This document shows positions 1-42,859 of a stretch of DNA of 42,859 nt, in pieces. A program made the position numbers and the translations under genes. The notes under the pieces were generated by a model, which saw only the letters and a program-made list of their open reading frames with translations, was not told the origin of the DNA and did no database searches. This stretch comes from a virus, in the IMG/VR virus record IMGVR_UViG_3300047443_000290, positions 1 to 42,859 of that record; one strand, given 5' to 3'. The stretch's first letter is position 1; every line of letters begins with the position of its first letter.

Positions 1-489
1 TCACGGCACCATGCCTTCGTCCTTGAGCACGGCTTGGCACGCGCGACCGGTCGCCAAGTCTTCCTCGACGGCCAGCTTCAGCGCGACAAGATCTCGCTCA
101 ACGTCTGGTCGAACCAGCCGGCCGGGTGGATCGGCGCTGTCGCTGCCGGCGGCGCCTTCCGCTTCGGCGGTGACGGCAGGTCGGTCACCACATAGCGCGG
201 AGCCGACGTACACGCGGCGAGTAACAATGCGCTCGCGCACAGGCTGAATCTCTTCATGCTTTTTCTCCGTAATGGTTGCGTTGCTGGCCGCCTGCTGGGC
301 GGCCGTCGCGGTGTTCTCGCGCGTGCGCTTCAGCACGGCAGCGGCGTCAGCCTGCGCGCGCTCCGCGATCGCCGCCGCGCGGCCGGCATCGTACCGGTGC
401 GCCCCATACGTGCGCACGGCCAGGGTGCCGACCGAAAGCAGCACGACGGACGCGAGCAGGCCGACGAGCAATCGTTCCAGCGCGGTCAC
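1..489 (-). CDS. Rz: Rz-type inner-membrane spanin
   Basis: This 162-residue protein looks like the inner-membrane half of a two-component spanin, which fuses inner and outer membranes in the last step of lysis. Residues about 6-26 form one hydrophobic membrane segment (LLVGLLASVVLLSVGTLAV). It is followed by an Ala/Glu/Arg-rich, probably coiled-coil periplasmic part, as in lambda Rz. I chose the GTG start at 489 because it overlaps the endolysin stop by four bases (GTGA) and puts the membrane segment at the very N-terminus; a longer open frame runs upstream inside the endolysin gene. The gene encloses an Rz1 reading frame, which strongly supports the call. Family assignment rests on topology, position and nesting, not on sequence identity. 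Confidence 0.88.
   Translation of the reverse strand: MTALERLLVGLLASVVLLSVGTLAVRTYGAHRYDAGRAAAIAERAQADAAAVLKRTRENTATAAQQAASNATITEKKHEEIQPVRERIVTRRVYVGSALCGDRPAVTAEAEGAAGSDSADPPGRLVRPDVERDLVALKLAVEEDLATGRACQAVLKDEGMVP
78..257 (-). CDS. Rz1: Rz1-type outer-membrane lipoprotein spanin, nested inside Rz
   Basis: A 59-residue frame lies wholly inside the Rz gene in a different frame. It starts MKRFSLCASALLLAAC, a lipoprotein signal with lipobox Leu13-Ala14-Ala15-Cys16. The mature part is proline-rich (12 residues after the Cys: LPSPPKRKAPP and further Pro), as is usual for Rz1. The mature lipoprotein would sit in the outer membrane and pair with Rz across the periplasm. The embedded arrangement is the same as in lambda and P22. 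The frame is short enough to be skipped by standard gene finders. Confidence 0.9.
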   Translation of the reverse strand: MKRFSLCASALLLAACTSAPRYVVTDLPSPPKRKAPPAATAPIHPAGWFDQTLSEILSR

Positions 490-953
490 GGCGTCACCTC
501 GGGCGGCAGGTTGTCCAGGCGCTGCAGCTTGCGGCCGTCCATGATCGAGATCAGCGTGTCCGCGTAGTCCGGGTCCGTGGCGTAGCCGGCGGCGGCGACT
601 GCCCGGGCCCAACCGGCGCCGGTGTGCTCGGCAAAGCAGCGGGCGTAGCGCGGATTGCGCAGGAAGAACTGGGCGCGGTCCTGGATGCAGGCGGCCCAGC
701 TCGGGTACGCGCGGAACGTGCCGATGATCCTGATGCGCTTCCCGTTGACGACTTCGGTCGTGGGGAATCGGACGGTCGGCCCCTTCCAGGAGGAATCTGC
801 TTTGATGCCGAAGATGTTATTCCCGGGCGCATCCTTGCCCCAGCCGCTTTCCAGCGCGGCCTGCGCGATCGTGAAGCTGACCGGAATGCCGGCCGTGCGC
901 TGGCAGGCGCGCGCGCCCGACAGCATCTGGTCGATGAACTCATTGGGCGTCAT
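486..953 (-). CDS. Endolysin, glucosaminidase (FlgJ/GH73-like) fold
   Basis: This 155-residue enzyme should cleave the glycan strand of peptidoglycan. The signature is the stretch FTIAQAALESGWG at residues 27-39, where Glu35 is the likely catalytic acid of the FlgJ/LytG glucosaminidase or lysozyme-like family, followed by NNIFGIKADSSWKG. There is no signal peptide, so release through the upstream holin is expected. I chose the ATG at 953 over the in-frame GTG at 959 because AGGAGG lies five bases before the ATG. The start overlaps the holin end by 14 bases and the stop overlaps the Rz start, giving a compact holin-endolysin-spanin cassette. Confidence 0.87.
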   Translation of the reverse strand: MTPNEFIDQMLSGARACQRTAGIPVSFTIAQAALESGWGKDAPGNNIFGIKADSSWKGPTVRFPTTEVVNGKRIRIIGTFRAYPSWAACIQDRAQFFLRNPRYARCFAEHTGAGWARAVAAAGYATDPDYADTLISIMDGRKLQRLDNLPPEVTP

Positions 954-1314
954 GGCCACCTCCTGCGGTTTCCTGCGCCGGCGCGTCGGCCGGCAGGTTG
1001 AATTTCGTGTTCAGCACCGATTCCAACTTGAACAGCGCGCGCGATCCCATGTGCGCCGCGATGCCGACCAAGGCGTACTTGAGCGGAGCCGGCGCGCCGA
1101 TGTAGTCGCACAGGTTGGCGACGACGATGCCGGTGAAGCCGGAAATGACCAGCTCGCCGACGAACTCGGTGACGTTCCATGCGCGCACGTGGCCTTCCTT
1201 CATCTTGCGGATGAACGAGGCCCAGCCGCCCAGTAGCGACAGGCCGATGAGCAGGGCCCAGCTGAGCAGCGCGTCGATGTCGAAGCCGCCGCCGGGGTTG
1301 GGGGATTGGTTCAT
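940..1314 (-). CDS. Holin
   Basis: This 124-residue membrane protein has a short N-terminal helix (LLSWALLIGLSLLGGWASFI, about residues 15-34), a basic loop, then two close hydrophobic segments (VGELVISGFTGIVVANLCDY and APLKYALVGIAAHMGSRAL, about 51-95), with a polar Ala/Gly-rich tail. The ELVISGF...LCDY...ALVGI..HMG pattern resembles lambda-S/LydA-type holins. It would open lesions in the inner membrane so that the endolysin reaches the wall. It is the first gene after a strong terminator and directly precedes the endolysin, which supports the role. Confidence 0.8.
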   Translation of the reverse strand: MNQSPNPGGGFDIDALLSWALLIGLSLLGGWASFIRKMKEGHVRAWNVTEFVGELVISGFTGIVVANLCDYIGAPAPLKYALVGIAAHMGSRALFKLESVLNTKFNLPADAPAQETAGGGHDAQ

Positions 1315-1324
1315 GGTTACCTTT

Positions 1325-1354
1325 CAAAAAAGAAAAGGCCACCGGGTGGTGGCC
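1325..1354 (-). terminator. Intrinsic terminator between tailspike and lysis genes
   Basis: A perfect 7-bp stem (GGCCACC at 1337-1343 with GGTGGCC at 1348-1354) has a 4-base loop. Read on the minus strand it is followed by TTTTCTTTTTT. It lies between the tailspike stop and the holin start, so lysis genes should be expressed only by readthrough or antitermination, or from an unseen promoter. Confidence 0.85.
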
Positions 1355-1381
1355 TCTTCGGGTTGGGGATAGGAAAATTTG

Positions 1382-3658
1382 TTACGCGGTCTTCACGATC
1401 ACGATGGCGCGGCCGTCGGCCTCGATCGCGATGACCTTGCCGACGGCGCGCATGTAGTTCGCCAGCGTCATGTCCGCTTCGTTCATGGGCACGCCCTTGA
1501 TACTGTCGCCGTCCTGCACCGCGACGATGTACTGGCCAGGCTGTGCATTCAGCACGTTCACAGGCACGCGGCCCGCGAAAGCGATGCGGTCGACCGTGGT
1601 GCGTGCCTCCTCGTAATCGGCGTCGAACTTCTCGTTCGCCTTCTGCCACGCGTCCATCGCCGCCTTGTGGTCCTTGCGGGCCTGCTCGACCTGCGCCTTG
1701 TACGCTGCGCGGTCGGCTGCTTCCTGTTCCTGCACGGCCTGCCAGTTGGTGAACGCCTTTTCGAAGTTCTCCATGCGCGTCGCGTCGACGTCGGGGATGC
1801 CCAGCTCTTCCGGCGGCATCGGCGGGCGGCCAGCCGTCACGCCGGTGTAATCCGGTTCGACGTACACGGGCTGGTCTGGGCGCGGGCCCAGCGAAAGCGA
1901 CCACGTGTCGCCGCCGACGTACGACGGGTCGGTCGACTTGATGACGAAGGTCAGCGCGTCGGCCCAGCGGTCGGTGATCTGGCCGCCGGCGATGATGCCG
2001 ACGATCTGGCCCTTCGCGATGGTGCCCACGCCGGCCGCCTTGCGCATGTATTCGGCATAGTCGGCGCCGCCGGTGTTCAGTGTGCCGGCGCAGTTGATGG
2101 ACCGGCCGTTACCGGAGTTCATGCCCATCGTAATGGCCGCGGCGGCGCCGTTGAACGTGCCGGCCGTCGCATGCTGGACGTACAGTACCGTGCCGCCCGC
2201 GCCCTGGACGGTCAGGATCACGCCGCCTTGCACGGTGCCGGCCTTGTTGATCAGGTGGTTCGCGCCGGACGAAGCGCCCATGAAACAGTTGCCAGACGTG
2301 TCCATCCCGAGGCCGCTGACGCCACCGGGCGTGTTCACGCCGTATTGCGTCGCCGTGTAGCGTGTGGACCAGCCGAATCGGTTTTCGACCTTCCCGACCG
2401 GATCCTCGATCACGTAGTTTTTCGCGCCGGCGTCCGACACCGACGCGGTGCAGTTGTCGTTGTGGTTCGCGATCGCGTGGAACAATTGGTACGTGTTGTC
2501 GGTGCTTTGGGCTTCGATCTGCGCCTGGAACAGTTCGATGTAGTTGTGGCCGATCTTCTCGCCCACGACGCTCGGGCCCAGCGTGATGCCCACGCCGACC
2601 TGGGCGCCGGCCGCGCCGCTGGAGCTCTGCAGCAGGTTCGCGAAATACGAGTTCGCGCCACCCTTATTCACCTTGATGGGCCGGTTCGACAGGATGTTGT
2701 TCCGGTGGAATCGGCAGATTTGAAGACCCTGCGTCGTGGTTTCCGTGATGCCGTTGGCGAACGCAAACCCGCTGTCGCCGATCGTGTTGTTGTCGATCGT
2801 GTGCGCGTAGGCGCCAGGCACGAATGCATTGGTGACCGGATCGAGGTCGGTGAGCAGGATGCCAATACCGTTGTTGTTCGACCCCGACAGCAGGTAGCAG
2901 TCGTGCACGTTGGCGCGGCCCGCATAAATGCGGATCGGAACCTGCGTGGCCGTCGACGGACGGAAAATGATGTTCGACACCTCGCACTGCTGGTGCGCGA
3001 TGCGCAGCATGTCGAAGGTAGCGCCGTCGGGCGCGGTGATATACGTGCCGTACCTCGAGGCGCCGCGCACCCGCATACCCTTGCCGGTGGTGACGATTGG
3101 TTGCGAGATACGATAGTTCCCCGGCGGGAGAATGAGCTCGCCGGCGAACGTCGTGAAGCACGCCATGCCGGCCTGCAGGGCGGCCGTCACGTCGGTGGGC
3201 ACGCCGTTGCGCACGTTGGCGATTTGATCGGACGTCATGAAGTCGAACGCGCTCACAGAATCGCGGCCGCGATCCAGCAGGGTGCGCGCCTGGGCGCCAG
3301 CGCCTGAAGCATTGAAGCCGACCAGGTTCGCACCGGTGGGGGCGGCCAGCTGCGGCTGGATGTTGCGTAGCCCGGCCGGGTCGGTGCTGTAGTTGTCGAC
3401 CGGATAGCCGCTGACCTGCTGGCCCGCGGCGGTCTTCAGGTCGACCTTGTAGGCGCCGTCCCAGAAAATGGCGGCTTCGCCCTTCGCGTCCAGCGTAATC
3501 GGCCACTGGTGCGGGACCGTGCCGGCGGCGTCCTGGTACACCGCTTTCGGCGTCGTGGTGCCGGCGGCATAGGTATACAGCTTGCAGCCGGCCGCGGGCG
3601 TGCCGTCGTTGTTGTAGTAGCGCTGCCGGCCTTCCGGCATGAGGGTAGTGGTTGCCAT
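1382..3658 (-). CDS. Tailspike/tail fibre with beta-helix body and Peptidase_G2-like C-terminus
   Basis: This 758-residue protein is the likely receptor-binding tailspike. Residues 1-105 (MPEGRQRYYNNDGTPAAGCKL, TTTPKAVYQDAAGT) match the common head-proximal domain of podoviral tail fibres. About residues 140-400 are rich in short repeats typical of a right-handed beta-helix of the pectate-lyase 3 type (ALQAGMACF, ELILPPGNYRIS, VHDCYLLSGSNNNGIGILL). The C-terminal part has the GADYAEYMRK...GTIAKGQIVGI...DPSYVGGDTW pattern of self-processing intramolecular-chaperone (Peptidase_G2-like) tail ends. That domain is interrupted by a charged coiled coil at about 640-690. An AAGGA ribosome site lies seven bases before the ATG. 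Enzymatic activity on a host glycan is inference only. Confidence 0.85.
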   Translation of the reverse strand: MATTTLMPEGRQRYYNNDGTPAAGCKLYTYAAGTTTPKAVYQDAAGTVPHQWPITLDAKGEAAIFWDGAYKVDLKTAAGQQVSGYPVDNYSTDPAGLRNIQPQLAAPTGANLVGFNASGAGAQARTLLDRGRDSVSAFDFMTSDQIANVRNGVPTDVTAALQAGMACFTTFAGELILPPGNYRISQPIVTTGKGMRVRGASRYGTYITAPDGATFDMLRIAHQQCEVSNIIFRPSTATQVPIRIYAGRANVHDCYLLSGSNNNGIGILLTDLDPVTNAFVPGAYAHTIDNNTIGDSGFAFANGITETTTQGLQICRFHRNNILSNRPIKVNKGGANSYFANLLQSSSGAAGAQVGVGITLGPSVVGEKIGHNYIELFQAQIEAQSTDNTYQLFHAIANHNDNCTASVSDAGAKNYVIEDPVGKVENRFGWSTRYTATQYGVNTPGGVSGLGMDTSGNCFMGASSGANHLINKAGTVQGGVILTVQGAGGTVLYVQHATAGTFNGAAAAITMGMNSGNGRSINCAGTLNTGGADYAEYMRKAAGVGTIAKGQIVGIIAGGQITDRWADALTFVIKSTDPSYVGGDTWSLSLGPRPDQPVYVEPDYTGVTAGRPPMPPEELGIPDVDATRMENFEKAFTNWQAVQEQEAADRAAYKAQVEQARKDHKAAMDAWQKANEKFDADYEEARTTVDRIAFAGRVPVNVLNAQPGQYIVAVQDGDSIKGVPMNEADMTLANYMRAVGKVIAIEADGRAIVIVKTA

Positions 3659-3668
3659 CGGCGGTCCT

Positions 3669-3992
3669 TTAAACGATGTCGATTGCGGTGTACGTGAAGG
3701 TCAGGCCGGCGCCCATCGCCTGCACCTTTCCGCCCGGGTTCACGCCCTTGTTGATCAGCTCGAAGCACGGGTAGGTTTCACCGGCCGCGATCGGGCGCGC
3801 AGAGATGTGCGTGATCGTCAGGGTGCCGGCGCCGTTCACGATTGCGACCGTCCCGGCGATGGGGGCGGCGGTTGTGTTGATGAGCGACGCGGATTTGATG
3901 ATCCGCTTCGTCAGGGCGGGCGCCGCCGTGCCCATGTCCGTCAGCGCCGCGCCCAGCGCCGCGCCGTCGAAGATGTAGGGAGTGACTGCCAT
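3669..3992 (-). CDS. Small virion-associated protein of unknown function
   Basis: This 107-residue protein has no motif I recognise by name. It is Ala/Thr/Ile-rich with alternating beta-strand character (AGTVAIVNGAGTLTITHIS) and no membrane segment or signal peptide. It lies between two tail-fibre-type genes, ten bases upstream of the tailspike, so a tail or capsid-surface component is the natural guess. Small proteins of this kind are frequent beside podoviral tailspikes, but the role here is inference from position. Confidence 0.6.
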   Translation of the reverse strand: MAVTPYIFDGAALGAALTDMGTAAPALTKRIIKSASLINTTAAPIAGTVAIVNGAGTLTITHISARPIAAGETYPCFELINKGVNPGGKVQAMGAGLTFTYTAIDIV

Positions 3993-4012
3993 GGTGGTCC
4001 TTTCAGGTGTTG

Positions 4013-4792
4013 TTATGCGGTGGTGCTGTCGGTGATCAGGCCCAGCGTGGCCAGCGCGGTGAGCACCGACGCGAGCCCGGCGTTGCCACCGCGTGATCCG
4101 GTGACGGTTGGTTTCGCTACCGGTGTCGCGGCGAAGAAGCCGATGCCCGTGCCGTTGACGGAGATCCGCGTCGAGTTCGTCGCGCGCAGCGAAATCGTGG
4201 AAGCGGCGACCGTGAGCGGGACGTAGCCGGCTGCGGCCCGGTCATAGGCCAGCACACCGGTCGTGCCCGCGCCGAAGGCCGCGCCGTCCGAATCGAACTC
4301 GAGGCCGGCAGCGCCGTTGTTGGAGACGACGAACCGGTACAACGGAGTTCCCGTGCCCACGCCGACAGTCGTGAAGAAGCCGCTGTTGCGCGCGGTCGCG
4401 CCAATGGACGTGCCGTTGATCGTGCCGCCGGTGATTGCCACCGCGTTCGCGTTTTGCTTGGCCATCGTGCCGAGCGATCCGAAGGCCGCCGCATAGTCAG
4501 GCATCATGGCGATCTCTTTGCGGATGTCGTCCAGCGCATTGCGGTCGATGGGCTGTGTCCACGTGAGCGCCGCTGCAACGTCCTGCGAACGCGTATCGGT
4601 TGTCCCCACATCGACGCAGAAGGCAGCCAGCGCGGCCAGGTCGTCCGACGACATGCCGAGCGGACCGCCGATCCGCGCCAGCACGGCAGTCAGGGCGCGC
4701 GAGAATTCCGGAGTCATGAGCACGGTTCCGTCCGCCTGCACGTTGCCGATCGCCACGCGCGCTGGGAAGAGGTTGAGCGTGTTCTTGCTCAT
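4013..4792 (-). CDS. Tail-fibre-like virion protein
   Basis: This 259-residue protein has a short N-terminal domain (LNLFPARVAIGNVQADGTVLMTPEFSRAL), a helical middle, and then the low-complexity strand pattern ITGGTINGTSIGATARNSGFFTT, which recurs in phage tail fibre and tail-tip proteins. The C-terminus (GNAGLASVLTALATLGLITDST) is also typical of such proteins. Its ATG overlaps the stop of the gp10-like gene (ATGA), so translation is coupled. P22 has the tail needle gp26 in this neighbourhood, but no long trimeric coiled coil is visible here, so I do not call it a needle. Confidence 0.65.
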   Translation of the reverse strand: MSKNTLNLFPARVAIGNVQADGTVLMTPEFSRALTAVLARIGGPLGMSSDDLAALAAFCVDVGTTDTRSQDVAAALTWTQPIDRNALDDIRKEIAMMPDYAAAFGSLGTMAKQNANAVAITGGTINGTSIGATARNSGFFTTVGVGTGTPLYRFVVSNNGAAGLEFDSDGAAFGAGTTGVLAYDRAAAGYVPLTVAASTISLRATNSTRISVNGTGIGFFAATPVAKPTVTGSRGGNAGLASVLTALATLGLITDSTTA

Positions 4793-6219
4793 CGCGTTAG
4801 CCCCTCCGCATCGACCGCCGCGCCGAGGATGACGCGTTTGACCGGGTCGGAGATCGAGATCTCGAATATTCGGTCGCGGCTGCTGCCCAGGCGTCGAATG
4901 CGCGCGCGTGCCATGAATTGACCAATGCGGCCCATCGACATCGTGCGCAGTGTGCTCCAGGTGTGCCCGCCGTCGTCCGACCAGCGAACCATCATCAGCG
5001 GATCGCTACCCTGGCCCGTCAGCAGGCCCACGCCGGCCTCGATGTCGACCTGCAGGCCGTGGTAGCGAATGCGCCGGTAGTCGCCGTCGGCCACGTGCGG
5101 CGCCGAGCGCAGGGCGAGTAGCGGATTTCCGTCGTCGTCGTAGCAGCCGAGATCCAGCGCGTACAGGTTGCCGTTCTCCCAGTCGCCGACCACGTGCTGG
5201 CCGCCCCAGAACATGTGGCAGTTGGCTCGGTGCCGATTCAGCTGGCCGTCGCTCGGGTCGAGCCAGGCGCGCTCGTGCCAGAGCTGGGCTTTCACGCCGT
5301 AGACCCATGTTGCGTTCGCGCTGGGGAAGTTGAGCTGGTAGAACGTCTCGCCCTCCTGGGTGTACGCGAAGGCTCGGGCGTCCGAAATGTCGCCGTAGCC
5401 CTGAATGGCGCGCTCGATGCCGTCGTGGGAGACGCGCACCGGGGTGTAGCCGTTCAGCCGCCAGACGGTGCCCTGGCCGGTCTTGTCCTCGCCCAGCCAG
5501 AACACGCTGTTGTCCAGGTCGGCAACGGAGTAGGGCGCGCAGCAGCCTTGCTCGATGAGGGCGTTGCCGTCGCGCGCGTACGGGAAATCCGCGTCGCCGG
5601 TGTAACTCCAGACCTCGGTGACGGTGCGTTTGTAGAGCAGCAGCTGGCCGTGGTTGACGATGTGCGAGACGATCGGCTCCGCATTGCTGTCCGCGGCGGC
5701 GAAGTCCAGCGCGTCGAACGTCACCGAGCCGTCGGCCGCCGAGATGTAGAACTGGAACGTGCCCGGCCGCTCGAGGATGAACGCGTTGTTGGCATAGTCG
5801 ACGCGCCGGCCGCCGTAGAAGGCCTCGTCATCGATCCGCGCCAGCACGTTCGTGTTCAGGTCCAGCTGGAACCCGTTGGGGCCCGTGCCCAGCAGCGCGG
5901 TATTGCCGTTGTCCTTGATCGACACGGGTGCGTCGAGCGCGTCGACGGTGCCGACGAGGGTCGCCGTGAAGTTTGCCGCGACGCGGTACACGTTCGCGCC
6001 GGCCACGGCAATGGCGTCCCCGACCGAAGGCCGGTACAAAGCACGGATGCCGCCGCCGGCCAGCGTCGCCAGTCGGCGCAAGCCCGGCGTGCCGAACAGC
6101 GCGCGCACGGACTTGGCGTTACCAGACTCGCCCAGCACCGGGTACAGATTGACGCAGCGCTGGGCGTCAAGGTTCAGCGAGCGCGACTGGTACGCGCCGC
6201 CCACGAATGGAATCTGCAT
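4789..6219 (-). CDS. P22 gp10-like packaged-DNA stabilisation / tail hub protein
   Basis: This 476-residue protein matches P22 gp10 (472 residues) in length, gene context and style. The start MQIPFVGGAYQSRS and the segment RCVNLYPVLGE are hallmarks of the phage stabilisation-protein family, and the body reads as repeated beta-propeller-like blades (GDYRRIRYHGLQVDIEAGVG, WSDDGGHTWS). In P22 the protein caps the portal-gp4 channel and holds packaged DNA. No Shine-Dalgarno sequence is visible before the ATG, and a terminator ends only about 12 bases upstream, which is odd for a protein needed in several copies. Confidence 0.8.
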   Translation of the reverse strand: MQIPFVGGAYQSRSLNLDAQRCVNLYPVLGESGNAKSVRALFGTPGLRRLATLAGGGIRALYRPSVGDAIAVAGANVYRVAANFTATLVGTVDALDAPVSIKDNGNTALLGTGPNGFQLDLNTNVLARIDDEAFYGGRRVDYANNAFILERPGTFQFYISAADGSVTFDALDFAAADSNAEPIVSHIVNHGQLLLYKRTVTEVWSYTGDADFPYARDGNALIEQGCCAPYSVADLDNSVFWLGEDKTGQGTVWRLNGYTPVRVSHDGIERAIQGYGDISDARAFAYTQEGETFYQLNFPSANATWVYGVKAQLWHERAWLDPSDGQLNRHRANCHMFWGGQHVVGDWENGNLYALDLGCYDDDGNPLLALRSAPHVADGDYRRIRYHGLQVDIEAGVGLLTGQGSDPLMMVRWSDDGGHTWSTLRTMSMGRIGQFMARARIRRLGSSRDRIFEISISDPVKRVILGAAVDAEGLTR

Positions 6220-6230
6220 GGTTTTGGCAA

Positions 6231-6263
6231 TAAAAAACCCGCCGCGGTTGCCCGGGGCGGGTT
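6231..6263 (-). terminator. Intrinsic terminator downstream of the Rha-type gene
   Basis: AACCCGCC (6236-6243) pairs perfectly with GGCGGGTT (6256-6263) around a 12-base loop. On the minus strand it is followed by a run of six T. It separates the immI-like regulatory module from the gp10-like late gene, so transcription from the antirepressor promoter should mostly stop here. Confidence 0.85.
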
Positions 6264-6281
6264 GGGTTGGAAAATCGTCTT

Positions 6282-6899
6282 CTACTTCAACTGCGGTTCG
6301 ATGCTTTCGATCAGGTCCATCTGGTCCGGCGCGGTCAGCAACTTCTGCCGGCCAACCTCGATGCGCACCCAGTCCTCGTCCGTCGTCTCGCGCACACGGG
6401 CGCGCTCGGCAAACCCGACGACCTCACCGATTCGATCCGGCGTCATCAGGTCCAGGTGTGGCACGCCCGCGTAGCAGTCGAACAGCTGGTAGATCGTGGG
6501 CAGAGACCAGCCGCGATCCGTCATCAGGTCGATGGCGGCGTGGTACAGACCGCGCCGGTCGCGTACCGTGCTTTGGCTCTTCGGCCGGCGCGGGCGAAGA
6601 GCCGCCTCCATCTTATTGAAGGCGGCGATGAACTTCTCTTTCCACTCGGCAGCTTGCCGGCCGGTGAAGCCCATGGCCAGCATGCTGAAGCCGTCGCGGG
6701 TCATCAGGAACATCGGCTGTTGCTTTCCACGTCGGTCGCGGTAGTTTGACGGCGCAAAATTGCGCCGCGAGAATTCCTCGGAGCACTCCATATTCCGGAT
6801 TGCTTTGAGCGCGTCCTTATGACCCTTGCCGAATTTCTCAGCAACCAGGACAGATGTCGTCCACGGTTGGCCGTCGATGGTCTGGATCAGGTCGTTCAT
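6282..6899 (-). CDS. Rha-family phage regulatory protein
   Basis: The 205-residue protein carries the Rha domain in its first 100 residues: TSVLVAEKFGKGHKDALKAIRNM, then SNYRDRRGKQQPMFLMTRDGFSMLAMGFTG and WKEKFIAAFNKME. Rha-type proteins are phage regulators that often occur next to antirepressor (BRO/Ant) genes and can act as antirepressors themselves. The C-terminal 100 residues (after RPKSQS) are not recognised. The ATG at 6899 overlaps the upstream BRO-N stop (ATGA), so the two are co-translated. The gene is the last of the immI-like operon before the terminator. Confidence 0.85.
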   Translation of the reverse strand: MNDLIQTIDGQPWTTSVLVAEKFGKGHKDALKAIRNMECSEEFSRRNFAPSNYRDRRGKQQPMFLMTRDGFSMLAMGFTGRQAAEWKEKFIAAFNKMEAALRPRRPKSQSTVRDRRGLYHAAIDLMTDRGWSLPTIYQLFDCYAGVPHLDLMTPDRIGEVVGFAERARVRETTDEDWVRIEVGRQKLLTAPDQMDLIESIEPQLK

Positions 6900-7468
6900 G
6901 CGCGTACTCTCCGCACATGGTTTTCGACCCAGGGCGCCAGGCGCTCCGAGGCGGCCGCGATAATCTTCGGCAGCAGGTCGATCGGAATCTGCGCCGGCTC
7001 GCGCACCAACTTCGGCAGCTCCTCGGCCCGGATCAGGTAGCAGCCGGCGGCACCAAGCTGGAATGTGATCTGGCCGCCTACCACCTTCACGTACCACAGG
7101 CCATCCCGGAGCGGCGAGGGCTGGGATTCGACTTGCATGCCGCCCACCTCGTGATCAAGGATATCCAGCACCCAGCGGCGGAACGCCTTCGCGACAGCGG
7201 TGCGCGCGAACATTGCAATCAGGTGGGCGCCGCGCAGGCTGAACAGGCGAATCTCCCGCTGCAGCCCCGAGACCCTCAACTTGAGGGTCTGGGTCATACA
7301 CGGGGAAAATTCATCCTGGTTGCGCTCGTAAATCTGCGTGACCTTGTCGGCGCGGCTGTAGCCGAGTGCTTCGGCAATCTCGGCCGCGCGCAGCCAAACT
7401 TGGCCGGCGCGCTGCACCACGTCAAAAGTCATGGATTGGAACGTCAGGGTGGGTGTGATAGAGTTCAT
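6896..7468 (-). CDS. BRO-N domain protein, antirepressor type
   Basis: This 190-residue protein begins with a BRO-N domain: LTFQSMTFDVVQRAGQVWLRAAEIAEALGYSRADKVTQI, then YERNQDEFS and LFSLRGAHLIAMFARTAVAKAFRRWVLDIL. BRO-N proteins such as P22 Ant are DNA- or repressor-binding antirepressors. The C-terminal 70 residues (WYVKVVGGQITFQLGAAGCYLI) are a separate, unrecognised domain. I set the start at the ATG at 7468 because GGAG lies seven bases upstream; an in-frame start at 7495 would overlap the Arc-like gene. Its position directly after an Arc-like gene mirrors arc-ant of P22. Confidence 0.85.
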   Translation of the reverse strand: MNSITPTLTFQSMTFDVVQRAGQVWLRAAEIAEALGYSRADKVTQIYERNQDEFSPCMTQTLKLRVSGLQREIRLFSLRGAHLIAMFARTAVAKAFRRWVLDILDHEVGGMQVESQPSPLRDGLWYVKVVGGQITFQLGAAGCYLIRAEELPKLVREPAQIPIDLLPKIIAAASERLAPWVENHVRRVRA

Positions 7469-7486
7469 GCGATTTCTCCGTAGCGG

Positions 7487-7496
7487 GGATGTCAAA
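7487..7496. promoter_or_regulatory. Extra operator copy GGATGTCAAA at the Arc-like/BRO-N junction
   Basis: An exact copy of the ten-base repeat found in the divergent promoter region (7690-7770) lies across the Arc-like stop codon and 19 bases before the BRO-N start. It suggests repression of, or within, the arc-ant operon by one of the ribbon-helix-helix proteins. Confidence 0.6.
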
Positions 7497-7686
7497 TCGG
7501 TGCCTCGGCTGTTACAGCAGCCGGGGCATTTTCTTTTTGGGTGTCGCGGTTCAGGCTCTCAACGAGGCGAGAGAGAATTTCGTTGTGAAGACTGCGGAAC
7601 TGGGCTTGCGAGCTCTTCAGGAGTCGATCCCGTACGTCAGCAGGCAGCCGAAGCGGATACGACGGGTTCAGATGTTTGGATGCCAT
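7492..7686 (-). CDS. Arc-like ribbon-helix-helix repressor
   Basis: This 64-residue protein is an Arc/Mnt-type ribbon-helix-helix DNA-binding protein: NPSYPLRLPADVRDRLLKSSQAQFRSLHNEILSRLVESLN. The strand residues YPLRL and the helices with S-LHNEI match Arc (which is 53 residues). It is the first gene of the minus-strand operon followed by the BRO-N and Rha-type genes. As in P22 it probably represses its own promoter and limits antirepressor synthesis. The start ATG at 7686 lies about 26 bases after the predicted transcription start. Confidence 0.85.
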   Translation of the reverse strand: MASKHLNPSYPLRLPADVRDRLLKSSQAQFRSLHNEILSRLVESLNRDTQKENAPAAVTAEAPI

Positions 7687-7689
7687 ATT

Positions 7690-7770
7690 GGATGTCTTTT
7701 GGATGTCAAAGTTTGGCCATTATGGATGAATCCGCTTGGATGTCAAATAGATTCTTTGAAGGATGTCAAA
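7690..7770. promoter_or_regulatory. Operator field of repeated GGATGTCAAA sites between the divergent repressor genes
   Basis: Exact copies of GGATGTCAAA lie at 7701-7710, 7738-7747 and 7761-7770, a variant GGATGTCTTT at 7690-7699, and a palindromic half-match GGATGAATCC at 7724-7733. The last copy is followed by CATCC (7774-7778), giving an inverted pair GGATG/CATCC. Read on the minus strand each site is TTTGACATCC, so the site at 7738-7747 contains the -35 box of the antirepressor promoter, and the site at 7761-7770 lies in the spacer of the plus-strand promoter. These are the likely targets of the Arc-like and Mnt-like proteins. Confidence 0.75.
7719..7746 (-). promoter_or_regulatory. Pant-like promoter of the Arc-like/BRO-N/Rha operon
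   Basis: On the minus strand a perfect -35 box TTGACA (7746-7741) is followed after 16 bases by CATAAT (7724-7719). Transcription would start near 7712, with two operator copies lying in the short leader before the Arc-like ATG. Confidence 0.75.
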
Positions 7771-7784
7771 AAGCATCCCATAAT
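7756..7784 (+). promoter_or_regulatory. Promoter of the Mnt-like gene, predicted leaderless transcript
   Basis: TTGAAG (7756-7761) and CATAAT (7779-7784) are separated by exactly 17 bases. The expected start of transcription (about 7790-7791) coincides with the ATG at 7791, and no Shine-Dalgarno sequence precedes it, so the mRNA is predicted to be leaderless, as for lambda cI from PRM. Confidence 0.65.
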
Positions 7785-7790
7785 CGCGGC

Positions 7791-8177
7791 ATGTCCGACC
7801 AACAACCACAGCGAACCTCGTATCCTCTTCGAATGCCTGACCAGCTGCGTGCCCAACTGGAGGCGCGCGCGAAGGCCTCGGGCCGGTCGTTGCATGCTGA
7901 GATCGTGGCTCGTCTTGAACAAAGTCTTGAGGCTGATATTCAGGCCTTCATCCACGGCACCAGTCTTTCGCAGCCTCACCTGCTTCAGCAGGTTGTCGAA
8001 TACCAGCGAGCCGTGACCGCGCTGCTCCTCACCTTGGAAGAGGGTGTCGAGATACTGGAGGAAGAGCTGCCGGTCGAGAAGCGCGACCAGCATCCGCTCC
8101 ATCATTTCCTTCACAACGCAGAGAACCTGGTCCACGACGTGAAGCGCGACCTGAAAAAATACGGCAGCAGCAAATGA
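7791..8177 (+). CDS. Mnt-like ribbon-helix-helix repressor with C-terminal coiled coil
   Basis: The 128-residue protein starts with an Arc/Mnt ribbon-helix-helix domain (RTSYPLRMPDQLRAQLEARAKASGRSLHAEIVARLEQSLE, residues 8-47). About 80 helical residues follow, including VVEYQRAVTALLLTLEEGVEILEEEL, likely an oligomerisation coiled coil as in Mnt (82 residues). It faces the Arc-like gene across shared operators, exactly as mnt faces arc-ant in P22 immI, and so probably keeps the antirepressor silent in the lysogen. I start at 7791 because the conserved domain begins there and the promoter fits; a longer upstream frame would cross the operators. Confidence 0.85.
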   Translation: MSDQQPQRTSYPLRMPDQLRAQLEARAKASGRSLHAEIVARLEQSLEADIQAFIHGTSLSQPHLLQQVVEYQRAVTALLLTLEEGVEILEEELPVEKRDQHPLHHFLHNAENLVHDVKRDLKKYGSSK

Positions 8178-8299
8178 GCGATCACATGAAGTTCATCCTG
8201 ATCAAGTTCGGCGTTCTTTGCGTCGGCGCCGTCATCTACGGTTTCATCAGTGCTCGGCGGAAACGGCTTCAACGCCGCCGCTCCGGATCAGAGGATTAG
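8174..8299 (+). CDS. 41-residue single-span membrane protein coupled to the Mnt-like gene
   Basis: The frame begins ATGAGCGATCACATG with its ATG overlapping the Mnt-like stop (ATGA). It encodes a single hydrophobic segment (FILIKFGVLCVGAVIYGFIS, residues 7-26) followed by a strongly basic tail (ARRKRLQRRRSGSED), which predicts an inner-membrane protein with a cytoplasmic C-terminus. Its last 53 bases overlap the 3' end of the opposing ejection-protein gene. In P22 the superinfection-exclusion gene sieA lies in the same immI region, so a lysogen-expressed exclusion role is an attractive but unproven guess. Confidence 0.65.
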   Translation: MSDHMKFILIKFGVLCVGAVIYGFISARRKRLQRRRSGSED

Positions 8300-9725
8300 A
8301 AAATCCACTTTCCAGCGCTGGCGCGGCGCCTCCAGCGATGCTTGCCGCTGGGCCGTGGACCATTCGCGCTACCATCGACTTGAATAGTGCACTTCGGTCT
8401 GCTAGGAACGCAGCCATGCCAACCGGATTTTTCGCCAGCGAAGCCAGTCCTGTTGGGTTTTTGTTCAAGTCCATCAGCGCGCGACGTTCGGACACCTTGA
8501 GCGTCCGGATCAATTTCGCCTCTTCGGCATTCAGGCCAGCCACTTCTGGCACCGCATTTGAAATCTCCTCCTTTAAGCCGCGCGCCAGGCCTTTCTGCGC
8601 CTCCGTCTCTGCGCCGCCCATCTGGCCGTACTTCTTCGACAGAGTTCGGTAGGTGCCCTGTTTCAGCTCTTGCGCGGCCTGGACGGGCAGATCGGCACCC
8701 GGGTAAAGCGGATGCGCCAGGAAGTCGTCGCCAACGCGATCGATAGCGGCCAAGTCTGCCGTCGGACTGACCTGGTTGCCGAAGGCAGTCTTTACGTCCG
8801 CCAGGCGCTGCAACACGCTTGACTTCGGAATGGTCGCCGTCGAGTTCGCGATCTTGTCCGCCACCTCGGTGTTCAGGTCGTCGATCAGGCCGCGCAGTTT
8901 CTCGACGCCTGCTTTGGTCGGGTTGATGCCGTAGTCGAGCAACGTCTTGACGGCGACGGCTGCATCTCCGTTGGCCAACTGCTTGAGCGTTGGCTTGATC
9001 GCGGACTGCATCAAGCTTTCCGCTCCGTTTCGGGCAAGCTGCTCCAGTTTGTTGCCAACGGCGCCACTAGCCTTCAGTGCCCCCGGCAGCACACCGCCCA
9101 CCACCGCGCCGACTCCCGTGTCCTCAGGGTTGATCATTGCCGTCGACGCCGCGCCGGTAGCCGCACCGCCAGTTGCGCGCATCGCGATGTCGGCTAGCCG
9201 CGATGCCGAGCCGCCTGTACGCATGCCGCCGGTGGCGATAGAGTTCGCCAGCGTCTGCAACGTCGGTCCGGCGGCCGGCGCTGCGGCGCGTAGGCCGTTT
9301 GCCAGCGCGCCGCCGACTCCGGCCGTGCCCGCTACCTCGCCGCCCAGTTTGCCGGTCTTGTACGCCAACGAATCAGGGTCCGAGCCCACGAGATAGGTCA
9401 GCCCGGAATCGATGTCGGCGCGCCGCTTCCGGTTTGAGTCGAGCGACAGTCCCTTGCCGTCCATCGCGTCGCTGATCATGTCGACCGGGGCCAAGATCGT
9501 GGCGCCGATGGAGCCCGCGCCGCGCACGGCGCCTGCGGCCAGGTTGACGGCGCCTTTCTTGATGCTGCCGAGCACGCCCGATTGTTCCGCTGGCTGCGCG
9601 GGCGCCGCGGCCGGGGGCTCGGCCGGCAGCGACTGGATGTATGCCGCCAGCTTGCGCGCGCCCTCGGCGTCGCCTGCCTTATCGGCGTTGCGCAGGGCGT
9701 TGTACAGCTCGTCGCGAGTCGGCAT
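8247..9725 (-). CDS. P22 gp16-like ejection (internal virion) protein
   Basis: This 492-residue protein starts MPTRDELYNALRNADKAGDAEGARKLAAYIQSL, a charged helical motif that also opens many podoviral internal virion proteins. It continues with Gly/Ala-rich stretches (VNLAAGAVRGAGSIGATILAP, GGALANGLRAAAPAAGP) that could insert in membranes. It is the third of three consecutive genes in the order and sizes of P22 gp7, gp20 and gp16, whose products leave the virion with the DNA and form the envelope-spanning conduit. GGAGG lies before the ATG, and TAATG couples it to the upstream gene. Confidence 0.75.
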   Translation of the reverse strand: MPTRDELYNALRNADKAGDAEGARKLAAYIQSLPAEPPAAAPAQPAEQSGVLGSIKKGAVNLAAGAVRGAGSIGATILAPVDMISDAMDGKGLSLDSNRKRRADIDSGLTYLVGSDPDSLAYKTGKLGGEVAGTAGVGGALANGLRAAAPAAGPTLQTLANSIATGGMRTGGSASRLADIAMRATGGAATGAASTAMINPEDTGVGAVVGGVLPGALKASGAVGNKLEQLARNGAESLMQSAIKPTLKQLANGDAAVAVKTLLDYGINPTKAGVEKLRGLIDDLNTEVADKIANSTATIPKSSVLQRLADVKTAFGNQVSPTADLAAIDRVGDDFLAHPLYPGADLPVQAAQELKQGTYRTLSKKYGQMGGAETEAQKGLARGLKEEISNAVPEVAGLNAEEAKLIRTLKVSERRALMDLNKNPTGLASLAKNPVGMAAFLADRSALFKSMVARMVHGPAASIAGGAAPALESGFSNPLIRSGGVEAVSAEH

Positions 9726-11032
9726 TACTTTCCTCCGTGTTTTTTCAGCAGCGCCGCGATGTCAGCCGGCACGGCGCCAGCAGCGGCCGGCGCGGCGGCG
9801 GGCGCCGGCGCGGCACCTTGATTGATGTCCGCGTACTTGCCCTGCAACTTCTCTAACGTGTCCAGCGCGGCAAGGCGGCGCGAGGCCGGAAGGTTGCGAT
9901 TGGCGACGTCGCCGGCCATTTGCTTGTACAGCAACACGTCCTTGTCCGACTGCGGGCCCTGCATACGTGGCACGTTTGACGTCATCCAGCCGGCGATGGT
10001 GTCGAGCTGGGCTGCAGCGTCTGCGCCTTCGGTCGACTTGCCGAAGAACGCAGCGGCGTTGTCCAACATCGCGCCTGCGCCGCTTGCCGTCGCCTTCGGG
10101 ATCAGCTCGCGCGCGGAGGCAATCCCGGCCTTGAGCTGGTCGTTCAGCTTGCGCGCGGCTACGGCATTCTCTCCGGGCACACGGGTGCCGTCGGCGAACG
10201 TGGCCGGCACAGCAGTTTTCGTGCCCTTGTTCACGAGCAGCACGCCCTGATTCGGGTCGGTGACGACTTGTGTCTGCTGGCCCTCTCGGGTGAGCTGTGC
10301 CATCTCGCGGGCGCGTGCGTCGGTCATATCCTGCCCGCGGCGCGTGGCCGCTACGCTGGCGACGCTGTCCGGCGACTGCGTGTTCTTCACGCTGTTGAGC
10401 ACCTTCGTGGCGCCCGTTACCGGGTCGACGCTGATCGTGTCGGTCGTGCCGCCCAGGTTGCGCGTGCTGGTTGTCGGCAGTTGGTCCTTGGCAGAGAGCG
10501 CGGTACGGTATGCCTGATCCGCCAGCCCCTGGATTTTGCTGGGGTCGCTGCGAACCTGTTGTCGCCACGCCTCGAGCTGTTCCGGCTTGTACAGGCCAGG
10601 CTGGCTGCCGAGGTAGTCGATAGCGGCAAGTGCGTTGTCGAGAGTCGGGTTGGCACGCACGAAACCGAAGGCCTGCCCAGCGACGTCGAGCGCCTTGTGA
10701 GCCGCCTCTACCTGCTTGGCATGCGTCTCGGCCTGCGTTTTGCCAATGTCGGCCTGCTTGGCGTCCGCATCCAGTTTCGCTCGCTGGTATGCGACGGCGC
10801 GAGAACCGTAACCGGCTTTCGCCAGCGCGGAGCTGACGTCTTGGGAGTTCGTCAGCGCGTCGGCCTGCACCTTGTCGGCAGCAAGGTCGCGCGTTTTCTC
10901 CCCGTACATGAGGTCGGCCAGCCGGCTCTGGTTCTGCGCCTGCTGGATCTGCTGGGCCTGCATGTATTGTTCGAGCGGGTTGGCCACCTGGACGGGCTTG
11001 ATGCCGAGGGCGATGCTGGAGTCGATTCCCAT
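9725..11032 (-). CDS. P22 gp20-like ejection protein
   Basis: The 435-residue product is rich in Gln, Ala and charged residues (EQYMQAQQIQQAQNQSRLADLMYGEK) with long predicted helices in residues 20-160. The middle is soluble and mixed, and the tail is Ala/Pro-rich (APAPAAAPAAAGAVP) and ends in KKHGGK. Length and place between the gp7-like and gp16-like genes match P22 gp20 (471 residues). The stop overlaps the next ATG by one base (TAATG), and AAGGA precedes its own ATG by seven bases. Function as a DNA-ejection protein is inferred from order and composition. Confidence 0.72.
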   Translation of the reverse strand: MGIDSSIALGIKPVQVANPLEQYMQAQQIQQAQNQSRLADLMYGEKTRDLAADKVQADALTNSQDVSSALAKAGYGSRAVAYQRAKLDADAKQADIGKTQAETHAKQVEAAHKALDVAGQAFGFVRANPTLDNALAAIDYLGSQPGLYKPEQLEAWRQQVRSDPSKIQGLADQAYRTALSAKDQLPTTSTRNLGGTTDTISVDPVTGATKVLNSVKNTQSPDSVASVAATRRGQDMTDARAREMAQLTREGQQTQVVTDPNQGVLLVNKGTKTAVPATFADGTRVPGENAVAARKLNDQLKAGIASARELIPKATASGAGAMLDNAAAFFGKSTEGADAAAQLDTIAGWMTSNVPRMQGPQSDKDVLLYKQMAGDVANRNLPASRRLAALDTLEKLQGKYADINQGAAPAPAAAPAAAGAVPADIAALLKKHGGK

Positions 11033-11045
11033 GTGGTTTCCTTGG

Positions 11046-11771
11046 TCAGTTGCCGAAGCCGTTGAAGTTAGCCAGATCGCTCAGGCTTCCGTATTGCTCG
11101 CCCTGGAATTGCGTGCTCGTGTTGTTGCGCGAGAGCGCGGACAGCAAGTTCTGGTTCTGGTTGTAGTTCATGTACTGGCTGATGCCGTTGCCGATTGCGT
11201 TCGCACCGCCGACGTAGCCGGACGCCCGCGCGTTTCCGACGCCCATCAGGTTCTGGCTGATGTTGTTCGAGGCGTTCGCGCCGGCGCCGGCGATCGTGCT
11301 GTACGCGTTCTGGCCGGCCTGGCCGATCTGGTTGGTGGCGGTTTGCCCGAGGCCTGCGAGCGACGCGAGGCGGTTCCAGGAGGCGCCGTACTCGTTCGAT
11401 GCAGTGTCCTGGTTGAAGCGTGCGAGTGCCTTCAGGGTCGCGCCCGAATAGAGGCCGCTTCGCCCCGACATCGCGCGCTGAATGCCCTTTTCGCCCTCGC
11501 TTACCCGGAACTGGTAACCCGGATCGGTCGGGAGGTTGACGCCTGACGCAAGTTTCGCCAGTGCGGTTTTTCCAGCGTCGAGCCAGGGCTGCTGGTCCGC
11601 GCGCTGCTGCGCCAGCTGATCCAGTTGATCCTGACGGGTTTGCTCATACTCCCGGCGCGACTCGTTGGTCGCGTTGTTTGCGGCGTCCTCCTGCTTGCTT
11701 GCCGCCTTGTTCGATGCGACCGCGCCAATGACCGCGCCACCTACTATTGCTAATGGGACTGCTGCTGGCAT
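11046..11771 (-). CDS. P22 gp7-like ejection protein
   Basis: This 241-residue protein has an N-terminal hydrophobic segment (VPLAIVGGAVIGAVAS, residues 5-20), a helical charged part (RREYEQTRQDQLDQLAQQRADQQPWLDAG) and a Gly/Asn/Gln-rich C-terminal half (GANASNNISQNLMGVGNARASGYVGGANAIGN). P22 gp7 is similar in size (229) and also starts with a hydrophobic, cleavable region. Start at ATG 11771 is supported by AGGAG five to six bases upstream; the start overlaps the preceding gene end by 22 bases. It is the first of the ejection trio. Confidence 0.75.
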   Translation of the reverse strand: MPAAVPLAIVGGAVIGAVASNKAASKQEDAANNATNESRREYEQTRQDQLDQLAQQRADQQPWLDAGKTALAKLASGVNLPTDPGYQFRVSEGEKGIQRAMSGRSGLYSGATLKALARFNQDTASNEYGASWNRLASLAGLGQTATNQIGQAGQNAYSTIAGAGANASNNISQNLMGVGNARASGYVGGANAIGNGISQYMNYNQNQNLLSALSRNNTSTQFQGEQYGSLSDLANFNGFGN

Positions 11772-12223
11772 AGCCACTCCTGTTTGGTTATCCCGAGCAT
11801 GATCTGGTCGACCAGCTCGCCGTTGCGCAAGTAGCTTGCGCGGTTGATTCCTTCCTGCTGCATGCCGCCGGCCTGTGCGAAGCGAAGCGCCAGGCGGTTG
11901 TACGCAGGGACCGAGGTGACCAGCTTTCGGCAACTGGTCTCGTTGAATGCCCAGCCGGCCAGCAGCTGCGCCGCGCGCGCCGCGCGACGTCCCCAGCATG
12001 CAGGGAGCAGGCAGGTATGCATTTCGAAGCACACCTCGCCGCGGGCGTGCACGAGGAACACGCCCAGCGGTTCCCCGTCCGTCACCAACATCCAGTAAAA
12101 CGCCTCGTGGTCGACGGGCTCGTATTCGTCCGTCGTCCCGTCCTCGTGGATGTGGGGCCAGATTGCCGGGCTTTTCATGATGGCGGCCACCAGCGCCATG
12201 TCGTGGGTGCGCTCGATCTTCAT
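11750..12223 (-). CDS. P22 gp14-like protein with GNAT (acetyltransferase-like) fold
   Basis: The 157-residue sequence reads as a GNAT fold: MKIERTHDMALVAAIM, a strand-rich part (EAFYWMLVTDGEPLGVFLVHARGEVCFEMHTCLLP), then LAGWAFNETSCRKLVTSVPAYNRLALRFAQAGGMQQEG, the usual GNAT end motif. Phage proteins of this kind (DUF2824, P22 gp14) sit just before the gp7-type ejection gene and affect head maturation. The classical acetyl-CoA loop (Q/R-x-x-G-x-G/A) is not evident, only CWGRRAARAA, so catalysis is uncertain. It overlaps its upstream neighbour by four bases. Confidence 0.7.
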   Translation of the reverse strand: MKIERTHDMALVAAIMKSPAIWPHIHEDGTTDEYEPVDHEAFYWMLVTDGEPLGVFLVHARGEVCFEMHTCLLPACWGRRAARAAQLLAGWAFNETSCRKLVTSVPAYNRLALRFAQAGGMQQEGINRASYLRNGELVDQIMLGITKQEWLCQQQSH

Positions 12224-13158
12224 TGCAAGTCCGGTTGAAAGAAAACACCCGTGTTCTCGCGGTCGTAGCCCTCGGCCTTGTCCAGCGCCAGCGCGGCGCG
12301 GCGTTCCAGGTCTTGGCGTTCGGCCAGCGGCAGGCCAGCCGTCGGGGCCATACGATGCGCGAGCCCGAGGATCAGCGCCTCACCCCATTCGATTGCGAAG
12401 TCGGGCGTATCGCTTCCGGTGTTGAAGTCTTCGATGCGGCGCTCGTACCAGAAGCACAGCACGTCGGTGGCGTTGTCCGGCGCGGGCCAGATCGACAGCA
12501 CCCCGTTGCCAAGCTGCGGATCGTAGAAGGCCTGGACGATCTTGCCGCGTGCGCCCTTATTGGCCTGCTGGGCGTATTCGGTGCGCGAGATCATCGCGAC
12601 CGGAGTGTCCTGCAGCGCGGAAGAGCGCCAGTAGGCGCCGTCTGGATCGATGCGCTGTGGACGGGTGATCTTGGTGGTGTACGTGAAGACCTGGGCGCCC
12701 GCGACGGCCGCGCCCGGCAGCGCCGTGGTGAGCGTCGTCGATGCGCCTGGCGCGCCATTGATCGTCGTCCAGAACAGAGTGCCGTCGGCCAGCAGCACAC
12801 CGATGTTGTCACCAGCCGTCATACCGGTGAAGGTGGTGAGCTGCACAGCGCCGACGCCGGCCGCCGCGCCGCTGGCCAGGGTCGTGCGCACGTAGCTGGC
12901 GGTGCAGTGCGTGCCACCGGTGCCCAGCACGTACCGGCAGATGCCCGACTGGAGGAACAGGGTGGCCAGCTGCATCGCCCATAGCTTCGCGCCATCGGCC
13001 ATCAGGGCCTTCACCCAGGAGTTCAGCCGCAGCGCGTACTGGGCCAGCGTGTCCGGGTTCAGCGTGTCGCCCAAGGCGATGTCGCCGACCTCCAGTGCGG
13101 CGGCGTTGATGATGTCGTCGCGCGAGAGGCTGAAGGTGTTCGTTCCGCTCGTGGTCAT
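12220..13158 (-). CDS. P22 gp4-like head-completion / tail adaptor protein
   Basis: The 312-residue protein starts with SLSRDDIINAAALEVGDIALGDTLNPDTLAQYALRLNSWVKALMADGAKLWA, a helical pattern characteristic of podoviral adaptors that dock on the portal (P22 gp4 family). The C-terminal FAIEWGEALILGLAHRMAPTAGLPLAERQDLERRAALALDKAEGYDRE is also typical. A beta-rich insertion (about residues 75-165, VRTTLASGAAAGVGAVQLTTF) makes it nearly twice as long as P22 gp4 (166). Adaptors of this longer type are known in other podoviruses. ATGA overlaps link it to both neighbours. Confidence 0.7.
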   Translation of the reverse strand: MTTSGTNTFSLSRDDIINAAALEVGDIALGDTLNPDTLAQYALRLNSWVKALMADGAKLWAMQLATLFLQSGICRYVLGTGGTHCTASYVRTTLASGAAAGVGAVQLTTFTGMTAGDNIGVLLADGTLFWTTINGAPGASTTLTTALPGAAVAGAQVFTYTTKITRPQRIDPDGAYWRSSALQDTPVAMISRTEYAQQANKGARGKIVQAFYDPQLGNGVLSIWPAPDNATDVLCFWYERRIEDFNTGSDTPDFAIEWGEALILGLAHRMAPTAGLPLAERQDLERRAALALDKAEGYDRENTGVFFQPDLQ

Positions 13159-13400
13159 AGGTCGTCCGCCGTGATTTCGTTGGGCCCGACGAAGCGCGGC
13201 TCAGCGCCTGGCCGGGCATTCTTGACGTGGTTGCGTTCCGGGCGGGCCTTCACGAAGTCCTGCGGGTGCCGCGGCTCCCAGTCCCTCGAACAGACCATCG
13301 CACCGTCCCAGCGCTTGCGCAGCTGCGACAACTTGAACTTGAAGCCGCAGCAGTCGCAGATGGCGTTCGAATCGCCCAGGATGAACGTGTCGGCCGCCAT
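13155..13400 (-). CDS. Small zinc-ribbon-like phage protein
   Basis: The 81-residue product has the Cys pattern ICDCCGFKFK (Cys14-x-Cys16-Cys17) and a later MVCSRDWEPRHPQDFVKARPERN. The pattern of paired Cys, Trp and a DWEPRHPQDF tail is common in small podoviral genes near the adaptor and suggests a structural zinc site. I chose the internal ATG at 13400 rather than the longer frame to 13589 because the longer frame lies in the preceding gene. Role unknown; head-tail assembly is suggested by position. Confidence 0.68.
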   Translation of the reverse strand: MAADTFILGDSNAICDCCGFKFKLSQLRKRWDGAMVCSRDWEPRHPQDFVKARPERNHVKNARPGAEPRFVGPNEITADDL

Positions 13401-13402
13401 GG

Positions 13403-13783
13403 TCAGCTCTTCTTCATGTGCAGCACGATCGAGTAGGTATCGTTCGCGCTCGCGCCGATGGTGGTGAACAGGATGTCTCCGGTCACGCCCGCGCCGCCAT
13501 TGTTGATGAGGCCGCCGGCGTTCGTGAAGTCGAAGCGCTGCTGGCCCTGGCCCAGCACCAGTGCCGGGACATCGGTGGTCGCATCCCACAGGATTGCGAC
13601 CTGCATGCCGAAGATGTCGTATTCAACTTGCGTGATCTTGACCGAGCTCGGCGCGCCGACCAGCGTCGAGACGTCGACCTTCAGCACGGCCGCTTCGCCC
13701 GTGCCGTCGGAAATGTTCGTGAACTTCATGACCGCGTTGCGCTCGCCGTCCACGAGAATCTGGCTGGTTACTGCGTCTGCCAT
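13403..13783 (-). CDS. Virion-associated protein of unknown function
   Basis: The 126-residue protein is beta-rich (SQILVDGERNAVMKFTNISDGTG, VKITQVEYDIFGMQVAILWDATTDVPALVLGQGQ, GDILFTTIGASANDTYSIVLHMKK), without cysteines or a signal peptide. It resembles small capsid-surface or head-tail joining proteins that follow coat genes in podoviruses, but I cannot name the family. GGAGG lies five bases before the ATG. Confidence 0.65.
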   Translation of the reverse strand: MADAVTSQILVDGERNAVMKFTNISDGTGEAAVLKVDVSTLVGAPSSVKITQVEYDIFGMQVAILWDATTDVPALVLGQGQQRFDFTNAGGLINNGGAGVTGDILFTTIGASANDTYSIVLHMKKS

Positions 13784-13801
13784 GATGGCCTCCAGGTGGA
13801 A

Positions 13802-13815
13802 GGGGCCGAAGCCCC
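13802..13815 (-). other. Tetraloop hairpin after the lectin-like gene
   Basis: GGGGC (13802-13806) pairs with GCCCC (13811-13815). On the minus strand the loop reads TTCG closed by C-G, the very stable UUCG tetraloop. Only TTCC follows, so it is a weak terminator at best and more likely an mRNA end-stabilising or processing structure. Confidence 0.5.
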
Positions 13816-13821
13816 GGTTGA

Positions 13822-14532
13822 TCAGCGTTCGGCGGAAGCGAACATGTAGTCGACGGTCATGTTCTTGGCGAGAGCCTCGCCGTTCATGATCCCAAACGAC
13901 GCCGTCAGGGTGGTGTCGGGCAGGTAGGCAGCGCTGGCGTTCAGGGTGCCGATCTGCTGGTCGTTGACGAAATACGCGATCTCACCCTTGCCGTCGTACG
14001 CCCAGGCCACCGTGACGAAAGTGTCGTTGGCGAGCGTGGCGATCGCCGCGGCGCGGGTCTGGCCCGTCGTGGCGTTCTTCTGGCACTGCACGTCCAGCGT
14101 CGCGACGCCGTCGTCCTTGCTGAAGAACACGCCGTCTGTGACGCCGGCGCCGGCGGTCGCGCCCATCAGGGTCGTGTCCGTCACACACAGGCCGATGACC
14201 AGGTCGGATTGCGTCGCGTCCGAGACCTTGAACCGGGCCTTGAAGAAAGCGCGCTTGCCGGCCGTCAGGAGGAACGATTCGCCGACCTTCTGCAGCTGGA
14301 TGCTGTCGTTGTCGGCGGCCGAGTTCGTCAGCACCAGCACGCCGCCGTCGAGGTTGGCGAGAGCGGCCGTGCCGGTACCGATCACGGTCACGGCCCAGGC
14401 CGCGGCGATGTAGCCGTCGAAGTCGTCGAAATAGGTGTGCCATTCGGTCGGATCGGGCAGCCCGAAGTTGCCGAGCGGCGCTGCCTTCGGCACTGTGCTG
14501 ATGCCGTTGGTGAAGCGGGAAGGGGTGGGCAT
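13822..14532 (-). CDS. Concanavalin-like (jelly-roll) virion protein
   Basis: The 236-residue protein is almost all beta strands: DDFDGYIAAAWAVTVIGTGTAALANLDGGVLVLTNSAADNDSIQLQK, FKARFKVSDATQSDLVIGLCV, FVTVAWAYDGKGEIAYFVNDQQIGTLNASAAYLP. The order of a DDFDG start, SIQLQK strand and WAYDGKGE/FVNDQQIG hairpin fits a lectin-like jelly roll. It follows the coat gene beyond a terminator, so a capsid decoration or head-fibre role is likely but inferred. AGGAG lies upstream of the ATG. Confidence 0.65.
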   Translation of the reverse strand: MPTPSRFTNGISTVPKAAPLGNFGLPDPTEWHTYFDDFDGYIAAAWAVTVIGTGTAALANLDGGVLVLTNSAADNDSIQLQKVGESFLLTAGKRAFFKARFKVSDATQSDLVIGLCVTDTTLMGATAGAGVTDGVFFSKDDGVATLDVQCQKNATTGQTRAAAIATLANDTFVTVAWAYDGKGEIAYFVNDQQIGTLNASAAYLPDTTLTASFGIMNGEALAKNMTVDYMFASAER

Positions 14533-14553
14533 GTGTTTCTCCTAGCGTTCCAT

Positions 14554-14583
14554 GAAAAAGAACGCCCCCGACATGCGGGGGCG
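14554..14583 (-). terminator. Intrinsic terminator downstream of the coat gene
   Basis: CGCCCCC (14563-14569) pairs with GGGGGCG (14577-14583) over a 7-base loop. On the minus strand TTCTTTTTC follows. It should concentrate transcripts of the coat region relative to the genes beyond. Confidence 0.82.
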
Positions 14584-14609
14584 CCAGGTGTTACTGCAGC
14601 GGCCAGTGC

Positions 14610-15521
14610 TTACGCGCCCTGGCTGCCGTACCAGTTGCGGAAGTCGCCGATCTGCAACGAGTAGCGCTCGGTGGCCTTAGCCAGGGCGTTCTCGGTGCCG
14701 AAGTCGTTGTCCTTCGTGAACTCCAGCTCACGGCGCTGGAACAGCGTCAGGCCGTCGTCGACGTCCGTGCGGACGAAGAACGCGTCCGGGTCGGTGAAGA
14801 AGTGGTTCACCTTGAAGCCTTCCGGGAACGTGCCCATCGCGCGCAGCGCGTTGATCGCGTTGTTGGCGGTGTCGTTCTGGTTGATCGACTTCAGGATGCG
14901 CGCCGCTTCGAATTCGAGCTGACGCGGAATGTGCAGCGAGCGCACCTGCAGCGCGATCTTGTTGCCGCGGTCGTCGGTCGCGCCGTTGGCCTGGATGACG
15001 AGGTCTTCCAGCGATGCTTCGGACAGGTCGGCAGCCGTGGCCAGAACGTTGCTCTGGTTGCCCGACGTCGACGGGTGTGCAGCCGAGAACAGCGGCTTGG
15101 CGTCCGGGCCGACCGGATAGTTCGTGTCGAACCCGCGGTTGAACCAGTTGGCGACGACGGTGTTCTTCGTCTCGACCATCGCGCGCTTCAGCGCCTTGGA
15201 GCGGGCCATCGCCAGCTTCTCGTAGAGGTTATCCTCGATCGCTTCGCGGGTGATGATGTAACCCAGGCCGTACACGACGTGGTATGCCGTGGCGGTACCG
15301 CCCTGGCTCGTCGTGTCGTAGGCGATGGAGCCGCCCTGTTCCTTGATGGCCGCCAGGCCGAAGCCGTTGTTCTGGACCATCTCCTCGCGATGCTTTTCGG
15401 AGGTCTGGACGGTGACCAGGTCGCGCCATTCGTCGCGGTTGTTGTAGGACATGCCGAACATGCTGAACACGCCCGGCCAGAGTGCTTTCGGATGGGTACC
15501 GGTATTGATGATGCCAGCCAT
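14610..15521 (-). CDS. Major capsid (coat) protein, HK97 fold
   Basis: This 303-residue protein is the likely major head subunit, similar in style to Mu gpT-like and related coat proteins: WPGVFSMFGMSYNNRDEWRDLVTVQTSEKHREEMVQNNGFGLAAIKEQGG (N-arm and E-loop region), GLGYIITREAIEDNLYEKLAMARSKALKRAMVETKNTVVANWFNRGF (long spine helix), and PDAFFVRTDVDDGLTLFQRRELEFTKDNDFGTENALAKATERYS (P-domain and A-domain end). It lies after the scaffold and ahead of a terminator, as coat genes do. No separate protease is visible; the scaffold likely guides assembly as in P22. Confidence 0.88.
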   Translation of the reverse strand: MAGIINTGTHPKALWPGVFSMFGMSYNNRDEWRDLVTVQTSEKHREEMVQNNGFGLAAIKEQGGSIAYDTTSQGGTATAYHVVYGLGYIITREAIEDNLYEKLAMARSKALKRAMVETKNTVVANWFNRGFDTNYPVGPDAKPLFSAAHPSTSGNQSNVLATAADLSEASLEDLVIQANGATDDRGNKIALQVRSLHIPRQLEFEAARILKSINQNDTANNAINALRAMGTFPEGFKVNHFFTDPDAFFVRTDVDDGLTLFQRRELEFTKDNDFGTENALAKATERYSLQIGDFRNWYGSQGA

Positions 15522-15524
15522 GAT

Positions 15525-16103
15525 TTAGACCCCTGCGACTTGGTTGGAATATTGGTGACGGTTGATCGTCACCAGCCATTTGCACGACGCGCCGATCGCG
15601 TTGTCGTCGCGCGCGACCGGCGCCATCAGGTGCAAGTCGAGCGTTGCGGTCGTTGCCTCGGTGGCGTTGTCGACCTGCGTGCCGGAGCAGCCGGTGACCG
15701 TGCTGCCGGCGCCGACCACGAAGTTGATGTTCAGGCCGATGTCGTTGGCCGTCAGCGGTGTGCCGGTGGCACCTTCCTGGATCTCGAAGACCAAGTCCGG
15801 GTTGTCGGCCACGTAGACCTCGCGCACGGTGTTCGCGAGGCGGTAGCGCAGGCTGTCCTGCGTGTCGGGCTTGATGCCGACCACGACGCCGACGATGACG
15901 TCGCCGGTGGCAGCGCGCGCGACGTCTTGCAGCACGCGGCCGTTGATGGTCTGGCCGGTGCCAGCCAGCTTGACGAAGTCGCCCACGAACAACGCGGTTG
16001 CGTCGCCGGCCGGGACCGAATACACGCGGAACGAGCCGTTGTACGCGGCGCCGTTGCGGTGCGCGACCGGCGTAGCGCCGGCCGGGGTATCAGTGTTTGC
16101 CAT
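15525..16103 (-). CDS. Capsid-associated protein upstream of the coat gene
   Basis: The 192-residue protein is rich in beta strands and small residues (GSFRVYSVPAGDATALFVGDFVKLAGTGQTINGRVLQDVARAATGDVIVGVVVGIKPDT). This pattern is usual for small head proteins directly before podoviral coat genes. The C-terminus (CKWLVTINRHQYSNQVAGV) ends four bases before the coat start. ATG 16103 is preferred over an earlier in-frame ATG because GGAG lies six bases upstream. Decoration or stabilisation of the capsid is inferred. Confidence 0.68.
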   Translation of the reverse strand: MANTDTPAGATPVAHRNGAAYNGSFRVYSVPAGDATALFVGDFVKLAGTGQTINGRVLQDVARAATGDVIVGVVVGIKPDTQDSLRYRLANTVREVYVADNPDLVFEIQEGATGTPLTANDIGLNINFVVGAGSTVTGCSGTQVDNATEATTATLDLHLMAPVARDDNAIGASCKWLVTINRHQYSNQVAGV

Positions 16104-16110
16104 TGGATGC

Positions 16111-16144
16111 TCCAAAAAAGGCAAGGGCCGCTCGATGGCGGCCC
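16111..16144 (-). terminator. Terminator or attenuator before the coat-region genes
   Basis: GGGCCGC (16125-16131) and GCGGCCC (16138-16144) form a 7-bp stem with a 6-base loop. On the minus strand the stem is followed by TTGCCTTTTTT, so the T-run is displaced by five bases; termination may be partial. It lies between the 152-residue gene and the capsid-associated gene. Confidence 0.65.
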
Positions 16145-16181
16145 AGTTGTTGGGGATCCGGCGCAGACGCCGAATTACGGG

Positions 16182-16640
16182 TTATCGAGCGCGGGTCTCG
16201 ATCTGGATGCCGCGGCCTTCGTCCGGAACGTAGCCGCCGTCCACTTCTTCCAGCTTGCCTTTGCGGATGCGCCGGTCGGTCTCTTCGACCTTTTTGACCT
16301 TCGCGTGCTGGTCTTCCTCGTAAAAATCTGCCTTGATTTCCATCAGGTAGGCGCGCTGGCCGGTGGTCTGGTTGACCACGCGGGAGACGCGCGAACCGAG
16401 ATCGCGGTTTTCGTTCGCCACGTCCTGGTCGCCGATCTGCTTCACGGCGTCGTCCTGGACGAACTGGTAGCCGCCGTCCTGGGCCATCTGCAACCGGCCC
16501 TCGTTGTCGTTGATCCAGCGCCGGACATAGCCCTGACGTCCGGCGACCGACAGCCTGGAGCGGGCCACGCCCAACGGGACGCGCTTGCTCCGGCCTTCTT
16601 CTTCCCTGGTTTCTGCTCGCGGTGTACGGCTCATGGTCAT
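16182..16640 (-). CDS. Conserved small head-region protein, unknown function
   Basis: The 152-residue protein is highly charged and helical: a basic N-terminus (MSRTPRAETREEEGRSKRVP), VARSRLSVAGRQGYVRRWINDNEGRLQMAQDGGYQFVQDD, and KADFYEEDQHAKVKKVEETDRRIRKGKLEEVDGGYVPDEGRGI. Proteins of this kind stand between scaffold and coat genes in several podoviruses, but I know no defined function. The first ATG (16640) overlaps the scaffold stop (ATGA) and a second in-frame ATG lies six bases on. No membrane segment. Confidence 0.68.
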   Translation of the reverse strand: MTMSRTPRAETREEEGRSKRVPLGVARSRLSVAGRQGYVRRWINDNEGRLQMAQDGGYQFVQDDAVKQIGDQDVANENRDLGSRVSRVVNQTTGQRAYLMEIKADFYEEDQHAKVKKVEETDRRIRKGKLEEVDGGYVPDEGRGIQIETRAR

Positions 16641-17539
16641 GCTTCCTCGAAGTACTGTTTCACGTAATCGGCCTTGAACTTGGTCTGGGCCTTCTCGTCG
16701 CCGGCGAAGCCGTTCTTCGCCATGCGGTCACACGCGGCGCGTGCTTCAGCCGGCATGTCGGCGAACGTCTTGCCGCCGCTGCGACGTGCGGGAGCGGCGC
16801 CTTCCACCGCCTGCGCCGTCTCGCGGCGCGGGTTGGTGAACTTGGCCGGGAACTGGGCTTTCACCTTCTGCGCGACCAGGTCGAGGAACTCGGCGCCGGT
16901 CGCGCGCTCACCGCCGGCGCGCAGCTTCTGGGCGGCGAACTCGGCATAGTCAGACAGCTCCGCGTCCTTCAGCCACGGATTGCGCGACTCCCACTCGGTG
17001 TAGACCGGGTCGGCGCCGCCGTCGTCCTTCTTCTCGGCGTGCTTGGCCGCCTTCGCCGCGGCGTCGCGCTTCAGTTGCTCGATCTGCTCGTCCGCCTTCT
17101 CGAACGCGTCGCCGTCGCCGGCGGCCAGGGCTTCCTTGCGCTGCTCCTTCAGCGTCTCCAGCGCACGTTCATACGCGCGCTGTTCGGTCTTGCTGAGGTG
17201 CTCGGCAAATTCCTTGGTGGTCTGCTTCAGCTCGGCGACTTCGCGCTCCAGGCGCTTGTTCTGAGCCTTCACCAGCGGCAGCAGGTTCTCGCCGCGCTCG
17301 ACGAATTCAGCAGCGTCGCGCCATTTCGACGGGTCGCCCTTGAATTCGTCCTTCGACGTCCAGCCCATCGAGCGCGCGCGCGCCTCGACCTGCTGTTTCG
17401 CTTCGTCGTCGGCTTCGCCGCCGGCGCCGTCCGCGCCGCCCGGGTTCTGGTCTGCGGGTGTGGCCGCGCCGCCGCTGGAGCCGCCTTCGTCACCAGCCGC
17501 GGCGTTGAGGAACGGGTACTTCTTCCTGAATTTGAGCAT
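16637..17539 (-). CDS. Scaffolding protein
   Basis: The 300-residue product is acidic and Gly/Ala-rich at the N-terminus (NAAAGDEGGSSGGAATPADQNPGGADG), then a long charged coiled coil (LVKAQNKRLEREVAELKQTTKEFAEHLSKTEQRAYERALETLKEQRKEALAAGDGDAFEKADEQ) and a basic C-terminal helix region (AQTKFKADYVKQYFEEA). Length, composition and position directly before the coat genes match P22 gp8 (303 residues), whose C-terminal basic helix-turn-helix contacts coat protein. It would direct procapsid assembly and then leave. Confidence 0.82.
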   Translation of the reverse strand: MLKFRKKYPFLNAAAGDEGGSSGGAATPADQNPGGADGAGGEADDEAKQQVEARARSMGWTSKDEFKGDPSKWRDAAEFVERGENLLPLVKAQNKRLEREVAELKQTTKEFAEHLSKTEQRAYERALETLKEQRKEALAAGDGDAFEKADEQIEQLKRDAAAKAAKHAEKKDDGGADPVYTEWESRNPWLKDAELSDYAEFAAQKLRAGGERATGAEFLDLVAQKVKAQFPAKFTNPRRETAQAVEGAAPARRSGGKTFADMPAEARAACDRMAKNGFAGDEKAQTKFKADYVKQYFEEA

Positions 17540-17548
17540 GAGTCTTCC

Positions 17549-17905
17549 TTATTCGGTGGGAGTGGAGCAGGGGAGCAGAACCGCGCTGATGTCCTTGTCG
17601 TTGGCGAGGCGGTATTCCTGTCCGTCGTCGCCCTTGACGACGTAGCCGGCGTACTTCGCGAACCACACGACGTCGCCGAGCTGCGGCACTTGGCCAGCCC
17701 AGTCTTCGAACGCGTTGCCGCCGGCGGCGACGAGGCGCCCCTTGACCTGGGCCATCTTTTCGCGCTCGGTAGTCTTGTCGACCAGCACCAGGCCGGCGGC
17801 CTTGGCCCGCTTCAGGGTCTCGTCGGTTTCCTCCGCCTGCTCGGGCAGAATCAGGATCTTGTACTCGACGGGCTGGATACCGGACGTGTTCACGACGGCG
17901 TTCAT
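17549..17905 (-). CDS. GroES-like co-chaperonin
   Basis: The 118-residue sequence follows the GroES/Cpn10 plan: PVEYKILILPEQAEETDETLKRAKAAGLVLVDKTTEREKMAQVKGRLVAAGGN, then VPQLGDVVWFAKYAGYVVKGDDGQEYRLANDKDISAVL. The core barrel signatures (VKGRLVAAG, LGDVVWFAKYAG, YRLANDKDISAV) line up with GroES. The mobile-loop region (residues 22-38) is the likely GroEL contact. Phage-encoded co-chaperonins such as T4 gp31 help fold coat proteins too large or unusual for GroES; its place beside scaffold and coat genes agrees with that. Confidence 0.78.
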   Translation of the reverse strand: MNAVVNTSGIQPVEYKILILPEQAEETDETLKRAKAAGLVLVDKTTEREKMAQVKGRLVAAGGNAFEDWAGQVPQLGDVVWFAKYAGYVVKGDDGQEYRLANDKDISAVLLPCSTPTE

Positions 17906-18075
17906 TGCGCACCGCCTTCCGGCGTCTCTGCACCCGTCGATTTCTTGCCGCGCTGCTTCGGCTGTTCAGCCGCCTGGTCGCACAGTGTGCTGATCTCGCG
18001 CAGCGCCGCGTCCATGCGGTCCTTGTTCTGCAGTGCCAGCGCCTCGTCGGCCAGCTTCTTGATCTGTTCGTACAT
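17902..18075 (-). CDS. 57-residue protein between portal and co-chaperonin genes
   Basis: The frame MYEQIKKLADEALALQNKDRM... has an amphipathic helix (residues 2-30) followed by a polar basic tail (EQPKQRGKKSTGAETPEGG). The ATG overlaps the upstream stop (TGATG) and the stop overlaps the co-chaperonin ATG (ATGA), which argues for a real, coupled gene. Function unknown; a minor head-assembly factor is possible. Confidence 0.65.
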   Translation of the reverse strand: MYEQIKKLADEALALQNKDRMDAALREISTLCDQAAEQPKQRGKKSTGAETPEGGAQ

Positions 18076-18323
18076 CAGTTCACCCCTTCCTTACGGTAAA
18101 AGTCTGCGATCGAGTCGTCTTCCAGCGTGGCGATTTCGTCAGCCATTTGGCAGCGCGCCACCGCCATCAGCGCTTCCGGGCTGGTCGGCGCCAGCGCCCC
18201 CTGCGCCCATTTCTCCATCAGCGCCTGCCGGTAATCCTTCAGGTACTGGTGGAACCGCTTCGTCAGCGGGTGATCCTTCCACTGCTGGTATTCCTCCTTG
18301 CTCATTCCCGGTGCTGCTGCCAT
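18075..18323 (-). CDS. 82-residue protein overlapping the portal C-terminus
   Basis: The product MAAAPGMSKEEYQQWKDHPLTKRFHQYLKDYRQALMEKWAQGALAPTSPEALMAVARCQMADEIATLEDDSIADFYRKEG reads as a compact helical protein. Similar small proteins follow portal genes in other podoviruses. The first 185 bases lie inside the portal gene in another frame, an unusually long overlap. The start at 18323 has GGGAGGA eight bases upstream, whereas the next ATG (18305) has none, so the overlap seems genuine. The stop overlaps the next gene by one base. Confidence 0.68.
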   Translation of the reverse strand: MAAAPGMSKEEYQQWKDHPLTKRFHQYLKDYRQALMEKWAQGALAPTSPEALMAVARCQMADEIATLEDDSIADFYRKEGVN

Positions 18324-20280
18324 CGTTGATTCCTCCCTGTGGTTGTTGCGGTTGTAAAGCTGCCTTGGTGCGCTCCAGATGGCTGTCCAGCATGTGCTGG
18401 ACCTGTGCCATGAGAACCGCGAATTGTTGTTCGCCGCCGATGGCGTTTGCCTGTGCCAGCTTCAGCGCGGCGTCGGCCTCGAGCTGTGCGTTGCGGGCCT
18501 GCAGGTTCTCGATCTCGGCCATCATCTTCTCGGCCTTGGCGTTCACCTCGACTTCCATCGCGGCGAGCTTGCCCTGGACTTCCATCATCTTCGGATCCTG
18601 TGGGGGCGCCGGCGGCTCGGTGATGAGGAGGGCGTCCGGATTCGGATCCTTCATCGCCTTCAGGAAGCGGCGCCGCAGTTCGACCTGGTTGATGAACGGG
18701 TCGCCCTTGAACTGCATCAGCGCGTCGGCGCGCGCCAGCTCCTGGGCGTCCGATACCAGATTCGGATCGCTGACTGGCGCGACGTCGGTGCCGTCGCCCT
18801 GGTAGTCGTCCAGGTAGATCGGCTCCGATTTGTCCTGGAAGCGGTAGTAGTCCTCGGGTTGCAGGTACAGCCGGTTCAGCCGAAACAGCTTCGCGAATTC
18901 CTTCTTCAGCGAACGGTGCACGCGCTTGTAGATCGCCGTGAACGCCTTCAGGCCCTGTTCGATCAGCGCCAGCGTGGTCGTCGCGGTCTGGTTCACCTGC
19001 TGCTCGCCGGTCAGGATGTCCTTCACCGACGAGATGTCCTTGCCGGCCTCGATCAGCATGCCCAGCAGCTGGAACAGCACCGGGCTGGGGCCTTGAAACT
19101 GCATGTGGTAGATGTGGTCGCCAATCGGCCCTTTGCTGTCTACCGGCTTGAATTCGCCCGGGGCGAAAGATGCCTTCCCGGATTTCAGTCCGAGCCCATT
19201 GCCGATGAAGCCGCCGCCGGTGTTAGCCAGCGTCCCAGCGTCCAGCAGCTGGTTCAGCACCGTGTTGATCGTCTCGTTGATCGGATTCAGCAGCAGGCCC
19301 AGCCCGACGTCGTACGAGCCGCCGTCCGGGTTCGGCATGAACGGGTACTTCGTCCAGTAGCTGACCGGCTCGATCTTCGAGACCTCGCCCTTGCTGTTCA
19401 GGTAGATGCTCTCCTCATCGAAGCGGGCGACGATGCGCGCCACCTCCGATGTCTCCTTGACGACCGTGACGACGTAGGGCTCTTTGTACCCGTCGCCGTC
19501 CAGGTCGTACCAGCAGTGCTGCTCGATGAACTCGTGCGGGGCGTCCTCGTCGTTCGTCGCGCCAACTGGTGTGCCGAGCCGCACGTCGACGAACACACCG
19601 CCGCGCACGCGCTCGATCACGTCGTTCTTGTACAGCGGCAGCCACTGGCTTTGCCGGCGTAGGTCCTTCCATGGCGTCGCATGGTCGTAGACGACGTACT
19701 TCGCCGGCACCATTTCGCTGCGCGGCCGGCCCAGTGTCGTGTCGAAGTACGTCTTGCGGAACGCACAGCCGACAATCGCCATCTGCAGCAGCAGCTTGTC
19801 GGTGTCCTCGTCCCAGTCCTCGATCTGTTCGAGGAGCTGGTACGACATGTGGTGGCCGATGCGCTCGGCGCGTTCCTTTTTGGATCCATCCGGGTCCGGG
19901 CCCATCACCATGCCCTTGACGACCTGTTCACCCTGAATGATGGCAGGGTAGGCGCGAGCGCTGAACTGAATCGCGGCGGTGGTGATCAGCGGATACTTGA
20001 CGTTCGCCGCCTTCGGCCATGGCCAGTTCTTCTCCTGGGTCACCTGCATGGCCAGGTCCATGGCCGTCTTCATCATGCGCGCCCAGTCGGCGCGGCTGCT
20101 GTCGTCGGCGTCGTAGCCGCGCGTGACCTCCATGCCGATCTTGCTGACGATGTCGGCGTCGAGCATCGGGACGATGTTGGCCTGTCCGATGAATGATCGC
20201 AGCGTGTCCGCCGGGTGCGGCTTTTTAGCCTGCACGTCGCCGTCCTGCTCATCATCGATGTTGAAGTTTTCGTATGCCAT
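18139..20280 (-). CDS. Portal protein
   Basis: This 713-residue protein matches P22 gp1 (725 residues) in length, position after the large terminase and style. Typical portal stretches include NWPWPKAANVKYPLITTAAIQFSARAYPAIIQGEQVVKG (wing/N-terminal part), KTYFDTTLGRPRSEMVPAKYVVYDHATPWKDLRR, and NPINETINTVLNQLLDAGTLANTGGGFIGNGL before the stem. Residues 590-660 form a coiled coil (EVQGKLAAMEVEVNAKAEKMMAEIENLQARNAQLEADAALKLAQANA), like the P22 barrel, followed by a Gly/Pro-rich tail. As a dodecamer it would form the DNA channel at one capsid vertex. Confidence 0.88.
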   Translation of the reverse strand: MAYENFNIDDEQDGDVQAKKPHPADTLRSFIGQANIVPMLDADIVSKIGMEVTRGYDADDSSRADWARMMKTAMDLAMQVTQEKNWPWPKAANVKYPLITTAAIQFSARAYPAIIQGEQVVKGMVMGPDPDGSKKERAERIGHHMSYQLLEQIEDWDEDTDKLLLQMAIVGCAFRKTYFDTTLGRPRSEMVPAKYVVYDHATPWKDLRRQSQWLPLYKNDVIERVRGGVFVDVRLGTPVGATNDEDAPHEFIEQHCWYDLDGDGYKEPYVVTVVKETSEVARIVARFDEESIYLNSKGEVSKIEPVSYWTKYPFMPNPDGGSYDVGLGLLLNPINETINTVLNQLLDAGTLANTGGGFIGNGLGLKSGKASFAPGEFKPVDSKGPIGDHIYHMQFQGPSPVLFQLLGMLIEAGKDISSVKDILTGEQQVNQTATTTLALIEQGLKAFTAIYKRVHRSLKKEFAKLFRLNRLYLQPEDYYRFQDKSEPIYLDDYQGDGTDVAPVSDPNLVSDAQELARADALMQFKGDPFINQVELRRRFLKAMKDPNPDALLITEPPAPPQDPKMMEVQGKLAAMEVEVNAKAEKMMAEIENLQARNAQLEADAALKLAQANAIGGEQQFAVLMAQVQHMLDSHLERTKAALQPQQPQGGINDGSSTGNEQGGIPAVEGSPADEAVPPVPEGLPAGADGEMGAGGAGADQPGSADGGGALPNG

Positions 20281-21608
20281 CAGTAGCCGCCAGTCGTTGA
20301 TCTTCCGGTGTAGTCCGGATCCTCTTCTTCGTCATCCCCCCAGGCCTGCGGTTCCTCGTAGGCCACGCACATCAGCCCGAACGAGTCGGCGCCATGACTC
20401 GACCAGTCGTGCTCGGGGCCCAGGCCGATGCCGCGCACCTCGTCCCGCTTCTCGTGGTAGAAGCCCAGCGCCTCGCGGCCGGCTTCGGTCGTCTCGGCGT
20501 TGAACCACATCGACGAGAACAGGCGGCGCGCAGCCTCAATGCGTGATTTCGCGGCGCCTTTACCCTGATTCGGAATGACGGTGACCTTGTAGCCCGCACC
20601 CTGCAGCGCCGACTCGTAGGAGACATCGAAGACCTTGTCCTGTGTCGACCCGTCGTGCGGCAGCCAGATCTGCGCGCGCCTCGGGCTGTAGCCGCGCTCG
20701 CGCATCCACTCCAGGTGCGTGGCCAGTGGCTGGCCGACGGCCTCGTAGTAGTCGAGCACGCGGATTTCCTTGCCGATGAACTGCGACACCCACATCGTGA
20801 ATGCGTCGGCGCGCGCGCCGGTGCCCCCGATGTCGACGAACACGCGCAGTGTCATCAACGGGTCCGCCGGCACGCGGCCGATGCGGCCTTGCGCCTTGGC
20901 CGACGTGAGGCTGGCGGCGTAGTAAGCGCCCTCCACGATGGTGGCGTAGTCGCCTTCCCAGATGTGCGGGTACTGGTCCGGGCGCTCCCTCAGGTCGCGC
21001 TGCCGCTCGCGTTCGAGCTTTGCCGGGAATCTTTCGTTGTCGCGCCAGTTCAGTTCTGCGACCTTGATACGCGGGTCGTCGGAGTTGCGAAAGCGCTCGA
21101 CGGCGGCCTTCTTGCGCTTCGGGTTCCACGTCACCCACAGCTCGGCGTTCCAATCCTCTCCCTCTTCACGCAGCGTCGGGATCAGGGTGGTGAAGGCCTC
21201 ATCCGTCACCGGCTCGGCCTCGTCGACCCAGCAGATCAGGATGCGACCCTTCGACTTGATACTGGCGATGTTGCGATCCAGGCCGGCGAACGAGAACCAG
21301 ATGCGGCCGTCGTGCGAGCGGATGAACTTGTCGCCGATCTCGTAGTAGGCGGCGAGGAAGGGTTCTTCCTCGATGGCGCGCTTGCACTCCTCCAGGCTGG
21401 AGTCGGCCAGCGAGTTCATGAACTGGCGCGCACATAGCAGTTGGCCCGTGACGCCGGCCATGCCGTAGATGTAGCCGCGCAGCGCGATCATCTTCGCGAA
21501 GGTACGCGTTTTTCCTGACCCACGACCGCCCCAGGATCCGCGCACGTCGGCGTCGCCTTGGAAGACTGGTATCAGCTTCGCCGGGATGGCGATCTGCGCG
21601 GTTGTCAT
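20280..21608 (-). CDS. terL: Large terminase subunit (packaging ATPase/nuclease)
   Basis: The 442-residue motor protein has a Walker A loop GGRGSGKT at residues 27-34, Walker B ILICWVDEAE at 123-132 (Asp129, Glu130), and a C-terminal RNase H-like nuclease whose first acidic residue is Asp259 in RVFVDIGGTGARADA; PHDGSTQDKVFD and HDWSSHGADSFGLM lie near the later acidic residues. It translocates DNA into the procapsid and cuts the concatemer. I start at ATG 21608, which overlaps the small-subunit stop (ATGA). Its stop overlaps the portal ATG by one base. Confidence 0.93.
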   Translation of the reverse strand: MTTAQIAIPAKLIPVFQGDADVRGSWGGRGSGKTRTFAKMIALRGYIYGMAGVTGQLLCARQFMNSLADSSLEECKRAIEEEPFLAAYYEIGDKFIRSHDGRIWFSFAGLDRNIASIKSKGRILICWVDEAEPVTDEAFTTLIPTLREEGEDWNAELWVTWNPKRKKAAVERFRNSDDPRIKVAELNWRDNERFPAKLERERQRDLRERPDQYPHIWEGDYATIVEGAYYAASLTSAKAQGRIGRVPADPLMTLRVFVDIGGTGARADAFTMWVSQFIGKEIRVLDYYEAVGQPLATHLEWMRERGYSPRRAQIWLPHDGSTQDKVFDVSYESALQGAGYKVTVIPNQGKGAAKSRIEAARRLFSSMWFNAETTEAGREALGFYHEKRDEVRGIGLGPEHDWSSHGADSFGLMCVAYEEPQAWGDDEEEDPDYTGRSTTGGY

Positions 21609-22009
21609 TTCGCCAGCGGCACCAGCTCGATGCGCGTCACCGTGTTGATGGGGTTGCCGCCTTGGCCGCCGTGGTTGACGTCGACCTTCTCGCCCAGTTC
21701 CTTCGGCTTCAGCCGCTGCGCGACCTTCATGCGCGTCTCGATGCGAAGCTTGGCGTGCGCGATGCCCTCGTGGGTCTTGACCGCCTTGTCGGCGATTTCG
21801 GTGCATTCCTCGATGCCCGAGTAAAGCTGCTCAAGCTTGGCGGCCTCGTACATCTTCGAGAACTCGGGATGCTCCGCCTTCCAGCGGAACACCGTGGCCT
21901 TGCTGGGCATGCCTTTGCGCTTGCAGATGGTCGCGATGCTGTCGGTCGTCGACGCCATCGCAGCGCAGAACTTGGCGCCCAGCTCGGGCGTGTATGCGGT
22001 GGTCGTCAT
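21605..22009 (-). CDS. terS: Small terminase subunit
   Basis: The 134-residue protein has an N-terminal helix-turn-helix region (STTDSIATICKRKGMPSKATVFRWKAEHPEFSKMYEAAKLEQ, about residues 20-62), typical of small terminases that select the packaging site. A helical oligomerisation part follows (AHAKLRIETRMKVAQRLKPKELGEKVDV), then a short strand tail. It directly precedes the large subunit with an ATGA overlap. The packaging mode (pac or cos) cannot be decided from this sequence alone. Confidence 0.85.
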   Translation of the reverse strand: MTTTAYTPELGAKFCAAMASTTDSIATICKRKGMPSKATVFRWKAEHPEFSKMYEAAKLEQLYSGIEECTEIADKAVKTHEGIAHAKLRIETRMKVAQRLKPKELGEKVDVNHGGQGGNPINTVTRIELVPLAK

Positions 22010-22020
22010 GGTGTTCGGTC

Positions 22021-22080
22021 AAAAAAAATGGCCCGGCGCGCTGGTGGGCGGCCGGGCCGAAATGCCCCGATTAGCGGGGC
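22021..22080 (-). terminator. Tandem hairpins with T-run before the terminase genes
   Basis: GGCCCGGC (22030-22037) and GCCGGGCC (22051-22058) form an 8-bp stem; on the minus strand ATTTTTTTT follows (22029-22021). A second stem (GCCCCG 22064-22069 with CGGGGC 22075-22080, loop ATTAG) lies just before it. This would block leftward early transcripts from entering the packaging genes unless antiterminated. Confidence 0.8.
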
Positions 22081-22097
22081 GAGGAGACACGGGTAAA

Positions 22098-22199
22098 TCA
22101 GGGAGTAGGGTGCATGCGCATCGTGCCGCGCATGGCCTTGATCTGGTGGAGGACCAGCAACCAGCGGCGTAGCTCGGGGTCGGTCATCTGGAAGGGCAT
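22098..22199 (-). CDS. Possible 33-residue gene upstream of the terminase genes
   Basis: A short frame (MPFQMTDPELRRWLLVLHQIKAM...) has GGAG five bases before its ATG and encodes one amphipathic helix with a Met/Arg-rich tail. It sits between the toxin-antitoxin promoter and the terminator. Ribosome site and helix pattern favour a real peptide, but the length makes this uncertain and no function is evident. Confidence 0.45.
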   Translation of the reverse strand: MPFQMTDPELRRWLLVLHQIKAMRGTMRMHPTP

Positions 22200-22231
22200 C
22201 TTGGCTCCGTTTCGAAGTACTGGAAAATATA

Positions 22232-22280
22232 AGTCTTAAGACTGATAGTAATTGACAAGACTTATATTTAGTCTTATAAT
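22232..22280 (+). promoter_or_regulatory. Consensus promoter and paired operators of the toxin-antitoxin genes
   Basis: The promoter has perfect boxes, TTGACA (22252-22257) and TATAAT (22275-22280), 17 bases apart. The half-site AGTCTT/AAGACT occurs four times: as the perfect palindrome AGTCTTAAGACT (22232-22243) upstream, and as AAGACT (22257-22262) with AGTCTT (22270-22275) inside the promoter spacer. Antitoxin binding there would shut the promoter. The predicted transcription start (about 22287) coincides with the toxin ATG, so the transcript appears leaderless. Confidence 0.85.
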
Positions 22281-22286
22281 CGCTTC

Positions 22287-22541
22287 ATGAACTCGATCAA
22301 ATGGACCCAAAAAGCAAACAAGCAGGTGCGCAAGCTGGATGCCCAGCACGCCAAACAAATCGTGATCGCTGTACGCGAACTGGCTCACATGCCAACGTGC
22401 CAGAACGTCAAAGCCCTGACGAATCACGAGCACCAGTACCGTCTGCGGGTCGGTAACTATCGAGTGTTCTTCAATTTCGACGGTGCAGTGCGCATCGTCT
22501 CCATCGAGGAGGTGAAAAAACGCGATGAACGCACCTACTAA
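22287..22541 (+). CDS. RelE/ParE-superfamily toxin (HigB-type order)
   Basis: The 84-residue product follows the RelE/ParE pattern: IKWTQKANKQVRKLDAQHAKQIVIAVRELAHMP (helical hairpin), then VKALTNHEHQYRLRVGNYRVFFNFDGAVRIVSIEEVKKRDERTY, in which YRLRVGNYRVFF and the VKKRDERTY end are family hallmarks. Such toxins cut ribosome-bound mRNA. The toxin gene precedes the antitoxin gene, as in higBA. The pair runs opposite to all neighbours, between the packaging and early genes, under its own promoter, suggesting acquisition as a cassette. Confidence 0.87.
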   Translation: MNSIKWTQKANKQVRKLDAQHAKQIVIAVRELAHMPTCQNVKALTNHEHQYRLRVGNYRVFFNFDGAVRIVSIEEVKKRDERTY

Positions 22542-22875
22542 CATCCAGATCATCAACGGGCCGGACGGGAAGCCGGCCTTTGTGGTTCTACCGTACGACG
22601 AGTACATGCGGACGCAGCGCCCGGAGCCGCCGAAGTCCAAGAATGGCGAAGCGATGATTCCGCACGAGGTTGTCGAGCTCATGATCATGCAGGACATGAC
22701 GCCCGTCCGTGCCTGGCGCGAGTACCTGGGCATGACCCAGGCTGACGTCGCCGCTCGTATCGGGATTTCGCAATCGGCGTACGCGCAGCAGGAAGCGGCG
22801 CCGAAGAACCGCAAGGCGACGCGCGAGAAGATCGCTGCGGCGCTGGGTATTTCGCCAGAAGTGCTCGACGTGTGA
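22525..22875 (+). CDS. Xre-type antitoxin
   Basis: This 116-residue protein overlaps the toxin gene by 17 bases. Its C-terminal half is a Cro/CI-type helix-turn-helix (REYLGMTQADVAARIGISQSAYAQQEAAPKNRKATREKIAAALGISPEVLDV, residues 65-115). The N-terminal part (IQIINGPDGKPAFVVLPYDEYMRTQRPE) looks like the PHD/YefM-like or toxin-wrapping arm. It would neutralise the RelE-type toxin and repress the shared promoter by binding the AGTCTT/AAGACT palindromes. Confidence 0.87.
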   Translation: MNAPTNIQIINGPDGKPAFVVLPYDEYMRTQRPEPPKSKNGEAMIPHEVVELMIMQDMTPVRAWREYLGMTQADVAARIGISQSAYAQQEAAPKNRKATREKIAAALGISPEVLDV

Positions 22876-22921
22876 TTCGTGGTGCCGCTGCTGTTCCCGG
22901 CTGGTCAGGCGATGCCAAAGC

Positions 22922-22955
22922 AAAAAGCCCCGCGTCATCGCTGACTGCGGGGCTT
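22922..22955. terminator. Bidirectional terminator after the toxin-antitoxin genes
   Basis: AAGCCCCGC (22925-22933) pairs perfectly with GCGGGGCTT (22947-22955), with a 13-base loop. The minus strand continues with TTTTTG, the plus strand with CTTAGG, so it is stronger for leftward transcripts. The stretch 22956-23060 beyond it holds no gene that I can support. Confidence 0.78.
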
Positions 22956-23060
22956 CTTAGGTTTGCCGTTCACGCCGGGGGCTGCCTACAGGCAACCGCG
23001 CACGTCATGATCGACGGAAATAAGTTGTGAACAGGAATCTACTGCTGAGATTTCCGGCTG

Positions 23061-23420
23061 TCAAGAAGTTTGTGGATTATCTGCAACTTCTCCACCAAAC
23101 TTCGATGCGACATAGGTGCGCATGGCGGCGGTAAGGGCATCGGGGCCGGTCATGCAAATGTAGGCATCGTCATTCTTCTGAACCTTGAACGAGGACCACG
23201 AGCCGGCCCCATTGGGCGCGACACCGATACGTTCGCGTTCAATGAGCGGGCCACCTTGCGCCCAGTTGGAGGACGGCTCGTACCATTCTCCGGACGGGTC
23301 GGCAATCGAATCGTTGGCAATGACTGGCCCAACGTCAGCGTCGAGCGCAACATCGGTTCTCCCTTCGGCTCGCGCCACCCAATAGTCCAACTGCACACCT
23401 TCCAGTTCCGAGACCTTCAT
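23061..23420 (-). CDS. NinX-like protein (DUF2591)
   Basis: The 119-residue protein carries the NinX/DUF2591 pattern: MKVSELEGVQLDYWVARAEG, then WYEPSSNWAQGGPLIERERIGVAP and GPDALTAAMRTYVASKFGGEV. NinX genes belong to the nin region of P22 and relatives; their function is unknown. Here, as in P22, it lies at the end of the early operon upstream of the packaging genes. Its ATG overlaps the preceding stop (ATGA). Confidence 0.88.
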   Translation of the reverse strand: MKVSELEGVQLDYWVARAEGRTDVALDADVGPVIANDSIADPSGEWYEPSSNWAQGGPLIERERIGVAPNGAGSWSSFKVQKNDDAYICMTGPDALTAAMRTYVASKFGGEVADNPQTS

Positions 23421-23794
23421 CCGCACCGCTCCTCGTTCTTGTCGACTATGGATTGTATCGCCCCCTGCGCCTGCCGAAACAGGTTGACGAACACGGTGGC
23501 CGGCCGGTGCGCGATCGCCATCTTCCGGCAGACGACCTCGGGCTGCGCCTGCCGGATGTAGCACCAGTACAGCAGCATGCGGTGCTTCGTCTCGAGCTCG
23601 CGCATGCCGCGCTCGATCAGGTGCGCGTCGGCCTCGTCCAGCTTGCGGCGCTCCGGGACTGGCCTCTCGCCTTCGGCCTCGCGGCGGAGCTGGTCGCAGT
23701 AGGCGCCGGTTGGACTGATACCGACGCGGGTGGTGTCACGGTAGACCCGCGCCCAGTTTTCGAGCCTGGACCCGATGTCGCGGCGTTCAGTCAA
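23417..23794 (-). CDS. Unknown helical protein, candidate late-gene regulator
   Basis: The 125-residue protein has a charged N-terminal half (RRDIGSRLENWARVYRDTTRVG) and a C-terminal helical part resembling a sigma-region-4-like helix-turn-helix (ELETKHRMLLYWCYIRQAQPEVVCRKMAIAHRPATVFVNLFRQAQGAI). I chose the TTG at 23794: it overlaps the upstream stop (TTGA) and has AGGGAG before it, and no ATG fits. Position at the end of the early operon, just ahead of the late genes, is that of Q-type or RinA-like regulators, but I cannot name a family with assurance. Confidence 0.62.
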   Translation of the reverse strand: MTERRDIGSRLENWARVYRDTTRVGISPTGAYCDQLRREAEGERPVPERRKLDEADAHLIERGMRELETKHRMLLYWCYIRQAQPEVVCRKMAIAHRPATVFVNLFRQAQGAIQSIVDKNEERCG

Positions 23795-23961
23795 AGCTTC
23801 TCCCTCCGTACGCGCTCGATCTGCACCTCGACCTTGCCGTCGTAGTACGTCATGAGATCGATCTCGATTCCGCGCTTGGCGGCCTCGGTGCGGATCCGGG
23901 TGAGCGCGGCCACGATCATGCGTGCATCGGCCGCCAGCTCGGCGTCGGTCTTGTCGGCCAT
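23791..23961 (-). CDS. 56-residue hypothetical protein
   Basis: The frame MADKTDAELAADARMIVAALTRIRTEAAKRGIEIDLMTYYDGKVEVQIERVRREKL has one long helix followed by two strands. The stop overlaps the start of the following gene, and the ATG lies just after the stop of the preceding one, so it fits the compact early operon. No family is recognised. Confidence 0.68.
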   Translation of the reverse strand: MADKTDAELAADARMIVAALTRIRTEAAKRGIEIDLMTYYDGKVEVQIERVRREKL

Positions 23962-23963
23962 GC

Positions 23964-24140
23964 TCACGCCACGTCCTCCCGCAGCCGGCCATCCGACGCT
24001 ACGACGCGCAACCGGGCGCCGCGCACCTTGCGCATGCCCGTCATGATCATGGCCGCGACGCGGAAGCCGCCGGCGAACCCGCCGATGAAGCCCACGGCGA
24101 AGCAGGCCGCGCAGGCGATGGCGTTGGCCTCGGGCGTCAT
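23964..24140 (-). CDS. 58-residue single-span membrane protein
   Basis: The product has an acidic start (MTPEANAIAC), one Gly/Ala/Phe-rich hydrophobic segment (AACFAVGFIGGFAGGFRVAAMIM, residues 11-33) and a basic tail (GMRKVRGARLRVVASDGRLRED). Inner-membrane location with a cytoplasmic tail is predicted. Its ATG overlaps the preceding stop (ATGA). Small membrane proteins of early operons sometimes act in exclusion or host take-over; nothing here decides this. Confidence 0.65.
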   Translation of the reverse strand: MTPEANAIACAACFAVGFIGGFAGGFRVAAMIMTGMRKVRGARLRVVASDGRLREDVA

Positions 24141-24538
24141 GCGAAGCTCCTCAGGTGCGGCGCCAGCTGGCCGAACGCGGGCGCGAGCAAGTCGACCGCG
24201 ATGCGTTCGCTCACGGCGGCCAACAGGTCAGCGGCGACCTTCTCGGCCGTGGTCGGCAGGTTGAACGACCGGCGCACCTCCAGGCGCTGCCCGTTGATAC
24301 GCACGAACACGCAGAACTCGCGGTCGCCGCTCATGGCGTTGTTCTGCGCGTGCACGACGCAGTCGATGGGCGAGTTCTCCAGGCGGATGGCCTGCACGAC
24401 CTGGTCGCGCGCGGCCCGCTCCATGTCGCGCAGCAGCCGCACGGATTCGTCCGTCGGCGCGCGGTGCTCGTGCACGGTGACGGACTCGTGCACGCGTTCG
24501 GTCACGTGGCGGTGAGTGTGGGCGTGGATGTCGAACAT
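24137..24538 (-). CDS. Hypothetical protein with His-rich start
   Basis: The 133-residue product begins MFDIHAHTHRHVTERVHESVTVHEHR, with eight His residues in 24, then a helical part (VRLLRDMERAARDQVVQAIRLENSPIDCVV) and a strand pair (REFCVFVRINGQRLEVRRSFNLP). The His cluster suggests metal binding, but no known family is evident. The ATG overlaps the upstream stop (TGATG) and the stop the downstream start (ATGA). Confidence 0.65.
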   Translation of the reverse strand: MFDIHAHTHRHVTERVHESVTVHEHRAPTDESVRLLRDMERAARDQVVQAIRLENSPIDCVVHAQNNAMSGDREFCVFVRINGQRLEVRRSFNLPTTAEKVAADLLAAVSERIAVDLLAPAFGQLAPHLRSFA

Positions 24539-24759
24539 CAGGCCGCCTCCCCATAATTCGGGGCCGGCAACGCGGGCACGTCCTCGATCACGCGGGCGTC
24601 GACGTCGATGATGGCCGGATCGGCCGCCGCGTGCGCGCGGAGCTGTTCCTCGAACTCGCGGCGGTGGCGCTCCATGTCGGCCTCCAGCACGGCGATGCGC
24701 TGCCGCGTGGCCTCGTGCTCGTAGATCGGGGTGAGCAAGTCGAAGAACGCGCCGATCAT
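24538..24759 (-). CDS. 73-residue coiled-coil protein
   Basis: The frame MIGAFFDLLTPIYEHEATRQRIAVLEADMERHRREFEEQLRAHAAAD has a short hydrophobic start and a clear charged coiled coil (residues 17-45), then a Pro/Ala-rich acidic end. Both ends overlap neighbouring genes (ATGA upstream, TGATG downstream). Function unknown. A longer open frame upstream lies in the RuvC-like gene and is not used. Confidence 0.65.
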   Translation of the reverse strand: MIGAFFDLLTPIYEHEATRQRIAVLEADMERHRREFEEQLRAHAAADPAIIDVDARVIEDVPALPAPNYGEAA

Positions 24760-25238
24760 GCCGCCTCCGCCACCGGCGCCGCCACGCCTTCCAGGTGTTG
24801 GGCCAGCGACAGGATCGCCAGCGCGTCGGCCTCGTTGTTGTCCTTCGGGCGGAAGCCGCGTGCGCGCGCGGTCTCGCACATGACGGCCTTGTCCGCGTTG
24901 CCCTTGCCGGTCCAGTGCTTCTTCACGACGCCGACGCCGACCGGCTTGAGCGGCACATTGTTCGCCGCGCACCACATCTCCAGGCACGCGAGGAAGCCGC
25001 CGTAGACGTGCGCCGCCAGCGTGCCGGCGTGCTGCTTCACGTCCTCGTAGTAGACCGCGTGGATCTCGCCGCCGGCGACGCGCTGCTCGTTGAGGAAGGC
25101 GCGGAACTTCAGCCAGCGTTGGCCGGCCGCTTCCATGCGGCGCGGCGCGAACGATTCGCTGCCGCTGGTGACGGTGCCGGCGCGCGAGCTGCGTGCCCAG
25201 CCGGTCTGGGTGCCGATATCGATGGCGAGGATGTTCAT
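24756..25238 (-). CDS. RuvC-like Holliday-junction resolvase
   Basis: This 160-residue protein has an RNase H-type nuclease layout: first acidic residue Asp7 in NILAIDIGTQTGWA, second Glu65 in AVYYEDVKQH, and the C-terminal pair in KDNNEADALAI (Glu136, Asp138). These correspond to the metal-binding acids of RuvC. It would resolve branched recombination or replication DNA before packaging. In lambda the resolvase Rap plays this role in the nin region; here a RuvC-like enzyme takes a similar map position. Confidence 0.85.
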   Translation of the reverse strand: MNILAIDIGTQTGWARSSRAGTVTSGSESFAPRRMEAAGQRWLKFRAFLNEQRVAGGEIHAVYYEDVKQHAGTLAAHVYGGFLACLEMWCAANNVPLKPVGVGVVKKHWTGKGNADKAVMCETARARGFRPKDNNEADALAILSLAQHLEGVAAPVAEAA

Positions 25239-25308
25239 GTCTGCCTTTCAGGTTGTTGTCGTCCCCGCAACCCGGGGACTCGGTGCGCTCGCGCGCGAAA
25301 TGGTCTCG

Positions 25309-26007
25309 TCAGGCTCCAGCCTGCAGCGCTTCCCGGGCCATGCTTAGCATCGTGGGCGTGACCTTCTGTCCGGCTTCGGCACGATCGAGGACGCGCTGGG
25401 CCCAGCCTTTCGGGTTCCCGTCGGCTGGCCGGTTCACGACGTTGCCGACCAGGTGCTTGATCGCCTCGCGGGCTTTGGCGGTGCTGGTGGTGCACTTGCC
25501 GGGTGCGGTGAGCTGCAGCACGGGCACGGGGATGTCCGCCCATTCGCCGCGGCCCAGCTGGTCAGCCAGAGCGGTTTCCCATCGGGCTTTCACGGCGCTG
25601 AACGTCTGCTCACGCAGTTCGACGGCCATGGGCATCGCGGCCCAGTAGATCGCCGGGTGCGACCAGGTGCCGTGCTCACCGGCGAAGCGAGCCTGAACGC
25701 CTGCGACGGCCTCGTAGTACGCGCGCATCGGGTCGACGGGCGGTCTGCACATGCGCTTGAACTCGGGCAGGGTGGGCGGCCAGTCGCGGGTGGCGAGCGC
25801 GTCGACGCCGCGTTTCAGTTCGGGGCCGCTGTAGCCGGCCAGCTCGGTGGCCCAGTGCGCGATCAGCTTGTCCATGTCGGCCTGTGCCCACTGGTCGCCG
25901 AAGCGCTTGCCGTACTCGAGCAGCATGCGTTCGAACAGGCGCTCAACCCACGCTTCAGGCAGGGCGTTCGTTGAGGTCGATGAATTCAGGTTCGTCACGT
26001 TCGTCAT
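25309..26007 (-). CDS. Lambda P-like helicase loader
   Basis: The 232-residue protein has the motif of the lambda P replication family: DKLIAHWATELAGYSGPELKRGVDALATRDWPPTLPEFKRMCRPP (residues 46-90), with the WPP-LPEF-CRP core. The C-terminal half includes AREAIKHLVGNVVNRPADGNPKGWAQRVLDRAEAG. It overlaps the end of the DUF1376 gene by 53 bases, the O-P arrangement of lambdoid phages. It would bring the host DnaB helicase to the phage origin. Sequence outside the motif is diverged, so assignment relies on the motif and context. Confidence 0.72.
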   Translation of the reverse strand: MTNVTNLNSSTSTNALPEAWVERLFERMLLEYGKRFGDQWAQADMDKLIAHWATELAGYSGPELKRGVDALATRDWPPTLPEFKRMCRPPVDPMRAYYEAVAGVQARFAGEHGTWSHPAIYWAAMPMAVELREQTFSAVKARWETALADQLGRGEWADIPVPVLQLTAPGKCTTSTAKAREAIKHLVGNVVNRPADGNPKGWAQRVLDRAEAGQKVTPTMLSMAREALQAGA

Positions 26008-26800
26008 GGCGGTTCTGTCCGTTGATGCGGTCGTTTAGGCGTTGCATGTTGGCGTTCGCAGCCTGGCGCGGGGATGCGCGCGGCGGCGTGGCACCGGTGG
26101 CGTTCAGGTCGGCGGCATCCTTCGCCCAGCGTTCGAGGATGGCCAGCACGTAGGCAGCAGGGATGGCTTCGTCAGGCTTTGCCTTCTTCGCGGCTTCGCA
26201 TGCTGCCTGCACGGAATCGGCGGAGACGCCTTGGTCGGCGAGAGCGATGAGACGCATGTCACCGGGGTTCGAGCTGATGCCGAAGCGACGCATCACGATG
26301 CTCAGCTGGCCCGGATCGGTCGGCTCGGCCGTGCGCAACTCCGGTTGAGTAGACGCGCGGTCTCCAAGGGTTTTAGTCTGGAGTCTGGAGTCTGGAGTCT
26401 GGCTAAGGTTTTTTTCAGAACCCACATGGTTTCCAACATCAGAACCATCTGGGTTTTTTCCGGGTTGTTGATCGGTTAACGTTTTCTTAGGCCGTCCACC
26501 CTTTGCGCCGTTCTCTCGGTTCTTGTCCGCTTTCGCGCTGGCGATGCCGATTTCCTCCTCGCAGCGGCCTTGCGTCCACACGCCGTCGACCAAGGTGAAG
26601 AACTCGTCGAGCACGTTGGAAAGCGCCTGCACCTCTTCCTTCGTGCGTGCGCCGATGAGACGCGCGGCTTTGTCCTCGGGAATGCCGGCCTCGCGCGTGT
26701 AGTAGACGTCCATCAGGCGCGCGTAGATGCCGTGCTCGAGCAGTGTCAGGTGGCCCGCCTTCTTGATGTAGTCGCCGATGTGGCGTTTGTAGAAGTTCAT
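25955..26800 (-). CDS. DUF1376 replication protein (O-like replisome organiser)
   Basis: This 281-residue protein starts with a DUF1376 (YdaU-like) domain: MNFYKRHIGDYIKKAGHLTLLEHGIYARLMDVYYTREAGIPEDKAARLIGA (residues 1-51), a winged-helix initiator domain found in phage replication genes. After ENGAKGGRPKK comes a low-complexity linker (residues 108-160) encoded by AT-rich, repeat-bearing DNA, then a helical C-terminal domain (NPGDMRLIALADQGVSADSVQAACEAAKKAKPDEAIPAAYVLAILERWA). By order (initiator then loader) it is the O analogue. The ATG overlaps the methylase stop (ATGA). Confidence 0.8.
   Translation of the reverse strand: MNFYKRHIGDYIKKAGHLTLLEHGIYARLMDVYYTREAGIPEDKAARLIGARTKEEVQALSNVLDEFFTLVDGVWTQGRCEEEIGIASAKADKNRENGAKGGRPKKTLTDQQPGKNPDGSDVGNHVGSEKNLSQTPDSRLQTKTLGDRASTQPELRTAEPTDPGQLSIVMRRFGISSNPGDMRLIALADQGVSADSVQAACEAAKKAKPDEAIPAAYVLAILERWAKDAADLNATGATPPRASPRQAANANMQRLNDRINGQNRHDERDEPEFIDLNERPA
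26375..26460. other. Candidate replication origin: four tandem AGTCTGG repeats, AT-rich stretch and large inverted repeat
   Basis: Inside the DUF1376 gene four exact AGTCTGG units run from 26375 to 26402. They are followed by T-rich DNA and then by a near-perfect 13-base inverted repeat, AACCCACATGGTT (26419-26431) and AACCATCTGGGTT (26443-26455), one mismatch, 11-base loop, ending in T6. Lambda's origin has the same composition: iterons inside gene O next to an AT-rich stretch. The region encodes only the flexible linker of the protein, so it is free to hold signals. Confidence 0.5.
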
Positions 26801-27675
26801 GGCGCCACCATTCCAAACAGTCCGGTGCGGTCGAGCGCGCGCGATGCGGCCGGGTTCAGCCAGAGGCACTCCGTCCGGATCCCGGCACCGCGGGCCGCCG
26901 AGATGCGCGCCTCGGTGCTGGCCATCGACCAGCCCTGCAGCGCGCCCAGGTACAGCGCGCTTTCGTACCCGCTCAGCACGACCATGCCTTCCACGGCGCA
27001 CAGCTTGTCCAGCAGCTGGACGTGTTCGTCATCCGACATCTCGCATGTGTAGTAGCGGCCGTGGCGTGCGCCGACGTTCCGCGTTCCCATGACGTACGGC
27101 GGGTCGACGTAGAAGAGCGTGTCTTCGGCGTCGTGCTGGTCGATGATGGACAGGGCCGGACGGTTCTCGATCATCACGCCAGCGAGGCGCGCGCATACTC
27201 GAGCGAGAGATTCTGGGAAGCGGGCCCATAGCTGCTGGGCGGTGCCATGCTTGCGGCGCGTGTCGACGCGGAAGCCGGTCGTGCCCTTCGTAGCGCCGGC
27301 GGAGCCGAAACCCATCTCGGCGCGCACCAGCGTGCGGCGCGCGCGTTCGATTGGATCGGTGGTGGGTTCGTACGCGGCGTCAAATTCATCGCGCGCGTAT
27401 GGCGTGAGCAGCAGCTGGGCGATCAGCTCGTCGCACAGTTCGCGATCGCGCAACACGCGGAAGACGTTGACGATGTCGCCGTCCAGGTCGTTGTAGACCT
27501 CGGCATACGCGCGGTCCTTCTGGATCAGGACGCCGGCCGCGCCGCCGAAGGGCTCGACGTAGCAGCGGTGAGGAGGGAAGTGACGGATTACCCAAGGCGC
27601 CAGGCGGAACTTGCCGCCGTGGTAGCGCAGCACCGGCCGCGCCGGCGCCTCGAGCACGTCGGTGGTGGTCGTCAT
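26797..27675 (-). CDS. Dam-type DNA adenine N6-methyltransferase
   Basis: The 292-residue enzyme has the D12/Dam family layout: RYHGGKFRLAPWVIRHFP at residues 17-34 (start of the SAM site), EPFGGAAGVL at 41-50, NDLDGDIVNVFRVL, and the catalytic DPPY at 191-194 in LFYVDPPYVMGTRN. A GYESALY segment near the end is also typical. It would methylate adenine, perhaps in GATC, to protect the phage DNA or regulate genes. It sits in the early replication operon and is translationally coupled to DUF1376 downstream. Confidence 0.9.
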   Translation of the reverse strand: MTTTTDVLEAPARPVLRYHGGKFRLAPWVIRHFPPHRCYVEPFGGAAGVLIQKDRAYAEVYNDLDGDIVNVFRVLRDRELCDELIAQLLLTPYARDEFDAAYEPTTDPIERARRTLVRAEMGFGSAGATKGTTGFRVDTRRKHGTAQQLWARFPESLARVCARLAGVMIENRPALSIIDQHDAEDTLFYVDPPYVMGTRNVGARHGRYYTCEMSDDEHVQLLDKLCAVEGMVVLSGYESALYLGALQGWSMASTEARISAARGAGIRTECLWLNPAASRALDRTGLFGMVAP

Positions 27676-27884
27676 GGCGGATTAGCTCCTGCCTGGGCCA
27701 GCATGGGCTTGACCTTCAGCACGGCCGATTCCGCAGCTGCGCAGCGGTCCCACTCGGCCTGCCATACAGCGATGGCGCCGATCGTGTGCCAATTGAAGTT
27801 GTGGCCTTCGCGTGGCACGCCGCGGCTGTACGCGCTGCGAGCCTTGGTGCGGATCGCATCGTGGGAAATGATCGGGCCGTCCAT
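27672..27884 (-). CDS. 70-residue hypothetical protein
   Basis: The product MDGPIISHDAIRTKARSAYSRGVPREGHNFNWHTIGAIAVWQAEWDRCAAAESAVLKVKPM looks like a compact helical protein. Similar small proteins (with HDxIRxKARxAY and NW...A...W...W) occur in betaproteobacterial phages with no assigned role. I chose the ATG at 27884, which overlaps the preceding stop (TGATG), over a longer in-frame start in the upstream gene. The stop overlaps the methylase ATG. Confidence 0.68.
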   Translation of the reverse strand: MDGPIISHDAIRTKARSAYSRGVPREGHNFNWHTIGAIAVWQAEWDRCAAAESAVLKVKPMLAQAGANPP

Positions 27885-28063
27885 CAGCTCTTTCCTCGCA
27901 TGTCGTCGGTGGCCGTGCGCAGATGCTGCTGGGCGATGAACTTCGCGTCGCGGTTCAGTTGCGTCGGGGTCTCTTGGGCCTCTCGCTCGACAACACGAAG
28001 AATCACTGCATTCAGCGTGACCCTGTATTCCGGCGAGAACTTGGGTTGTTGGGGTTGTGACAT
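27884..28063 (-). CDS. 59-residue hypothetical protein
   Basis: The frame MSQPQQPKFSPEYRVTLNAVILRVVEREAQETPTQLNRDAKFIAQQHLRTATDDMRGKS begins with a Gln/Pro start and forms a mostly helical small protein. Its stop overlaps the next start (TGATG). Nothing identifies a family. It belongs to the leftward early operon. Confidence 0.65.
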   Translation of the reverse strand: MSQPQQPKFSPEYRVTLNAVILRVVEREAQETPTQLNRDAKFIAQQHLRTATDDMRGKS

Positions 28064-28085
28064 TCAATCCTCGGTATCAGGGCGG

Positions 28086-28328
28086 TCAGGAACGGAAGGC
28101 GTGCAACTGCGGGCGGACGGCGCGGCCAGGTGCGAACTTGGCCAGCTGTTGGCCAAGTCTTGGCCTACCGGAACCGCGGGCCGGGGCTTTAAGATTCCGA
28201 ACGGAAAGCCACGCATCGCGGAGCAGCGTGCTGTGCGATTTGCCGGCGGCCTCCGCGTCCGCGACCAGGTCGAGGTAGTTGTCCGCCGTCAGGCAGGTCT
28301 TCACGATGATGTTTCGGGCAGCTTTCAT
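28086..28328 (-). CDS. Small ribbon-helix-helix-like protein
   Basis: The 80-residue product has the pattern NIIVKTCLTADNYLDLVADAEAAGKSHSTLLRDAWLSVRNL, which matches the strand-helix-helix layout of ribbon-helix-helix (Arc/CopG-type) proteins, followed by a basic Gly/Pro/Arg tail. It is the first gene after the cro terminator, with GGAGGA before the ATG. A regulatory role in the early left operon is plausible but not shown. Confidence 0.6.
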   Translation of the reverse strand: MKAARNIIVKTCLTADNYLDLVADAEAAGKSHSTLLRDAWLSVRNLKAPARGSGRPRLGQQLAKFAPGRAVRPQLHAFRS

Positions 28329-28431
28329 GGGGTGGTTCCTCCAGGTTGGGGTGATTCATCGGGGCACTTCATCGGGGGTACTTCGGTGCAATCGCTCAAG
28401 GGCAACTGCCTATGCGCAACTTTCGAGGCGC

Positions 28432-28458
28432 AAAAAAGCCGCAGCGCTTACTGCGGCT
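28432..28458 (-). terminator. Terminator at the end of cro, stop codon in its loop
   Basis: AGCCGCAG (28437-28444) and CTGCGGCT (28451-28458) form a perfect 8-bp stem with a 6-base loop that contains the cro TAA stop. On the minus strand TTTTTT follows. It occupies the place of lambda tR1 and would stop most PR transcripts unless antiterminated. The following 28329-28431 holds no gene. Confidence 0.85.
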
Positions 28459-28675
28459 GGGATTCAGACTGGGCTGGTGCCGACGAGGCGGCGGCAACCT
28501 CTTCCGCGAAGCGGCTCAGGTTGATGAGGACCGAACTCTTCGGATCCTCGTGGCCGCCAGACAGAATTCGGCTGATGGTTGGCTGCGATACGCCAGCGCG
28601 TTTCGCGATTGCCGCTTGTGACTGGCCGCGCTCGATCAGGAACTGAACATACGCTTGCGGGGTTTGAAGTTGCAT
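28448..28675 (-). CDS. Cro-like repressor
   Basis: The 75-residue protein carries a helix-turn-helix (GQSQAAIAKRAGVSQPTISRILSGG, residues 17-41) in an otherwise short helical fold, with an Ala/Ser/Gln tail. It is the first gene on the minus strand from the PR-type promoter and faces CI across three operators, the position of cro. The HTH resembles that of the CI protein here (GVPQPTIHRILTGES), consistent with both reading the same operators. No Shine-Dalgarno is evident before the ATG. Confidence 0.83.
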   Translation of the reverse strand: MQLQTPQAYVQFLIERGQSQAAIAKRAGVSQPTISRILSGGHEDPKSSVLINLSRFAEEVAAASSAPAQSESQPQ

Positions 28676-28702
28676 GGCGGGTCTCGGTGGTTGTTTCTGG
28701 AC

Positions 28703-28730
28703 ATTCTATACGAAAGCGTATCGGTGTCAA
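28703..28730 (-). promoter_or_regulatory. PR-type promoter for cro and the leftward early operon
   Basis: On the minus strand TTGACA (28730-28725) is followed after 16 bases by TAGAAT (28708-28703), giving a start near 28696. Operator 1 fills the spacer and operator 2 abuts the -35 box, so CI binding should block it. Confidence 0.75.
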
Positions 28731-28775
28731 TGCGAAACCGTATAAGGAATTGCGATTATGTATGCGTTGACGCAT
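28708..28775. promoter_or_regulatory. Three CI/Cro operators between cro and cI (OR-like)
   Basis: Three related 14-base sites follow the plan AT(A/G)CG-N4-CG(T/C)AT: ATACGAAAGCGTAT (28708-28721), ATGCGAAACCGTAT (28730-28743, one arm base off) and ATGCGTTGACGCAT (28762-28775). Centre distances are 22 and 32 bases. The third site lies just before the chosen cI start, where it could serve autoregulation. A weak rightward -10 (TATAAG, 28741-28746) could be PRM. Confidence 0.8.
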
Positions 28776-28784
28776 ATTTGCAGG

Positions 28785-29495
28785 ATGAGCAATCCTGTTT
28801 CCATCGTCCAAAAAAACCTCGAGTGGCTAATGGCCCAGAGGAAGACGAACCCATACGAACTGCAGCGCATCACCGGCGTGCCGCAGCCGACCATTCATCG
28901 AATCCTGACGGGCGAGAGCAACGACCCAAGGACGAAGACGCTACAGCCGCTGGCCGACTATTTCGGCGTGCCGTTGGCGGACTTGCGCGAGCGTGATTTG
29001 TCTGAGCCTGGTGATGCGCTGGAAGGTCTCAAGCCCGGTTCGTATGTGCGGGTCGAGGAAGTCCGCCAGGGAGACGAACGATTCACGCTCATTCCGAAGG
29101 TGCGACTGCGCCTGACGGCCGGCATCAGTGGCTTCGAAGTGGAGCCTGAGCCATTCGACGGGACGACGGCTGCAGTGCCGACTGGATGGATCGAGCGCAA
29201 CGGGTACGATCGCAGCAAGCTGATCGCCATCATGGTGCGCGGCGAGAGCATGGAGCAGACGTTTTATGAGGGCGACTTGGTTGTCGTGAATACGGCAGAC
29301 CAGAAGCTGGTCGACGGCGTCGTGTATGCGGTCAATTACGAGGGCGAGCCCGTGGTGAAGCGCCTGACGCGCGACGCCGGTCAATGGTGGCTGACGTCGG
29401 ACAATCCGGACCAGCGCAAGTACTACAGAAGGACGTGCGACGAGAGCACGAAGATCATCGGCCGCGTCGTGCGGAAGGAAAGCGAGCGGTTTTGA
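28785..29495 (+). CDS. cI: CI-type repressor with LexA-like autoprotease domain
   Basis: The 236-residue protein maintains lysogeny. Residues 7-60 are a helix-turn-helix domain (LQRITGVPQPTIHRILTGES), and the C-terminal half is an S24 peptidase: cleavage site Ala112-Gly113 (RLTAGISG), catalytic Ser155 in VRGESMEQTF, and Lys192 in EPVVKRLTR. DNA damage and RecA should therefore trigger self-cleavage and induction. I start at ATG 28785; an upstream in-frame ATG (28758) has a better AAGGAA site, but would translate through operator 3. The stop overlaps the next gene (TGATG), linking the downstream cassette to lysogenic expression. Confidence 0.9.
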   Translation: MSNPVSIVQKNLEWLMAQRKTNPYELQRITGVPQPTIHRILTGESNDPRTKTLQPLADYFGVPLADLRERDLSEPGDALEGLKPGSYVRVEEVRQGDERFTLIPKVRLRLTAGISGFEVEPEPFDGTTAAVPTGWIERNGYDRSKLIAIMVRGESMEQTFYEGDLVVVNTADQKLVDGVVYAVNYEGEPVVKRLTRDAGQWWLTSDNPDQRKYYRRTCDESTKIIGRVVRKESERF

Positions 29496-29767
29496 TGATG
29501 TATTCGATTCAACGCCTGTGCGACGAGCGCGTGGCGGTAGTGTTGGTAGAGCGCCGCGCGCTGTCCGAGCCGCAGGCCAGCGGCCTGCTGCAGCAGCTGC
29601 GGGACGAACTTTCGGCGCCGGTGATGTTGGTGGCGCGCGACAGTGAGGGGTGGTTAGGGATCCGTGCGCGCGCGGAATTCGACCCCGAGCCGTACATCTA
29701 TGCGCTGCTGGGCATGCGCGATATCGAATGGGCGCCGTTGCGCCGCCGATGCGAGACGGAGGCCTGA
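29495..29767 (+). CDS. cI-linked small protein A, paralogue of the next gene
   Basis: The 90-residue product is coupled to cI by TGATG. It reads ERVAVVLVERRALSEPQASGLLQQLRDELSAPVMLVARDSEGWLGIR...YIYALLGMRDIEWAPL: a strand, a helix, a strand pair and a final strand. Its neighbour repeats the plan (IVAVQV..AQLSGPDAAALLARLE...RPVVLVAWDEN...DDLEW), so the two are tandem duplicates that have diverged. I recognise no family. Expression with cI in the lysogen suggests the position of lambda rexA. Confidence 0.7.
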   Translation: MMYSIQRLCDERVAVVLVERRALSEPQASGLLQQLRDELSAPVMLVARDSEGWLGIRARAEFDPEPYIYALLGMRDIEWAPLRRRCETEA

Positions 29768-30024
29768 TGTTCAACGCCATCATCCCGCTAGCCCAGCCCA
29801 TCGTTGCTGTGCAGGTAGACGCCGCCCAACTGTCCGGCCCAGATGCCGCCGCGCTGCTAGCGCGTCTTGAGATCCACTTCATGCGGCCGGTCGTGCTGGT
29901 GGCGTGGGATGAGAACTCTCGGTTCTTGAGCCTCGGATATCCGTGTTCCGAAGACGCGCTTACGAACGACGATCTCGAATGGCGCCAATTTGAATTGCCG
30001 CCTGAGCCAGAAGTCCCTTTTTGA
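29767..30024 (+). CDS. cI-linked small protein B, paralogue of the preceding gene
   Basis: The 85-residue protein starts inside the previous stop (TGATG) and shares with it the layout VAVxV--LS-PxAxxLLxxL----PVxLVAxD and a final DLEW/DIEW motif. It lacks the preceding protein's RARAEF...YALL insert and has an acidic Pro-rich end (PPEPEVPF). Two different paralogues kept side by side suggest a heteromer or a regulator pair, but no function can be read from the sequence. Confidence 0.7.
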   Translation: MFNAIIPLAQPIVAVQVDAAQLSGPDAAALLARLEIHFMRPVVLVAWDENSRFLSLGYPCSEDALTNDDLEWRQFELPPEPEVPF

Positions 30025-30045
30025 TCTGCGAAATTCGGAGAGAGC

Positions 30046-30348
30046 GTGAAAAGACTGTGTTTATTGGTTCCGATGATGTTGGTTGGCTGTGCCGTTCCAC
30101 TCACACCAGGAGCAGAAAAGGTGCAGCTGGTATCAGCTCAGCAGAAAGAGAAATGCGAGCGACTTAAGCTGGTAACGTTCAATCAGCGGATCGGTCCAGA
30201 TAAGCCCGGCAACGCTATGAAGAGTGCATTGAACGAAGCAGCAGCGGCTGGGGCCGACTCGTTCTACGTTGTGTCCAGCACGATGGACTGGGCAGAGGGC
30301 GCTTCTGTCGTTGGAGAGGCGCTTCGCTGTAATAAGGTTACGCAATAA
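30046..30348 (+). CDS. DUF4156-like lipoprotein
   Basis: The 100-residue product has a lipoprotein signal (MKRLCLLVPMMLVGC, lipobox Leu12-Val13-Gly14-Cys15). The mature part matches DUF4156-type lipoproteins: VQLVSAQQKEKCERLKLVTFN, then ALNEAAAAGADSFYVVSSTMDWAEGASVVGEALRC. With no Asp after the Cys, outer-membrane sorting is likely. The GTG start has GGAG six bases upstream. Phage-borne lipoproteins of lysogens often block superinfection or alter the surface; its place downstream of cI fits that, but it is inference. Confidence 0.75.
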   Translation: MKRLCLLVPMMLVGCAVPLTPGAEKVQLVSAQQKEKCERLKLVTFNQRIGPDKPGNAMKSALNEAAAAGADSFYVVSSTMDWAEGASVVGEALRCNKVTQ

Positions 30349-30361
30349 AAAATATCAACGC

Positions 30362-30377
30362 TTCGTTAGATAACGAA
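30362..30377. promoter_or_regulatory. 16-base palindrome before the membrane coiled-coil gene
   Basis: TTCGTTA (30362-30368) and TAACGAA (30371-30377) form a perfect inverted repeat around GA, just ahead of the GTG start; its right arm reaches into the Shine-Dalgarno (AAAGGGA). It could be an operator or an RNA hairpin that hides the ribosome site. Confidence 0.45.
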
Positions 30378-30387
30378 AGGGACTTTT

Positions 30388-31014
30388 GTGGATTTCACCA
30401 CTGCTTTAACAAAAATTGTCGAAGCGCTCGCCTGGCCGGCAACGGTGCTAGTTGCCGTTTTCATGTTTAGAAACAAGATCGATGGGCTTCTAGACCGAAT
30501 CAAAGCATTTAAAGGCTGGGGCGCCGAAGTTGAGTTGGAAGAAAAAATTCAGATCGCTAAAGCTGAGGCAGTAGTAGCGGGACAAAAGGTGGTCGAGGCG
30601 GCTAATGCACCAGCTGAGCAACGCGAACAAGTAATAACGCAATTCGTAAGAGCGCAAAAAGAGGTCGATAAATTAGTAAACCAGCGACTATACCTCGGTT
30701 CGAAATTGCGCGGGAACGGGTTGACTGAAGGCCGAGAGAGAATATTGCGCGAATTCATCCGTGTGCTTGGGCCAGGTCGTATTGTCGAACTTTCGCACGA
30801 AGATTTACGGAAAAAATGGCCATCGCTTTTGAAAGAGGCCCAGAAGAAATCCCCGCAGTTGCACCACGGGGCAATGCTCGGGCTGCAAAGTGTTGGACTG
30901 ATCGATAATTCAGATCAGCTAACTGTGCTTGGCTCCGAGATTTTTGCTGTTCTTGCACGGGAAATGCAGCTTTACGAATTTGAAAACCCAGGGGCGGCGC
31001 AGCCTGTGAAGTAG
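30388..31014 (+). CDS. Membrane-anchored coiled-coil protein, unknown function
   Basis: The 208-residue protein has one N-terminal membrane segment (IVEALAWPATVLVAVFMF, residues 10-27), then a basic hinge, a coiled coil (VELEEKIQIAKAEAVVAGQKVVEAANAPAEQREQVITQFVRAQKEVDKLVNQRLYL, about 47-105), and a C-terminal globular domain (RERILREFIRVLGPGRIVELSHEDLRKKWPSLLKEAQK...GAMLGLQSVGLIDNSDQLTVLGSEIFAVLAREM) that looks like a winged helix. AT-richer codon use sets it apart from neighbours. The GTG start has AAAGGGA upstream. It is the last gene before the terminator; a membrane-located exclusion or sensing role is possible. Confidence 0.72.
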   Translation: MDFTTALTKIVEALAWPATVLVAVFMFRNKIDGLLDRIKAFKGWGAEVELEEKIQIAKAEAVVAGQKVVEAANAPAEQREQVITQFVRAQKEVDKLVNQRLYLGSKLRGNGLTEGRERILREFIRVLGPGRIVELSHEDLRKKWPSLLKEAQKKSPQLHHGAMLGLQSVGLIDNSDQLTVLGSEIFAVLAREMQLYEFENPGAAQPVK

Positions 31015-31037
31015 TCCGCGCTCCTCTGAACGCCCAC

Positions 31038-31063
31038 AAGCCCCGCAACCCGGGGCTTTTTTT
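31038..31063 (+). terminator. Strong terminator of the cI operon
   Basis: AAGCCCCG (31038-31045) and CGGGGCTT (31051-31058) form a perfect 8-bp stem with a 5-base loop (CAACC), followed by a run of seven T. It isolates the cI cassette from the PL-type promoter downstream. Confidence 0.92.
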
Positions 31064-31155
31064 CGTCCTGACGTAGCCGCAGTACGCCCGCCCGGTTCTT
31101 ACTCAGGGCCTCCCCGCCCGGTTAATACGAAAGCTCATCGCCCACAGCAAAAATT

Positions 31156-31197
31156 ATACGTTTTCGCATTGACATTCGTAATACGCAATCGTATAGT
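31156..31197 (+). promoter_or_regulatory. PL-type promoter with two CI operators (OL-like)
   Basis: TTGACA (31169-31174) and TATAGT (31192-31197) are 17 bases apart; transcription should start near 31204. Two sites of the same family as at 28.7 kb flank the boxes: ATACGTTTTCGCAT (31156-31169) and ATACGCAATCGTAT (31181-31194). The first is nearly the reverse complement of operator 2 at 28730-28743. CI can thus silence the early-right operon and perhaps loop to the cro/cI operators 2.4 kb away. Confidence 0.85.
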
Positions 31198-31240
31198 GTC
31201 TCCATCGCAACCGAGCCCAGCAGGGCAGATGGAGACCAGG

Positions 31241-31408
31241 ATGAGCCAACTTTTCAAGATCACCCACCGCGTCGACGGCGCCCTGCGCGCCGTGGCCGTC
31301 GAGGCCCGCGACGCTGACGCAGCACAAGAATTGTTCATCGACCAGTGCGAGGCCGCCGGCATCGCGCACGGCACGATCGTCGCTATCCGCGCTGTCGCCG
31401 GAGCCTGA
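31241..31408 (+). CDS. 55-residue hypothetical protein, first gene from PL
   Basis: The frame MSQLFKITHRVDGALRAVAVEARDADAAQELFIDQCEAAGIAHGTIVAIRAVAGA starts 37 bases after the predicted transcription start, with GGAG before the ATG. It has a strand-helix-strand layout. An in-frame ATG further upstream lies inside the promoter and is not used. First genes of PL operons are often host-directed or antiterminators, but this one shows no Arg-rich motif. Confidence 0.68.
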   Translation: MSQLFKITHRVDGALRAVAVEARDADAAQELFIDQCEAAGIAHGTIVAIRAVAGA

Positions 31409-31409
31409 C

Positions 31410-31784
31410 ATGGACCGCTTCCCCTACGACGCCGAGGCACGCGAAGACCAGGTCTGCCAGCTGATCGATGCGCGCATGCGCGCCATCCGGACCGACATCC
31501 TCATCGGCCGCGAGTCGACGACGCTGGCCATCCTCGATCGCATGGTAGTCGGCGATACCCCGGCCGAGGCGCGCGTGATCCTCTGGAACGCCGTGGCCGG
31601 CGGTACCGGCGCGGTCGGCATCGACAACGCTGCAGACGTGGCCGGCGCCATCTACTTCGAAGCCGAGGCGCTGGCCGAGCGCGACGTCGCGGATATGGAG
31701 CGCCGCCGGGCCGATTGCGAGCGGGACAACCGCATCGAGCAGCGCGTCTGGAATCACTTCTTCGCACGGAGCACGCTGGCCTGA
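31410..31784 (+). CDS. Hypothetical early protein
   Basis: The 124-residue product is acidic and helical: MDRFPYDAEAREDQVCQLIDARMRAIRTDILIGRESTTLAILDRMVVGDTPAEARVILWNAVAGG, then VAGAIYFEAEALAERDVADMERRRADCERDNRIEQRVWNHFF. No family is recognised and no membrane segment is present. The ATG follows the previous stop by one base. Confidence 0.68.
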   Translation: MDRFPYDAEAREDQVCQLIDARMRAIRTDILIGRESTTLAILDRMVVGDTPAEARVILWNAVAGGTGAVGIDNAADVAGAIYFEAEALAERDVADMERRRADCERDNRIEQRVWNHFFARSTLA

Positions 31785-32141
31785 CCAAACCGGAGCGCCG
31801 CGCCCCTTCAACGCGCGGCTTGCCCTGCACTCGGGTCGGAAATAGAGGGAGTCGGATCTCAAATGCCGTGACGGCCTGGAACAGACAGGCACCACAGAGC
31901 AAGGGCGGCGTGGAAAGCAGGAATGCAGAGTATCGCGGACCAGGAGACACGCGGGAAGCGCGGGAACAAGCGCGCATCAGGGCAGGCGAAAGCCGACGAG
32001 GTTCCGGGCATCGGCACAGTCACCGCGGACGCGGCGAAGACCCGAGAAGCGCACCGATGCCACAGCTGGAGTAGCGCCCAGCCCCTTGCTCTGTGGTCAA
32101 CAACAACCGCCGGCGGCGCCGGCCAGAACAGGAGCAGCAGG
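31785..32141 (+). other. Gene-poor stretch with hairpin and a possible Arg-rich frame
   Basis: A 7-bp stem (GCCGCGC 31797-31803 with GCGCGGC 31813-31819, 9-base loop) follows the preceding gene without a T-run. Beyond it, a frame from a GTG at 31868 to 32074 would encode 68 residues with an Arg-rich helix (DTREAREQARIRAGESRRG) reminiscent of N-type RNA-binding motifs, but it lacks a good ribosome site. Nothing else is supported here. Confidence 0.35.
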
Positions 32142-32381
32142 ATGGAACAGAAGAACGACGGCGGCGCGGCATTCCCGCAGCACGGCTGGAGCCGCGATCC
32201 GGAAGCGAACAAGTACATGCAGGACAAGGGCGGCATGTCGCTGCGCGACTACTTCGCGGCGCAGGCGTTGACAACGATCCCGGCATATTCCGGCGACGAC
32301 GTGAACACCTGGGCGCCCGATGATTTCGCGCGCCACGCCTATTCGATCGCCGACGCCATGCTCGCGGAGCGTGCCAAGTGA
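32142..32381 (+). CDS. 79-residue hypothetical protein of a widespread phage family
   Basis: The product MEQKNDGGAAFPQHGWSRDPEANKYMQDKGGMSLRDYFAAQALTTIPAYSGDDVNTWAPDDFARHAYSIADAMLAER has the FP...GMSLRDYFAAQAL...A..AY..ADAML pattern seen in many small phage proteins of unknown function. The ATG at 32142 has GGAG 8-12 bases upstream; an in-frame ATG at 31923 is rejected because the intervening residues look non-coding. Confidence 0.75.
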   Translation: MEQKNDGGAAFPQHGWSRDPEANKYMQDKGGMSLRDYFAAQALTTIPAYSGDDVNTWAPDDFARHAYSIADAMLAERAK

Positions 32382-32584
32382 TCGCCACTCGCATCGCTCG
32401 ACGCCTGGTGCGCAAGGCCATCAAGCCGGCCGCGCTGTGGCTCACCGACCGCGCGCTGACCGCATCCGCTGGCGAAGCAGTCCGGCTGCTCCAGATGCGC
32501 GAGGACATCGTCGGCTTGGTCCGCAGCGAACGCATCCGCGAAATGCGCCTAATGGCGCGCCGCAAGCAAATCAGCACCTGGTAA
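32378..32584 (+). CDS. 68-residue basic hypothetical protein
   Basis: The GTG start overlaps the previous stop (GTGA). The product MIATRIARRLVRKAIKPAALWLTDRALTASAGEAVRLLQMREDIVGLVRSERIREMRLMARRKQISTW is very basic and helical, with an amphipathic N-terminus. It could bind nucleic acid or membrane; nothing is diagnostic. Confidence 0.62.
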   Translation: MIATRIARRLVRKAIKPAALWLTDRALTASAGEAVRLLQMREDIVGLVRSERIREMRLMARRKQISTW

Positions 32585-32604
32585 CCCATCAACCCGAGGA
32601 ACCC

Positions 32605-32709
32605 ATGATCCGCCACATCTTCAACCAGTACCGCCTGTACCTGCGCGCCGGCTTCCAGCCGCGCCAAGCCGTCGCCCGTGCCGTGAGCAGCTACCTGCTC
32701 GGCTTTTAA
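32605..32709 (+). CDS. 34-residue peptide gene upstream of recT
   Basis: The frame MIRHIFNQYRLYLRAGFQPRQAVARAVSSYLLGF has a clear GAGGA four bases before its ATG and fits tightly between the 68-residue gene and recT. It forms one or two amphipathic helices (RxYLRAGFxPRxAVxRA...YL). Too short for a family call. Confidence 0.6.
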   Translation: MIRHIFNQYRLYLRAGFQPRQAVARAVSSYLLGF

Positions 32710-32726
32710 TCGAAAGGATCCATCCC

Positions 32727-33728
32727 ATGAATCAAGTAGTCGCCAGCCCGGCCAAGAGCCTCAGCACGTTCCTGGACAAGTACAAGGGCCAGATCGCGAA
32801 CGCGCTGCCGAAGCACATCAGCCCGGACCGCATGGTCCGCCTCACCATGACGGCATTCAGCCAGAACACGGCCCTGCAGAAGTGCGACCTGCACAGCATC
32901 TTCGGCTCGGTCGTCGTCGCCGCGCAGCTGGGCCTCGAGATCGGTGTCGGCGGCCAGGGCTATCTGGTTCCGTACGGCGGCAAGGCCACGTTCGTGCCCG
33001 GCTGGCAGGGTCTCGTCGACCTGGTCTCGCGTGCAGGCCGCGCCACGGTCTGGACCGGCGCCGTGTACAACGGCGACGAGTTCGACTGGGCGCTGGGCGA
33101 CCGCCCCTTCATCAAGCACCGTCCGGGCGCCGGCGGCGACACCTGGAAGGACATCTCGCACGTGTACGCCGTCGGCCGCGTGAACGGCAGCGAATACCCC
33201 GTGATCGAGGTCTGGACCATGGACCGTGTCGTAAAGCACCTGAACAAGTTCAACAAAGTCGGCGGCCGCCATTACGCGCTGGAGAAGAACGGCCAGAACA
33301 TGGAGATGTACGCCCGCAAGGTCGTGCTGCTCCAGGTGCTCAAGTACATGCCGAAGTCCATCGAGGTGCAGCGCGCGGTCGACGTCGCGAACGCGGTGGA
33401 CGCCGGCAAGCCCTTCACGATCGACAGCGACATGGTCGTCATCGACGAGCGCGCGGACGACCAGGGCGCCTCCACCGTCGACCAGGACACCGGCGAAGTC
33501 ATCAACGCGGCCGGCGCTACCACCAGCACGGCGCACGCGGCGCCGGCGCGCGGCGACCTGCCGATGTGCACGCCCGAGAAGTTCGAGCAGAACAAAAAAG
33601 CGTGGCGCGAGCAGATCGTGTCGAAGAAAAAGACCGTCGCTGAACTCGTCGCAATGATCGAAACCCGCCAGCTGCTGACCGAAAACCAGAAGCTGACGAT
33701 CGACGCCTGGGCACACGAAAACGACTGA
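32727..33728 (+). CDS. recT: RecT-family single-strand annealing protein
   Basis: The 333-residue protein shows the RecT core: DRMVRLTMTAFSQNTALQKCDLHSIFGSVVVAAQLGLEIGVGGQGYLVPYGGKATFVPGWQGLVDLVSRAG (residues 35-105), then YEVWTMD-type EVWTMDRVVKHLNKFNK and EMYARKVVLLQVLKYMPKS. RecT anneals complementary single strands produced by the partner exonuclease, giving recombination and concatemer formation. The C-terminal 100 residues are a linker and an acidic/basic tail. The exonuclease gene follows. AAAGGA precedes the ATG. Confidence 0.93.
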   Translation: MNQVVASPAKSLSTFLDKYKGQIANALPKHISPDRMVRLTMTAFSQNTALQKCDLHSIFGSVVVAAQLGLEIGVGGQGYLVPYGGKATFVPGWQGLVDLVSRAGRATVWTGAVYNGDEFDWALGDRPFIKHRPGAGGDTWKDISHVYAVGRVNGSEYPVIEVWTMDRVVKHLNKFNKVGGRHYALEKNGQNMEMYARKVVLLQVLKYMPKSIEVQRAVDVANAVDAGKPFTIDSDMVVIDERADDQGASTVDQDTGEVINAAGATTSTAHAAPARGDLPMCTPEKFEQNKKAWREQIVSKKKTVAELVAMIETRQLLTENQKLTIDAWAHEND

Positions 33729-33735
33729 ACCTGCA

Positions 33736-33759
33736 GCGCTCCCGTGCACCCGGGAGCGC
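33736..33759 (+). other. Intercistronic hairpin between recT and the exonuclease gene
   Basis: GCGCTCCCG (33736-33744) pairs perfectly with CGGGAGCGC (33751-33759) over a 6-base loop. No T-run follows, so it is unlikely to terminate; it may protect the recT mRNA end or set the exonuclease level. Confidence 0.55.
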
Positions 33760-33786
33760 GCCCACAACCCCACCAAGGAAAACGAC

Positions 33787-35412
33787 ATGCAGATCCATAA
33801 TCTCGTCCAGGGCAGCCCCGAATGGCAGGCCTTCCGCCTCGAGCACTTCGGCGCCAGTGAGGCGGCGGCGATGCTCGGTATCTCGTCGCGCGTGAAGCGC
33901 ACCGAGCTGCTGCACATGAAGCACACCGGCACCGCGCAGGAGTTCAGCGACTGGGTGCAGGAGAACATCCTGGACCACGGCCACTACGTCGAGGCGCTGG
34001 CGCGCCCGCTGGCCGAAGACATGATCGGTACCGAGCTGTACCCGGTGACGTGCTCCGACGGCCTGCTGTCGGCATCGTGCGACGGCCTGACGATGGCCGA
34101 GGACGTCGCCTTCGAGCACAAACAGTGGAATCAGGCCCTGGCCGACGCGATCGAAGCTGGCCAGCTTCCGGACGAGTACATGCCCCAGCCGCAGCAGATC
34201 ATCATGGTCACCGGCTGCAGCAAGGTCATCTTCGTGTGTTCCGACGGTACGCTGGACAACTTCGTGCACATCGAGGTGCTGCCGGACCCGGCCTGGCAGG
34301 AGCGGATCCGCGCTGGCTGGGCACAGTTCGCCGCCGACCTGTCCGCGTACGAGCCGCGCCAGTACGCGCCGAAGCCGGAAGCCGAGCCGATCATGTCGCT
34401 GCCGGCGCTGGCCATCCAGATCCGCGGCGAGGTGGCCGCCAGCAACCTGCCGGCGTTCCAGGCGCGCGCCGAACGCTTCATCGCAAGCATCAAAACCGAC
34501 CTGGTCACCGACGAAGATTTCGCCAACGCGGAAGCGACCGTGAAATTCTGCGAGAAGGCCGAGGGGGATCTCGATCACGCCAAGCACGCCGCGCTCGAAC
34601 AGACCGTTGACATCGCGGAACTGATGCGCACGCTCGACCACATCCGCGAACAGCTGCGCGCGAAGCGCCTGACGCTGCAGACCGCCGTGAAGGACAAGAA
34701 GGAACTGATCAAGGCCGGCATCCTGGCCAACGCGAAGAAGGCCTTCGCCGATCACGTCTCCAAGCTGGAAAAGGAAATCGCACCGCTGCGCCTCGTGTTC
34801 CAGGCGCGCGACTTCGCGGGCGCGATGAAGAACAAGCGCACGCTGGCCACGCTGCAGGACGCGGTCGACACCGAGCTCGCAAACAGCAAGATCGCCGTCG
34901 ACGCGGTCGCGCAGGCCGTGCGCGGGCGTTTGACGTGGTACCGCGAGCACGCCGCCGACCATGAATTCCTGTTCGCCGACCTGCAGACCATCATCCAGAA
35001 GCCGGACGATGACTTCCAGATGGTCGTGCGCACGAGGATCGACAGCCACAAGCGCGCCGAGGACCAGAAGGCCGAGCAGGCGCGCCAAGCCGCGGCAGCG
35101 CAGGTCGACGCGACGCCGGCAGCGGCTGCTATCGCGGAGCCTGTACCGGCGCCCGCGCCCGCTGCGCAGGTGACGCGCATCCCGACCGCGCGCCCGGCCG
35201 CCGCCAGCAGCACGCCGCCGAGCCTGCGCCTGGGCCAGATCAGCGACCGGCTCGGCTTCCCGCTGACGGGTGAATTCCTCGGCAAGCTGGGCTTCGCGCC
35301 CGCCGCTACCGACAAGTCGGCCCGCCTGTACCACGAGCGTGACTTCCCCGCGATCTGCGCCGCGCTGATCGACCACATCAATGCTGTCTCCCAGGCCCAG
35401 CAGGCCGCATAA
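33787..35412 (+). CDS. YqaJ-type phage exonuclease with long C-terminal extension
   Basis: The 541-residue protein begins with a YqaJ nuclease domain (residues 1-175): QGSPEWQAFRLEHFGASEAAAMLGIS, GHYVEALARPLAE (Glu69), SASCDG (Asp99), FEHKQ (Glu110, Lys112), matching the D...ExK metal site. It should degrade one strand to make tails for RecT. Residues 185-420 are a long helical, DUF1351-like coiled region, followed by an Ala/Pro-rich linker (about 430-475) and a C-terminal helical domain (LRLGQISDRLGFPLTGEFLGKLGF...FPAICAALIDHI). The total is more than twice the usual length of such exonucleases. Confidence 0.85.
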   Translation: MQIHNLVQGSPEWQAFRLEHFGASEAAAMLGISSRVKRTELLHMKHTGTAQEFSDWVQENILDHGHYVEALARPLAEDMIGTELYPVTCSDGLLSASCDGLTMAEDVAFEHKQWNQALADAIEAGQLPDEYMPQPQQIIMVTGCSKVIFVCSDGTLDNFVHIEVLPDPAWQERIRAGWAQFAADLSAYEPRQYAPKPEAEPIMSLPALAIQIRGEVAASNLPAFQARAERFIASIKTDLVTDEDFANAEATVKFCEKAEGDLDHAKHAALEQTVDIAELMRTLDHIREQLRAKRLTLQTAVKDKKELIKAGILANAKKAFADHVSKLEKEIAPLRLVFQARDFAGAMKNKRTLATLQDAVDTELANSKIAVDAVAQAVRGRLTWYREHAADHEFLFADLQTIIQKPDDDFQMVVRTRIDSHKRAEDQKAEQARQAAAAQVDATPAAAAIAEPVPAPAPAAQVTRIPTARPAAASSTPPSLRLGQISDRLGFPLTGEFLGKLGFAPAATDKSARLYHERDFPAICAALIDHINAVSQAQQAA

Positions 35413-35438
35413 CTTCCAACCGACGAGGAAAGCTGACC

Positions 35439-36080
35439 ATGAAGAAGATCCTGTTCTACGACACCGAAACGACTGGCCTGCCGCTGTGGAGCCAACCGAG
35501 CGAGCACCCTGACCAGCCGCGCGTGGTGCAGCTGGCGGCGCTGCTGTGCGACGAGGAAACCGGGGAAGACCTGCAGCAGATGAACATGATCGTGCTACCC
35601 GACGGCTGGACGATCCCTGCGGATGTGGCGGCCGTGCACGGCATCACGACCGAGCGCGCGATGGACGAGGGTATCGCCGCCGGCCACGTGCTGGAACACT
35701 TCATCGACCTGTGGACGGAAGCCGACCAGCGTAGTGGCCACAACGAGTCGTTCGACATGCGCATGCTGCGCATCGAGATCATGCGCAGCCCGGTCTACAG
35801 CATGCAGTCGATCGGCGCTCCCGCCGTGCCGTTCGCCGACTACTGGAAGGCTGCGCCGGCCTACTGCACGCAGACCAACAGCACGAAGATCGTGAACCTG
35901 CCGCCGACGCCGAAGATGGTCGCCGCAGGCCGCCGCGGCCCGAAGTCGCCGAACCTGGGCGAGGCATACGAATTCTTCACCGGCCAGAAGCTGGACGGCG
36001 CGCACGACGCGATGGTCGACGTACGCGGCGCGAAGGCCGTCTACTACGGCATCAAGAACCACCTGAAGAAGGCTGCGTGA
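35439..36080 (+). CDS. DnaQ-like (DEDDh) 3'-5' exonuclease
   Basis: The 213-residue protein has the exonuclease signatures Exo I ILFYDTETTGLPLW (Asp8, Glu10), Exo II SGHNESFDMRML (Asp106) and Exo III GAHDAMVDV (His189, Asp194). It would trim 3' ends of DNA or RNA, perhaps in recombination or proofreading. It follows the YqaJ-type exonuclease in the recombination cluster, so the phage carries two nucleases there. An insertion between Exo II and Exo III (PAVPFADYWKAAPAYCTQTNSTK) is longer than in minimal DnaQ domains. Confidence 0.87.
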   Translation: MKKILFYDTETTGLPLWSQPSEHPDQPRVVQLAALLCDEETGEDLQQMNMIVLPDGWTIPADVAAVHGITTERAMDEGIAAGHVLEHFIDLWTEADQRSGHNESFDMRMLRIEIMRSPVYSMQSIGAPAVPFADYWKAAPAYCTQTNSTKIVNLPPTPKMVAAGRRGPKSPNLGEAYEFFTGQKLDGAHDAMVDVRGAKAVYYGIKNHLKKAA

Positions 36081-36081
36081 C

Positions 36082-36330
36082 ATGGCCGGCCAGCGCCCGT
36101 GCCTGTGGACGGTCCTGCACTGCCGCGAGCAGGAATTCCAGCGCTTCCTCGGCGTCCACGGCGAAGCCGCCGCGGCGCGCCGCGTGAAGGAAGTCTGCGA
36201 GATCGGCTCGCGCGCCGAGCTGGACCGCGACGCGGCCGCGCAGGCGCGCTGGGACGAGCGGATCCGGCGCGCCTACCTGAACTATCAAAAGCAGCACCCC
36301 ACCAACCTCAAACAGGACCAGGAGATGTAA
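36082..36330 (+). CDS. 82-residue hypothetical protein
   Basis: The product MAGQRPCLWTVLHCREQEFQRFLGVHGEAAAARRVKEVCEIGSRAELDRDAAAQARWDERIRRAYLNYQKQ is a small helical protein with two early Cys. Sequence of the type FxxFLGV.....AA..VK..CxIxSRxEL recurs in phage recombination clusters without assigned role. The ATG follows the previous stop by one base. Confidence 0.7.
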   Translation: MAGQRPCLWTVLHCREQEFQRFLGVHGEAAAARRVKEVCEIGSRAELDRDAAAQARWDERIRRAYLNYQKQHPTNLKQDQEM

Positions 36331-36333
36331 CCC

Positions 36334-36861
36334 ATGTTCGAACTGAAACAGATCGTCAAACTCGCCAACGTGAATCCGCGCGCGGAGCTGCACGGCGAAG
36401 ACCCGAAGCCCGCCTTCGACCTCAAGATCGAAGCCACCTGCCCGAGCAGCGTGCTGATCCACTTCCATTCGGAGCTGCGCCAGCACCTCTTCAAGAAGGA
36501 CGAGAACCCCGACTTGGTCGACCAGGTGCAGGAAGGTGACGGCCTGACCGTGCTGCGCTATCCGAAGATGGGCGCCATCAAATGGGACTGGGAAGGCGCC
36601 GGCTACACGGCCACCATCGATTACGGGCTGGGCGGCGACAGCAACATCGTCCTGCACGACTGCAAAATCGACCACTTCAAGTTCGAAGCGCAGAACGGCG
36701 GATCGGTCGTGCTGACCTTCCGCATCATCGCGCACCCGGACACGGAGGACGTCGGCGCGATCTGCGAATTCATGGCGCGCGACATCGACCTGACGCTGAC
36801 GGCGCCGGAAGCGAAGACGGCGGACGATCTGTTCCCGGACAACATGCGGAAGGCGGCCTGA
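36334..36861 (+). CDS. Conserved protein of the recombination cluster
   Basis: The 175-residue protein is strand-rich: KQIVKLANVNPRAELHGEDPKPAFDLKIEATCPSSVLIHFHSELRQHLF, GAIKWDWEGAGYTATIDYGLGGDSNIVLHDCKIDHFKFEAQNGGSVVLTFRIIAHPDTED. The acidic tail (DDLFPDNMRKAA) and beta-rich core could fit a single-strand-binding-like accessory, which often ends in an acidic or hydrophobic tip, but no OB signature is decisive. It is co-transcribed with RecT and the nucleases. Confidence 0.7.
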   Translation: MFELKQIVKLANVNPRAELHGEDPKPAFDLKIEATCPSSVLIHFHSELRQHLFKKDENPDLVDQVQEGDGLTVLRYPKMGAIKWDWEGAGYTATIDYGLGGDSNIVLHDCKIDHFKFEAQNGGSVVLTFRIIAHPDTEDVGAICEFMARDIDLTLTAPEAKTADDLFPDNMRKAA

Positions 36862-36863
36862 TC

Positions 36864-37745
36864 ATGAGCGCCGCACTTAAGATAATGCCGATCGAGCAGT
36901 GCGGCGCCGTGGGCAAGTGTATGGCGTCGCCGCAGAGCTACGAGTCCAGCATGGGCAGCTACAGCTACCGGAAACCGGCGCCTGATCGCGTCGCAGCGTA
37001 TGCCTTGGCCGAACTGGAAAGAGCGCGAGCCGCGGACGCAGCAATGCATGAACGCAACCTCCCGGCGCTGGCCAACAACCAGGCGGTGCGTGAATACGTC
37101 GAGAAGGTGATGGACGACATCGGCATGCCCCGCAGCTTCACGCAGCGCGATACCAACTCCCGTGCGCGCCGTCCAAAAACCTACTCGTCGCCGGCGGGGT
37201 TCCTGACCGATCTGGTGCGCGAGTGCAAAACGGACGACGGCTTTGCCGCCGCTACTCGCACCTACGAGGAACTGTCGAAGCGCTACCGCGAATACGAGGC
37301 ATCCGCGAAACAGCAGGCCGAGCGAGACAAGGCGGCTGCCGAGCGCGCGGAGGCAGAGAAGATCGCCAAGCGCAGGGCTGACCTCGAACTGGTGACGATC
37401 ATCCAGCGTTACGGTCTGCCCATCGAGTCCGAATGGCACGATGTGCTGGAAGCCCTGCGCGGCCGCGATCAGCGGCTCGACCTGGCTGTCGCGATGGAGG
37501 ACGTGCGTGGCGACTGGAACGATGGATGCGGCGCCGTGGAATACGCGCTGAGCCGGTTCACGATCCGCGACAACGAGGACAAGGACATCGCAAACGATGT
37601 TCTGGGTTGTACACGCGACTTCGAGGACGGTCGTGTCTTCCGCGATACGACCTGGTCCTACAGTGCACTGTATGCGTCCGTCGCCGACCGGCAGATCGTG
37701 GCCGACGTACAGACGGCGCGAAGCCATGCGAGGAGTGAATCATGA
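36864..37745 (+). CDS. Hypothetical coiled-coil protein
   Basis: The 293-residue protein starts at ATG 36864, shortly after the previous stop; a longer upstream frame lies in the preceding gene. A central coiled coil (ATRTYEELSKRYREYEASAKQQAERDKAAAERAEAEKIAKRRADLELVTIIQRYGL) is flanked by a polar N-terminal part (MASPQSYESSMGSYSYRKPAPDRVAAYALAEL) and a C-terminal globular part (EWHDVLEALRGRDQRLDLAVAMEDVRGDWNDGCGAVEYALSRF). No family recognised. Its stop overlaps the next start (ATGA). Confidence 0.7.
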   Translation: MSAALKIMPIEQCGAVGKCMASPQSYESSMGSYSYRKPAPDRVAAYALAELERARAADAAMHERNLPALANNQAVREYVEKVMDDIGMPRSFTQRDTNSRARRPKTYSSPAGFLTDLVRECKTDDGFAAATRTYEELSKRYREYEASAKQQAERDKAAAERAEAEKIAKRRADLELVTIIQRYGLPIESEWHDVLEALRGRDQRLDLAVAMEDVRGDWNDGCGAVEYALSRFTIRDNEDKDIANDVLGCTRDFEDGRVFRDTTWSYSALYASVADRQIVADVQTARSHARSES

Positions 37746-38512
37746 CCCAGTTATCGCAGAATCCGCTGAGCGCCCGCGGCTTGCGGCCGGTGGCTGAACT
37801 CGCCGCGGGCCGAGATCACGGCGAGCGGCTGCGCTACAGGGCGGGCTGCCGCTGCTTCCGGTGCAGGAGCGCCAATACCGCTTACGAGGCGGCCCGGAAG
37901 ATCGCGCGCGCCGCCGGCGAAGGAAACGGCATCGTCCCGGCCGCGAAGGCGCGTGCCCACCTGAAGGCGCTGTCGACGCAGGGCGTCGGACGTCGCTCTG
38001 TCGGCGCGGCGTGCGACGTAGCCGACACTGTACTGGCCGACATCATATCGGGACGCAAGGTGAACATCCGCGCGTCAACCGAGCGCGCGATCCTGAAGGT
38101 GACAGCGGCCGCCGCCGGCGACGGTGCACTGGTACCGGCGAAGGCCACCTGGAAGATGCTCGACCAGCTGATCGCCGACGGATACACCCGGGCCTACCTT
38201 GCGGCCAAGCTCGGCAGCAAAGCCAAAGTTCCCGCACTGCAGCTGAAGCGCGACTTCGTGACCGTGCGCAGCGCCTACCTGGTCGAGCGTCTCTTCGAGC
38301 GGCTGAAGTGCGAATGCGCCAAACCCACCATGAAGCTGCTGGCGAAGCTGCGCGATGAGGGCTACACGCAGCACCAGGTCGAGCAGCGGCTGGCCGCCCT
38401 GGCCACGCGGCTTGGAGACGACGTGCCATCGCTCCATCCGAACAAAAATGGGAGGATCAGCACGAAAGCCGCTGATCTGGTGGAACAGCTTTACCAGGAG
38501 CTGACATCGTGA
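37742..38512 (+). CDS. Zinc-ribbon/helix-turn-helix DNA-binding protein
   Basis: The 256-residue protein has an N-terminal Cys cluster (HGERLRYRAGCRCFRCRSANTAYEAARK: Cys39-x-Cys41-xx-Cys44), like the metal-binding starts of some phage regulators. Two similar helical modules follow: KARAHLKALSTQGVGRRSVGAACDVADTVLADIISGRKVNIRASTERAIL and KATWKMLDQLIADGYTRAYLAAKLGSKAKVPALQLKRDFVTVRSAYLVERLF, then a third, weaker one. Each has the spacing of a helix-turn-helix. A regulatory role within the early-right operon is likely; the target is unknown. Confidence 0.7.
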   Translation: MTQLSQNPLSARGLRPVAELAAGRDHGERLRYRAGCRCFRCRSANTAYEAARKIARAAGEGNGIVPAAKARAHLKALSTQGVGRRSVGAACDVADTVLADIISGRKVNIRASTERAILKVTAAAAGDGALVPAKATWKMLDQLIADGYTRAYLAAKLGSKAKVPALQLKRDFVTVRSAYLVERLFERLKCECAKPTMKLLAKLRDEGYTQHQVEQRLAALATRLGDDVPSLHPNKNGRISTKAADLVEQLYQELTS

Positions 38513-38889
38513 ATCAGATGCAGTTGTTCGAGCAGCCGACTGACACGCGACGCCTCGGCGGGCGCCCACCAGGTGTCGAGCGCCGATGGCAAATCGCGTT
38601 TTCTGATGAGGTGAAGGCCCAGTTGGTCGCTCGGCTGAATGAGCGCGTCGGCGAGTGGCTGGCCTGGAACGACTTCGCCGACATTCGCGAACAGCATCAG
38701 ATCGGATTCTGTCTGGGCCATGTGCTGCACGGCCTGGTGCACCACGGCCGAGCGATCGAAAAAAAGATTTACTTCGGCGCCGAGCGGCCCGGCGATCCGT
38801 TCAAGCCCTACCTGGGCTTTACCACCGTCTACAGCAGCGCCGAGTACGGCCCGGCCCCAGAACAAGAAACGAGGAAAAAGCATGGCTGA
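38509..38889 (+). CDS. Hypothetical protein
   Basis: The GTG start overlaps the preceding stop (GTGA). The 126-residue product reads MQLFEQPTDTRRLGGRPPGVERRWQIAFSDEVKAQLVARLNERVGEWLAWNDFADIREQHQIGFCLGHVLHGLVHHGRAIEKKIYFGAE, with a likely N-terminal disordered arm and a helical core. Nothing identifies it. The end overlaps the DUF5131 gene by eight bases. Confidence 0.65.
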   Translation: MNQMQLFEQPTDTRRLGGRPPGVERRWQIAFSDEVKAQLVARLNERVGEWLAWNDFADIREQHQIGFCLGHVLHGLVHHGRAIEKKIYFGAERPGDPFKPYLGFTTVYSSAEYGPAPEQETRKKHG

Positions 38890-39814
38890 AAATAGCGCAA
38901 TCGAATGGACCGACCACACCTTCAACCCGTGGATCGGCTGCACGAAGGTAAGCCCCGGTTGCGACCACTGCTACGCCGAGCGCGACATGGCCGGGCGGCT
39001 GAAGGTCGTGCAGTGGGGCCCGCACGGTGAGCGCGTGCGTACGAAGCCAGCGAACTGGTCGAAGCCGCTGACCTGGAACCGGCGCCATGACGAGTTCTTC
39101 GCGCAGCACGGCCGGCGCCAGCGCGTGTTCTGCGCGTCGCTCGCCGATGTGTTCGACAACGAGGTCGACCCGACGTGGCGCGCGGACCTGCTCGAGCTGA
39201 TCGACCAGACGCCGAACCTGGACTGGCTGCTACTGACGAAGCGGATCGGCAACGTAGCGGACATGCTGCCGAATGGCTGGCTGATGCAGCACACGAACGT
39301 CTGGCTGGGCGCCTCGATCGTCAACCAGGTCGAGGCCGACCGCGACATCCCGAAGCTGGTAGCCCTGCATGCGCACGTCAAGTTCCTCAGCATGGAACCC
39401 CTGCTCGGCCCCGTCGACCTGCGCGGGAACCTGCCGGGCGAGCGCGCGCTGCGCTGGCATCGCCCGATGCTGAACATGCTCGACTGGGTCATCGTCGGTG
39501 GCGAGAGCGGCCCGGGTGCGCGCCCGATGCATCCGGACTGGGCCCGCGACCTTCGCGACCAGTGCGCCGCCGCCAGCGTGCCATTCCTGTTCAAGCAGTG
39601 GGGCGAGTGGACGCCTGGCGTGAACGTCGAGCGCCACAGCGGCACCGTAGATACGGCGCACTGGTGGAACGGCGAGTGGATTGCCGGCCGTGAGGATTTG
39701 GCCACCGTCGACGGCAATTTCGAGGACGAACCTGACCTGTACCGAGTCGGCAAGAAGGCCGCCGGCCGCCAGCTGGACGGCTCTCAGCACGACGGATACC
39801 CCGGGGTGAAGTGA
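38882..39814 (+). CDS. DUF5131 (phage Gp37/Gp68-like) radical-SAM-like protein
   Basis: The 310-residue protein starts AENSAIEWTDHTFNPWIGCTKVSPGCDHCYAERDMAGR, in which Cys20, Cys27 and Cys30 (C-x6-C-x2-C) form the iron-sulfur-type cluster motif of the DUF5131/Gp37-Gp68 family. Later hallmarks are FCASLADVFDNEVDPTWRADLLELI, DWLLLTKRIGNVADMLP, FLSMEPLLGPVDL, DWVIVGGESGPGARPMHPDWARDLRDQC and PFLFKQWGEW. The layout resembles a radical SAM barrel. The substrate is unknown; DNA or tRNA modification are guesses. AAAAGC precedes the ATG. Confidence 0.88.
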   Translation: MAENSAIEWTDHTFNPWIGCTKVSPGCDHCYAERDMAGRLKVVQWGPHGERVRTKPANWSKPLTWNRRHDEFFAQHGRRQRVFCASLADVFDNEVDPTWRADLLELIDQTPNLDWLLLTKRIGNVADMLPNGWLMQHTNVWLGASIVNQVEADRDIPKLVALHAHVKFLSMEPLLGPVDLRGNLPGERALRWHRPMLNMLDWVIVGGESGPGARPMHPDWARDLRDQCAAASVPFLFKQWGEWTPGVNVERHSGTVDTAHWWNGEWIAGREDLATVDGNFEDEPDLYRVGKKAAGRQLDGSQHDGYPGVK

Positions 39815-39822
39815 TGGCGTGC

Positions 39823-40227
39823 TTAACCGCGTTCGCACTCGAAGATTACCGTGCCGTCGGCGCGGATCTCGGCAACCTTCGCTTTTCGAGCGGCTTCCTG
39901 TGCGTCGCCGGCCGCGCGAAACGTTCCGAGCTGCGGCAGATCTCGAAGCGCGGTACCGGTCTCTCCGTTCGGATGGGCAAACACCACGCAGGCCGACGGA
40001 ATCCAGCCATCCCCGAAATCGGTGGAATGGCCAAACACACAGTAGCTGACACCGTTCGAGGGCTCGTGGTGGCTACCAACACTGGCAACGATTCGAGCGC
40101 CAGGAAACGCTTCTTCGAAGAGGGCGACTTCTGCTGGGTTGTTCGCGAGCCATTCCTCTGCAGCAGCGGCGCCTCGTTCGCTACCAAGATCGTAGACGTA
40201 GCCCTGCAACGCAACGGTTTTCGACAT
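39823..40227 (-). CDS. Reverse-oriented unknown gene (moron candidate)
   Basis: A 134-residue gene lies on the minus strand inside the plus-strand operon. The product MSKTVALQGYVYDLGSERGAAAAEEWLANNPAEVALFEEAFPGARIVASVGSHHEPSNGVSYCVFGHSTDFGDGWIPSACVVFAHPNGETGTALRDL reads as a real globular protein. GGAG lies seven bases before the ATG, and a plausible promoter sits upstream. The plus-strand frame across it is much less protein-like. Opposed orientation with its own promoter is the mark of a moron expressed in the lysogen. Function unknown. Confidence 0.72.
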   Translation of the reverse strand: MSKTVALQGYVYDLGSERGAAAAEEWLANNPAEVALFEEAFPGARIVASVGSHHEPSNGVSYCVFGHSTDFGDGWIPSACVVFAHPNGETGTALRDLPQLGTFRAAGDAQEAARKAKVAEIRADGTVIFECERG

Positions 40228-40256
40228 GGATTTTCTCCAGTAGTTGAGATGCGCGA

Positions 40257-40285
40257 ACTGTACACCGACGAATTAAAGTTGTCAT
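40257..40285 (-). promoter_or_regulatory. Promoter for the reverse-oriented gene
   Basis: On the minus strand ATGACA (40285-40280) and TACAGT (40262-40257) stand 17 bases apart, a five-of-six and four-of-six match. Transcription would start near 40250, 23 bases before the ATG. Confidence 0.5.
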
Positions 40286-40332
40286 TAGGCAAATTTGATA
40301 CATCAGCCGGTACGCCGGCGAGAAAGGACCAC

Positions 40333-40641
40333 ATGGACCACAAAGACCTTTGCGAGCACACCCGGATCCGCCTGATCGCGGCAGCCATCGGCCACCAGCA
40401 GTGCACGAAGACAGCCTCGAACATCGTGCCTATCCCGGGCGGCGACCGCGTAATCGCGATCGGGACGCCGGCGCAGGTGGCGATGATGCTGCGCACACAG
40501 GTGCCGGACCGCCGACCAATCGTCGGCAGCGGAGGCGGCGCCGTGCTCGCGGGCGCGCTGAGCGACTGGATGACGCAGAGTGTCGTGCACGATATGCCGA
40601 CCGACGACCAGGTCGACAGCGAAGGTGGCCACCATGACTGA
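40333..40641 (+). CDS. 102-residue hypothetical protein
   Basis: The product MDHKDLCEHTRIRLIAAAIGHQQCTKTASNIVPIPGGDRVIAIGTPAQVAMMLRTQVPDRRPIVGSGGGAVLAGALSDWMTQSVVHDMP is a small protein with no recognised motif. AAAGGA four bases before the ATG decides this start over a longer frame that crosses the reverse gene. The end overlaps the ASCH-like gene by eight bases. Confidence 0.65.
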   Translation: MDHKDLCEHTRIRLIAAAIGHQQCTKTASNIVPIPGGDRVIAIGTPAQVAMMLRTQVPDRRPIVGSGGGAVLAGALSDWMTQSVVHDMPTDDQVDSEGGHHD

Positions 40642-41302
40642 ACGCGGCATCCTGTTCAGCGCCCCGATGGTGCGCGCGCTGCTCGACGGCACGAAGACGC
40701 AGACGCGGCGTGCGCTGCGCGTGCAGCCGCTGGACGTGTTGCCGATGAATGGCGAGCATGCCGGCCGCGAGTGGGTCGGACTGATGCAGCGTGAGCCCGA
40801 GCCGAAGGGCACTGCTTTCCGCTGCAAGTTCGGCCATCCCGGTGACTGCCTGTGGGTGCGCGAGACCTTCTTTGCCTTCGGACGCTGGGAGACGCGTTAC
40901 AGCGAGAAGAAGCAGCGCGACGAGTGGCATTTCGTCGACATGACCGTCGAATGTGACCGAGCCTATCAGCACGCCGCCAGTAATCCAGAGGTGCCGCTGG
41001 CGACCGGGCGCGGCCCGCTGCCGGGCTGGTACACGCGGCCGGCGATCCACATGCCGCGTGTGGCCAGCCGCATCCTGCTGGAGATCGTGTCGGTGCGGGT
41101 CGAGCGGCTGCAGGACATCAGCGAGGGAGATGCGGAGGCCGAGGGCTGGCCGCGCCGACCGGAAGTCTCCGACGATCCGCAGGTGCATGCCGATGCGGCG
41201 CGCGACTGGTACATGGACCTGTGGGAGGACATCAACGGCGCCGGCAGCTGGGCCGCAAACCCGTGGGTGTGGGTCGTGCAATTTCGGAGGATCGAACGAT
41301 GA
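40634..41302 (+). CDS. ASCH/PUA-like phage protein
   Basis: The 222-residue protein opens with GILFSAPMVRALLDGTKTQTRRALR (residues 5-29), the signature start of phage ASCH-domain proteins, followed by FGHPGDCLWVRETFFAFG, then IHMPRVASRILLEIVSVRVERLQDISEGDAEAEGW and a closing NPWVWVVQFRRIE. ASCH domains are PUA-like and thought to bind RNA or modified bases. In many phages this gene travels with DUF5131, two genes upstream here, hinting at a joint nucleic-acid modification role; that link is inference. Confidence 0.82.
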   Translation: MTERGILFSAPMVRALLDGTKTQTRRALRVQPLDVLPMNGEHAGREWVGLMQREPEPKGTAFRCKFGHPGDCLWVRETFFAFGRWETRYSEKKQRDEWHFVDMTVECDRAYQHAASNPEVPLATGRGPLPGWYTRPAIHMPRVASRILLEIVSVRVERLQDISEGDAEAEGWPRRPEVSDDPQVHADAARDWYMDLWEDINGAGSWAANPWVWVVQFRRIER

Positions 41303-41502
41303 TCGAACGAGGGAAGGATCGCCGCCAGCAGCGCGCGTGGTTCAGCAGTCTGACGCACGACCGGCGCAGGGCCGACCGGCGCGCATGCGCGGCGGCGCTG
41401 GCCTGGCCGGTGGCCGCGCTGCCGGGTGCGATCAGGCAGGGCGTGGGTGAGGTTGCTCCGGCGCGCGAGCGGCGCCGGGTGCCGGGTGCAGGCGAGGAAT
41501 AG
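41299..41502 (+). CDS. 67-residue basic hypothetical protein
   Basis: The ATG overlaps the ASCH-like stop (ATGA), with GGAGG eight bases upstream. The product MIERGKDRRQQRAWFSSLTHDRRRADRRACAAALAWPVAALPGAIRQGVGEVAPARERRR is Arg-rich with a short hydrophobic stretch (AAALAWPVAALPGA). No family recognised; the composition suggests nucleic-acid binding. Confidence 0.6.
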   Translation: MIERGKDRRQQRAWFSSLTHDRRRADRRACAAALAWPVAALPGAIRQGVGEVAPARERRRVPGAGEE

Positions 41503-41510
41503 GGGGAGCG

Positions 41511-41789
41511 ATGTTGCGCTATGTGACAATTTCTAAATTTTCGGCCGAGTCCGGCTACACCGAGGACGCCGTGCGCACGAAGATCCGTGACGGCATCTGG
41601 CCCGAGAACAAGGTGTGGAAGAAAGCCCCTGACGGGCGAATTTTGATCAATACGGAAGGATATGACGAATGGGTAGAGACGGGCGGGGTGTTAAAGCTGC
41701 GTCAGAAAGCAGCATCGAAATCAGCTTCATGTATCGGGGTGTCCGCTGCCGGGAAAGGGTCCAGCTCAAGCCCACGTCCTCTAACCTGA
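41511..41789 (+). CDS. xis: Excisionase-like protein
   Basis: The 92-residue product has the winged-helix excisionase layout: YVTISKFSAESGYTEDAVRTKIRDGIWPENKVWKKAPDGRILINTEGYDEWVE (residues 4-56), with the G-YTEDAVRxKI turn and the GRILI wing. Excisionases bend the attachment site and steer the integrase toward excision. The C-terminal 41 residues (121 bases) overlap the integrase gene in another frame and look low-complexity (ASKSASCIGVSAAGKGSSSSP), so the functional part probably ends near residue 60. Confidence 0.8.
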   Translation: MLRYVTISKFSAESGYTEDAVRTKIRDGIWPENKVWKKAPDGRILINTEGYDEWVETGGVLKLRQKAASKSASCIGVSAAGKGSSSSPRPLT

Positions 41790-42859
41790 AGCGGGCCGAG
41801 CAGCACCGCGCGGCGATCTTGCATGCGATATCCAGCGGCACTTTCGATTACCGCGCGACGTTCCCGGAATCGAAGATCGCGGCCCGGTTCGAGGACGCAG
41901 AGGCGACCCCGGGAGACAAACTGGTGATCGGCGATTACCTGGACAAATGGCTCGATCGCCAGAAGCTGGAGCGGAAGGCCAGCACGTACGACACCTACCG
42001 CAAGATCGTGATCGGCAAGCTGGATCCGTGGTTCGGCAAGTTGAAGCTGACCGAATTCCGCAGGAAGCATATGCGCGACAAGCTGGCCGCCTACCCGGCC
42101 GGCAACAAGACCTTGGGGAATATCCAGAGCGTGATGCGCGCCGCGCTGCAAGACGCCGTCGACGTCGACGAGCTGCTCGAGGTGAATCCGCTTGCCGGCT
42201 ACACCTACCGCCGGAAGGACGAGCCGAGGGAAGAGGACGAGATTGACCCATTCGATCGCGACGAGCAGGCCGCCATCCTGGCCGCGCTGGAAGGGCAGGG
42301 GCGCAACCTGGTGCAGTTCGCGTTCTGGACAGGCCTACGCACATCGGAGCTGGTCGCTCTGGACTGGAGCGACGTCGACTTCCTGCGTGGCGTGGTGCGC
42401 GTGTCGCGCGCGATGACCCAGCATGCCGACAAGCCGGAAGTGACGAAGACCGACGCGGGCCGACGCGAGGTCAAGCTGCTGCAGCCGGCGCTGGAAGCGC
42501 TGACGGCGCAGAAGGCGCACACCTACCTGGCCGGGAAGGAAGTTTTTCAGAACCCGCAAACGCTGGAGCGGTGGGCGGGCGACCAGCCGATCAGGAAAAC
42601 GCTGTGGACGGGAGCGCTGAAGCGCGCGGGGGTGCGCTACCGGTACCCGTACCAGACCCGTCACACGTACGCGAGTATGATGCTGTCGTCGGGCGAGCAT
42701 CCGATGTGGGTCGCCCAGCAGATGGGGCACGCGGACTGGTCGATGATTATTCGGCGTTACGGCCGATGGATGCCCGATGCTGACGACCAGGCGGGCAGCC
42801 GTGCGGAAGCGGTCTACGGAAAGAAAAAGGACGCCGCGAAGTTATCCGGGGCGTCCTGA
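41669..42859 (+). CDS. int: Tyrosine-recombinase integrase
   Basis: The 396-residue enzyme has an N-terminal DUF3596-like arm-binding domain (IEISFMYRGVRCRERVQLKPTSSNLKRAEQHRAAILHAISSGTFDYRATFP), a SAM-like core-binding domain (about 85-165) and a catalytic domain with Arg224 (FWTGLRTSELV), Lys260 region (VTKTDAGRR), Arg331-His332 (YQTRHTYAS), His354 (MGHADW) and nucleophile Tyr364 (IRRYGRWMP). The first His of the H-x-x-R motif is Tyr328 here, a substitution seen in this subgroup. It would integrate and excise the phage at an attachment site expected just beyond the right edge. GGAAGGA lies eight bases upstream of the ATG. Confidence 0.94.
   Translation: MGRDGRGVKAASESSIEISFMYRGVRCRERVQLKPTSSNLKRAEQHRAAILHAISSGTFDYRATFPESKIAARFEDAEATPGDKLVIGDYLDKWLDRQKLERKASTYDTYRKIVIGKLDPWFGKLKLTEFRRKHMRDKLAAYPAGNKTLGNIQSVMRAALQDAVDVDELLEVNPLAGYTYRRKDEPREEDEIDPFDRDEQAAILAALEGQGRNLVQFAFWTGLRTSELVALDWSDVDFLRGVVRVSRAMTQHADKPEVTKTDAGRREVKLLQPALEALTAQKAHTYLAGKEVFQNPQTLERWAGDQPIRKTLWTGALKRAGVRYRYPYQTRHTYASMMLSSGEHPMWVAQQMGHADWSMIIRRYGRWMPDADDQAGSRAEAVYGKKKDAAKLSGAS

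Follow-up and report, generated by a model that had tools for sequence, protein, structure and literature searches.

What does a temperate phage carry directly behind its repressor gene, and does that cargo act as one system? The question arises from a 42,859-base window (the whole stretch of viral DNA analyzed here), which holds terminase, portal, RecT, and lambda-type exonuclease genes, whose right end carries a tyrosine integrase gene, and in which four genes follow a cI repressor gene on the same strand. A first-pass annotation had read the four as a single cassette in the place of lambda rexAB, composed of two coupled tandem paralogues, a lipoprotein, and a membrane-anchored coiled-coil protein, and had proposed a lysogenic-conversion or anti-phage system with the paralogues as cytosolic sensor and the membrane protein as effector. 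Comparison with related phages divides the four genes into two layers. The reading that we consider probable, judged from the sequences, is the cI operon of a lambda-like temperate phage with fixed accessory partners of the repressor, followed by an exchangeable slot for envelope conversion or superinfection exclusion.

The cI gene (28785 to 29495, plus strand) encodes a helix-turn-helix (HTH) domain and an S24 peptidase domain (Peptidase_S24, E value of 2e-20). The probable cleavage site (A112-G113) and dyad (S155 and K192) are invariant in 13 aligned sequences, and the predicted product is a self-cleaving, RecA-cleavable S24-type repressor. Divergent from cI lies a gene for a Cro-like HTH protein (28448 to 28675, minus strand) that matches HTH_3 and the phrog_6831 transcriptional regulator family and that stays beside cI in relatives. 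Between these two genes is an OR-like region (28709 to 28774) with three operator-like palindromes of the form TRCGNNNNCGYA, at 28709, 28731, and 28763. Two more (31157 to 31168 and 31182 to 31193) accompany a strong PL-like promoter (31169 to 31197; 11 of 12 matches, 17-bp spacer), so that the OL/PL-like stretch as a whole occupies 31157 to 31197 on the plus strand, ahead of the RecT/exonuclease operon. Only seven such palindromes occur in the 43 kb, five of them in the two control regions that flank cI and the slot and two elsewhere; under a simple binomial, such clustering would arise by chance with a probability of about 3e-10, the pattern having been picked after the sites were seen. Operator-like palindromes at both ends of the cI region thus mark a lambda-type immunity region with the slot in the rex position.

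The genes behind cI, all on the plus strand, are tightly spaced. ORF1 (29495 to 29767) starts at TGATGATG, where its two candidate starts, 29495 and 29498, overlap or abut the cI stop and yield a small alpha/beta protein of 90 or 89 amino acids, respectively. The start of ORF2 (29767 to 30024, 85 amino acids) overlaps the ORF1 stop in the sequence TGATG. The gene for the predicted lipoprotein, here called LP, lies 21 nucleotides behind ORF2 (30046 to 30348) and is followed by ORF4 (30388 to 31014). An intrinsic terminator (31038 to 31064, plus strand), consisting of a hairpin at 31038 to 31058 and a T-run, closes the slot. By sequence, then, the order of the region follows the logic of lambda, namely OR, cI, accessory slot, terminator, and OL/PL.

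All four genes are under purifying selection, and this supports their coding status: in comparisons with relatives, dN/dS is 0.035 to 0.26 for ORF1, 0.034 to 0.089 for ORF2, 0.056 for LP, and 0.097 for the C-terminal half of ORF4. An alignment of ORF1 with ORF2 in hhalign gives a probability of 93.6% (E value of 2e-7, 29% identity, 70 columns), and the profile of each recovers the other family in the relatives, as expected of paralogues. Much of the first-pass annotation is upheld by these results: the four reading frames (by selection), the strong terminator, and the PL-type promoter; the paralogy by the alignment and the reciprocal matches; the coupling by the TGATG overlap; and the rex position by the shared operators at both ends, the terminator, the PL-like promoter, and the tight spacing behind cI.

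The single cassette did not survive comparison with relatives. A profile search of IMG/VR with cI yielded 22 phages, including the window, with repressor identity of at least 51%; the relatives come from metagenomes as contigs, and some may belong to the same populations. In profile searches behind cI, ORF1 was found in 20 of the 22 and ORF2 in 19, with L041 having ORF1 without ORF2 and L046 and L050 lacking both. The interval after ORF2 is empty in 7 of 21 phages and filled in the other 14 by at least 10 unrelated families. Six phages with an empty slot (L034, L036, L037, L038, L039, and L044) retain ORF1 and ORF2, while the seventh, L050, lacks the pair; in these phages the promoter begins 100 to 135 bp past ORF2 (past cI in L050). 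Filled or empty, the slot is closed in all 21 examined phages by a G+C-rich hairpin with a T-run and then a similar promoter. The four genes are therefore not co-inherited. In addition to the six phages that have the pair and no cargo, L047 and L048 carry LP without ORF4, L115 carries LP without the pair, and C-terminal ORF4 sequence was detected in no other phage than L002. In the relatives, the proposed cassette resolves into a pair that is fixed and a slot that varies, and the broader idea of an accessory, lysogenic-conversion site persists.

These distributions also bear on a Rex-like two-component exclusion system, in which ORF1 and ORF2 sense in the cytosol and ORF4 acts at the membrane. 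Such a system would have the same position and order as rexAB, with a predicted anchor on ORF4 and a pair that lacks an export signal. It is nonetheless highly improbable, as the pair occurs in six phages without ORF4 or any cargo and ORF4 is known from just one more phage. Moreover, RexB is a multi-spanning ion channel, whereas ORF4 has a single hydrophobic helix, at its N terminus, and searches of Pfam, PHROGs, PADLOC, and NCBIfam gave no match to RexA-like, RexB-like, or listed defense families.

In the two-layer reading that we prefer, the first layer would be the translationally coupled series cI-ORF1-ORF2, inherited with the repressor clade. ORF1 and ORF2 had no match in 50,697 phage records and were not found outside this clade, and profile searches behind cI homologues of 33 to 37% identity, the annotated VarioGold record included, found both to be absent. 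No relative of ORF2 was confirmed in 84,980 genomes by patterns that reach close relatives only. Pairwise distances for ORF1 track those for cI with a Mantel r of 0.90, compared with 0.37 for ORF2. The ORF1 correlation is strongest for the C-terminal cleavage/dimerization domain of cI, and it may come from adjacency alone. As judged from sequence, ORF1 and ORF2 make up a protein family without annotation that is tightly tied to an SOS-type repressor, which offers a way into how phages tune prophage induction.

Our leading guess for ORF1, possibly together with ORF2, is a repressor accessory, such as a Hex-like modulator of RecA-stimulated cleavage, because Hex of phage 434, on the cI mRNA, protects the repressor from RecA-stimulated cleavage (PMC3564112). 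The proposal is tentative. ORF1 resembles Hex in being a small protein whose gene lies directly behind, and overlaps, an SOS-type repressor gene; the Hex reading frame, however, has 158 amino acids, in contrast to 85 to 90 for the paralogous ORF1 and ORF2. The ORF1 model (pLDDT of 82) is a small, compact domain of beta-beta-alpha-beta-beta-alpha order, for which no fold match was convincing: the best PDB hit had an E value of 0.055, the best VIA match was to epimerase-type folds (Z of 6.8 over 77 residues), and a viral library gave nothing below 0.001.

The same compact alpha/beta fold could also belong to a toxin-antitoxin-like or exclusion pair that works independently of the repressor, and two small, coupled, strongly conserved genes placed for expression with cI are consistent with that idea. 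In Gordonia phage CarolAnn, gp43 and gp44, two genes cotranscribed with the repressor, provide proven heterotypic defense and have a weak DUF4747 match (PMC6426606). A DUF4747-type domain was not found here, and a PADLOC search returned no defense match. Mutual paralogy is unusual for toxin-antitoxin pairs, no toxin-antitoxin match was obtained, the pair is confined to the repressor clade in the records searched, and L041 does without ORF2. On balance, we regard this alternative as unlikely.

The second layer of the preferred reading would be a cargo insertion site between ORF2 and the terminator, with no recognizable promoter of its own. Besides the LP and ORF4 genes of the window and the LP genes of L047 and L048, the slot holds other lipoproteins in seven phages (L032, L033, L035, L051, L042, L043, and L016), signal-peptide proteins in three (L041, L045, and L046) and as second genes in L032 and L042, and a membrane-anchored protein in L049. 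About 10 cargo proteins are clear lipoproteins, and in all 14 filled slots the protein encoded first bears a lipobox, a signal peptide, or a membrane anchor. Overall, 17 of 19 cargo genes are envelope directed, compared with 5 of 52 VarioGold proteins (Fisher P of 4e-10), by a crude export criterion (hydrophobic N-terminal stretch or lipobox), with one phage as background and with cargo ORFs picked by eye among overlapping frames. The families include Rap1a, a type VI secretion system (T6SS) immunity protein (E value of 6e-18), and Adhesin_E (E value of 1e-10). Even the nearest repressor relatives of the window (91 to 92% identity) have other cargo or none. The interval from ORF2 to the terminator thus has the appearance of an exchangeable insertion site with envelope-biased cargo.

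Some traits of morons are seen here. Presence is patchy, with the slot empty or differently filled, and the base composition of the cargo, mostly 0.47 to 0.59 G+C, is unlike that of the phage. A promoter and terminator belonging to the cargo itself are not: the terminator is present in empty slots too, and the 21-nucleotide gap between ORF2 and LP in the window contains no promoter-like site. Among the phages, the gap from ORF2 to the cargo is mostly 11 to 63 nucleotides. Accessory genes in the rex position are of a known kind, because the lambdoid cI-to-N region is a hot spot for such genes, rexAB and bstA among them (PMC8585504, PMC7067206). Like that hot spot, the slot lies between repressor and PL region, is mosaic, and is expected to be expressed in the lysogen. 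It differs in its lack of sequence similarity, in the fixed paralogue pair that comes first, and in cargo that consists almost entirely of envelope proteins. The fixed pair, the families found as cargo, and the strong preference for envelope proteins at a single site are new. One phage clade thereby presents a natural series of empty and filled slots, with at least 10 unrelated cargo families between the same operators and terminator, and this series may yield new proteins for superinfection exclusion and lysogenic conversion.

In the window, the first cargo gene encodes the surface-directed lipoprotein of the first-pass annotation. LP carries the motif MKRLCLLVPMMLVGC-A, with lipobox L-V-G-C at residues 12 to 15 and Ala at position +2, and the lipobox is also present in five other LP proteins. 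The DUF4156 profile (PF13698), a domain that occurs also in Escherichia coli, scores 27.4 against LP (E value of 4e-6), just below its curated cutoff of 28.9; a match to BsmA is weak. No LP match was found in the 50,697 phage records or in plasmids, and a sequence search of solved structures returned nothing. The LP proteins of the window and L048 are 85% identical, while their cI proteins are 61% identical. In L115, an LP homologue (44% identity) sits directly behind an S24 repressor gene and overlaps its stop, and the similarity of this repressor to the cI of the window is limited to 56 residues within the peptidase domain. In L009 and L010, LP genes are found among the late genes. Taken together, these placements indicate that LP moves horizontally, independent of the repressor.

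Cotranscription of cI, ORF1, ORF2, and the cargo would be expected in the lysogen, because each gene starts in overlap with, or close behind, the one before it and the gap before LP holds no promoter-like site. Read together with cI, the cargo would change the host envelope. In E. coli, the Lol rule sorts lipoproteins with Ala at +2 to the outer membrane; by this rule, LP would be lipidated and then delivered there, where it would most likely hinder competing phages in adsorbing or in bringing in their DNA. More generally, the slot probably changes the host surface, and the most likely benefit is keeping rival phages out.

Two known systems suggest how LP might do so. Ltp of Streptococcus phage TP-J34 is a lysogeny-module lipoprotein that blocks DNA injection and is considered a moron (PMC3952083). 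Like LP, it is a small lipoprotein encoded close to the repressor; in contrast to LP, it belongs to a Gram-positive system and has a repeat domain, and we detected no similarity between the two. The gap before LP also shows no promoter of its own. The Lpp exclusion lipoproteins of mEp021 and mEp010 are encoded in structural clusters and act on phages that share a receptor (PMC11893012). They parallel the present cargo in that one Gram-negative phage group has several lipoprotein types, each with a lipobox and then a sorting residue, whereas LP belongs to a cI operon. Matching of LP to the receptor-binding tip of its own phage was considered and is unsupported, because LP carriers lack the variable tail-fiber tip of the window: the L047 fiber matches in its N-terminal part only, and the L048 fragment gives no match. 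No similarity of LP to a proven exclusion lipoprotein, and no match to Cor or another exclusion family, was detected; for other cargo proteins, the Cor profile gave weak matches confined to the signal peptide.

Envelope cargo could serve other ends, such as T6SS immunity, adhesion, or stress resistance. The slot might be a general lysogenic-conversion site whose contents aid the host in competition or under envelope stress and do not act against phages. The Rap1a and Adhesin_E cargo, along with the weak matches of LP to DUF4156 and BsmA, speak for this view. Most cargo, however, has no assigned function, and the known cargo of cI operons elsewhere is mainly for phage exclusion, which leaves the host-benefit alternative rather doubtful, if somewhat less so than the toxin-antitoxin-like pair. 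A wider proposal would join both ends and extend to the fixed pair. The operon may be a port for envelope proteins, in which two paralogous repressor partners tune SOS cleavage and a slot open almost exclusively to exported proteins, ranging from exclusion lipoproteins to proteins for T6SS immunity, fits the lysogen surface to the prevailing attacker, whether phage or rival bacterium. We offer this as a speculative possibility.

ORF4, the second cargo gene of the window, is predicted to have one N-terminal transmembrane helix and a long helix or coil, at low confidence (pLDDT of 65), in agreement with the membrane-anchored coiled-coil protein first proposed. The C-terminal part is modeled as helices plus a short beta wing, possibly a winged helix, again at low confidence. 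The model has no usable fold match, and a search of solved structures by sequence found nothing. If the prediction holds, the protein would sit in the inner membrane, with the coil and C-terminal domain cytoplasmic by the positive-inside rule. Its C-terminal sequence recurs in one other phage, L002, at the same place; at a contig end, that copy starts partway through the gene, and stops interrupt its first 36 bases, which limits the comparison to the C-terminal 111 residues. No ORF4 relative was confirmed in 84,980 genomes, again by patterns that reach close relatives only.

The N-terminal membrane module of ORF4 is common to proteins of about 190 residues that are anchored by a transmembrane helix, several of which end in a DUF4145/HEPN-like domain. 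ORF4 was considered as a HEPN RNase and rejected, since the part with the RNxAxH motif is present in the N-terminal relatives and absent from ORF4. It is possible, though we do not favor it, that ORF4 is a separate defense or abortive-infection effector that has come to lie in the slot by chance. The different-looking C-terminal part, without RNxAxH, and the low-confidence model without a fold match argue against such a role, whereas the company kept by the module argues for it: these proteins are encoded near the integrase in Pseudomonas phage UFJF_PfPro and at the ends of IMG/VR phage contigs, and those on plasmids adjoin a restriction endonuclease or a TrlF-type ATPase.

The slot behind the repressor also carries cargo in other sequences compared with the window, L115 and L046 among them. 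L115 is another phage with the same type of cargo in the same slot: its S24 repressor, which differs from the window's cI, has its stop codon overlapped by a homologue of the window's DUF4156-like predicted lipoprotein, and the next gene encodes a small protein with a hydrophobic stretch at the N-terminus (L115 3264-4535). In the relative L046 the paralogous small-protein pair ORF1-ORF2 is absent, and a gene for a Rap1a-type T6SS immunity protein lies directly behind cI, followed by two more genes (cI end to about +1290). The L046 prophage may protect its host from contact-dependent killing.

L025-L031 contribute one family of ~190-aa proteins, in which a membrane module occupies the N-terminus and the C-terminal domain is DUF4145/HEPN-like (RNxAxH). 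In phages the genes lie near an integrase or at the end of a contig; those on plasmids adjoin restriction/TrlF genes. We regard the family as candidate membrane-anchored defence proteins.

Within the early operon, an apparently non-coding stretch of ~145 nt (31940-32083) has 82-85% DNA identity to Pseudomonas aeruginosa phages phi297, AUS531phi, and OQ658365, where its counterpart occupies a similar place, while the rest of the region shows little match to them. L044 has the stretch, whereas most relatives lack it. No Rfam family was found for it, and shuffled sequence gives a predicted RNA fold at least as stable.

The minus-strand gene at 1382-3658 probably encodes a tail fibre protein. Many relatives share the first ~200 residues of this protein and the remainder differs, which fits the expectation for an exchangeable receptor-binding tip. 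Among the late genes, on the minus strand, is a gene for a Rha-type phage regulatory protein (6282-7097; Phage_pRha match, E 5e-29).
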